Assembly (NCBI GenBank): GCA_035541755.1
Contig: DATKMQ010000069.1
Span: 1 to 42,684, forward strand
From: Syntrophorhabdaceae bacterium
GTDB lineage: Bacteria; Desulfobacterota; Syntrophorhabdia; Syntrophorhabdales; Syntrophorhabdaceae
Reading direction: 5' to 3'
Length of the DNA stretch: 42,684 nt
Shown here: piece after piece, positions 1 to 42,684 of the stretch
Layout: each line of letters opens with the position of its first letter
How positions within the stretch are numbered: position 1 is the first letter of the stretch
Position numbers and translations under genes: made by a program
The notes under the pieces: generated by a model
Told to the model about the DNA's origin: nothing
Seen by the model: only the letters and a program-made list of their open reading frames with translations
Database searches by the model: none

Positions 1-1
1 C

Positions 2-1921
2 GATATCGATATCGACATCGCAACACACAGGAGAGAAGAGGTCATCCGGTACGCCTATGATACCTACGGAAGGGAAAATGCCGCCATGGTCTGTACCTAT
101 GTTACTTTTCAGGGGAGAAACGCGATCAGAGAAGTAGGAAAAGCCCTGGGGCTCCCCGCGCACCTGCTCGATAAAATGGCAAAGACCGTTTCTTCCTACG
201 GCGGGGCAGGGGCCGTTGAATCCTTGAAGGAGGTGCCCGAGTTCAGGTCTTATCTCAATTCCCGGGCGTGGACATACTTTTCCACACTCTGTACGGCCAT
301 AGCAGACTTTCCGAGACACCTTTCCATCCATGTCGGGGGCATGATCATAACCCCCCGGCCCATTGCGGAAATCGTGCCTCAGGAACACGCGAGGGCCGAA
401 GGAAGGATCGTCTGCCAATGGGACAAGGATGCGGTCGATGATGCAGGGCTTATTAAATTCGATCTTCTGGGCTTGAGAATGCTTTCCCTGATCGATGAAG
501 CCAGAGAGCTGGTACGGCAACACCGGGGCGTCCCCATTGATTTTGACAATATGGATTTCGACGACTCTTGCGTTTATCAGCTTATCTGCGATGCTGACAC
601 GGTGGGGGTTTTCCAGGTGGAGAGCCGTGCCCAGATGCAGACCGTACCGAAAGTCCAACCGCGCTCTATCGAGGACATCACGGTCGAAGTTGCCATCGTG
701 AGGCCAGGCCCTCTGCAGGGTAACATGGTACATCCGTTCATACGGAGAAGACAGGGCAAAGAGCCCGTTATCCACCTCCATCCCAAGCTCGCCCCGATCC
801 TGGGGGAGACATTGGGCGTTATCCTTTTCCAGGAACAGATCCTGCAGGTGGCAATGGAAATTGCCGGTTTCTCCGCAGGTGAGGCAAACAAGCTGAGAAA
901 GACAATGGGACGCAAGAACGCGCGCGAAGAGCTCATGAACTGGCGCGAGCGGTTTATACAAGGGGCGCTGAAACAGGGAATAGAAAGACAGCTTGCGATT
1001 AAAATATTTGAGCATATCAGCAATTTCGCAGAATTCGGTTTTTGCAAGAGCCACGCGGCGAGCTTCGCGATCCTCTGTTATCGTTCGGCGTATCTCAAGC
1101 GGTATTATCCGGCGGAGTTTTACTGCGCCCTGCTCAATAACCAGCCCATGGGGTTCTATGATCCTGAGGTCATCACGGGAGACGCAAGAAGGCACGCCAT
1201 CAAGGTGCTCCCTGTGGACATCAACAGGAGCATGTGGAAGTGTTCCATTGAGGCTCACGCGGTGAGGACCGGATTTATTTACGTGAAAGGCATCGGCGAG
1301 GAAAAGGCGGCTTCCATTCTCAAGCCGCGGGAACAAGGTCTCTTTGTATCGCTGCAGGATTTTATCGACCGGACAAATCTCGACAGCCTGTCTCTGCAAA
1401 ACCTCATTGCCGTGGGCGCTTTCGAGACCCTGCGGCGCTCCAGAAGACAGCTTCTCTGGCAAGCCGAGGCCATCAAGATGGCCGGGGGGTTACTCAGCAT
1501 GGGGGTTATTCAAGAGGAAGAGCTTCCTATCCCCGAGATGACGAGAGGGGAAGAAACCATTACAGATTATGCGTATCAGGGGTTTTCTGCGGCGCATCAT
1601 ATTATGGAGCTCTGCCGGGAGAGGCTGAACGGCTTGAAGGCTGTAAAAAGTGCGGAGCTTGCCCGTTTCCGGTCAGGGGCCACTGTGCTTGTCGGGGGAT
1701 ATATCGTCTGTCTCCAGATGCCCCCCACGGCCAAAGGGTTTGCATTTCTTACCATGGAAGATGAAGAGGGCCTCATCAATATTGTCGTGGCGCCCGACGT
1801 TTACCGGGCACACAGGGCGCTCATTCGACTCGATCCGCTTTTGCTTGTTCAAGGCACCCTTGAAAAAAAAGACGGGTTGATCAATGTAAAGGCGATCCAT
1901 TTCCAGACGCTGAAAAAGTAG
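2..1921 (+). CDS. dnaE2: Error-prone DNA polymerase ImuC/DnaE2, C-terminal part (5' end outside window)
   Basis: C-family DNA polymerase alpha subunit of the damage-inducible ImuA-ImuB-ImuC type. The frame is open from base 2; the first codons read DIDID, the PDxDxD catalytic aspartate motif, so the PHP domain and part of the palm lie upstream of the window. The rest holds fingers, the helix-hairpin-helix region and a final OB-fold domain (about residues 525-610 counted from the first internal Met at base 86). The block NQPMGFY followed by DARRH and VDINRS is characteristic of DnaE2 rather than replicative DnaE. The protein ends soon after the OB fold, so it lacks the tau-binding tail of DnaE1. 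imuA and imuB would be expected upstream. Nothing seen in this part is disrupted. Confidence 0.9.
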   Translation, partial: DIDIDIATHRREEVIRYAYDTYGRENAAMVCTYVTFQGRNAIREVGKALGLPAHLLDKMAKTVSSYGGAGAVESLKEVPEFRSYLNSRAWTYFSTLCTAIADFPRHLSIHVGGMIITPRPIAEIVPQEHARAEGRIVCQWDKDAVDDAGLIKFDLLGLRMLSLIDEARELVRQHRGVPIDFDNMDFDDSCVYQLICDADTVGVFQVESRAQMQTVPKVQPRSIEDITVEVAIVRPGPLQGNMVHPFIRRRQGKEPVIHLHPKLAPILGETLGVILFQEQILQVAMEIAGFSAGEANKLRKTMGRKNAREELMNWRERFIQGALKQGIERQLAIKIFEHISNFAEFGFCKSHAASFAILCYRSAYLKRYYPAEFYCALLNNQPMGFYDPEVITGDARRHAIKVLPVDINRSMWKCSIEAHAVRTGFIYVKGIGEEKAASILKPREQGLFVSLQDFIDRTNLDSLSLQNLIAVGAFETLRRSRRQLLWQAEAIKMAGGLLSMGVIQEEELPIPEMTRGEETITDYAYQGFSAAHHIMELCRERLNGLKAVKSAELARFRSGATVLVGGYIVCLQMPPTAKGFAFLTMEDEEGLINIVVAPDVYRAHRALIRLDPLLLVQGTLEKKDGLINVKAIHFQTLKK

Positions 1922-1985
1922 CGGAGCCACACGCGCCCTCTTCGAAACGGCCCTGCGGTCCCTGCATTCGTCATGGCCTCACGTG

Positions 1986-3161
1986 CTATTTGAATAAGTT
2001 GCCTTTGAGGATGTAATCCCAGTAAAAGTATTTGAGCAGATAGACGTGCAGATAGTAGGTCGCCCTGTCTTCTTTGACCTGCCTCAGGGCACGCGTGTAG
2101 TTGAAATGGACAAAGAAGGCGTGGCCAAAATCGGTGAGCACAGGACAGATCGTTTCCCCGTCATAGAGCGCCGATGGTTCTTTGCTTTGGAGTGTTGCCG
2201 TAAGCCGCGCGCGAAGCACCTGCGCCTCTTTACGCGATGCGGCAGCGGTCTTGGGGTTGGGGAAATTCGAGGCATCGCCGATCACAAAGATATTGCGCGC
2301 ACGCTCGACCTGAAGGGTCTCCTTATTTGCGATAACCCATCCAGCCTGATCGGTGAGCCCATCCACACCTTTCACCACAGGCTCCCCGCGATTTGGCGGT
2401 ACAACGGCCATAAGATCGAAGGTGAGTTTTCGTCCCGCACTATCCTCATAGGTGCCTGCTGCGCCATCGATCCTTATGGGTTTAAACTCGGTAAGTACTT
2501 CTATCCCGTTATCGTCGAGCCTTTTTCTCACATAGCTCTTAAAGGGTTCCATCTGCGGGGGCACAAACGGCGCGGGCACCGTGACCACGAGCCTCGTTTT
2601 CTTAAGAAGGCCACGGCGGCGTAGCGTGTCTGCACAGAGGAGAATAAACTCCGTAGGGGCGGCGGGACACCGGATCGGCATCTCGGTGATCGAAGAGACG
2701 ATGGTGCCGCCGTTAAAATCATCGAGGGCGTCTCGCAGGGCAAGGGCGCCTTGAAGCGTGTAGAAGTTAAAGACTTTTTTCTTTAATTCGAGCCCCGATC
2801 TCAATCCTTCGGGCGCCTCATCCGCATAGGTGAGGCCCGTAGCAATGATAAGGTAATCATACGGGAGATCTCCGTTTCGCAGTTGTACGGCCCTACTATC
2901 AACATCGATACCCGTGGCCTCATCCTGGCGAAACGTGATGTCATTGACGAGGAGTTTTCGTGTGTCCCTCACCAGGCTTTCAGGTGTGTCCATGTGAAAT
3001 GCCAGCGTTAAATATCCCGGCTGATAGTAATGCTTATCCTCACGGTCAATGACCGTGATCCCGACGTCATCAGCGCGAAAACTCTTCCGCAGCCTGTTCG
3101 CAGCCATAATGCCTGCAGCCCCAGCCCCAAGAACAACGACCTTTTTCCGTTGGTTACCCAT
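1986..3161 (-). CDS. Sulfide:quinone oxidoreductase-like FAD flavoprotein
   Basis: Two-dinucleotide-binding-domain flavoprotein of 391 residues. The N-terminal FAD site GAGAAG is at residues 12-17 and the second FAD motif GDAS is near 295. Cys165 (in MPIRCPAAP) and Cys339 (in ETICPVL) match the two redox cysteines of sulfide:quinone reductases, so electron transfer from sulfide or a related sulfur compound to the quinone pool at the membrane is likely; persulfide-handling relatives cannot be excluded. I chose the ATG at 3161 because GGGAGA lies 7 bases before it; an in-frame ATG at 3176 has no such site. The C-terminus carries an aromatic, amphipathic stretch consistent with membrane docking. 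It is followed by a short gap to the imuC end and is probably transcribed alone. Confidence 0.8.
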   Translation of the reverse strand: MGNQRKKVVVLGAGAAGIMAANRLRKSFRADDVGITVIDREDKHYYQPGYLTLAFHMDTPESLVRDTRKLLVNDITFRQDEATGIDVDSRAVQLRNGDLPYDYLIIATGLTYADEAPEGLRSGLELKKKVFNFYTLQGALALRDALDDFNGGTIVSSITEMPIRCPAAPTEFILLCADTLRRRGLLKKTRLVVTVPAPFVPPQMEPFKSYVRKRLDDNGIEVLTEFKPIRIDGAAGTYEDSAGRKLTFDLMAVVPPNRGEPVVKGVDGLTDQAGWVIANKETLQVERARNIFVIGDASNFPNPKTAAASRKEAQVLRARLTATLQSKEPSALYDGETICPVLTDFGHAFFVHFNYTRALRQVKEDRATYYLHVYLLKYFYWDYILKGNLFK

Positions 3162-3290
3162 TATTTTATCTCCCATCCCAATCTAACACCCTTTTTGCGA
3201 TGTGACAAGTACGGGAGGGATATGCTGCGGCAGCTTTTAAAAGGTAATCGTATTGTGGGGCGACCGGACGACCATCGATTAGCGGAGGAC

Positions 3291-4487
3291 TTAAGAGACT
3301 GCTTGCGCTTCACTGCCTCTTGTTCTCACATAGAACTGAAAATAGCAAAAGAGCATGAGGCAAATGAGGGCGAGGAAGAGAAACATTGCCGGGTAGCCTG
3401 TGACAGGGACGATGAGCCCCGTCACTGCGGGTCCCAGGGCCATTCCCAGATCTAAGAATGCGTTGAAGGACCCGAGTGCCCTGCCACTCGATGAACCCGA
3501 ATACTCGAGGGCATAGGCCATGGACGCGGGAACGAAAAATGAGGCGCCCGTGCCCCAGAGTAGTCCAACAAAAATAAACATAGAAACCGTCTTTGAAAAG
3601 GAGAGTATGATCATGGCCACCATGCATACGATAATCAGGATCAAAATGAGTTTTTCCTTGTCGTAGGTATCGAGGACTCTCCCTCCGAACGCCCGGCCAG
3701 CCATCATTGCTACAGCAGTTGCGGCAAAGAAAAGGCCCGGGTTTGTGACTCCGCGGTGAAGCGCATAGAGGGGCACGAAAGCCGTGAGGGCCCCGTACAC
3801 AAACATATGCAGGAAACCTGCGATGGAGGGAACAATAATCTTCATCTCAGGAAGAAAGGCGCTCGCGGCAAGACTGGTCCTCTCAAGCGTGCTTGGATTC
3901 TTGTGCCCCTTCATTCTCCCCGCCAGCAAGAAGGAACACAGGGAAAGGCCCGCGCAGCTCAGAAAGAAAGTCGTGAAACCGTATCGGTTGATGAGAAACA
4001 TGCCGGTGGGGGCAGCAATTGCCATGGCAAAATTGCTCGACAGCATAAAATAGGAGAGACCCTGACCCCGCTGTGCCGGAGGCGTGATGTTGACAATGTA
4101 TGCGAGGGCGGCCGTATGACAGCAGGCGAAAGCAACCCCCTGGGAGAATCTCACCGCGAAAAGGGGCCAAAAGGGACGAAACAGTATGAAGGCAACATAG
4201 GTAAAAGCAAAAAGCACGGTGCCACACAGTATGACTCTTTTCTCAGAGTACCTCGTGAGAACTGCTCCGGCAAAAAACCGGGAGACAACCGCCGCTATCC
4301 CCATGATGCCGACTAATAGACCTACCTCCCTTTCGGTTGAGCCTAGCTTTGCAAAATAGATTGGAATGGCGGGGTAGATGGACTGAAAGGCAAGTTGAAA
4401 AACAAAGACTACAATAAACCCGAGAACGAAATTATGGGTGAATAAGCTTCTGCCGGTATGATGAGAAATCCTTTCCTCGTTGTCCAT
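3291..4487 (-). CDS. Major facilitator superfamily permease
   Basis: A 398-residue polytopic inner-membrane protein with about 12 hydrophobic segments. The loop between segments 2 and 3 has a weak MFS A-motif (RFFAGAVLTRYSEKR), and a related repeat opens the second half (GRAFGGRVLDTYDKEK), typical of MFS_1 proteins. The central cytoplasmic loop around residues 190-210 is short and basic. Members with this layout are mostly drug, sugar or organic-acid transporters. No residues point to a substrate. It lies downstream of and in the same direction as the metallo-hydrolase at 4597-5610 with about 110 bases between, so they may be co-transcribed. Confidence 0.8.
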   Translation of the reverse strand: MDNEERISHHTGRSLFTHNFVLGFIVVFVFQLAFQSIYPAIPIYFAKLGSTEREVGLLVGIMGIAAVVSRFFAGAVLTRYSEKRVILCGTVLFAFTYVAFILFRPFWPLFAVRFSQGVAFACCHTAALAYIVNITPPAQRGQGLSYFMLSSNFAMAIAAPTGMFLINRYGFTTFFLSCAGLSLCSFLLAGRMKGHKNPSTLERTSLAASAFLPEMKIIVPSIAGFLHMFVYGALTAFVPLYALHRGVTNPGLFFAATAVAMMAGRAFGGRVLDTYDKEKLILILIIVCMVAMIILSFSKTVSMFIFVGLLWGTGASFFVPASMAYALEYSGSSSGRALGSFNAFLDLGMALGPAVTGLIVPVTGYPAMFLFLALICLMLFCYFQFYVRTRGSEAQAVS

Positions 4488-4596
4488 GGCACCTTAGTAT
4501 CACATTCGGAAGAAGGAACTGTCAATGAGTTTGACCGGTGGCCATCGTCTGGTTCATTATTTACAGACAGTTGGTCTGATACTGGAAGAAGAGTTT

Positions 4597-5610
4597 CTAG
4601 CGAGGCTGATTCAACGAATAGATGGCAACCTGCCCTTCCATCTTCTTTATCACCTCACCTCTTTCCTCAAGATATCTCAGGTGGGCAAAGGCTTCCCCGG
4701 TGGCAAAGAACGACTGCGTAACAGGAAAGGAGTCCCATGAGTCGGCATCGACATTCCAGGTCATCCTGGAGGCGAGATCATAGACGTTACGGCTCCCTTC
4801 CCGCAAGATGGCAAGCACCTCATTATTGCGTTGGCGATGGTGTTCTTTGATGGCGGTGATTCTGCTTCGGGGGTTCACAAAAGGGTGCCTGTGTCCCGGC
4901 AGTACCGTATCGATATCCAGGGCGTAGATCTTATCGAGGCTTGCGAGATAGTCCGCCAGAGGGTCCTCGAAAGCGGACTTTCCCTGAATGCCGGGGGTGA
5001 TATCCTTCAGTATATGGTCACCGGCGATGAGTATTTTTTTGTCCGGCTCATACAGGCACATATGCCCCTTGCTGTGGCCAGGCGTGTGTACGCACCTGAA
5101 CCGGTATCCCCCCCTCTCGAACACGTCCCCATCGTTGACGATCCGGAAGGCAAGCGTAACCCCGGATTTGTGCTGACGTCCGGCATACGGGGGGAAAATC
5201 TTTTCAGGATCCTTGTTCGGGAAGGCGCTCATGTGGAGAAACGCCTCAATATCAAGGAGACGGGTCTTGCCTTGTAATCCGGAAATGATTTGAATTTCCG
5301 GCTCGCTGATGTGTACGACCGATCCTGGATGAACCAGTTGGTAAACAAGGCCGATGTGGTCGCCATGAGAATGGGTCACAAAGAAATCTGTTTTCTCAAG
5401 ATCAACGTCAAGCTTTTTCACTGCTCGCTGCATGGCATCAAAACATCTCTCGTTGTACATGCCCGTGTCGATAATGAGATTACGCTCCCCGTCTCTGATA
5501 ACATACGAGTTAACTACTTTCAGGACGCTGTCAGGAAGAGGGATTTCCGCCCGGTAAAAGTCCGCTGCAACTTCCTCAATCACATGTTCACCGTTCTTCT
5601 TCGTCTGCAT
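4597..5610 (-). CDS. Metallo-beta-lactamase-fold hydrolase with C-terminal helical domain
   Basis: 337-residue MBL-fold metallohydrolase. The zinc motif HSHGDH is at residues 80-85, with further ligands in HTPGHSKGH, in the GDH block and in PGHRHP. After the MBL core (about 1-230) comes a helical tail of about 90 residues with a winged-helix-like look, as in LACTB2-type and related thioester or glyoxalase II-like hydrolases. A dinuclear-zinc hydrolase of an ester, thioester or RNA phosphate is likely; the substrate is unknown. AGGGT lies just before the ATG. A 7-bp perfect hairpin lies about 47 bases upstream of the start. Confidence 0.8.
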   Translation of the reverse strand: MQTKKNGEHVIEEVAADFYRAEIPLPDSVLKVVNSYVIRDGERNLIIDTGMYNERCFDAMQRAVKKLDVDLEKTDFFVTHSHGDHIGLVYQLVHPGSVVHISEPEIQIISGLQGKTRLLDIEAFLHMSAFPNKDPEKIFPPYAGRQHKSGVTLAFRIVNDGDVFERGGYRFRCVHTPGHSKGHMCLYEPDKKILIAGDHILKDITPGIQGKSAFEDPLADYLASLDKIYALDIDTVLPGHRHPFVNPRSRITAIKEHHRQRNNEVLAILREGSRNVYDLASRMTWNVDADSWDSFPVTQSFFATGEAFAHLRYLEERGEVIKKMEGQVAIYSLNQPR

Positions 5611-5656
5611 TTTCTACCCTTTAAGAATTATCTCTTTTCACGTTCGACGTGGCGCT

Positions 5657-5675
5657 GACCGCTTAAAGAGCGGTC
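5657..5675. repeat. Small perfect inverted repeat upstream of the MBL gene
   Basis: GACCGCT and AGCGGTC are separated by five bases (TAAAG). There is no U-tract on either side, so it is not a normal terminator. It sits just upstream of the leftward MBL gene and could be an operator or mRNA hairpin. The surrounding 5611-6119 gap otherwise holds only the promoter and the small frame listed next. Confidence 0.35.
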
Positions 5676-5802
5676 GAAAGGATTGTGCGATATTTGACGC
5701 CTTACGTCCTGCCAGTTATTATAAATCAACGGCACTCCCCACATCCAGGATAAAAGCGGGCTTGAGACAGGAGCGATGAGGTAGTTCCACGCGAGAGTAA
5801 CA

Positions 5803-5830
5803 TTGACTTTATGTGCCGTGCTGGTAAAAT
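5803..5830 (+). promoter_or_regulatory. Sigma-70-type promoter before a small ORF
   Basis: TTGACT at 5803-5808, 16 bases, then TAAAAT at 5825-5830: five of six matches in each box. Transcription would start near 5837 and run right into the small frame at 5849. There is no annotated rightward gene close by otherwise, which makes the match more meaningful. Confidence 0.45.
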
Positions 5831-5848
5831 GGTGATTGGTAACCGAAT

Positions 5849-5983
5849 ATGACGAGAGCCCGTTCCAGACAGCTTCGCAAACGACATGAGCCTCGCAAGA
5901 ATGGATGGCACAGCACCTGGTGGGGATTTGTTATCGTGATCCTTTTTGTAGCCTTGTTTGCGCTCAAAAGATGCCACATTTAG
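5849..5983 (+). CDS. Possible 44-residue basic single-pass membrane protein
   Basis: An ATG-to-TAG frame of 44 codons. The first 20 residues are strongly basic (several R/K in RARSRQLRKRH), followed by Trp-rich WHSTWWG and a hydrophobic segment FVIVILFVALFAL, ending KRCHI. This positive-inside plus one membrane span pattern is typical of small bacterial membrane proteins. A good sigma-70-like promoter lies 19 bases upstream; the ribosome-binding site is weak. It lies alone in a 509-base gap between leftward genes. I do not recognise a family; it may be spurious. Confidence 0.35.
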   Translation: MTRARSRQLRKRHEPRKNGWHSTWWGFVIVILFVALFALKRCHI

Positions 5984-6119
5984 CCAGGGTCTTAACCGCT
6001 CTATCGGGGGGATGAGGTCAATGCTGCCCCGTTCAGGAGTTAAGCCCTGCTCCCCCGCATGCACGACCGAAAGATTTCATTGCAATGATGTTTCGAGAAT
6101 TACCACTACGCGCAGGTGC

Positions 6120-6956
6120 CTACAGGGTGAGCTTCGATATGTGCGCGGCAATGGCCTCGACGACCTCAGGCCATGCCCCTCCATGAGGAAGATCGTGGCC
6201 CATGCCTTCGATAAGCAGTAGTCGTGCGTTGGGTATTGCCTGAACGGTATCTATCCCGCCCTCCACCGGCAAAAGCGGGTCGTCCGTACCGTGTACCACG
6301 AGGGTTGGTACGGTTACAGACGCAAGAGCTTTTCTCCTGTCGGGCTGAGAGCCGACAGCCAGGACCTGTCGCGCAGTCCCTTCAGGATAAAAAGAGCGGT
6401 CAAATGCTTTTCCAACGAGCATCCTTGTCCATGCCTCATCGAAGGCAAATCCGGGCCCTGCGAATGCTTTGAAGAGTGACACCATGTGGTCTATATGGGC
6501 TTCTCGTTCCCGTGGGGCCGGGGCAAAGAGAAGTTTCATCACTCGGGGATCTCCTGACGGAAGATCGGGATTACCGGTGGTGGAGTAAATTGAGATGAGG
6601 CTTAAGAGCCGTGAAGGGTGTCTAATCGCAATGGTCTGGGCGATCATCCCTCCCATGGAGGTGCCGCAGATATGGGCTCTCTCGATCTTTAAGGCGTCAA
6701 GGAGGCCCGCCGCATCGTCTGCCATATCGTCAAGGGTGTAGGCTCTCCCATCCTCGCATTTCGTAGAGAGACCGGCATCTCTGTTATCGAAACGTATGAT
6801 GTAGTTGCCCTCTGCGGCAAGATCCTTCCAGAGGTCGTCTTCCCAATAGATCAACTGATCGCTCAGTCCTCCAACGAGCAGGAGAGGCCGGTGGGAAGAA
6901 TTTCCGTATGTTTCATATTCGATATAGATACCGTTCGCGAATGCGCGAGACATCAC
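6120..6956 (-). CDS. Alpha/beta-fold hydrolase
   Basis: 278-residue cytoplasmic alpha/beta hydrolase. The nucleophile elbow GTSMGG places the catalytic Ser at 100; an acid follows in HGTDDPLLP, and the histidine in EGMGHDLP completes the triad. The oxyanion-hole stretch LVGGLSD is near residues 28-33. The family includes esterases, lipases, C-C bond hydrolases and 3-oxoadipate enol-lactonase-like enzymes; the substrate is not evident. Its ATG overlaps the stop of the upstream MBL gene by four bases (ATGA), so the two are translationally coupled and likely act on the same or linked substrates. Confidence 0.85.
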   Translation of the reverse strand: MMSRAFANGIYIEYETYGNSSHRPLLLVGGLSDQLIYWEDDLWKDLAAEGNYIIRFDNRDAGLSTKCEDGRAYTLDDMADDAAGLLDALKIERAHICGTSMGGMIAQTIAIRHPSRLLSLISIYSTTGNPDLPSGDPRVMKLLFAPAPREREAHIDHMVSLFKAFAGPGFAFDEAWTRMLVGKAFDRSFYPEGTARQVLAVGSQPDRRKALASVTVPTLVVHGTDDPLLPVEGGIDTVQAIPNARLLLIEGMGHDLPHGGAWPEVVEAIAAHISKLTL

Positions 6957-7900
6957 ATCTCCTTCAATCCGGGAGAGCCGGCTCTTACGGCCAGATGTTT
7001 CACCTGGGCCCTCAGGTTGAGCAGATACGGGACTTCGGGTTGTTTGATTCCTGTGTTTGTATCGTACTGCTCGGCCTTGATCTGCATTACCACTTTCTCT
7101 AAGGATCTATCTTCCTGCTCCAGCAGCTCATCCACCCGATCCTTGAACTCAATAGTTGCCTTGATGGACCGGTCGAAAAAGGTCCGGACTTCATCTCGCC
7201 CAACGAAAACAAGACGATGGCCCTGACAGAGTATCTCAGCAGGAAGTTCCGCGAGCCTCTTGAGGGACGAGAGGTAGAGGTCATAGTCGGTGAGAAACTG
7301 TACCACCACCGCATCGGTGCCATCCAGACATCCGCAGGCCTCGGAGGCAATGAGGGCCTTCTTCTCGGGGATGTAGAAGCTCATATGGTCCCTTGTGTGT
7401 CCAGGAGTGGCAAGTGCTTCAACGGTTACACCCCCGCCCAGATCTATGATCTCGCCGTCCTTCAGCTCCATGTCTATGGCGAAGGGCTGAAACTTCCTGT
7501 CTATCAGACGAGAGGCGTCAACCTCCGGAAAGGCTGCCACGATGGATTGGACCTCTTCATTGAGACTTTGAATCTGTTGCACGGCGTTCGGCCTTTGCAG
7601 GATCGTCTTTGAGTCGGGGGATGTGGCAAGCCTCATGGATGGAAACGCATCTTTCAAATAGGAAACCGCGCCACAATGGTCCCAGTGGACGTGCGAGATG
7701 AATGCGATCTGCGGTTCTTTCTTACCGAGCACGGAACGGATCGTATCGGCATAGAGACGACCGGCACATGTGATGCCGCCGTCGAAAAGCACGGGCGTCA
7801 CCCCGTCAAAGAGTTCTACGGGATAGACACTGAGTCCACAGACGTAAAAGGAATTTTTTATGAGACCGGCTGTATGTATGATCAAATAGACATCTCCCAT
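6953..7900 (-). CDS. Metallo-beta-lactamase-fold hydrolase
   Basis: 315-residue MBL-fold protein with the zinc motif HVHWDH at residues 70-75, a further His in ATPGHTRDH and a GHRLVF block. The usual fourth segment GDH is replaced by ASEACG, so metal binding may be altered. A helical extension of about 80 residues follows residue 235. It is first in a two-gene unit with the alpha/beta hydrolase (four-base overlap). The ribosome-binding site is weak (GAAAG before ATG). An AT-rich stretch at about 7925-7940 could hold its promoter. Function is a hydrolase of unknown substrate. Confidence 0.78.
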   Translation of the reverse strand: MGDVYLIIHTAGLIKNSFYVCGLSVYPVELFDGVTPVLFDGGITCAGRLYADTIRSVLGKKEPQIAFISHVHWDHCGAVSYLKDAFPSMRLATSPDSKTILQRPNAVQQIQSLNEEVQSIVAAFPEVDASRLIDRKFQPFAIDMELKDGEIIDLGGGVTVEALATPGHTRDHMSFYIPEKKALIASEACGCLDGTDAVVVQFLTDYDLYLSSLKRLAELPAEILCQGHRLVFVGRDEVRTFFDRSIKATIEFKDRVDELLEQEDRSLEKVVMQIKAEQYDTNTGIKQPEVPYLLNLRAQVKHLAVRAGSPGLKEM

Positions 7901-7985
7901 CTTTCAAATAATTTCAGGGCCAAGACATAATATATATAATGGAGGCTAACGATGCAAATCGGTGAGCAGGTCGCAGTATAGTGTG

Positions 7986-8402
7986 CTATTCTCCGATGAT
8001 TTTGACGAGGACTCTTTTCTTGCGCCGGCCGTCGAACTCACCGTAGAAGATTTGTTCCCAGGGGCCGAAATCGAGCTCTCCTTTCGTGATAGCAACCACG
8101 ACTTCCCTGCCCATGATCTGTCTTTTCAGATGACCGTCCGCGTTGTCCTCGCCGGTATTATGGCGATACTGCGAGACCGGATCGTGTGGTGCGAGTTTCT
8201 CAAGCCATACATCGAAATCGTGATGCAGACCCGATTCGTCATCATTAATGAAGACCGAGCTCGTAATGTGCATAGCGTTACAGAGGACGAGACCCTCTTT
8301 GATGCCGCTCTCATTGAGACACTCCTCGACCTCATGGGTAATATTGATAAAAGCTCTTCTTGTCGGCGTGTTGAACCAGAGTTCCTTGCGGTAGCTTCTC
8401 AT
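7986..8402 (-). CDS. YjbQ/UPF0047 family protein
   Basis: 138-residue single-domain protein that matches the YjbQ family over its full length. Family signatures present are [28 protein letters not shown] and the C-terminal [11 protein letters not shown]...KR block. Conserved His and Asp residues in these segments form the likely metal or active site. E. coli YjbQ has weak thiamin-phosphate-synthase activity; the true role of the family is unsettled. GAGAAGGA lies just before the ATG. It appears to be a stand-alone gene. Confidence 0.92.
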
Positions 8403-8635
8403 CTAATCCTTCTCCATACATGCGTGATTGGCGTTCATGAATCTATTCTCACGCAACATGGGTCGGAATTCAAGGAAAAACCCGGCGCGTCAGTTGTTTT
8501 GGATAAGATCCTTGGCGGCGTAGGCTGCCCGCGTGAACTTACCCGGTAGGCGAGGCTTTAGCCGGGCGCAAAAATTCCGCGCGCCGCCTTCGCACCCACC
8601 GTACACGGTCAACAGGTTGTCAGGTGCTCAATCTC

Positions 8636-8977
8636 TCAGATCACTATGTCGAGGATAGACTTCAACACCTCGTTCTGCGTCTTCAAGGCCTGAATGTTGG
8701 CCTCGTACCCACGTTGCGCGATCATCATCTGAGGGAACTCCACTGCAAGATCCACATTGGAAGTCTCCCGGGTAACACCGTACTGCTCAATCAAGGCCCC
8801 GGACGTATTTGACGTCATGAGGTTCACCTTGGGCAGCTCCTTCTCATCATCCGTGATGGTTGCGATTTTGGCTTTGTAGCCGTCGGTGTTACTGTTCGCG
8901 ATGTTGTGGGCGGCGTTGGAAAGCGTGTCCCCGAATGCAGTAAGACCTGAAATCGATGCACTGATTCCGGATATCAT
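8636..8977 (-). CDS. Orphan flagellar rod/hook-type protein (FlgC-like)
   Basis: About 113 residues. The N-terminus (SGISASISGLTAF followed by LSNAAHNIANSNTDGYK) is the flagellar rod N-terminal motif, and the end (SNVDLAVEFPQMMIAQRGYEAN) is the rod/hook C-terminal domain. The length is near that of FlgC (about 135) but short. No other flagellar structural gene is in the window, so this is an isolated copy; such orphans can be secreted rod-like proteins of other use. I place the start at the ATG at 8977: a TTG at 8995 would add six residues, but a sigma-28-like promoter overlaps that region and would start transcription around 8978. Confidence 0.75.
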   Translation of the reverse strand: MISGISASISGLTAFGDTLSNAAHNIANSNTDGYKAKIATITDDEKELPKVNLMTSNTSGALIEQYGVTRETSNVDLAVEFPQMMIAQRGYEANIQALKTQNEVLKSILDIVI

Positions 8978-8984
8978 GAATACA

Positions 8985-9011
8985 TTGTCGGACAAAATAG
9001 AGATAACTTAA
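8985..9011 (-). promoter_or_regulatory. Sigma-28-like promoter for the flagellar rod-like gene
   Basis: Leftward TTAAGTTA (9011-9004), 11 bases, TCCGACAA (8992-8985). This matches the FliA consensus TAAAGTTT-N11-GCCGATAA at 6/8 and 6/8 with exact spacing. The predicted start of transcription (about 8978) is at the ATG at 8977, so the message may be leaderless. Confidence 0.5.
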
Positions 9012-9030
9012 GGAAAAAAACAAAAATATT

Positions 9031-9057
9031 TTAAGTTTTTTTCGTTCATGCCGATAA
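9031..9057 (+). promoter_or_regulatory. Sigma-28 (FliA-type) promoter before the candidate selenoprotein
   Basis: TTAAGTTT (9031-9038), 11 bases, GCCGATAA (9050-9057): 15 of 16 positions match the FliA consensus with the exact N11 spacer. Transcription would start near 9064, where the ATG of the selenoprotein frame lies. Confidence 0.65.
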
Positions 9058-9063
9058 ACGGGT

Positions 9064-9528
9064 ATGGTCAATAGCATCGACACGGGTGCAAGGGTCTTCT
9101 ACGCCCCGTCTCAAAGCCCCGGGACCGCGGGTGCAGTCACGGGTCCCGATGGCGCACCGGCAAACGGGGATGTAAATAACAAGGACTTTACGCCTCACGA
9201 GTGCAAGACCTGAAAGAGCCGCAAATATCAGGATCGGTCCGATGATCCTTCCGTCTCGTTTCAAACTGCCATGCACATCTCGCCGGATATGGCGGCCGCT
9301 GCCGTCGCAGGTCATGAAGCGGAGCATGTGGCGCACAACGCGGAACGGGCCGCCAGGAAAGGCATGGTTGCCCACTCCACGGTCTCAATCAACATGGCCC
9401 CATGCCCTGAATGAGGGCGCCTCTACGTGTCGGGCGGCACGACAACCACCACATACTCACCCAAAGAAACTACCAAGGGCACGGGCGCAGAGACAAACAA
9501 AGGAAATTATATCAATACGACTGTGTAG
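9064..9528 (+). CDS. Candidate two-selenocysteine HExxH protein (UGA at codons 50 and 117)
   Basis: A single frame from ATG 9064 to TAG 9526-9528 gives 154 residues if two UGA codons (9211-9213, 9412-9414) are read as Sec. Both sit in the same context: C47-x-x-U50 followed by KSRKYQD, and C114-x-x-U117 followed by GRLYVSGG. In the family I recognise from Firmicutes (unnamed; ECQTCKxRKYQDGSD, HExEHV, CPECGRxYVSGG) these positions are cysteines. A zinc-protease-like HEAEH lies at 84-88. The frame has no other stop or shift. Each UGA is followed by a hairpin matching bacterial SECIS rules. Function is unknown; CxxU pairs suggest redox or metal binding. The N-terminus is uncertain: ATG 9048 in another frame encodes MPINGYG, resembling the family start, then stops at 9072, so a one-base shift there is possible. 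The alternative is a pseudogene with two nonsense mutations. Confidence 0.7.
9230..9249 (+). promoter_or_regulatory. SECIS-like hairpin after the first UGA
   Basis: AGGATC (9230-9235) pairs perfectly with GATCCT (9244-9249) around the 8-base loop GGTCCGAT. The loop begins 22 bases after the UGA and has G at its first two positions, within the published bacterial SECIS limits (G in the first two loop positions, 16-37 bases from UGA). The loop GGUC recalls that of the E. coli fdhF SECIS. Confidence 0.6.
9426..9441 (+). promoter_or_regulatory. SECIS-like hairpin after the second UGA
   Basis: CGTGTC (9426-9431) pairs with GGCACG (9436-9441), including one U-G pair, closing a GGGC tetraloop at 9432-9435. 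The loop starts 17 bases after UGA 9412-9414 and has G first, within the bacterial SECIS limits. Confidence 0.5.
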
Positions 9529-9623
9529 TGTGCATCATCAAAGGCCGTTCAACGTCATTTTGATTGTGTAATCCACAAAATCCATTTAGAATATAGGGAA
9601 CGTTACGTTTCTGCACGGGAGCC

Positions 9624-10349
9624 ATGAAAAAGGTCATCGTCATACCCGCCCGGTACGCATCGATAAGATTGCCGGGCAAACCCCTTCGGGAAATCAACGG
9701 AAAACCCCTGATTCAATGGGTGTACGACAGGGCCCGAGAATCGAAACTCAAAGATGCGATTCTCATCGCCACCGATGATCAAAGAATTCTTGAGGCAGCT
9801 CGTGGCTTTGGCGCCGATGCAGTCATGACGAGTCCTGAGTTGAGGAGTGGGACTGACAGGGTATATGAGGCCATGAAGGGTCGGGAGGGTCATATTGTGG
9901 TCAACCTTCAGGGGGACGAGCCCTTTATCCGTGCCGACATGGTGGACACGCTTTTTTCGGCCATAGAAAAAGAGAATCTCAACATGGCCACCCTCTGTTC
10001 TCCCCTCAGGGACGAAACCGAACATACCGACCCGAACACGGTCAAAGTGGTTCTCGATAAGGATGGGTTCGCACTCTATTTCTCACGCTCACCTATCCCC
10101 CACATCCGCGAAAAGAAAAGGGCGCCGGTCTACAAGCACATCGGCATCTACGGGTTTGAAAGGTCTTTCCTTGAACAGTTCGTGTCGCTCGGCAAGAGCC
10201 GCCTTGAAGAAACGGAATCGTTGGAACAGCTTCGCGTGCTCGAAAACGGTTACCGTATCAAGGTGCTCACAACGCAATATGAAGGTTTCGGCATCGACAC
10301 CGAAGAAGACCTTGAGCGTGCCCGGATGAAGCTCGCCAGGACGCCTTGA
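9624..10349 (+). CDS. kdsB: 3-deoxy-manno-octulosonate cytidylyltransferase
   Basis: CMP-KDO synthetase, 241 residues, the usual family length. It couples CTP and KDO to give CMP-KDO for lipid A core assembly in the cytoplasm. The N-terminal IPARYASIRLPGKPL motif binds the nucleotide. RSGTDRVYEA, NLQGDEPFI (the metal-binding aspartate) and YKHIGIYGF follow in the family order; the end carries GIDTEEDLE. GGGAG precedes the ATG closely. It shows the organism makes an LPS outer membrane. It may be co-transcribed with the SLOG gene 22 bases downstream. Confidence 0.97.
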   Translation: MKKVIVIPARYASIRLPGKPLREINGKPLIQWVYDRARESKLKDAILIATDDQRILEAARGFGADAVMTSPELRSGTDRVYEAMKGREGHIVVNLQGDEPFIRADMVDTLFSAIEKENLNMATLCSPLRDETEHTDPNTVKVVLDKDGFALYFSRSPIPHIREKKRAPVYKHIGIYGFERSFLEQFVSLGKSRLEETESLEQLRVLENGYRIKVLTTQYEGFGIDTEEDLERARMKLARTP

Positions 10350-10371
10350 CGCTCGCTTCCAAGAGACCTCT

Positions 10372-10872
10372 ATGAGAAAGCCGATAGTAGGTGTTATAGG
10401 CCCCGGTGAGAAAGCCCGTAAGGCTGACATCGAAGCTGCCGAAGAGTTGGGAAGACGTATCGCGGACTTAGGATGGGTAACGCTCTCGGGAGGCCGTAAC
10501 TCTGGCGTGATGGAGGCCGCAAATCGGGGAGCAAAAGCCCGGGGAGGGACAACGGTCGGGGTGCTGCCCACGAGTAAGCGCGAGATGATCTCACCCTATG
10601 TGGATATCCCCATTATCACGGACATGGGTAATGCGCGTAATAATATTAATGTATTAACAAGCGACGTGATCATTGCCTGCGGCGTGGGGCCGGGGACCGT
10701 CTCTGAGATCGCCCTCGCGATCAAGGCCCGCAAAAAAGTAATCCTTGTTCTCGCATCGGCGTCTGCCCGGAAGTTCTTTGAAGAACTGGCTCATGGCCTG
10801 ATTTCTTTCGCCGACTCGGCCGAGCACGCAATTTCACTTGCACGTAAGGTCATCGACAACACACTGCCATGA
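10372..10872 (+). CDS. TIGR00725-type SLOG/Rossmann nucleotide-binding protein
   Basis: 166-residue single-domain Rossmann-like protein of the LOG/SLOG superfamily. The phosphate-binding stretch LSGGRNSGVMEAANRGA (about residues 38-54), a VGVLP strand and the GPGTVSEIALA loop (about 118-128) identify it. Relatives include the molybdenum-cofactor carrier protein and lysine-decarboxylase-like LOG proteins; a role as a nucleotide or cofactor carrier is possible but unproven. It follows kdsB closely and converges on the methyltransferase gene, leaving six bases between the stops. Confidence 0.8.
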   Translation: MRKPIVGVIGPGEKARKADIEAAEELGRRIADLGWVTLSGGRNSGVMEAANRGAKARGGTTVGVLPTSKREMISPYVDIPIITDMGNARNNINVLTSDVIIACGVGPGTVSEIALAIKARKKVILVLASASARKFFEELAHGLISFADSAEHAISLARKVIDNTLP

Positions 10873-10878
10873 GAAAGA

Positions 10879-11532
10879 TCAGGTCTTCCTGAGCGTCACC
10901 CGAAAGAGTCGCCGTGGCAGGCGGCTCTTCTCCGCGCGTTCCATCTTAATAATCTCGAAACCATGGGCCAGCTTCTCAACCTTCTCTCTGCTAAAGAAAT
11001 GGACGATGAAGCCGCCTGTTTCGTATAGATCCTCTCCCCGGTGGATGCCCTGCCCGTAGTGCGGATCCTCCGTATTTCGGACAGTGTAGAGAAAGATGCC
11101 CCCCTTCTTTAAGACCCGGCGCACCTCGTTCACAAGAAACTCGAGCTCTCCCTCGGTAAGAGCCATACAGAGCACCTGATGGGCATAACATGCATCAAAA
11201 GATCCGTCCAGGAATGGAAGTCCATCTCTCAAATCATAACGCCTGGCCGCAATGCGGTCTGTCAGCGCGTGTTTGCCGGCGCTCTGGATGATCGCGTTCA
11301 AGGCGCTTTCCGCGTATTCAAGGACATCCACGGAAAAACCGTTGCAGGCAAAATATATCGTGTCGCGCCCCTGGCCTCCGCCAAGTTCGAGGAGTCTATC
11401 CACCCCCTGCCTCACAAAGATGTCGCGGGCAATCCTCGCGGTCTCGCTTTCGGTGCTTCCGAACATCTCGAGATAAGTGGAGAACCGCTCGTTCCAATGA
11501 CCGCACTGCTTATCGAGGACGTCCTTTTTCAT
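10879..11532 (-). CDS. Class I SAM-dependent methyltransferase
   Basis: 217-residue protein with SAM motif I LELGGGQGRDTIYFA at about residues 48-62, the acidic loop of motif II in VDVLEYAESALN, and LPFLDGSFDACYAHQVL as motif IV. It resembles the tellurite-resistance/UbiE-like small-molecule methyltransferases. The start ATG is supported by the protein beginning MKKDVLDKQ with the conserved HWNERF close behind. The substrate is unknown. It is followed, on the same strand, by nothing closer than the previous convergent gene. Confidence 0.82.
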   Translation of the reverse strand: MKKDVLDKQCGHWNERFSTYLEMFGSTESETARIARDIFVRQGVDRLLELGGGQGRDTIYFACNGFSVDVLEYAESALNAIIQSAGKHALTDRIAARRYDLRDGLPFLDGSFDACYAHQVLCMALTEGELEFLVNEVRRVLKKGGIFLYTVRNTEDPHYGQGIHRGEDLYETGGFIVHFFSREKVEKLAHGFEIIKMERAEKSRLPRRLFRVTLRKT

Positions 11533-11589
11533 GAGTACGTGTAAGGTTTTCAGGATTCCGGATAAGATTCCGGACTCGAAGATATCCGT

Positions 11590-12288
11590 CTAATAATCGG
11601 GTTCTCCGGGTTTTGTAATAGTTCTATAAGCCTTGAGATCAAGCGCGTGGTCGGCGCCCGGCTCAATTGTTCCATCCCGGGAGTACCCGTAATTTGACCA
11701 GTATCCGAGTCCATCTTCTTTAACAAACTCAAGCCTCATAATCGTCTTGACGCTCTTATACCCGTACTTGGACGGCATCAAAAGTCTCAACGGCCCGCCG
11801 TAGATGTCGGGCAGGGGCGCATCATTCATCTCGTAGGCAAAGATGACGCGGGTCTTCAAGAGTTCTTCCAGCGAGATATGTTCGTAGTAGTCGTCGGCCG
11901 AGTAAAAATGGAGAAATCTGGCCTCCTTGTGTGGCCTCACTGCATCGAAGAGGGTCCGGGGAAGAACGCCTCCCCATTTAGCTTTGCCCGACCAGCCTTC
12001 CACGCACGTCATCCGCGAAACCTGAGTCACCCTGGGCAATTTCCTGAGCGCCGCGAGGTTAAGCTGAACGGGTTTCTCGCACAATCCGTCTATTTTCAAA
12101 ACCCATTTGGCTTTATCGAGGGCCTTGAACGGCTTGATAAAACGGACATTCAGACCTTCCCTGTCTTCGCTGTCTAAAAGACGCTCCATCTCTTTGCCTT
12201 GTGAAGAGTGGGGCATGAGGAATGATACCACAAAAACGCTGACGAACCATATGAAATCCCGTCTGCTTACTGTCTTTATGTTGTCCAT
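11590..12288 (-). CDS. Tat-exported sulfite-oxidase-type molybdopterin oxidoreductase
   Basis: About 232 residues, starting at ATG 12288, which places the twin-arginine motif SRRDFIWF at residues 8-15 before a hydrophobic stretch; upstream in-frame codons (from 12348) would bury the signal. The core is the oxidoreductase molybdopterin-binding domain. Cys95 in RMTCVEGWS is the predicted molybdenum ligand, and GGPLRLLMPSKYGYKSVK follows as in MsrP/YedY-like enzymes. It lacks the dimerisation domain of true sulfite oxidases. A periplasmic reductase or oxidase is expected. Its 5' region is divergent from the DUF362 gene, and a NapH/NapG-like polyferredoxin is two genes away. Confidence 0.85.
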   Translation of the reverse strand: MDNIKTVSRRDFIWFVSVFVVSFLMPHSSQGKEMERLLDSEDREGLNVRFIKPFKALDKAKWVLKIDGLCEKPVQLNLAALRKLPRVTQVSRMTCVEGWSGKAKWGGVLPRTLFDAVRPHKEARFLHFYSADDYYEHISLEELLKTRVIFAYEMNDAPLPDIYGGPLRLLMPSKYGYKSVKTIMRLEFVKEDGLGYWSNYGYSRDGTIEPGADHALDLKAYRTITKPGEPDY

Positions 12289-12419
12289 AACCCGCCTTAT
12301 AGTATACACTATAATGATGGTCTTTGACTCACCGCAAGTTAAAGGCACAAAATAACCTCACGTGGGCAAGCGCGCCCTGGGGTAAAAAAGAACAGCCACC
12401 GCACGAGCGAGGACAGACT

Positions 12420-13298
12420 ATGGAAAGAAGAGACTTTTTGAAACTTGCACTATCGTCATTTGTCGTAAGCCAGATACCCAAGAAATTGTTTGCCAAAGAT
12501 CCATCCCTTGTAGCCGTATCCGAGGGACAGGACTATGCCGCTATCACACGTAAGGTGATTGCAGCCGTGGGCGGCATGCCGCTTTTTGTGAAAAAGGGAG
12601 ACATGGTTGTGGTAAAACCGAACATGGGTTGGGATAGGAAACCCGAATTCGCAGCTACGACTCATCCCATCGTGGTCAAAACCATCGTGGAGGAATGTCT
12701 CAAGGCCGGCGCTCACAAGGTAAAGATATTCGACAATCCCTGCAACGATCCCCGCAGATGTTATGAGAATAGCGGCATCCTGGATGCCTTGAAAGGCATG
12801 AACGACGTGGAAGTCAAGCAGATGGACCGCGAACGGTATAAGAAGACGAAGCTCAATGGGGTCTTCCTCAAGGAATGGGACATCTATGACGAGGCCCTCT
12901 CGGCAAAGGTCTTCATCAATGTACCCATCGCCAAACACCACGACTTAACGCGGCTCACACTCGGCCTCAAGAACATGATGGGGATTCTCGCTGAGGACCG
13001 TGGCTACCTTCACAGGGGCATAGACCAGGCCCTCTCTGATGTGAGCAGTGTCGTGAAAAGCCACCTTACCATCGTGGATGCGACCCGAATTTTGCTACAC
13101 CACGGCCCGCAGGGAGGTTCTCTGCGCGATGTGCGCGTCGCGAACACTGTCATCGCCTCCACGGACATCGTAGCAGCCGATGCATATGCCACAACGCTCT
13201 TCGATCTTAAGCCCGAAGACATCTCGACCACCGTCGCGGCCTACAAGAGAGGCCTGGGCGACATGAATCTCAGCAAAGTAAGAATAGTAAAGGTATAA
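12420..13298 (+). CDS. DUF362 protein with Tat-like signal
   Basis: About 292 residues. The chosen ATG 12420 has GAGCGAGG before it and gives MERRDFLKLALSS, a twin-arginine-like leader; longer in-frame forms from 12324 only add a basic, unlikely leader. The body is DUF362: VVVKPNMGW near 60, the H/D block IFDNPCNDP, INVPIAKHHDLTRLTLGLKNMMG and the end DIVAADAYATTLF. DUF362 proteins often accompany ferredoxins and Tat redox enzymes; their biochemical role is not established. No ferredoxin cysteines are present here. A strong hairpin at 13402-13444 follows. Confidence 0.85.
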   Translation: MERRDFLKLALSSFVVSQIPKKLFAKDPSLVAVSEGQDYAAITRKVIAAVGGMPLFVKKGDMVVVKPNMGWDRKPEFAATTHPIVVKTIVEECLKAGAHKVKIFDNPCNDPRRCYENSGILDALKGMNDVEVKQMDRERYKKTKLNGVFLKEWDIYDEALSAKVFINVPIAKHHDLTRLTLGLKNMMGILAEDRGYLHRGIDQALSDVSSVVKSHLTIVDATRILLHHGPQGGSLRDVRVANTVIASTDIVAADAYATTLFDLKPEDISTTVAAYKRGLGDMNLSKVRIVKV

Positions 13299-13401
13299 GG
13301 TCTTCGGGAAGGTCTACTCTGCAACGTACGTTAAGGCCTTCTCCCCAGCTTCCGCACTCATTTTGGTTTTGATCTGATTGCGAATTATGTGATGAATTAC
13401 A

Positions 13402-13444
13402 CCCGGCCGTAGACCGTATGAAATCACTCCGGTCTACGGCCGGG
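13402..13444. terminator. 15-bp perfect hairpin between convergent genes
   Basis: CCCGGCCGTAGACCG (13402-13416) pairs with its exact complement at 13430-13444 around a 13-base loop. It lies between the convergent DUF362 and Cache genes and probably ends both transcripts, although neither side has a U-tract. Confidence 0.6.
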
Positions 13445-13451
13445 ATAACAG

Positions 13452-13913
13452 CTATTTCCAGATTCCGGCTCCGCAAAATACGTCCGTGCCTTTTATTCTC
13501 TCCACCCACACGGTCTTGGGTTGTACTTTTTTCGTGACGGGATTGACCCATGAATAATCCGTCCAGCCGCTGCCTTTCGTCTTCACGATCTCAATCATCT
13601 CCTCATTAAAGAGCTTTCCCTCGGGGTCCTTCAATTTAGCGTGGTTCTGTCCTACCAGACCGGGGTTCCCGCCATTTGCCAGCACAACCCCATTCAAATC
13701 GTTACAGAAAGCGTAGAGGTCACCTTTCACGAACTGTCCTTTGGGATTACTCACTTCTGCAAGGGCCTTATCCTTGCCGTTTGCCTTCCAGAACTCAGCC
13801 ACCTTGCCAACGAGACCCTTGGCGTCATCCTGTGTAAAGGCTTGTGCGGCGTGGAGCGTGCTGAACGCCATGATTAATGCTAAGAGAATGAAACTTGCCA
13901 AACTTCTTTTCAT
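13452..13913 (-). CDS. Secreted single-Cache-domain protein
   Basis: 153 residues with an N-terminal Sec signal (MKRSLASFILLALIMAFSTL, cleavage probably after HAAQA near 25). The rest is one small Cache domain (sCache_2-like): KVAEFWKANGKDKALAEVS, GDLYAFCNDLNGVVLANGGN, LVGQN, KGSGWTDYSWVNP and the final FCGAGIWK. Free periplasmic Cache proteins may sense or deliver small ligands to receptors. The same domain, clearly homologous, ends the chemoreceptor at 22582-24597. GAGGAGG precedes the ATG. Confidence 0.85.
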   Translation of the reverse strand: MKRSLASFILLALIMAFSTLHAAQAFTQDDAKGLVGKVAEFWKANGKDKALAEVSNPKGQFVKGDLYAFCNDLNGVVLANGGNPGLVGQNHAKLKDPEGKLFNEEMIEIVKTKGSGWTDYSWVNPVTKKVQPKTVWVERIKGTDVFCGAGIWK

Positions 13914-13975
13914 TACAACCTCCTCTTTTAGTTTTAGTATGCACTACGCGCTGGACAGGTTCCCTGCTTTACTGG

Positions 13976-14042
13976 GGACTCTCCATATTAAGCGATCAAC
14001 GTGTCCGCTCACTAGTGACAACACAATATTATCGGAGAGTCC
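13976..14042. repeat. 67-base nested inverted-repeat element
   Basis: GGACTCTCC (13976-13984) pairs with GGAGAGTCC (14034-14042); inside it ATATT (13985-13989) pairs with AATAT (14025-14029) and GTGT (14001-14004) with ACAC (14021-14024). It lies in the 357-base gap before the polyferredoxin gene, where I see no gene. It could be a structured leader, a small RNA or an IS remnant. Confidence 0.35.
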
Positions 14043-14270
14043 AAGCTCTGCTTAAGTAACCCGTCTTTCGTAAGAGACTGAAGTGTTCGTAAGGCAAGCC
14101 GGTCCTTGGGTATGTTGCTGCACAGCTGGTTCAAGCCTGCGCGAACTCGCGTAACCGGAGTATCCGCATGCACCGACTTTAATCGTTGCCTGGCGTGAAT
14201 TCCGCCGCGTGAGTTTATGTTCGAGGATTTGTAAAGGCGTATGGGATTTTGTACAATACATGGGCAGATT

Positions 14271-15785
14271 ATGAAACTCACGAGCGCCCGCATCTCTCAG
14301 CTTCTCTTCCTCACCGTATTTTGCGGTCTCTTCATTTTCACTGACTACCGTGGTAAAGACGAGATTTCAGTGGCCGTAAACAGCTTCTTCCGGGCTGACC
14401 CGCTCGTTGCATTGAGCTATCTTATCGCAACAAAGTCCTTCACGTACTTACTCATACCGGGCGCCTTGATGTTTCTTTTTTCTATAGCGCTCGGCAGGTT
14501 CTTCTGTGGATGGGTCTGTCCTTTGGGTGCCATCATTGACCTTGTGACACATCTGATAAAGAAAACCGTGCCCCTCAAGTTTCTCAAGACTTCCTTGAAG
14601 TACTACCTGCTCGTCACCCTGCTTTTTACTGCCCTCTTTAACATCAACCTTTCGGGTATTCTCGACCCCATGGCAATCCTTGTTAGGGCACTCACCTTCT
14701 TTCTCTACCCTCTTTTTGGATATACCGTGCGGAGCGGCTGGGTGGGCCTGTACGCACTTTTGGGCGACAGACGCGACAGCATCGAGCCGTTCTACAATTT
14801 TCTTAAGGCTTACATTCTTCCCTTCAGGGAAACCTTTTATCCTCTGGCCCTTGTCTCATTTCTCCTCTTCCTTTTCGTCCTGTTCCTTGAACGTTTTGAA
14901 GAACGGAACTGGTGTAAGAACCTCTGTCCGCTGGGTGCACTTCTCGGAATCCTCACTCGCTTTTCCCCGGCGCGACGCGTACCCGGCAGGCTCTGCGCGG
15001 ATTGCGGAGAATGCAAGAATATCTGTCCCACGGGCTTTGACAGAGAAGTCCTGCAAAAGAGCGACTGTATTCTCTGTATGGAGTGCCAGTTGAAGTGTAA
15101 TTTGAGACGGGTCCGATTCAAATTCGGACGGATAAGACACGAAGGCGGCGCTCAAAAGAATGAAAAGCTACCGGTCCTCGAACGCAGGGTCTTCATCGGC
15201 GGACTTCTCTCAGGATTTTTTCTCTCCCGCATATTTGCCTTCCAGTCCGCCACCCAGTCAGAAAGACTGTTAAGACCTCCGGGCGTTCTTAACGAAGGTG
15301 ATTTTCAAAAAAGATGCGTGCGTTGCGGTGAGTGCATGAAGGTGTGCTTAAGAAGCGCGCTTTATCCCGATTACTTCAGGGCAGGGTTATACGGGCTCTT
15401 TATGCCCGTCATGGTCCCGCGTCTCGGATACTGCGAGTATAACTGCAATCTCTGCGGCCAGGTGTGCCCTACCGGGGCCATACCTAACCTTCCCCCGGAC
15501 AGAAAGAAAAAGAGCGTCGTCGGCCTCGCCGTGATCGACAAGAACCATTGTCTTCCGTACGCGAAGAAGATGAACTGCATTGTCTGCGAAGAACATTGTC
15601 CGATACCGGAAAAGGCAATCAGGACTGAAGTGGTACAGGACAGGGATTACCAGGGCAATAAGATCGATCTGAAGAGGCCCTACATCGTAGACGAGCTCTG
15701 CATCGGCTGCGGTATCTGCGAGAACAAATGCCCGCTCGAAGGAAAGCCGGCTATCGAGGTCTTCGCAAAAAAGAACAGGTCGTAG
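14271..15785 (+). CDS. NapH-NapG-like membrane polyferredoxin fusion
   Basis: About 504 residues. The first half is NapH/NosR-like: several membrane spans, FCGWVCPLGA (Cys79, Cys83) and WCKNLCPLGA, then two 4Fe-4S sets (CADCGECKNICP, CILCMECQLKCN). Then a second leader-like block RRVFIGGLLSGFFLS opens a NapG-like half with CVRCGECMKVC, CNLCGQVCP, CIVCEEHCP and CIGCGICENKCP. Such proteins pass electrons from quinol or ferredoxin to periplasmic oxidoreductases, so it may serve the Tat molybdoenzyme and DUF362 protein nearby. I prefer ATG 14271 (MKLTSARISQLLFL), as in NapH starts; ATG 14241 is possible. Confidence 0.85.
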   Translation: MKLTSARISQLLFLTVFCGLFIFTDYRGKDEISVAVNSFFRADPLVALSYLIATKSFTYLLIPGALMFLFSIALGRFFCGWVCPLGAIIDLVTHLIKKTVPLKFLKTSLKYYLLVTLLFTALFNINLSGILDPMAILVRALTFFLYPLFGYTVRSGWVGLYALLGDRRDSIEPFYNFLKAYILPFRETFYPLALVSFLLFLFVLFLERFEERNWCKNLCPLGALLGILTRFSPARRVPGRLCADCGECKNICPTGFDREVLQKSDCILCMECQLKCNLRRVRFKFGRIRHEGGAQKNEKLPVLERRVFIGGLLSGFFLSRIFAFQSATQSERLLRPPGVLNEGDFQKRCVRCGECMKVCLRSALYPDYFRAGLYGLFMPVMVPRLGYCEYNCNLCGQVCPTGAIPNLPPDRKKKSVVGLAVIDKNHCLPYAKKMNCIVCEEHCPIPEKAIRTEVVQDRDYQGNKIDLKRPYIVDELCIGCGICENKCPLEGKPAIEVFAKKNRS

Positions 15786-15794
15786 TCGCCCGGA

Positions 15795-16310
15795 TCACTG
15801 CCTTGCCAGCGCGCTGTTCCACCGGTCAAACTCGTCTTTATAATCGCTCACAAGCTGGGAATCGTCTCCGTCGATGGCGATGGAGGTGATTTCGTCTCCC
15901 ACCGCAATGCTGTCGACAACCTTCTGATCGCCTGCGTCGATCACCTCGCCGAAAACGGTATGCTTCATGTCGAGCCACGGGGTCGGAACATGGGTGATGA
16001 AGAATTGGGATCCGTTTGTGTTGGGTCCCGCATTCGCCATGGAGAGCACGCCCTGCTTGTCATGCCTTAACTCCGGCGAGAACTCGTCCTTGAACTTATA
16101 TCCGGGACCTCCGGTGCCTGTGCCCAAGGGACAGCCACCCTGGATCATGAAATCTGAGATGACCCTGTGGAAGGTAAGACCGTTATAAAAACCCCTCTTG
16201 GACAGATTGACAAAATTGAGCACCGTCAGCGGCGCTTTGTCAGGGAAAAGTTTGAGCCTGATAGTCCCCTTGTTAGTGGTAATTGTTGCGGTAAGTTGCG
16301 GGAATGACAT
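15795..16310 (-). CDS. Cyclophilin-type peptidyl-prolyl isomerase
   Basis: 171-residue cyclophilin without a signal peptide, so cytoplasmic. It catalyses cis-trans isomerisation of prolyl bonds. Active-site blocks are present in order: [15 protein letters not shown] (catalytic Arg), [22 protein letters not shown]. An unusual acidic C-terminal tail ([24 protein letters not shown]) follows. AGGTGG precedes the ATG. It converges with the polyferredoxin gene and is divergent from htpX. Confidence 0.95.
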
Positions 16311-16434
16311 GGTTCCACCTTTCGCTTAAGTTATTTCAGTGGCCTCCCGGGTTCAATGAGGGCGGCGCCGTCAAGAGCATAATGATTCCTGGCCGTGATG
16401 TCAACCATATACACGAGCTCAACGCGTAACGGCC

Positions 16435-16462
16435 TTGCGAAAAGCGCCAAAAGGTTTATAAT
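16435..16462 (+). promoter_or_regulatory. Sigma-70 promoter of the htpX run
   Basis: TTGCGA (16435-16440), 16 bases, TATAAT (16457-16462). It lies 33 bases before the htpX start and probably drives the closely packed run from htpX to the Fe/S flavoprotein. Confidence 0.6.
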
Positions 16463-16495
16463 ATTGTATATAAATTTAGACGTATCGAGGTCGGT

Positions 16496-17347
16496 ATGAA
16501 TCAAGCAAAGACATTTATCCTTATGATTGCCCTGACGGTGATTCTTGTCGGGCTCGGAAGCCTGATCGGCGGAAGGTCCGGTGGTACCCTTATGTTCTTT
16601 ATTGCCATTGTCATGAATTTCGTGAGCTACTGGTTTTGCGACAAGATAGTCCTCAAGATGTACGGTGCGCAACCCGTTTCGGAGACCGAGGCGCCTGAGC
16701 TCTATGCTACTCTCGCCTCGCTCGCCCAGAAGGCATCAATACCCATGCCCAAAGTTTACGTGATCAACGATGAGAGTCCGAATGCCTTCGCCACCGGAAG
16801 AGACCCGGAACACGGCGTTGTGGCGGTTACAAGGGGCATCACGCGTATCCTCAATCGCGAGGAGCTTGAAGGGGTCCTTGCGCATGAGCTTTCCCACATC
16901 AGACACAGAGATATCCTGATCCAAAGTGTGGCCGCCACGCTCGCTGGCGCCATCACCATGGTTGCCAACTGGGCCCGATTCGCCGCCTTTTTCGGCGGCG
17001 GGAGCAGGGATGACGATAACGGGGGGAATATAATGAGCGTGATCATTTTCTCGATCATCGCCGCTTTTGCCGCCATGCTCATCCAGCTCGCCATATCCCG
17101 GTCGCGGGAATACCTTGCAGATGACGGCGGGGCAAGACTCTCAGGGAATCCGCTGTTTCTCGCCAACGCTCTCAAAAAGCTCAACGCAGGAGTTGCCCGA
17201 CATCCCATGGAAGATGCCAACCCTTCCACGGCCCCCCTGTTCATCGTGAACCCTTTCAGCGCCAAAGGTATGATGGCTCTTTTTAGTACCCATCCTCCAA
17301 TAGAAGAAAGGATACAGAGACTGGAGGATATGGCTTATAGACGATAG
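16496..17347 (+). CDS. htpX: Membrane zinc metalloprotease HtpX
   Basis: 283-residue integral membrane M48B protease that degrades damaged membrane proteins. Two N-terminal spans (about 5-25, 30-48) precede the zinc site HELSH (130-134) and the third ligand in [11 protein letters not shown]; two more spans (about 146-170 and 175-198) lie between. NPFS and [14 protein letters not shown] close the family pattern. Length matches the family. Its final codons overlap the apparent start region of rsmB. First gene of a probable stress and housekeeping run. Confidence 0.97.
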
Positions 17348-18602
17348 ATTCCCACATACCTTAAGAGCGCTCTCAAGCAAGATCCTGAGAAAAGTCGAAG
17401 AGGGCGCCTTTCTCGACGAAACTATCGACGGCTACTTTTCGAGACAGCCACTTTCGGAAAAAGAAAGAGCGTTGATTTACCAGATCACCTCCGGCGTGAT
17501 ACGCTGGAAGGGTTATCTCGACTGGGTGCTCTCCACGTACGCCCGTAAAGAAATCAAGAGAGACCTAAGGCGCATGCTCTCAATCAGTCTCTATCAGATT
17601 GCCTTCATGAAGAAGGGCGATTATCACGTAGTCAACGAAACGGTGGACTACGTGAAGAGAGAAAAAGGACAGGCAACCGCAAATTTTGTTAATGCGATGC
17701 TGCGAAGATTCATCCGCGAGAAAGATTCCGGATCATTCTCCAAAGAAGAGGCGCTCAGCCGCTCGTTCCCTGCATGGCTCGTCAAACGCTGGCAGTCAAG
17801 GTTTGGCGACTCAGATACCGCAAAGCTGCTTTCAATCCTCAACGAGACCCCACGCTTCACGCTTAGGGTCAACCTTTCAAGGCTCTCTCTCGAACAGGCG
17901 GCCACCCGCCTTTTCGAAGAAGGCATACCAACGCAACCGGGACAGCTTTCGGCATCTGCGCTCTCTGTGGACAAGCTCGCGCCTGTGCTCGTAAGCAGGC
18001 TTTTTGCGGAGGGTATCGTGAGCGTCCAGGACGAGATGTCGCAGCTCGCGGGATTCGCCGCGGCGAAGGCCACGAGCACACGTATCCTGGACGCCTGCGC
18101 GGGACTCGGAACCAAGAGCCGGCAGATTCGCGAAATCTGTCCTCACGTCCTGGTTGTTTCCATGGACAATGAGATGAAAAGGCTTGGACGTGCGGGCACA
18201 GACTGCATACGGGTGCTGGCAGATGCGACCCGCAGTCCTTTTAAGAAGGATGTCTTTGACACCATACTGCTCGACGCACCGTGTTCGTCGCTCGGCGTTC
18301 TCAGGAAACACCCTGAAATCAAATGGCGCAGGCATAGGGAAGATATTATCTCTTTCGGCAATTACCAGCTTTCGTTGTTATCGAACTTATGGCAGAATCT
18401 CGCCCGGGGCGGCCACATGATTTACAGCGTCTGTTCCTTCGAACCGGAAGAGACTCTCGACGTCATTGAGAAATTCAAGAAAGCGGGGAAGTTTACCCTT
18501 GAAAATCCCCTGCCATTTCTGTTTAATAAGGAATATTACTTGTCGTTGCCGCATGAAACAGGGACGGACGGGTTCTTTATCGCAAAGATGAAAAAAACAT
18601 GA
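17337..18602 (+). CDS. rsmB: 16S rRNA (cytosine-967-C5) methyltransferase
   Basis: RsmB/Sun family: N-terminal NusB-like RNA-binding domain, then a class I methyltransferase that makes m5C in 16S rRNA. SAM motif [15 protein letters not shown], motif [19 protein letters not shown] and motif [13 protein letters not shown] carry the two catalytic cysteines. The first usable conventional start is TTG 17472, but the frame upstream to 17304 encodes [19 protein letters not shown] and LSEKERAL, typical of the RsmB N-terminus, so translation must begin earlier. The upstream frame has no ATG, GTG or TTG; ATA 17337 lies nine bases after GGAGG (17323-17327) and is my best guess. Identity is firm, the start is not. 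Confidence 0.88.
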
Positions 18603-19300
18603 AATCTCAAAGAATCATAAGGCTCCTTCTCTATGTACTGACACCCGTCCTGGTATTTATCCTTTCAACCTATTTCACCATCAGTCTCGTGCTCAAAACC
18701 CAGCAGACTACTGTCTGTCCCGATGTACGGGGTAGGACCGTCGATGAGGCGAGAGTCATGGTGAGGACGAGCGGTCTCTCCCTTTCGGTCTTAAGATACG
18801 AGAGACGAAATGATGTGCCATACAACCACATCACGATTCAAAAACCAGAGGCCAACATCAACACACGCAAGGGTAGGATCGTCTATGTCATCGTGTCGGA
18901 AGGACCGGAACTTTTGAAAACACCGGGCTTTGTCGGTCAATCGCTCGAGGATGCGCAGGTGACGCTTCAGGAGAAGAAGCTCACCCTGGAGAAAATCATT
19001 AGCGTGCCTCACACAAGAGGGGGTAAGGTCCTTGCACAGATACCGGCTGAAGGGACGGAAGTCCTGGAGCAGAGCGGGGTGACGCTTATCGTTGGGGAAG
19101 AACCCAAGGCATACTACCTGCTCCCTGACACAAGAAACATGAATCCCGGTGATCTCACGGACGAGATGGACGCAAAGAAGATCAAGTACAAGACGAATTA
19201 CGTGAGGGACGATAGGGCCGCACGGGGTGGCTTCGACATCTCCGTTGCTCCGAGGACGATATTCACGAGCGCCGATGAAATAACGATAAACCTATATTGA
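18599..19300 (+). CDS. PASTA-domain membrane-anchored protein
   Basis: 233 residues: short cytoplasmic basic start, one membrane segment (about 9-32) and then extracytoplasmic PASTA repeats: VCPDVRGRTVDEARVMV (about 40-102), TPGFVGQSLEDAQVTL (about 107-172) and a weaker third repeat to the end. PASTA repeats bind cell-wall muropeptides in kinases and penicillin-binding proteins; here there is no kinase domain. In Deltaproteobacteria such proteins are often found between rsmB and rpe. Its ATG overlaps the rsmB stop by four bases. Confidence 0.88.
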   Translation: MKSQRIIRLLLYVLTPVLVFILSTYFTISLVLKTQQTTVCPDVRGRTVDEARVMVRTSGLSLSVLRYERRNDVPYNHITIQKPEANINTRKGRIVYVIVSEGPELLKTPGFVGQSLEDAQVTLQEKKLTLEKIISVPHTRGGKVLAQIPAEGTEVLEQSGVTLIVGEEPKAYYLLPDTRNMNPGDLTDEMDAKKIKYKTNYVRDDRAARGGFDISVAPRTIFTSADEITINLY

Positions 19301-19311
19301 GGGAGGACGGC

Positions 19312-19974
19312 ATGAACATGATCAAGATAGCCCCTTCGATTTTATCCTGCGATTTTCTCAAACTGGGACAGGAGATTAAAGACGTGGAAAAGGCGGGCGC
19401 GGATTTGATCCATGTGGACGTCATGGACGGTCAATTTGTCCCCAACATTACCATAGGTCCCATGTTTGTGGAGGCGATCAAGAAGATAGCCTCTCTACCC
19501 CTCGATGTCCATCTCATGATAAAGACCCCTTCCAAATTTGTCCCGGACTTCATAGCCAGGGGCGCGGATATGGTAACGGTTCACGTGGAGGCCGATAAGC
19601 ATCTTTTCAGGACCATCGACCTCATCAAGTCGAGCGGGGGAAAGGCCGGTATCTCTTTCAATCCGTCGACCCCCTTGAGTTTCCTGGATCATGTGATTCA
19701 TGTGGTGGACCTCGTGATGATCATGACGGTCAACCCCGGGTTCGGGGGCCAGGCGTACATCCCTTCCATGGAGGAAAAGATAAGAAACACGCGAAAGCTC
19801 ATCGATAAATCAGGCAGGCAGATCGCTCTCGAGGTGGATGGCGGCATCAAAGCCGAAAATGTGCATAAGGTGGTGGAGGCAGGCGCCGATGTGCTTGTGA
19901 TGGGTACGGAGATTTTTCACAGCGCCGATTACGCTGTCAAGATACGCGAGATACGCGAGAAGATCGGACTGTAA
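19312..19974 (+). CDS. rpe: Ribulose-phosphate 3-epimerase
   Basis: 220-residue TIM barrel that interconverts ribulose-5-phosphate and xylulose-5-phosphate. APSILSCDF, HVDVMDGQFVPN (metal-binding Asp), DVHLMI, MTVNPGFGGQ and EVDGGI are all present in order. ATG 19312 is preceded by GGGAGG at a proper distance; a TTG at 19297 is an unlikely start. It follows the PASTA gene directly. Confidence 0.97.
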   Translation: MNMIKIAPSILSCDFLKLGQEIKDVEKAGADLIHVDVMDGQFVPNITIGPMFVEAIKKIASLPLDVHLMIKTPSKFVPDFIARGADMVTVHVEADKHLFRTIDLIKSSGGKAGISFNPSTPLSFLDHVIHVVDLVMIMTVNPGFGGQAYIPSMEEKIRNTRKLIDKSGRQIALEVDGGIKAENVHKVVEAGADVLVMGTEIFHSADYAVKIREIREKIGL

Positions 19975-19984
19975 GCTACGTCAC

Positions 19985-20638
19985 ATGGAACTGAAAAAAC
20001 AAAAGACGTATAAGGCGGTTTACGAGTTTGCCTTAAATACCCTCATTTCTTCGGATTACATGCGCAAGTGCTCGGACGCGGGTCTCAAATGTTCGCAAGA
20101 AGAGCGGGGCGCATACATACTGGTCCCCTACTTCGACGAAATCATCACTCTCGGTCTTCCGAAATGCACTTTCGAAAGTTCAAAGAAAGCAAACGTTACG
20201 CTTGTCACCAAGATCCTACTCTTGCATTACGTAAACAACGCCTCGGGTATCCCGCTCACCGGCGAAAAAGTCGGTTATGGCGACATACCCCAGTGCATGC
20301 ACTATGAACCGGTCTTTGAAAAACGGGTTCTGAACCCCGTGCGGAATGCCTTCGGACACGATAAGTATGCATTTCTCCAAGCGGGCATGGAACTCAACGG
20401 CAAAGAGGAAGGGTATGGCGATGCCTCGTTCACACTTTTCGCCTTTCCCAGGGTCCCCATCACATTCATTCTCTGGGAAGGCGATGAAGAGTTCCCGCCT
20501 TCCGCAAAAGCCCTTTTCGATCCTTCCATCACAGGTTATTTGCCCCTCGAAGATATCGTGGTCATCGCAAAACTTGCGGTATCACGGATTCTAAAAACCG
20601 CGCACCGACAGCATGCAGGTGGAGATTATGAAGCCTGA
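19985..20638 (+). CDS. DUF3786 protein
   Basis: 217-residue soluble protein of the DUF3786 family, common in anaerobes. Recognisable parts are the central ILLLHYV and LTGEKVGYGDIP, and the ending FPRVPITFILWEGDEEFP, then SAKALFDPS and YLPLEDIVVI. In many anaerobes the family accompanies corrinoid or Fe/S proteins, but no function is established. It is 10 bases after rpe, so it is in the same run. Confidence 0.85.
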   Translation: MELKKQKTYKAVYEFALNTLISSDYMRKCSDAGLKCSQEERGAYILVPYFDEIITLGLPKCTFESSKKANVTLVTKILLLHYVNNASGIPLTGEKVGYGDIPQCMHYEPVFEKRVLNPVRNAFGHDKYAFLQAGMELNGKEEGYGDASFTLFAFPRVPITFILWEGDEEFPPSAKALFDPSITGYLPLEDIVVIAKLAVSRILKTAHRQHAGGDYEA

Positions 20639-20665
20639 TCGTATATCGCGCGAAGGAGCGTATCC

Positions 20666-21217
20666 ATGAAGAAAGTGCTTGGAGTTGTGGGAAGTCCTAG
20701 AAAAAAAGGCAATACGAATGTGCTCGTTGCCCGCGTGCTCGAAGGCGCACATGAAGCGGGGGCCCAAACGGAAACCGTCTTTCTCAACGAGGCGCGTATC
20801 GAAGAATGCGATGGCTGTCATGCGTGCTGGAAAACGGGAACCTGCAAAAGAAAGGATGACATGAACGATCTCTACCCAAAAATCATAGGGAGCGATGTTA
20901 TTGTTTTTGGCACCCCGGTCTACTGGTACGGACCCACAGCACTCATGAAAGGCTTCATTGATCGATTTGTCTATTTCAATTGCCCGGAAAACAGGACAAA
21001 AATACGGTGCAAGCGTGCGGTACTGGCCGTTCCTTTCGAAGAAAACGATCCCGATACGGCTCTACCTCTGGTTGAGTTCTTTAACAAGAGCCTCGGCTAT
21101 CTGGAGATGAGCATAGTGGGCCGGCTTATTGTGCCCGGTGTGACTGTGAGAGGAGAAATTGCGAAAAAAACCGATTGTATGAGAGAGGCTTACGAGCTCG
21201 GGAAGGGATTGGTCTGA
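20666..21217 (+). CDS. Iron-sulfur flavoprotein-type NADPH-dependent FMN reductase
   Basis: 183-residue flavodoxin-fold protein. The FMN phosphate loop GSPRKKGNTN is near residues 9-18. Cys48, Cys51, Cys54 and Cys60 form the compact CX2CX2CX5C motif of archaeal/bacterial iron-sulfur flavoproteins, followed by KDDM and the FGTPVYWYGPTALMKGFIDR block. It should be a cytoplasmic electron carrier or reductase, perhaps for oxidative defence. It closes the rightward run that starts with htpX. Confidence 0.88.
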   Translation: MKKVLGVVGSPRKKGNTNVLVARVLEGAHEAGAQTETVFLNEARIEECDGCHACWKTGTCKRKDDMNDLYPKIIGSDVIVFGTPVYWYGPTALMKGFIDRFVYFNCPENRTKIRCKRAVLAVPFEENDPDTALPLVEFFNKSLGYLEMSIVGRLIVPGVTVRGEIAKKTDCMREAYELGKGLV

Positions 21218-21253
21218 CGCCCGTACAAAGTATGATAAACAGACGATAGCGCG

Positions 21254-21985
21254 ATGCAGAAACCAAGACGAGGCGTAAGCAGCCGAAAGAACCAATTAGC
21301 GAAGGCTGATAATACGACACCACACCTCGCTCAACAATACGATGGCCAGGTAAGAAATACCATCCCTTACTACGATGAATTTCACGAAGAGACTATCCGT
21401 TTCGTCAAGGCAACCGGCGCGCATCCACGTCTCTGGCTCGACACGGGTTGCGGAACGGGATTACTGGTCAAGCGTGCCCTGAGCAGGTTCACCAAGACGA
21501 CATTCGTGCTTGCCGATCCTTCTGCTGAAATGATAAAGCAAGCAAGAAAGAAACTGCGGAACCACGAAGATAGCGGGAGGATCAAGTTTCTCAAACCAGT
21601 CGCAACGCAGGATTTGAAATTGGACTCTCAGTTCGATGTGATCACAGCCATTCAGTCTCACCACTATCTGAAAAAAGAAGAAAGGGAACACGCTACGAGG
21701 ACCTGTTATGACCTGCTCAAACGCAAAGGCCTCTTCATCACCTTCGAGAATGTGCGTCCATCTTCAAATGAGGGAATAGAGGCCGGCAAGAACTACTGGT
21801 CCCAGTTTCAGCTCTTGAGAGGCAAGGACGCTCGGGCGGTAGGGAAGCATATGAACCGTTTCGATTCGGAGTATTTTCCCATCCCTGTGGAAGAACATCT
21901 GAAGCTCCTTAAGACCTGCGGCTTTCGGACCGTGGAGTTACTCTGGTACTCCTATATGCAGGCCGGTTTCTACGGTGTGAAGTAG
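21254..21985 (+). CDS. Class I SAM-dependent methyltransferase
   Basis: 243 residues. SAM motif I LWLDTGCGTGLL is at about residues 60-71, with motif II VLADPSAEMIKQA, motif III/IV FDVITAIQSHHYL and GLFITFENVRPS after it. Resembles methyltransferase-25/12-type small-molecule enzymes. The final segment (LLWYSYMQAGFYGVK) is family-typical. It is 36 bases after the flavoprotein gene and may be part of the same transcript. Substrate unknown. Confidence 0.8.
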   Translation: MQKPRRGVSSRKNQLAKADNTTPHLAQQYDGQVRNTIPYYDEFHEETIRFVKATGAHPRLWLDTGCGTGLLVKRALSRFTKTTFVLADPSAEMIKQARKKLRNHEDSGRIKFLKPVATQDLKLDSQFDVITAIQSHHYLKKEEREHATRTCYDLLKRKGLFITFENVRPSSNEGIEAGKNYWSQFQLLRGKDARAVGKHMNRFDSEYFPIPVEEHLKLLKTCGFRTVELLWYSYMQAGFYGVK

Positions 21986-22194
21986 ATGTAAGGAATACCG
22001 GCTTGTAGAGATCTTAGCCCGCTTGAGACCGTAAGGCAGGGGCTCGCCGAACTTTCTCGACAAGCTAAGAGCTCAACTAAAGACCGTCAACTGCGGTTAC
22101 CATGAAATCCTTTTTCACCAGGCACAGAGGGGATATTGCTTTTTCCGTTTCCAGACATTACAGTTTCCAGAAGAAACAAGAAAGGAGGCAAATT

Positions 22195-22443
22195 ATGTCT
22201 GAAGCGATTGTCAAACACAAACATACACTGCTACTGCCCTTTTTTATGGGCGGGCTTATCGGCGGAGGCATCGCCCTCATACTTGCCCCCCAGCTCATGA
22301 AGGCGCGAGGCGCCATACTCGCTGGAGTGGACAAGGCCAAAGACCTGCTTGCAAAAAAGAACGGGCAGCCATCTCCAGAGGGTACGTACTGCGCGGTTCC
22401 CGAAGGCGCAGACATATGTTTTGACGAAAAAAAGAGCACATAG
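22195..22443 (+). CDS. YtxH-like small membrane protein
   Basis: 82 residues beginning at ATG 22195, with a strong AAAGGAGG site six bases before; an in-frame ATG at 22102 is less likely. One N-terminal glycine-rich membrane segment (LPFFMGGLIGGGIALILAP) is followed by a lysine-rich helix KARGAILAGVDKAKDLLAKK, the YtxH/gas-vesicle-like pattern. The C-terminal tail is polar with two cysteines. Role unknown; envelope stress function is often suggested for the family. Confidence 0.65.
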   Translation: MSEAIVKHKHTLLLPFFMGGLIGGGIALILAPQLMKARGAILAGVDKAKDLLAKKNGQPSPEGTYCAVPEGADICFDEKKST

Positions 22444-22581
22444 AGAGTTGCCCGCCTCTTGAGGCCGTGCGGGGCTCGCTTTTTCACGGGCCGTACGGAC
22501 AATAAATGGACGAGTCCATGGCGCCATCCCATGCAACAAGCGGTCGCATTAAGGCGGCGGGTGCCTCAAGGCTTAAGCGGG

Positions 22582-24597
22582 CTACTTGTAAACGCCGCAG
22601 GCTACGTAGTAATCGTCGACCCGCTGGATATAGGTAATCTTGGGCTGAACCGTGTTCGTGTGAGGGTTTAGGAAGTCATACTCGTACCATCCGCTGCCTT
22701 TCATCTTTGCAAGATCGATCATCCCTTTGCCGAGATACCTTCCGTTCACGTCCTTGGCCTCGATGAGGTTTTGCCCCACCATGGCCGCGTTTCCGCCGTA
22801 GGCGAGCATATTTCCTTGAAAGTCCTGGGCGAAAATAAAGAGTTCGCCCTTGACAAATTCCCCCCGCGGATTATTGAACGCGGCCAAAGCCTTTGCCTTA
22901 CCGTTTGCCTTTGCGTAGGCGTAAGCCGCCTCCACCATCTCCTGAGCGTCGTGAGCAGTGGCCAGCTTGAACTGACCAATCAATTTCTTCAATTCTGCCG
23001 AGAGTCCCGCCATCTGTGAGGCGGCCTGGGCATTTTCGCTCACGCTCCTTGCGGTCTCCTCCATGGCCCCGGAAACATGCTGGATGTTCTGCGCTATCTC
23101 GTTGGCTGTGGCGGTCTGCTGTTCTGAAGCGACGGCAATCTGACTGATCTCCGAGGTAACCATGTTGATCTGTTTCAAAATGTCCTTCAATGCATCGCCC
23201 GATCTTCGCGCGTCCTGCGTGCCGATTTCCACCTCTTTTACGCCCTCTTCCATGGAGACGACGGCCTGCTTTGTTTCCGTTTGCATGGCTTTGATGGTTT
23301 GACTGATCTGTTTCGTGGCCTCCGTGGTTCTTTCTGCAAGCTTTCGGACTTCATCTGCCACAACGGCGAATCCTCTTCCCTGTTCCCCGGCACGGGCAGC
23401 TTCAATGGCCGCGTTAAGCGCTAAAAGGTTCGTCTGGTCCGCGATATCGTCTATGAGATTGATCACCTCGCCTATCTGGTCAGATCGTTCGCCGAGACTG
23501 TCCACGGTCTTCGCCGAAGACTTGACGATGCCATTGATGCGGTCCATCACGCTCACTGTTTCGGTAATGACCTTTTCACCGACAACCGCGGCGCTACTCG
23601 CCTTCTCTGAACTTTTCGTTGCGGAAACACAATTCTGAGCGATCTCTGAAGAGGTGGTCGACATCTCTTCGCTGGCTGTGGCCACCGAATTGACCTGGAC
23701 GACTGTCTCCTCTATGCCCGACGTCATTTGCCTGGCGGCGTTGTCGAGCAGCATTGCTGTGCTCGATGCGACGATGCTGCCTTTTGAGAACTGTATGAAC
23801 GTATGCCACAGCTTCTCCGCGAAGGCATTAAAATGGGTGGCTATCTCGCCGATCTCATCCTTTCGGAACATATTTATGCGTATGGTCAGATCGCCCCCGG
23901 ACATGCTCTCAATGGCATCGGCTATTTTCCGGATCGGTAGTAGTATCGTGCCGGCCATTTTTGCGGCCATAAACAATGCCAGGATGATAGCGGCGATCAG
24001 TATACCGAGTGATACGAGGAGGGCCTTCTGAAAATTACGCAAAGATAGGCTATACTGCTCTGCGCCGAGCCTGCTCTCAAATTCAAGAAGCCCCTGAAAC
24101 GTCGCCTGTAACTCAGCAAACCTTCCGTCTAAGGCTTGCATTCTTGTTCCGAGACCGGCGGCATCGTTTGCGCTCCCCATCTCACTCACGGCATTCGCGT
24201 ATGCCGATAGCATCTGAAGCGAGGTTTGAAATTGTTTCTTCTCCTCTTCGGCACGCCCCTTCGCTCTCGAAAAACCATTGATGGCGTTTGCCGCTGTGTC
24301 GATAACCCTCGCCTGTTGCTCGGCTGCGGCCTGGGCGAGCTTCACGTCGTTACTGAGAACTGCCCGCGTCAATTCCCCGTGGAGTTTGGCATGGCCTGCG
24401 GTCACGCCGTCTGTGATCTCAGAGACTTGTCTGTATCCGGTGAGGCTTCCCGTATAAATCGAATCGACAATCGATTTCTGTACGTTGTAGTCCACATACG
24501 AAACAATCCCGTAGCCGCACAGAAGGAACATAACCGTAACCAGGGCTATCATCAGTATCTTCCTCGATACCGTCATATCCACCATGAGTTGTTTCAT
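22582..24597 (-). CDS. Methyl-accepting chemotaxis protein with C-terminal Cache domain
   Basis: 671 residues. Membrane spans at about 13-35 and 191-215 frame a helical periplasmic sensor (about 37-190). HAMP runs from about 215 to 268; the signalling helix bundle follows to about 540 with its hairpin tip [20 protein letters not shown] at 387-406. The final 548-671 is a small Cache domain homologous to the secreted protein at 13452-13913: [43 protein letters not shown] and ACGVYK. Placed after the signalling tip it must be cytoplasmic, an unusual arrangement since Cache domains normally sense outside. Good ribosome site AGGAGGAG. No che genes are in the window. Confidence 0.93.
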
Positions 24598-24646
24598 CAG
24601 TTAGGTCTCCTCCTATAGCGGCTCGATAAATCCGATCCCCATGATA

Positions 24647-24672
24647 TTATCGACTAATTTTGGAAATTTTTA
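24647..24672 (-). promoter_or_regulatory. Sigma-28-like promoter of the chemoreceptor gene
   Basis: Leftward TAAAAATT (24672-24665), 10 bases, GTCGATAA (24654-24647): 6/8 and 7/8 matches to the FliA consensus, spacer one short. It lies about 50 bases before the start. The rest of the 349-base gap (24673-24891) shows nothing I can name. Confidence 0.4.
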
Positions 24673-24891
24673 AAGTCCTCTTTTGAGCGGCGGTGGTGAA
24701 TAAGCGACGGCCATGAACGGCGCTCACCGACGCAGACGCGTGGGTCATAGTGACTGGCGAGCCCAAGCCGATCGGTACCGTTTATGGAATTCACCGCGCA
24801 CGCTTGCGCTCAAGGGATAGCGCTTGCCGCCCTCTTTCTTTTCATATGAGGTTCTCAGACGAAACAAATCACTCGTCAATTCTGACAAAGA

Positions 24892-24929
24892 CGAAAGGCC
24901 CGCATCGTATATACGATGCGGGCCTTTCG
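24892..24929 (-). terminator. Rho-independent terminator after the GRE gene
   Basis: A perfect 38-base palindrome (19 bases each side, arms beginning CGAAAGGCCCGCATCG) starts 18 bases after the GRE stop codon. Read leftward it is followed by a T-rich stretch (CTTTCGTCTTT). It ends the catabolic transcript; it may also work rightward. Confidence 0.8.
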
Positions 24930-24946
24930 GTCGAAATTGCTATAGT

Positions 24947-27349
24947 CTATGCGGACTGCTGATGTTCGGTCCGAGCAATGATTTCGTCCTGCACCGGTTT
25001 GCCGAGGGCCACAAAGTAAGCACTGTAGCCTGCGACCCTCACGATGAGATCGCGGTGTTTTTCCGGCTCTTTCTGGCTTTCCAGTAGTACAATCTTGTTG
25101 ACGACGTTGAACTGTACGTGCTTTCCGCCGGCCATGAAATATGTCTTAATGAGGGACGCCAGTTTCTTCATATCCTCTTCTGACGTAAGCGCCGAAGGAT
25201 GAAATTTCATATTGAGCAGAGTCGCCTGGAACGGAGTCTGGTCTACTGCCATCGCGCTTCGCATAACCGCGGTAGGTCCGTTTATGTCCTTACCCTGTGC
25301 CGGTGACAGTGTGCCGTCAGCCAGTGTTTCACCGGCAAGCCTTCCGTCAGGCGTAGCCCCGGTGAGCGCCCCGCCGGGTGCATGTGCCGTAATCGAAATT
25401 CCGGTCGGTTTTGTGGTTCCGCCCCATGGGGTCTCAAATGTCTTAGTTGTTGCTGCCCAGAATTTATACAGGTCTTTAGCGATCGAATCCACATACGGAT
25501 CACCATTGCCAAACTTTGGTGCCGCGAGGCACATCTTCCTGATCTCCGGATAACCGTTGCCTTCCCAGTTTGCGTCCAGAGCGTCCTTTAATTCCTTCAT
25601 CGTTACTTTCTTTTCATCGAAAACGAGCTTCTTGACTGCGGCGATTGAGTCGGCAACATTGACCATACCCACGAGGTTGAGTACCGAGCCATTTTCAAAA
25701 GGCATGACACGGTCAAGCACGTCTTTACCGACCTTTATGGCGTCATACATGAGGGCTGAGTGAACCACGTCAGGAAACAGATCGGTGTGAGCCCTGAGGA
25801 GAATATTATGTTCCTCAGCAGCAAGCCCCATAAAATACTTGAGCTGTGTTTTAAAAGCATCCAGGAACTCATCGAACGTCTTGAAGCTCTCGAATTCGCC
25901 GGTTTTGGGTCCGATCTGTATGCCGAGTCTCGGGTCGAACCCATTGTGGATCGCTATCTCAAGGACCTTGGGTACGATGAACATGCCGATGGCTGAGGTC
26001 CTCGACTTGCCGGGAAGGTTCACGTCAAGGCAGCCCGAGAGGGTGTAATTTCTCGCGTCCTTAAGTGGCACACCCTCGCCGGTCAGGTAACCGATATATG
26101 ACGGATCGCCGATAAAGGCGGGCATGCCCATACCCGTCTTCACCACTTCAAGGGCCTTGAGCATAAGCTTTTCAGGTGTGCCCTCATGGACCCTGACCGT
26201 TATGGTATAATGCGGGGTCTGGCAGTCTTTCGCCGCCTCCAGGATGAGATAGCTCAACTCGTTTGTCGCGTCGTTTCCGTTTTCGTCCACACCGCCAATG
26301 ACCAGGTTGTTCCATCTGGCCATACCTGACCATTTGGCGCGCTGCATCTTTCCGCCACCGACAAAGTTGTATTGCATGACCTTGATGCGGAGGCACTCGA
26401 GCAGTTCCAGGACATCCTCATCACTCAGGATGCCCGCCTCTTTGTCCTTTTTGTAGAACGGATACATGAACTGGTCAAGCCGGCCAAGCGGCGACGCCCC
26501 GCCGAGAATCATGAGGTTTATAAACCAGAAGGACTGCATCGCCTCACGGAATGTGCGCGCCGGCTCGCCGGGCACGCGGTAGCAGGATTCCGCAATGGCC
26601 TCCAGCTCTTTTTTTCGTTTCGGATCTTTTTCTTTCTTCGCAAGTTCTGTTGCAAGATCGCCGTAACGTTTTGCGATACGGACTATAGCGGGCAGAGCAA
26701 TGATTACCGAGTGGAGAAAATGACCCTTCTTTATGTCATCTGCGCTGAAAAATCTCAGATTTCTCAACTCCTCCTCGGCATCCTTCACGATCTTGTTGAG
26801 CCCTTCATTGAGCACCTTCTCAAATTCGATCACGATGAGCGTGTACTGGAGGCCCAGACCCCAGCCGAAACCGGCGCCTCCCTGTCCGCGCCCCTCGTTC
26901 TTCTTCATCCAGGGGGGGCAGAGTATTCCCGACTTGATGAAGGGCCACATCCTCTCGTCATCGTAGAACATACCCTGTCGCTCGTCGAGGGTCCTTCCCT
27001 TATTCATGAAAAAGTCATCAAAAGATCTGAGCAATTTCTCATCTTCCGCGGAAATGGCAAGACCCGCTTTTCTCAACTCTTCCATATCTTCAGACGGCCA
27101 GGCGGGTCCTGTGGTGCCTGCCTCCATACCCATCGGTTTCTGCGCGATATTCCCCACAATCAGCTCATCGTCTTCGATAAAAATCGTTCTATTATCGAGG
27201 AAATGGGCCGTTGCCTTTGCCCTTCGCAAGATCATGGGTTCGCCTTCCGTCTGTCGCATTGACTCGGTAACAAGACGGACTTTTTCCGTGCAAATGGGAA
27301 ATTCCTTGACTTTCAATCGCTCTTTTAATTTCTGTACCCTTTGGTTCAT
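24947..27349 (-). CDS. Glycyl radical enzyme of unassigned substrate
   Basis: 800-residue PFL/GRE family protein. Gly774 in RVAGYSAYF is the radical glycine near the C-terminus. Cys440 in TLSGCLDVN is the thiyl cysteine in the active-site loop. Residue +2 is Asp442 where dehydratase and decarboxylase-type enzymes (glycerol dehydratase, choline lyase, hydroxyphenylacetate decarboxylase) have Glu, so the chemistry may differ. The length fits eliminase-type enzymes; benzylsuccinate synthase alpha is longer and needs small BssB/BssC subunits, which are absent here. GGGAGG lies six bases before the ATG. It is last in the leftward locus whose first gene is the activase. The enzyme is oxygen sensitive and cytoplasmic. 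Substrate unknown. Confidence 0.95.
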   Translation of the reverse strand: MNQRVQKLKERLKVKEFPICTEKVRLVTESMRQTEGEPMILRRAKATAHFLDNRTIFIEDDELIVGNIAQKPMGMEAGTTGPAWPSEDMEELRKAGLAISAEDEKLLRSFDDFFMNKGRTLDERQGMFYDDERMWPFIKSGILCPPWMKKNEGRGQGGAGFGWGLGLQYTLIVIEFEKVLNEGLNKIVKDAEEELRNLRFFSADDIKKGHFLHSVIIALPAIVRIAKRYGDLATELAKKEKDPKRKKELEAIAESCYRVPGEPARTFREAMQSFWFINLMILGGASPLGRLDQFMYPFYKKDKEAGILSDEDVLELLECLRIKVMQYNFVGGGKMQRAKWSGMARWNNLVIGGVDENGNDATNELSYLILEAAKDCQTPHYTITVRVHEGTPEKLMLKALEVVKTGMGMPAFIGDPSYIGYLTGEGVPLKDARNYTLSGCLDVNLPGKSRTSAIGMFIVPKVLEIAIHNGFDPRLGIQIGPKTGEFESFKTFDEFLDAFKTQLKYFMGLAAEEHNILLRAHTDLFPDVVHSALMYDAIKVGKDVLDRVMPFENGSVLNLVGMVNVADSIAAVKKLVFDEKKVTMKELKDALDANWEGNGYPEIRKMCLAAPKFGNGDPYVDSIAKDLYKFWAATTKTFETPWGGTTKPTGISITAHAPGGALTGATPDGRLAGETLADGTLSPAQGKDINGPTAVMRSAMAVDQTPFQATLLNMKFHPSALTSEEDMKKLASLIKTYFMAGGKHVQFNVVNKIVLLESQKEPEKHRDLIVRVAGYSAYFVALGKPVQDEIIARTEHQQSA

Positions 27350-27569
27350 TACTGCCTCCCGAATCTTGGCTAAGATGCGTTTCTTCTCAAATAGTCTTCT
27401 GTTCCTGTCCGCGTAGCGAATCTATTTTCAATCTTCCTGTTACAACTTTATCGGCTCCATCAGGTCAATCTTTAAGGGGATAGGGCCTTTCGTCACGCTT
27501 CAAGATCCCCTACTTATTCCCCGATTCGCCACCCTCCCTCCTCTATAAGGAAAGATGCAAATCATATAA

Positions 27570-27575
27570 GTATAC
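27570..27575. promoter_or_regulatory. TGTATAC operator-like site at the GRE transcription start
   Basis: The palindrome GTATAC, read leftward within AAATGTATACTTATAT, begins about eight bases after the GRE -10 box, where a repressor would block the start. The same core occurs at the MFS and activase promoters. The form (T-GTATAC-A/T) suits GntR/FadR-type regulators, which is inference. Confidence 0.45.
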
Positions 27576-27582
27576 ATTTATA

Positions 27583-27612
27583 ATTATATAACTGATGGCA
27601 AAACAAGTCAAG
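27583..27612 (-). promoter_or_regulatory. Sigma-70 promoter of the GRE gene
   Basis: Leftward TTGACT (27612-27607), 18 bases, TATAAT (27588-27583). It gives a leader of about 225 bases. The rest of the leader (27350-27565) shows no small gene. Confidence 0.65.
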
Positions 27613-27638
27613 CCAGGGCCACGTGCAAAATGTCCCTG

Positions 27639-29084
27639 TTACGGGTCCTGTTGGTGGCGTCCTCGAACGAGTGAAGACAGGACCCCTACGGAGGCGATCA
27701 CAAGGCTCACCGTCATAGCGCCCTTAAACCCTGCAAGCGCGGCCATCCTGTTTGCCGTCGAAGGATCGATCCCTGCGTTTACCAGGCGTATCAAAGCCCC
27801 CGCCTGATAAGTACTGAACAGGGCTCCCCCTAAAGCAATGCCGCCCGAGGCGCCCACCTGTCGTGCAACCATGACAATAGCCGAGGCCGTACCTAAAGCG
27901 CTTCTCGGCACGGCACTCATCGCCGCGCTGTTGTTCGGCGGCTGAAAGATTGCCATACTCAACCCGCACATACCGACCCCGATGGCCACACTAAGGTATG
28001 TCGGATGCGGGCCGGGATGGCTCAAAAGAAAAAGAGAGCCACAGAGCACACACATGCCGAGCGCGGCAAGGAACGTGGAGCCGATTCGATCGGACAGTCG
28101 CCCGGTGATGGGAGAGATCGCAAGCAGGGGAAAGGCCACGAGTGCCATGAACATGCCCACTATTGAGCCCGAGGAACCGAACGCCTCCATCAGGTAGAAG
28201 GGCACAAGAAAAATCACGAAGGAGGTGGACAGGGTCTGGATGCAGGCGCTTAACGTAGCCCCGGAGAACAAACGTATTTTGAAGAAACCGAGTTCCACGA
28301 TCGGTTGTGAGGCCCTCTTTTCCGAAACAAGAAAGAGGGCGAGAAAGAGCGCTGCGAGACCCCCCAATGCAATCACCGGAGCGGTTGCAAATCCCCTCTT
28401 CCCGCCAAAGTTGAGAAAAAGCAACAACAGGGCAAGAAAACCGAAGAGAGTCGCAGATCCTTTTATATCAAGATCAAAATTCTCCTCGCTTCTTTGCTCT
28501 TTCACAATCACCCAGGTCATGATGAACGCGCTCAAGGCCATCGGGATCCTCGTGTAAAAAACCGCCCTCCAGCCCAAGGCATCCAGAATGAGCCCTCCCA
28601 GAACCGGTCCGGCCACGAGCCCCACAGAGTTGACGCCGGTCAAAATACCAAGCGCTTTACCGCGCTCCTCCGGAGGAAAGACGGCCACGGCGATGGCCAT
28701 GGCGAGCGAGTATCCTGTCCCTGCCCCAACCCCCTGGACAGCACGGAATGCTATTAACTGCACCACACTCTGCGACAGGGCGCACCCTGTGAGGCCAAGC
28801 GTGTAGAAAGCGAGCCCCGCCATAAAAGCCTTCTGTCTGCCTTTAGCGTCGCCTATCTTCGCGAGCGTCAGCATGAGGCTCTGGCTCATAATGTAATAGG
28901 CCAAGTTCACCCATGCAATGACCGAAGAGTCGGTCCGAAACACGCTCGCCAATCGCGGAAGGCAGGTAGCAAGGATGCTATTGTCGAGTGCCACGGTGAG
29001 GCTCCCCAGCGAAACGGTGAGCAACACCCACCACTTGTAGGTGTCCCTGTCATGAAAATCGGGTTTTGTTAATGTACTCAACAA
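27639..29084 (-). CDS. DHA2-family MFS exporter (EmrB/QacA type)
   Basis: 481 residues with about 14 membrane spans. The motif LDNSILATCLPRLASVF (about 34-50) and the antiporter motif C GILTGVNSVGLVAGPVLGG mark the 14-span DHA2 drug:H+ antiporters. Such pumps often export toxic intermediates or substrates; position inside the GRE locus suggests export or uptake of a pathway compound. The start appears to be TTG 29084, with GGAGG 12 bases before; no ATG is near. Its promoter lies about 260 bases upstream. Confidence 0.88.
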   Translation of the reverse strand: MLSTLTKPDFHDRDTYKWWVLLTVSLGSLTVALDNSILATCLPRLASVFRTDSSVIAWVNLAYYIMSQSLMLTLAKIGDAKGRQKAFMAGLAFYTLGLTGCALSQSVVQLIAFRAVQGVGAGTGYSLAMAIAVAVFPPEERGKALGILTGVNSVGLVAGPVLGGLILDALGWRAVFYTRIPMALSAFIMTWVIVKEQRSEENFDLDIKGSATLFGFLALLLLFLNFGGKRGFATAPVIALGGLAALFLALFLVSEKRASQPIVELGFFKIRLFSGATLSACIQTLSTSFVIFLVPFYLMEAFGSSGSIVGMFMALVAFPLLAISPITGRLSDRIGSTFLAALGMCVLCGSLFLLSHPGPHPTYLSVAIGVGMCGLSMAIFQPPNNSAAMSAVPRSALGTASAIVMVARQVGASGGIALGGALFSTYQAGALIRLVNAGIDPSTANRMAALAGFKGAMTVSLVIASVGVLSSLVRGRHQQDP

Positions 29085-29343
29085 ACGATTATTTAAGCCT
29101 CCTTATCAGACCTCTGACACTACGTGCATGCTCTGCCGGACATCGAAAACGTGCTCACCGCAAATGGCCCTCGGAAGAGACGGGAGAGATAGATTTTTCT
29201 CTCGGCGATTTGCGCGGCGAAGAACGGTGACCCCGGAACGATTGAGTTTCTAGCGCCAGTGTCTCTACCTTGTTATCGCCCACGGCGTATTAATGCACTA
29301 GACCCTTCCATCCCAATCCTGTTTGTTGAGGCCACATAACATA

Positions 29344-29373
29344 ATTGTATACAAATATACTATTTGTCGTCAA
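29344..29373 (-). promoter_or_regulatory. MFS promoter with overlapping TGTATAC operator-like site
   Basis: Leftward TTGACG (29373-29368), 18 bases, TACAAT (29349-29344). The palindrome GTATAC at 29347-29352 overlaps the -10 box; on the + strand the context is TAATTGTATACAAATATAC. The rest of the 29085-29543 gap holds no gene that I can support. Confidence 0.5.
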
Positions 29374-29543
29374 GGAGAATACTGATCGCGGCTCCGATAG
29401 TGACCCTTCCCACAGGGATCACTCAACAAAAGAAGATTCAAGCCAGGCCAGGCGGGCCGATCGGGTATTACGCTCACGTGGTCGGGAGCGATCCGAAAGC
29501 TTCGATCCCATTTGTGTCCGGCCCGAGCCGGATCGGCAAGAAA

Positions 29544-30791
29544 TCAGTATACGCCATACTCTTTGACAAAGTCGAACATGGCTCGGACGTTCTCCACCCT
29601 GGCATCTTCAATGTTTGTCGAAGGGCTGAGAAGAAAGCCACCATCTCTGCCCACATAGTCGATCACCCTCCTGCAGCAGGCCCTAACCTCGTCCGGCGTA
29701 CCCGTAGCAAGGAGAGAAATTGGCACACCGCCTTTTATGGAAATCGTACCGCCGAGCACGTCTTTGGCCTTCGCGAGGTCGGTCGCTTCAAAGGCGTACA
29801 TGGCCTTACCTGCGGGAAGGTCCTTTATGATCTCGAGGCGGGAGGTACAGTCACCTTCCCAGAACGGCGTGGGATTAAGCCCCTCGTTGATGAGTGCCAT
29901 CATAAGCTCGCGGAGCGTAGGCCAGTAGAACTTCTTGAATTGTTCGAGGGACATAAACCCGTCAACACCCTTATGGAGCGGGATGCCAACCCGTGCGACG
30001 CCCGACGCCTTCGCCCCGTTTACCGCGAGTTCTATCATCATGGGCAGAAGTTTTTCGCAGGCCGCTATTACCTTGTCGGGCCTCCGGTACATATCGAGCA
30101 TAAGCCCCTTAGTACCCCGAAAAAAATCACCGAGCGTATCAAAGGGGGCTTGAGTGCCTGCCCCGGCCTGAGCAGGAAAGCCCTCCTGCCTCAACTTCTC
30201 AGAGAAGCGACGGCTGTACGACGCGATCCGCTGCATTTCCTCCCCCGCTTTGCTCATGGCCTCGAAGGCCTCTCGCACTTCAGGAAGGGTAAAAGGTACA
30301 AAAGTGCCAAGCCCCATGTAGTAGCTGATCAAATTGCGCAGCGGAGAAAGTTTTTCAAAGCCCTTCAAGGCGCCGAACATCCGTGGCCAGTACCTCCTGA
30401 TCATGAAATCGGTCATATCGGAAAGGAAATGATCGTATTCGTCTGCCTTCATATATTCTCCTTCCACGAACTGGAAGGGAACATTCGCCTCGAGCTGACG
30501 CCCCGGCCACTGGAGTTGTTTGAAATCGAGTATATCGAGAAGTGCGCCCTTAAAGCTGGAGCCGAAGGGGTTCATGGCCTGGTCCGGCTCAAAATCAAGG
30601 ATGGTCTTCAGGTTTGCCTCCCAGATCTTATCCGGGTCGTACATCATGTCTGCAAAGCTAAAACCGCAATAACGGGCGGGGAAAAATGAAAAAGAGGCGG
30701 TAATCGGCACTCTGTCAGGTTTTTTCAACGCGACGACGTCTGTTACCCGTTTTTCTCTTTGCGCGTAAAGTATTTCACCATGTTCTTTCAT
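29544..30791 (-). CDS. UroD-fold protein, methyltransferase-like
   Basis: 415-residue URO-D family TIM barrel. Regions such as GVDGFMSLEQFKKFYWPTL and GGFLLSPSTNIED match the MtaA/CmuA/UroD group, which handles porphyrins or methyl transfer between corrinoid and coenzyme M. The zinc motif His-x-Cys of MtaA-type methyltransferases is replaced by Phe310-Trp-Glu312 (in PFWEGDC); Cys372/Cys373 could still ligate metal. True heme UroD is unlikely given the context. Relatives act in demethylation of methoxy compounds, so a role on the pathway substrate is possible. AGGAGA lies before the ATG. It sits between the TRAP genes and the MFS gene. Confidence 0.85.
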   Translation of the reverse strand: MKEHGEILYAQREKRVTDVVALKKPDRVPITASFSFFPARYCGFSFADMMYDPDKIWEANLKTILDFEPDQAMNPFGSSFKGALLDILDFKQLQWPGRQLEANVPFQFVEGEYMKADEYDHFLSDMTDFMIRRYWPRMFGALKGFEKLSPLRNLISYYMGLGTFVPFTLPEVREAFEAMSKAGEEMQRIASYSRRFSEKLRQEGFPAQAGAGTQAPFDTLGDFFRGTKGLMLDMYRRPDKVIAACEKLLPMMIELAVNGAKASGVARVGIPLHKGVDGFMSLEQFKKFYWPTLRELMMALINEGLNPTPFWEGDCTSRLEIIKDLPAGKAMYAFEATDLAKAKDVLGGTISIKGGVPISLLATGTPDEVRACCRRVIDYVGRDGGFLLSPSTNIEDARVENVRAMFDFVKEYGVY

Positions 30792-30991
30792 AAGTAATCT
30801 CCTGTCTTTTCACGGACCCGGACGGAATTCCCCTCCTGTTCCGACGCTTAATTTTTTGCTAAAGCTAAGGAGTCTTCCCCTTTTGCTCATATCGTATTTT
30901 CGATCTCGCTATCTTCCCAAAATGGCCCGCGCCTCTTCGAGTGCGTCGCCCTAGTTCTTGGTTGATCCCAACGAGTTCAAGCCACATATGT

Positions 30992-31165
30992 TCAAGAAGG
31001 CGCCGATGATGGTGAAAAAGGATCCGTCCCTTCGGTCCATATCTGACGGGAACCAAAGAAATTACGTAAGACCGCTTCTGTGACAATCACGAGTGCGACC
31101 ACCATGAAGAACGAGCTGCCGAGGTGGCTGATGGCGCTCATGAGACTTATGAGCCACGCCTTCAC
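30992..31165 (-). pseudogene. Decayed TRAP small-subunit (DctQ)-like fragment
   Basis: Read from GTG 31165 the frame gives VKAWLISLMSAISHLGSSFF then MVVALVIVTEAVLRNFFG, which is like the first membrane span and RNFFG motif of DctQ. It stops after 57 codons; in another frame DPFFTIIGAFLNICG continues, so a frameshift has probably broken it. Just before it, the bases between the DctM stop and this frame encode only ATGGKVYDLK and a stop, perhaps the tail of another lost gene. The 424-base gap 30792-31215 thus looks like a scar of gene decay. Confidence 0.35.
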
Positions 31166-31215
31166 ATTATTTTAAGTCGTAGACCTTGCCCCCCGTAGCT
31201 TCTCCTTCTATAGCT

Positions 31216-32523
31216 CTATTTCATCAGGCTCGGAAGCCAGAGTGTGATAGGATGCACGAACATGAAAAGCGGCATGGTGATAAGCTCCATGAGAAGAAAC
31301 GGGGCAACACCGCGAAACACGTCCTGGACTGAGAGATTTTCCGTCGATACGCCGGATACGATGTAGGCACACATGCCGAGTGGAGGGGTGATAAGCGTGA
31401 TCTCGAGCATGCGGACCTGTATCACTCCGAACCAGATGGGATCGTAACCGAGCGTCGTGACAATGAGCGGATAGAACACGGGCAGGGTGAGAAGCTGGAT
31501 CGACGGCGCCTCCATGACCATGCCGAGGAGAAAGTATATACCGATAATAACGCTCATGATGACCCAGGAAGGCACAGGTAGTCCTCCCGCCCATTCACCG
31601 GTCACCTGGGGAAGGGTTGTTTTTGCGCAGAAATAGTTGAATATGAAGGCGCCCATGACAATGCCGTAGATCATGCCTGAAGTGCGCATGGTGGAGAGGA
31701 AGGCTTCTTTAAACTTGGCGAAAGTCAGCCGACGGGTGGCGAGCGCAAGCACCAGAGCGCCGATAGCGCCGACCGCCCCGGCCTCAGTTGCGGTAAACCA
31801 TCCGACAATCATGCCGCCGATGACAAAAATAACGAGCAGAAGTAATGTCCAGCAAGTCTTTAGAGCGGCGAATCTTTCCTTCCAGGTCGCCTTTTCAGCA
31901 GGCGGCCCCAGTTTGGGGTTTCTCAGGCAGAGGACATATATGGTCACAATGTAAGAGAGGGCGGTAAGAAAAGCCGGAATGATGCTCGCAACAAAAAGCT
32001 TACCGATAGAGTTCTCCGTAATGATTCCGTAAATGATAAACATGGCGGATGGCGGCAAAAGGCTGCCTATGGTGCCCCCCGCTGCGATTGAGCCCGCGGC
32101 GAACTTCGGTTCGTAGCCGTATTTTTTCATCTCAGGTAACGCGACGAGACCCATGGTGGCAGCTGTGGCGAGACTTGATCCGCTGACGGCGGCGAAGCCC
32201 GTGGCCCCACCGATACCGGCCATGGCGAGCCCTCCCCGGAAATGGCCGAGCCATTTTGAGGCGAGGTTAAAGAGTTCGGCCCCGAGACCGGACACAAAGA
32301 TGAGATTAGCCATGAGAAGAAAAAGAGGCAGTACGGCAAGCGAGTAGCTCGACATAACCTCGAAGGGAACCGAGGACATCTTGATCAGTGCGGCAGCAAG
32401 GGGATACAGGATAGTCATACCCACAAAGCCGATAAGGCCCAGGGCGAACCCGATAGGCATACCGGCAGCGAGCAGGGCAAAGAGCACAATAAAGCCGATC
32501 AAACCGATGAGAATTGGACTCAT
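31216..32523 (-). CDS. dctM: TRAP transporter large permease subunit
   Basis: 435 residues, about 12 membrane spans, DctM family. Family blocks are FLLMANLIFVSGLGAELFNLA, GGATGFAAVSGSSLATAATM, PPSAMFIIYGIITENSIGKLF and the late ITPPLGMCAYIVSGV. With DctQ it forms the Na+-driven importer membrane unit for carboxylates or similar acids. Start ATG 32523 overlaps the DctQ end by four bases and has GGAGGGG upstream. No substrate-binding DctP gene is near, so the partner must be elsewhere. Confidence 0.95.
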   Translation of the reverse strand: MSPILIGLIGFIVLFALLAAGMPIGFALGLIGFVGMTILYPLAAALIKMSSVPFEVMSSYSLAVLPLFLLMANLIFVSGLGAELFNLASKWLGHFRGGLAMAGIGGATGFAAVSGSSLATAATMGLVALPEMKKYGYEPKFAAGSIAAGGTIGSLLPPSAMFIIYGIITENSIGKLFVASIIPAFLTALSYIVTIYVLCLRNPKLGPPAEKATWKERFAALKTCWTLLLLVIFVIGGMIVGWFTATEAGAVGAIGALVLALATRRLTFAKFKEAFLSTMRTSGMIYGIVMGAFIFNYFCAKTTLPQVTGEWAGGLPVPSWVIMSVIIGIYFLLGMVMEAPSIQLLTLPVFYPLIVTTLGYDPIWFGVIQVRMLEITLITPPLGMCAYIVSGVSTENLSVQDVFRGVAPFLLMELITMPLFMFVHPITLWLPSLMK

Positions 32524-33017
32524 TTCTGTTCCCCTCCTTTTATCATCCCCTTCACGTGATGGAACAGCTTTATGAGGAGCATGGCAAACATCAAGAGCGC
32601 GGCAAAAACCCAGACGCCGCGGAAGGGAACAACGGAGATCTTGAGGATTTGCGTGTTCTCGCCCTCGGTAAATTTCTCTACAAAGGTTTCGAATCCTGTA
32701 TAGGCCAGTACGGCCCAGTAAAAAAGGCTGAGCAACGTGGTGACAGCCGCGAAGGTCGCCTTGGTCCTGCCGTGCAAGCGCTCCACCAGGATTTCTGCCC
32801 GTGTGTGGCGTTCCTCCATTTGCGCGTACACCAGCGTAAATGCAACGCCCACGACAACAAGGGTCTCAACCATATCATAGGTCCCCGGCAGTGCCGTCCC
32901 AAGGTGGCGCGCCAAAACGTCTCCCCCGATCACGAGCGTCACGATTGAGATGAAAACTATGCCGAGCACACATCCCCAGTTGCCTACCCGGTTGACGAAT
33001 CGTTCAATGAGCCCCAT
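32520..33017 (-). CDS. dctQ: TRAP transporter small permease subunit
   Basis: 165 residues with four membrane spans, DctQ family: VLGIVFISIVTLVIGGDVLARHLG, then PGTYDMVETLVVVGVAFTLVYAQMEERHTRAE, the typical DctQ core with the acid/histidine motif EERHTRAE. It pairs with DctM, which overlaps its end (ATGA). AGGAGG precedes the ATG. It is 114 bases after the activase stop. Confidence 0.92.
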   Translation of the reverse strand: MGLIERFVNRVGNWGCVLGIVFISIVTLVIGGDVLARHLGTALPGTYDMVETLVVVGVAFTLVYAQMEERHTRAEILVERLHGRTKATFAAVTTLLSLFYWAVLAYTGFETFVEKFTEGENTQILKISVVPFRGVWVFAALLMFAMLLIKLFHHVKGMIKGGEQK

Positions 33018-33131
33018 GTTCCGACCTCCTGCGAAGTTTCCTTCTGTCTTTAAATAGAACCGTCTCCCCGCCTTCTCAAGTATTTTCTTCCAATACTTAA
33101 CTATAAAAGCGCGCTTTTGTCAGCTATTTTT

Positions 33132-34094
33132 TTAGCCGCCGATAATTACTTTCTTGAGACCCCGCTCCTCCATAATCTGCTTCAGGGAAAGCATGCGCTC
33201 TTCGTCGGGAGGCGCGGAATTAAGCGGAGATTGATCTCTTTCCAATTGTTCGATCTTGGATTCCCCGAGCCGGTGATACGGGAGCAGATGAATCTGAAGA
33301 AAAGGACTCAGTTCATGGACCACGAAGGTGGCTAGTGTATCCATATTGTCTGCCGAGTCATTATAGCCGGGTACCACAGGGACTCTAATGACGAGCGGAA
33401 TATGCTTTTCGTGGAATATTCTTTTCGCATTCTCGAGGATAAGCTCATTGGAAACACCCGTCAGCCTTTTGTGTTCGGCTGTGTTCATATGTTTCATATC
33501 GTAGAGCACGAGATCCACATAGGGGAGTATCTTTTCGATCGTTATCCAGGGGGCAAGGCCGCATGTCTCAATGGCCGTATGAATGCCCTCTTCCCTTGAG
33601 AACTTAAGAATGGCAGCTGAAAATGCCGGTTGAGCGAACGGGTCACCACCCGAGATGGTCACGCCGCCCCCGGAGTTTTTATAAAAGATGGCGTCCTTCA
33701 TGACCTCGCCCACCACCTCTTTGGCCGTCATGACTTTTCCCATGACCTCTCGCGCCTCCTCGGGACATACATCCACACAGTGGCCGCAAGCCGTACAGAG
33801 GTTCCGGTCCGTGTGCACCTTGCCTTCACCCATCTCAATCGCGTTGACAGGACATACAGCGATGCATCTGCCGCAGCCCACACAGCGCTCACGGTTGTAG
33901 AAAAGCTCGGGTTTTAACGCTTGAGATTCGGGATTCTGACACCACACACAGGATAAAGGACACCCTTTGAGAAAAACGGTCGTACGAATGCCCGGGCCAT
34001 CATGGATTGAGTAGCGCTGTATGTTGAAGACCACACCCTTGATATCGCCATCTTCGCTTGCCACCGACTTTATTTCCTTTTCTTTGTTATCCAT
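33132..34094 (-). CDS. Glycyl-radical enzyme activating enzyme
   Basis: 320-residue radical SAM protein that makes the radical on Gly774 of the GRE. Cys45-x3-Cys49-x2-Cys52 (CPLSCVWC) binds the SAM cluster; YSIHDGPGIRT precedes it, as in activases. Two ferredoxin-like 4Fe-4S sets follow: CVGCGRCIAVC (71-81) and CTACGHCVDVC (100-110), which mark the non-PFL activases (benzylsuccinate synthase, glycerol dehydratase, hydroxyphenylacetate decarboxylase types). GGGVTISGGDP is the SAM-binding GGE-like strand. It is the first gene of the leftward run and stands divergent to the CoA-transferase genes. Confidence 0.95.
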   Translation of the reverse strand: MDNKEKEIKSVASEDGDIKGVVFNIQRYSIHDGPGIRTTVFLKGCPLSCVWCQNPESQALKPELFYNRERCVGCGRCIAVCPVNAIEMGEGKVHTDRNLCTACGHCVDVCPEEAREVMGKVMTAKEVVGEVMKDAIFYKNSGGGVTISGGDPFAQPAFSAAILKFSREEGIHTAIETCGLAPWITIEKILPYVDLVLYDMKHMNTAEHKRLTGVSNELILENAKRIFHEKHIPLVIRVPVVPGYNDSADNMDTLATFVVHELSPFLQIHLLPYHRLGESKIEQLERDQSPLNSAPPDEERMLSLKQIMEERGLKKVIIGG

Positions 34095-34129
34095 AATGTA
34101 TTACCGCCTGATGGTCATAAGATATTAAT

Positions 34130-34161
34130 GTATACTATTATACGAGATTCATGGTAGTCAA
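34130..34161 (-). promoter_or_regulatory. Activase promoter with TGTATAC operator-like site
   Basis: Leftward TTGACT (34161-34156), 18 bases, TAGTAT (34137-34132), about 38 bases before the activase ATG. GTATAC at 34130-34135 overlaps the -10 box (context AATGTATACTATTATACG). A second TATAAT at 34142-34137 is too close to the -35 box to pair with it. Confidence 0.45.
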
Positions 34162-34368
34162 GACTTTTATGCCGGGCGGGGATCGAACGAAGGCGGATAA
34201 AATTTATTGACAAGGGTGCAGATATTGTGGTTTTTTTTAGCTGCTGTCACAAACAAAACTGTATGCCGACAAGAACATCTCAAAGAAACCTATCAATCCG
34301 GGAACAAATTTGGGCGGAGTCATAAGAATAAGCAAAGGTTTTTTGATTTATAGAACGGGAGAAAAAAC

Positions 34369-35595
34369 ATGTTAAACGGATATCGTGTGTTAGATCTTAC
34401 AGACGAAAAAGGTTCTGTCTGCGGTAAAATCCTGGGCGATCTTGGCGCCGATGTGATCAAGATAGAAAGACCCGGAGGCGATCTCTCGCGGCGGATCGGT
34501 CCGTTTTTGCAGAATACGCCCGATCCGGAGAAGAGCCTCCACTGGTCTAGCTATAACAGTAGCAAGAGGGGCATCACGCTCAACCTCGATAACCCCGAGG
34601 GACAGGAAATATTCAAGAAGCTCGCAGACAAGGTAGACGTGATCATCGAATCGTTTGCCCCGGGCCACCTGCAGTCCCTCGGTCTCGGCTATGTTGAGCT
34701 CAGTGCCTCTAATCCGAAACTGATCATGACATCCATAACCCCCTTCGGGCAGACAGGCCCCTACAAGGACCGTAAGGCCTCGGACCTCGCCATTCTCGCC
34801 ATGAGCGGGCTTATGAGCATTACCGGAGACCCTGATCGTGCCCCCGTTCGGATGTGCCTTGACCAGACTTACAGCTTAGGGGGCATACATGCAGTGGTAG
34901 GGATTCTGCTCGCCATTAACTACAGGAGGGTCTCAGGAGAGGGACAATATGTGGACGTCTCCATGTATGAGGCTGCGGTTCGCGGCAATTACTGGGAACC
35001 GGCACGATGGGAATTCCTGAAAGTCCTGGTTAAGAGGGCTGGTAACCGGTTTCCCCGGGCTGCAGCAAAAGGTCTTCAACTGTGGCGCTGCAAGGACGGG
35101 TACGTCACATGGTTATTGACGGGCGGTGTCACGGGCGCGAAGCAGATGAAAGCGCTCATCACATGGATGTCCGAACTCAACCGGGCCGATATACTGAAAG
35201 ATGTTGACTGGGCCACGCTGCATCTTTCCGAGGTGTCGCAGGAGCAACTCTCCGCGTGGGAAGCGGTCATTGAAAAATTCTTCACGGGCTTCACCATGGA
35301 CGAGCTTGAGGTGGAGTCCATCAAAAGGGGCATCCCTATGGCCCGCGTAAATAGGATTGATAATGTGACCAAAGATACGCAGCCTATTGCCCGCGGCTTC
35401 TGGAAAGAGCTCCCTGTTGCGGGAACAACTCAAACCATCGGGTATCCCGCATTCCCTTTTCTCGCCAGCGAAACCGATACTCATGTTAAGATGCGGGCAC
35501 CAAAGATCGGCGAGCATAATGAGGAGATATACGAAAAGGAGTTGGGTCTATCCAAACAATCCATATCATCCCTCAAAGAACGCGGCGTTCTTTGA
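34369..35595 (+). CDS. Family III CoA-transferase, BbsE-like non-catalytic partner (pair 1)
   Basis: 408-residue CaiB/BaiF-fold protein. The N-terminal VLDLTDEKGSVCGKI and GDLGADVIKIE blocks are typical. The residue aligned with the catalytic Asp169 of formyl-CoA transferase is Tyr168 (in RMCLDQTYSLGG), so this chain probably cannot form the acyl-aspartyl intermediate. It is followed 22 bases later by a homologue that keeps the Asp, which suggests a BbsEF-like heteromer moving CoA between succinate and a larger acid. GGGAGA lies before the ATG. Divergent from the activase gene. It is clearly paralogous to the gene at 39480-40703. Confidence 0.9.
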   Translation: MLNGYRVLDLTDEKGSVCGKILGDLGADVIKIERPGGDLSRRIGPFLQNTPDPEKSLHWSSYNSSKRGITLNLDNPEGQEIFKKLADKVDVIIESFAPGHLQSLGLGYVELSASNPKLIMTSITPFGQTGPYKDRKASDLAILAMSGLMSITGDPDRAPVRMCLDQTYSLGGIHAVVGILLAINYRRVSGEGQYVDVSMYEAAVRGNYWEPARWEFLKVLVKRAGNRFPRAAAKGLQLWRCKDGYVTWLLTGGVTGAKQMKALITWMSELNRADILKDVDWATLHLSEVSQEQLSAWEAVIEKFFTGFTMDELEVESIKRGIPMARVNRIDNVTKDTQPIARGFWKELPVAGTTQTIGYPAFPFLASETDTHVKMRAPKIGEHNEEIYEKELGLSKQSISSLKERGVL

Positions 35596-35617
35596 GTAAC
35601 ACACAAGAGGTATTCGC

Positions 35618-36838
35618 ATGACGGCACAAAAAGGCGCTTTAGAAGGCATAAGGGTATGTGATTTCAGCTGGGTGGGCGCAGGCCCGCTCGCCACCAAGTA
35701 TCTTGCGGATTTCGGTGCACAGGTCATCAAAATAGAGTCTACAAAGCACCCCGACATAGGACGCTTGAGCGCGCCCTTCAAGGACAATATCATCCACCCG
35801 GACCGGAGTGCTTTCTTCCTTCATTCAAATACAAGTAAGATGAGCATCACCCTGAATATCAGACATCCGAAAGGCGTAGAGATTGCAAAGAAGATCGTGA
35901 AGATCTCCGACATCGTTATGGAGAACTTTACCCCGGGCGTTATAGAGAAGCTGGGGCTCGGTTACGAGGAATTGAAAAAGATAAAACCCGATATTATCAT
36001 GGCGAGCTCAAGTATCTACGGGCAGACAGGCCCTAAGAACCGTTTCAGCGGCTTCGGAAACTCGGGCGCTTCCATCTCCGGCCACTACATGCTTACGGGT
36101 TGGCCTGACAGGGACCCCGTGACCCCGGGCATAGCATACGCCGACGTGGTCCAGCCCCTTTTCACCGCCGCCGCGCTGATGGCCGCCATCGATTTCAGGG
36201 AGAGGACCGGAAAAGGACAGTACATCGATACGACCCAGGTTGAAACCATGGTCCAGTTCATATCGCCCGCCATACTCGACTACTTCGCCAACGGCACCAT
36301 TGAAACGCGACAGGGCAACCGTTCGAGCTACGCGTCCCCCCACGCTGTTTTTCCCTGCAAGGGCGATGACCGGTGGTGCGCCCTCGCTGTTTTTAACGAA
36401 ACAGAGTGGATGGGACTTGTGAGGCTCATGGGCAATCCATCATGGACAAAGGATGCAAAGTTCTCCACGTTTACCTCGAGAAAACAAAACGAAGATGCGC
36501 TTGAAACGCTCATCGGCCAATGGACCATACAGTATGACCGCGAGGAACTGGTAGACATGCTGCAAAAGGTTGGTGTGCCCTCGGGGCCCGTACAGGATGC
36601 GTCTGACCTCGTGGACCGAGATCCTCAACTCCGCGCGAGAGAGAGTTTCGTAAAACTCACGCATCCGGTCATCGGGGAGTGTAACCACCCGGTCCCACCG
36701 GTCAAGCTATCGAAAAGCCCTGCCCAGGTCAAAACATCACCCTGTCTGGGTCAGCACAACGAATACGTGTATCTCGACCTCCTCGGCATACCCGATGAGG
36801 AATTTGTGGAACTGCTCAATGACGGAGTTCTGGAGTAG
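35618..36838 (+). CDS. Family III CoA-transferase, BbsF-like catalytic partner (pair 1)
   Basis: 406-residue CaiB/BaiF-fold protein. Asp176 in GIAYADVVQP aligns with the catalytic Asp of formyl-CoA transferase. GQTGPK and the glycine-rich FSGFGNSGASISGHY loop (about 143-157), then RTGKGQYIDTTQVE, complete the active-site pattern. With the gene before it (22 bases) it likely forms a two-chain CoA-transferase like benzylsuccinate CoA-transferase BbsEF. It is closely paralogous to the protein of 40722-41939. Substrate not evident. Confidence 0.92.
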   Translation: MTAQKGALEGIRVCDFSWVGAGPLATKYLADFGAQVIKIESTKHPDIGRLSAPFKDNIIHPDRSAFFLHSNTSKMSITLNIRHPKGVEIAKKIVKISDIVMENFTPGVIEKLGLGYEELKKIKPDIIMASSSIYGQTGPKNRFSGFGNSGASISGHYMLTGWPDRDPVTPGIAYADVVQPLFTAAALMAAIDFRERTGKGQYIDTTQVETMVQFISPAILDYFANGTIETRQGNRSSYASPHAVFPCKGDDRWCALAVFNETEWMGLVRLMGNPSWTKDAKFSTFTSRKQNEDALETLIGQWTIQYDREELVDMLQKVGVPSGPVQDASDLVDRDPQLRARESFVKLTHPVIGECNHPVPPVKLSKSPAQVKTSPCLGQHNEYVYLDLLGIPDEEFVELLNDGVLE

Positions 36839-36961
36839 ACCGAAGAAACAGGGCGGGCCGAACCGCGCACCACCGCTCAAACGAGGGTCTCTATCATACG
36901 GAAAGATACGTGGTTGAGAACATGTGTAAACGAGAGAGCGTCTTGAGCACGAGGAGGAAAC

Positions 36962-38119
36962 ATGGGTCCGCTTGAGAAGATGAAAGATCAGTACACACAA
37001 CGTGACAGCGCAGCAAGGGCATGGAAGAAACAAGGGGGCAAGGTAGTAGGCTACCTCTCCGATGATGCGCCTGATGAGATGATCCTCGCAGCGGGCCTCT
37101 TTCCCTTTCGCATGAGCGGAAATCCGGCCGAGGGCACCGAAGAAGTGGACAAATATTCGGAATCCTTTTATGATCCTTCGGTACGGTCCATTCTGAACAT
37201 GCTGCTCACGGGCAAATATGACTTTCTCGATTTTATCATCATCCCCCATCACAGCGATGCGGTCCTTAAGCTGTACCATCAGCTGTGGTGGATACATCAA
37301 GTGAATCCCGCAGTGAACTTTCCTCCTGTTCATGTATTTGACATACTCCACACGCCGTTTCTCACAACGGCCCTCTATGTACGGGAGAGCCTGCTCAATC
37401 TTAAGAGTAAGCTTCAGGAATGGTCAGGCAGAAAGATCGACATTAAGGCACTGTCGCGGGCGATAGCAGTGGGAAATGAAAATAAGGCCCTTCTCAAAAA
37501 GGTGGCTGAGTTGCGTGTCGCCGAACAACCACGCGTATCAGGGGTCGAAGCCCTCCAGATGATCGGATCTGCGGGCTTCATGCTCAAAGAAGAGCACAAC
37601 AAACTTCTCAAAGAGTTCCTCGATGGCGCCTCCACACTCCCTGAAAAGGATGGCGTAAGAATATTCATGGAAGGCAGCGATCTCGATAATCCCGAGATCT
37701 ATAAGCTTGTCGAGTCCTCAGGGGCAGTGATCGTTGCTGAAGACAGCAACTGGGGGAACAGGTATTTCGAGGACCCGGTGGACGAAACGGCTGACCCTAT
37801 GGAGGCGCTCGCCGACAGATACCATGCACGATCGTCCCGACCGAGAACCCAATCGTCGGCGCAAAAGGTCGCCTACACAGTGCGAAGGGCGCTTGAAGCA
37901 AAGGCGCAGGGGGCTATTTTCTATCTCCTGGAATGGGATCCCGCGCCCGCCTGGGATGAGCCCGATCAGATAAAGGCTTTGAAGGCAGAAGGCATTGCCT
38001 CGCTCTCATTCGGTCCGCAAAAATATCTGTTGTCCGACTCGGATCAAAAAAACATCAAGGCCGGCATACAAGGATTCATTGAGACGCTAAGAGAGGGACG
38101 CAAGGAGGGCCTGAAATGA
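36962..38119 (+). CDS. Cysteine-free BcrC/HgdB-like subunit
   Basis: 385-residue protein of the 2-hydroxyacyl-CoA dehydratase/benzoyl-CoA reductase family, of BcrC/HgdB size. Family motifs remain: DDAPDEMILAAGLFPFRM, DFIIIPHHSDAVLK, VAEDSNWGNRYFED. But it has no cysteine anywhere. The three positions where HgdB/BcrC carry Fe/S-ligating cysteines appear as Asp71 (YDPSVRS), Ser98 (HHSD) and Trp325 (LEWDP). It therefore cannot hold a cluster by cysteine, unlike characterised members. It overlaps the next gene by four bases (ATGA), so the two form a complex. GAGGAGG before the ATG. Confidence 0.85.
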   Translation: MGPLEKMKDQYTQRDSAARAWKKQGGKVVGYLSDDAPDEMILAAGLFPFRMSGNPAEGTEEVDKYSESFYDPSVRSILNMLLTGKYDFLDFIIIPHHSDAVLKLYHQLWWIHQVNPAVNFPPVHVFDILHTPFLTTALYVRESLLNLKSKLQEWSGRKIDIKALSRAIAVGNENKALLKKVAELRVAEQPRVSGVEALQMIGSAGFMLKEEHNKLLKEFLDGASTLPEKDGVRIFMEGSDLDNPEIYKLVESSGAVIVAEDSNWGNRYFEDPVDETADPMEALADRYHARSSRPRTQSSAQKVAYTVRRALEAKAQGAIFYLLEWDPAPAWDEPDQIKALKAEGIASLSFGPQKYLLSDSDQKNIKAGIQGFIETLREGRKEGLK

Positions 38120-39417
38120 GCGAACCGAAGAATATAAACGAAGGGCATAGAGCCGGGGCTTACGGAAGTGTAAAACAACTCAAGGTTGCCGCCATCTCTG
38201 CCAAATACCAGAAGGACTGGTTCAAATCCATCCAGGAGAGACTGGCTAAAGGAGAGCCTTTCTGTCTCGCCAACGCCGATGCACCCCATGAGATATTCCT
38301 GGCCATGGACGACATACCCGTGGTCATGACCCAGTGGTGGTCCGCGATTATCGCCGCCAAGCAGATGGCGGGCTACTATTTCGACGAAATGAATGCCAAG
38401 GGATATCCTCGGAACCTCTGTCGCTACTGTGCATTACCCCTTGCCTGCGCCATGGACCACAATCCGGAGCGCGCACCTTGGGGAGGTCTCCCTAACCCCA
38501 GCATACTACTGGCCCAGCTATCCTGTGACATACAAACAAAGATTTTTGAGCGGCTGGCCGGCGAGTATAATTGCAAATTCTTCCCCATGGAGTATCCGGC
38601 GCCTGCCCCGTCGTATCCCCGCTGGTGGGAAACACTGGAAACGAGATGGGAAGAAATAGTCGGCACCCGGGCGCTCGATCTTCGCGTGGAAGAGTTAAAG
38701 GCCCTCATACGGTATCTGGAGGTCACAACAGGCAGGGTATTCAACTACAAGAACTTCGTGGAAATCATGGAATTAGAGAACCAGCAGGAAGAATACTTTA
38801 AGAAAATCCGTAACCTCCTCTCCGTAACCCGCCCCTCCCCGGTGGGTTTGCCCGATCAGCTCGCTGCTACCATGAACCTTCAGTGGCACCGGGGCACGAA
38901 ATGGGGCGTAGAGCACGCAAAGCTCTTCTATGAAGAGGTGAAAGAAAAAGTTGACAAAGGTGAAGCGGTCTGCAAGGACGAGAAAGTCAGACTCATGTGG
39001 ATCGGGCGCGGGCTCTGGCATAATACGGCTTTCTACCGGTACTTTGAAGAAAAGTATGGCGCGGTCTTCACCAACTCCATGTATCTCTCCATCGCCGCTG
39101 ACGGCTACATACGTGACTACCGTACAGATCCGATGAGAGCCCTTGCAAGCCGCCATCTGTATATGGGATACTGGCTGCGCGATCCTCAGTGGCAATTAAA
39201 CGAGGCCAAACGATACGGGGTGAACGGCGCTGTAATGATCGTTGCCAGCAATTGCATCGATTCCGTGGGCAACATGTTTATCAAGATGGTCCTCGAACAG
39301 GGAGGCATTCCGGTGTTACCCATCTACGCCGACGTTGTCGATGCGAGAGAGTGGGATGACGAGGGTATCAAGGCTCAAGTCTCTCAGTTCATCGAGCAAA
39401 GATGCATGGCCAGATAG
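38116..39417 (+). CDS. BcrB/HgdA-like subunit with Fe/S cysteines
   Basis: 433 residues, the size of BcrB/HgdA. Candidate cluster ligands are Cys102/Cys105 (in LCRYCALPLAC), Cys137 (QLSCDIQ) and Cys380 (ASNCIDSV), spaced like those in the dehydratase family. It keeps DAPHEIFLAMDDIPV and the substrate-loop region GRGLWHNTAFYRYF. It pairs with the cysteine-free BcrC-like chain by overlapping frames. Characterised family members dehydrate 2-hydroxyacyl-CoA or reduce aromatic rings after ATP-driven electron transfer; the ASKHA activator is absent from the window. Reaction therefore unknown. Confidence 0.87.
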   Translation: MSEPKNINEGHRAGAYGSVKQLKVAAISAKYQKDWFKSIQERLAKGEPFCLANADAPHEIFLAMDDIPVVMTQWWSAIIAAKQMAGYYFDEMNAKGYPRNLCRYCALPLACAMDHNPERAPWGGLPNPSILLAQLSCDIQTKIFERLAGEYNCKFFPMEYPAPAPSYPRWWETLETRWEEIVGTRALDLRVEELKALIRYLEVTTGRVFNYKNFVEIMELENQQEEYFKKIRNLLSVTRPSPVGLPDQLAATMNLQWHRGTKWGVEHAKLFYEEVKEKVDKGEAVCKDEKVRLMWIGRGLWHNTAFYRYFEEKYGAVFTNSMYLSIAADGYIRDYRTDPMRALASRHLYMGYWLRDPQWQLNEAKRYGVNGAVMIVASNCIDSVGNMFIKMVLEQGGIPVLPIYADVVDAREWDDEGIKAQVSQFIEQRCMAR

Positions 39418-39479
39418 GACCGTGGGTTAAAAACATTGCGTCACGTGCCACATCAAATCAAGGAAAGTGAGGTAACAGT

Positions 39480-40703
39480 ATGCTCAGTAAGTACAGAGTA
39501 TTAGATCTCACCGATGAAAAAGGTTTCCTGTGCGGCAAGATAATGGGCGATCTGGGCGCTGATGTGATCAAGATCGAAAAACCCGGAGGGGACAATTCCC
39601 GGCGGATCGGCCCCTTTTTTCATAATACGGTTGATCCCGAGCGGGGCCTTAACTGGTTTGCCCTCAATGCGAGCAAGCGGGGCATCACGCTTAATCTTGA
39701 AGACGCCAGGGGGAAAGAGATATTCATGAAGCTTGCCGACACCGCGGATGTAGTCATCGAGTCCTTCAGTGCCGGCTATCTCGATGAACTGGGCGTAGGT
39801 TATGAAGCTCTGCACGCGCGTAATCCCAAAGTGATCATGACATCGATTACCCCCTTCGGACAATCAGGTCCCTACAAAAACCGCAAGGCCTCTGATATTA
39901 CCCTTCTCGCCATGAGCGGGTTCTTAAGCATCAACGGAGACAGCGACAGGCCACCGCTTCGGATGTGTCTTGATCAGTCCTATTATCTGGCAAGCGCACA
40001 CGCCGCGGCGGGCACGCTTCTCGCCATTCACTGCCGATATGCATCCGGCAAAGGACAGCACGTTGACGCCTCCATCTATGAAATAGCAGTACGCGCCAAC
40101 TACCGGGAGCCCTTCCGATGGGAGTGGGAAAAAGCAAAAACGCCTCGCATGGGTAACCGTTTCGCCAGAGGCGGAAAGGGCTTCAAACAGCTCTGGCCAT
40201 CCAAGGACGGCTACGTCACGTGGCTCATCATGATGGAGAACCCGAAGCCCGTCCGTGGCTGGGTGGAATGGATGAAGGAGGAGGGCACGGCGGGTAGGTG
40301 GGCCGATATAAACTGGGACGGACTCACCTCATTCGTTGGTTGGAGCGATGAGGACGTACAGGCGATCCAGGATTCCATAGCCGCGTTTATCGCGACTCAC
40401 ACGACGAGCGAGCTCGCAGCCGGCTCCATGAAGCGAGGCCTTTTGCTTTCACCGGTAAACTCCGTGGATCTGGTGGCACAGGACGAACAGCTCACTGCGC
40501 GAGGGTTCTGGAAACAAGTGGCCCATCCTGAGCTGAAGACTTCTTTCGCGTACCCGCGATTTACCTACCTCACGAGTGAAGATGCCAACGAGGTCCGTTT
40601 TCGGGCACCCCTGATCGGGGAACATAATGCCGAGATTTACGGTAAGGAACTGGGTCTTTCCGAACAAGACATGGCATCGCTCACGAAACAAGGGGTCCTT
40701 TAA
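39480..40703 (+). CDS. Family III CoA-transferase, BbsE-like non-catalytic partner (pair 2)
   Basis: 407-residue paralogue of the protein at 34369-35595, clearly similar throughout (VLDLTDEKG, CGKIMGDLGADVIKIEKPGGD, TSITPFGQSGPYKNRKASD). The catalytic position is again Tyr168 (RMCLDQSYYL). It is followed 18 bases later by its Asp-bearing partner, repeating the gene order of pair 1. GTGAGGTAAC lies before the ATG. The second pair may serve another acid or the reverse step of the same pathway. Confidence 0.9.
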   Translation: MLSKYRVLDLTDEKGFLCGKIMGDLGADVIKIEKPGGDNSRRIGPFFHNTVDPERGLNWFALNASKRGITLNLEDARGKEIFMKLADTADVVIESFSAGYLDELGVGYEALHARNPKVIMTSITPFGQSGPYKNRKASDITLLAMSGFLSINGDSDRPPLRMCLDQSYYLASAHAAAGTLLAIHCRYASGKGQHVDASIYEIAVRANYREPFRWEWEKAKTPRMGNRFARGGKGFKQLWPSKDGYVTWLIMMENPKPVRGWVEWMKEEGTAGRWADINWDGLTSFVGWSDEDVQAIQDSIAAFIATHTTSELAAGSMKRGLLLSPVNSVDLVAQDEQLTARGFWKQVAHPELKTSFAYPRFTYLTSEDANEVRFRAPLIGEHNAEIYGKELGLSEQDMASLTKQGVL

Positions 40704-40721
40704 TAACCAAGGAGGCGAAGA

Positions 40722-41939
40722 ATGATTAAAGAGGGCGCGCTCAAGGGAATCAATATACTCGACTTCAGCTGGGCAGGTGCGGGCCCCTTTGTGACCAAAT
40801 TTCTGGCCGATTTCGGCGCCCAGGTTTTCAAGGTCGAGTCGAAAAAACGTCCCGACGTAGGGCGTATGACGCCTCCTTTCAGAAATAACGTGCGCCACCC
40901 CGATGGGAGCGCCATATTCATCCACACCAACACGAGCAAGCTCAGCATCACGCTCAATATCCAGCACCCCAAGGGGATCGCTATCGCGAAGAAGCTCGTG
41001 GGCAAGGTCGATATCGTCATGGAAAATTTTACGCCAGGGGTCATGGCGAGGTTAGGGCTCACCTACGACGAACTCAAAAAAATCAAACCCGACATCATCA
41101 TGGCAAGCTCGAGTATCTATGGCCAGACCGGCCCCAAGACGAGTTTCAGCGGGTTCGGGAATTCAGGCAGCGCAATTTCCGGCCACTACATGCTCACGGG
41201 CTGGCCCGACAGAGAACCCGTGTCCCCCGGCATAGCCTATGCCGACGTGGTGCAGCCCCAGTTCACCATGGTTGCCTTACTAGCCGCCCTCGACTACCGA
41301 AGGAGGACCGGCAAGGGGCAATTGATCGACTGCACGCAAGTAGAGACTATGGTGCAGTTTATATCTCCTGCCATGCTCGACTATTTCGCCAACGGCGCCA
41401 TCGAAATGCGACAGGGCAACCGCTCGGCTTACGCATCTCCTCATGGAGTATTCCCTTGCAAGGGAGATGACCGATGGTGCGCCATCGCTGTCTTCGACGA
41501 ACCGGAGTGGCAGAGCTTATGCTCACTTATGGGTAACCCCGCCTGGTGCAGGGATGCCAAATTTGCAAACCTTGCCGCGCGCAAGGCGCACGAGGACGAG
41601 CTGGAATCGGCAATCGGCGCCTGGACCATCCAGTATGACCGGGACGAGCTCGCCCGCATGCTCGAGAAAGCGCGCGTCACCTCGGGGCCCGTGCAGGATG
41701 GGTCAGATCTTGTGGATAATGACCCCCATCTTAAGGCTCGCCAGAGTTTCGTTACGCTCACTCATCCGGTGGCAGGTGAATGCAACCATCCCACGCAACC
41801 GCTGAAACTCTCCGACTGTGCGCCTGACATGAGAACGTCCCCCTGCCTCGGCGAACACAATGAATACGTGTACAAAGAATTTCTGGGTCTCTCCGACGAG
41901 GATTACAATGCGGCCCTTGCCGAAGGGGTCTTTGAGTAA
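40722..41939 (+). CDS. Family III CoA-transferase, BbsF-like catalytic partner (pair 2)
   Basis: 405-residue paralogue of the protein at 35618-36838, very similar over its length. Asp175 in GIAYADVVQPQ is the predicted acyl-anhydride-forming aspartate. FSGFGNSGSAISGHY and RTGKGQLIDCTQVE follow. AAGGAGGCG precedes the ATG. With the chain before it, it should form the second heteromeric CoA-transferase of the locus. Presence of two near-identical pairs around the BcrCB-like genes points to duplication. Confidence 0.92.
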   Translation: MIKEGALKGINILDFSWAGAGPFVTKFLADFGAQVFKVESKKRPDVGRMTPPFRNNVRHPDGSAIFIHTNTSKLSITLNIQHPKGIAIAKKLVGKVDIVMENFTPGVMARLGLTYDELKKIKPDIIMASSSIYGQTGPKTSFSGFGNSGSAISGHYMLTGWPDREPVSPGIAYADVVQPQFTMVALLAALDYRRRTGKGQLIDCTQVETMVQFISPAMLDYFANGAIEMRQGNRSAYASPHGVFPCKGDDRWCAIAVFDEPEWQSLCSLMGNPAWCRDAKFANLAARKAHEDELESAIGAWTIQYDRDELARMLEKARVTSGPVQDGSDLVDNDPHLKARQSFVTLTHPVAGECNHPTQPLKLSDCAPDMRTSPCLGEHNEYVYKEFLGLSDEDYNAALAEGVFE

Positions 41940-42089
41940 CGTTCACGACGTCGGCCCGAGAATAGCTCGCGGCTGAAGAGCGAAGGAGTCCACGGTCATT
42001 AATAGAGCTCGTTCGTCTTCTGGCGAATGTGCGGATGAGCCCCTCGTATCGGCAAGAGCTAATCCCGTGCACTAAAAGAGGTTTTGATT

Positions 42090-42684
42090 ATGGATCTACC
42101 GTTGGAAAATGTGAAAGTTCTGGACATGTCAAGGATGCTTCCCGGACCATACTGTACCTGGATGCTCGCTGACATGGGCGCCGAGGTCATACGCATAGAG
42201 CAGCCCTCTGAAATTGCAAAGAGTGATAAGGCGCACAACGTGCAGTCTGCAGACGATAAAGTGCGGCGAGAGATGAGGGCGTATGATTTCTTCTCCCGCA
42301 ACAAGAAGAGCCTTCTTATAGACTTGAAGAAAGAAGGCTCCCGAGAAGTTATCTATAAGCTTGCCGAGAAGAGCGATATTTTTGTCGAGGACTATAGACC
42401 CGGGGCAATGGAACGCTTCGGATTTGATTATGAGCGCATAAAAAAGATCAACCCCGGTATCATCTACTGCTCGGTGTCGCTCTGCGGCCAGACCGGCCCT
42501 TATCGGCGACGGGCAGGCCATGATCCCGTGGCGCTTTCCTTGTCGGGGATTCTCGGCCAGATTCAGGATGAGAAGGGCGCGCCGGTCATACCGGACCCTG
42601 TCTTTGTGGGCGATGCCACGGCAGGTCTCAACGCGGTCATCGGCATCCTGCTGGCACTCCGCGTCAAGGAAAAGGAAGGTAGAG
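42090..42684 (+). CDS. Family III CoA-transferase, 3' end outside window
   Basis: The frame from ATG 42090 is open to the window end (198 codons) and is preceded by AAAAGAGG. It reads VLDMSRMLPGPYCTWMLADM then GAEVIRIEQP, CGQTGPYRRRAGHD and VFVGDATAGLNAVIG, where the Asp of GDATAGL is the catalytic one. It resembles acyl-CoA transferase/alpha-methylacyl-CoA racemase-type members (such as Amacr) more than the BbsEF pairs. It probably belongs to the same rightward operon, 150 bases after pair 2; its later half lies beyond the window. Confidence 0.88.
   Translation, partial: MDLPLENVKVLDMSRMLPGPYCTWMLADMGAEVIRIEQPSEIAKSDKAHNVQSADDKVRREMRAYDFFSRNKKSLLIDLKKEGSREVIYKLAEKSDIFVEDYRPGAMERFGFDYERIKKINPGIIYCSVSLCGQTGPYRRRAGHDPVALSLSGILGQIQDEKGAPVIPDPVFVGDATAGLNAVIGILLALRVKEKEGR

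Follow-up and report, generated by a model that had tools for sequence, protein, structure and literature searches.

The window, the whole stretch of 42,684 nucleotides analysed here, contains a 154-codon reading frame on the forward strand that ends with a TAG stop and is interrupted only by TGA codons at 9211 and 9412 (Table 1). Translation of TGA as U gives U50 and U117, and the protein then shows the segments MVNSIDTG...HECKTUKSRKYQD...HEAEHV...CPEUGRLYVSGGTTTT...NTTV before the stop, so that the frame holds CKTU-KSRKYQD, HEAEHV and CPEU-GRLYVSGGTTTT. The original prediction had described one 154-codon frame whose sole interruptions are two in-frame UGA codons, 67 codons apart, and re-reading of the sequence confirmed this; its account of the gene was correct in each detail checked. 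The region upstream of the gene showed neither a clear ribosome-binding site nor a clear promoter. No other selenoprotein gene was found in the window, where TGA-interrupted coding-like frames lie only antisense to, or overlapping, ordinary genes.

Table 1. Position of the double-UGA gene, its motifs and its hairpins in the window.
Feature	Positions	Strand	Remarks
Predicted selenoprotein gene, 154 codons plus TAG	9064..9528	+	Homology to L003 spans both UGAs
CKTU motif (C47 to U50), UGA at 9211-9213	9202..9213	+	CxxC in all intact relatives
SECIS-like hairpin 1	9230..9249	+	Missing at the same place in 87/87 Cys relatives
HEAEH (residues 84-88), invariant HExxH of the family	9313..9327	+	Long helix in the predicted structure
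CPEU motif (C114 to U117), UGA at 9412-9414	9403..9414	+	CPEC invariant in relatives; predicted beta-hairpin turn
SECIS-like hairpin 2	9426..9441	+	Same place in 12/87 Cys relatives

Genomic context

A gene encoding a 119-residue flagellar rod/hook-like protein (Flg_bbr_C, E 5e-13) stands alone and divergent at 8636-8995 on the reverse strand and adjoins the double-UGA gene. Elsewhere in the window, the reverse strand encodes a PFL2/CutC-group glycyl radical enzyme together with its activase (24947-27349 and 33132-34094); the score of the enzyme falls far short of the cut-off for each named equivalog, those tried including choline lyase, sulfopropanediol dehydratase and indoleacetate decarboxylase. 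Translations inspected by eye show, at 34369-41939 on the forward strand, duplicated CoA-transferase-like gene pairs around two genes resembling 2-hydroxyacyl-CoA dehydratase subunits.

The relatives with cysteine described below have other neighbours. Genes encoding CheD (at L115) and PurC together with an aldolase-like protein (at L014 and L112) adjoin relatives of the same phylum, and proteins of 94-100 residues (MSIPL...DTVTIS.KA.QM) with no Pfam match adjoin them at L115 (1071-1373) and L114 (1890-2174). No constant neighbour was found for the relatives in Clostridia; because the neighbours vary and no constant partner is found there, no functional link is drawn. An origin from a phage or plasmid was rejected, as a Cys relative had no tblastn match in either collection. 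Furthermore, viral contigs showed no match to the family, and PHROG gave only two single-member weak matches.

Relatives and sequence conservation

Neither Pfam nor NCBIfam holds a match to the window protein or a model for its family, and no relative of solved structure was found by sequence. A search of 60 related genomes returned the window gene itself, with two TGA, and one uninterrupted relative, L003, which belongs to the same taxonomic family, has 209 amino acid residues with Cys at both sites and is 50% identical to the window protein (E 1.1e-28). Other relatives in the phylum are L014 and, after the profile was improved, L112-L116. A scan of 84,980 GTDB species genomes found 489 relatives; its query alignment included one artificial consensus sequence, used solely to make the search pattern broader, and each match was confirmed against a real sequence. 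The best 80 of the 489 were read, and belong mostly to Lachnospiraceae and Oscillospiraceae (Clostridia).

Every intact relative read (about 87) shows CxxC at both places, the second motif being CPEC in all of them, while the window protein shows CxxU at both; the claim that each UGA occupies the second cysteine of a CxxC motif is thus borne out. The family core, CxxC-x2-R-x-YQD-x-S-x-D...HExxH...CPECG-x2-Y-x2-GG, also includes the HExxH site that the original prediction had pointed out, present as HEAEH in the window protein. Relatives are 43-56% identical to the window protein, and differ from it in their longer, low-complexity N-terminal parts. With the UGAs counted as Cys, the window protein keeps 29 of the 31 core columns that are invariant in 35 Cys relatives, while it differs freely from them in less conserved columns. 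When the window gene is set against six relatives, third codon positions collect the most mismatches in all three stretches, ahead of the first UGA, between the two and past the second. The original prediction had named a frame broken elsewhere in close relatives as counter-evidence; apart from its two UGAs the window frame is intact, and intact relatives carry Cys at both of these places.

The window copy has a branch of 1.03 against a median of 0.18 and so evolves fast, its conserved sites being exempt; the long branch might point to relaxed constraint. About 780 genome searches within the phylum, some genomes being searched more than once, brought up no second relative with UGA, and no UGA stood at either site among the best 80 of the 489 relatives from the GTDB scan. 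One locus in the phylum, L117 (G555:C115), is a decayed remnant of the family of which only the C-terminal end, CPECG...SGG, is left.

Hairpins downstream of the UGA codons

Published limits for bacterial SECIS elements are a loop of 3-9 nt, a stem of 4-16 bp, a G in the first two loop bases, a spacing of 16-37 nt and a minimum free energy of at most -7.5 kcal/mol (PMC13188914). Hairpin 1 has a 7-bp stem (9230-9236/9243-9249), the loop GUCCGA (9237-9242), a spacing of 23 nt from the first UGA and an energy of -8.4 kcal/mol; hairpin 2 has a 6-bp stem (9426-9431/9436-9441), the loop GGGC (9432-9435), a spacing of 17 nt from the second UGA and -7.7 kcal/mol. Both satisfy the published limits, in agreement with the SECIS-type hairpin with a loop G that had been predicted after each UGA.

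SECIS-like hairpins are not rare, however: these limits are passed by 8.5% of coding positions in the window genes when imperfect stems are allowed, and by 1.1 and 2.5% when perfect stems and the observed energies are demanded. Among synonymous recodings of the window gene, both hairpins appear in 0.5%, or in 0.07% under the perfect-stem test; the former is the fairer figure, because the observed values had themselves served to set the perfect-stem thresholds. Folding energy by itself does not stand out from that of shuffled sequences (z about 0). In contrast to the window gene, the Cys relatives have no such pair of hairpins after their Cys codons (0 of 87).

Selenocysteine machinery and use of UGA

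The original prediction had named selA, selB, selC and selD as the genes to look for in the same genome, and all four are present. SelA was found with an E-value of 1.9e-148, selB as a full-length ORF of 644 amino acid residues with 377.6 bits against a cut-off of 242, tRNA-Sec with 76.3 bits, where the gathering score is 47, and selD with 373 bits. The selD gene (L119, G000:C90) has one in-frame TGA, in GGU-ASKIGPGDL, the known Sec site of SelD, and this codon is followed by a strong hairpin (spacing 16, loop CGGGU). Since selD carries UGA at this position, the genome decodes UGA as Sec elsewhere. A general reassignment of UGA was rejected, as UGA ends ordinary genes, including four of the ten well-supported genes in the window.

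A probable double selenoprotein and its alternatives

Taken together, the window gene is very likely a genuine double selenoprotein, and the explanation that survives best beside it is a recently inactivated pseudogene of the CxxC/HExxH family, with two chance mutations of TGC or TGT to TGA. The long branch of the window copy fits such decay, and so does the remnant L117, which shows that the gene is dispensable in places, this remnant lying in another genome of the phylum. However, with the Cys codons restored the gene offers 40 single-base nonsense opportunities, of which one falls at each of the two cysteines, and the probability that two random nonsense events strike exactly these two is P = 0.00125; the original argument that random decay would hardly hit just the two equivalent cysteines thus holds in numbers. 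Furthermore, the gene has neither a frameshift nor a further stop, each UGA is followed by a SECIS-like hairpin in a pair that the Cys relatives lack, and the genome has the Sec machinery. The retention of 29 of the 31 invariant columns also speaks against decay, although a recent inactivation would preserve these columns too and their retention alone is therefore not decisive. On this evidence we consider a pseudogene quite improbable.

Still less probable is that UGA acts as a real stop, yielding a 49-residue peptide, or is read through as Sec at a low, regulated level with the short product dominant. UGA is indeed an ordinary stop in this genome; however, the conserved domain lies almost wholly downstream of the first UGA, and the codon constraint at protein level extends past the second. 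An error of sequencing or assembly that turned two Cys codons into TGA is conceivable in a draft of 180 contigs, but it would need two independent errors, both on equivalent Cys codons and none elsewhere, and would leave the hairpins unexplained, so that its probability is close to negligible.

Against the double selenoprotein speak the lack of a second UGA-containing relative among those read, the long branch, the commonness of SECIS-like hairpins, the unremarkable folding energy, the want of a clear ribosome-binding site or promoter, and the draft state of the assembly. Sec insertion in this protein would follow the standard bacterial mechanism. SelB with Sec-tRNA(Sec), guided by the hairpin just 3' of each UGA, would insert Sec at positions 50 and 117 of the 154-residue product, as the evidence strongly implies. 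The two Sec residues would stand in for the second Cys of two invariant CxxC motifs, and the resulting CxxU motifs would flank a helix with the invariant HExxH. The Sec version probably arose from an ancestor with Cys, since Cys is present in all other members read.

Predicted structure and possible role

AlphaFold2 models of the family core reached pLDDT values of 76 and 74. In the core model the first CxxC falls in a short, low-confidence helix and HExxH in a long one, and CPECG sits at the turn of a beta hairpin whose strands are 65-77 and 84-97. Foldseek with the core model gave no match at E below 0.001. The best VIA-align match had a Z of 4.5 (a flagellar junction protein), with FlgG lower, all of them too weak to use. 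The family gave weak, sub-threshold profile matches, mostly to zinc-ribbon models. No similarity in sequence to a known peptidase family emerged, Peptidase_M48 being matched in only one of 15 members and below threshold (E 0.024), and SprA-related and HExxH zincin families were ruled out as candidates as they gave no match.

The second CxxC has the form CPECG and is modelled at the turn of a beta hairpin, an arrangement known from zinc ribbons; the four cysteines of the Cys relatives therefore probably make up a single metal or redox site. The corresponding four-chalcogen site of the window protein would be Cys2Sec2, and HExxH would possibly bind a second metal. As the same member of each Cys pair is replaced, the two Sec positions are suggested to work together, either as joint ligands in a single site or as partners in a redox pair, and this paired replacement of equivalent cysteines may be regarded as a natural experiment that suggests joint working of both positions.

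We infer that the most likely role is a redox- or metal-responsive version of the Cys2Sec2 site. Whether the window protein has a redox-active Cys/Sec site is evenly poised; a mainly metal-binding site is possible and clearly less probable, and some other role is unlikely. A more specific arrangement, in which a zinc-ribbon-like Cys2Sec2 centre with one Sec ligand per knuckle controls or stabilises the adjoining HExxH metal site, is put forward tentatively and is rather doubtful. If true, the Cys2Sec2 centre would belong to a selenium-tuned metalloprotein or metallopeptidase and not to a thioredoxin-like redox enzyme.

Comparison with known selenoproteins

A review of 2026 lists 119 families or subfamilies of prokaryotic selenoproteins, and none of them is described as the window family (PMC13188914). 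The open literature gave nothing relevant on an HExxH or zinc-ribbon selenoprotein. Most likely the window family is thus a selenoprotein family that was not previously listed as one; the original prediction, which knew of no such listing, agrees with its absence from this catalogue and with the lack of a Pfam or NCBIfam model. The family itself is widespread, and the present analysis brings to attention a group without such a model in about 490 genomes, mostly of gut Clostridia.

The putative regulatory protein FmdB (CxxC_CxxC zinc ribbon, TIGR02605) is listed as a selenoprotein with UxxU or CxxU motifs (PMC13188914 Table 1; PMC9312934). It is the closest precedent and resembles the window family in its pair of CxxC-type motifs that contain Sec, with at most two Sec residues, although the TIGR02605 model does not match the window family. 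To our knowledge, the FmdB family has no HExxH, unlike the window family. The dual CxxC small (seleno)protein NF041197 is likewise small, with two CxxC motifs of which one position is Sec in some members, but its model covers 53 positions and its Sec lies in an RxU/GxU motif, unlike that of the window protein. Identity with NF041197 was rejected, as the model misses the window gene and its best match elsewhere in the genome, at 16.6 bits, stays below the cut-off of 40. MduS and VhuD/MvhD share with the window protein a CxxU motif and two Sec residues (PMC13188914); however, they are methyltransferase or hydrogenase subunits, and their Pfam models do not match it. If true, the window family would add to the approximately 119 prokaryotic selenoprotein families and would stand among the few with two Sec residues, here joined with an HExxH helix.
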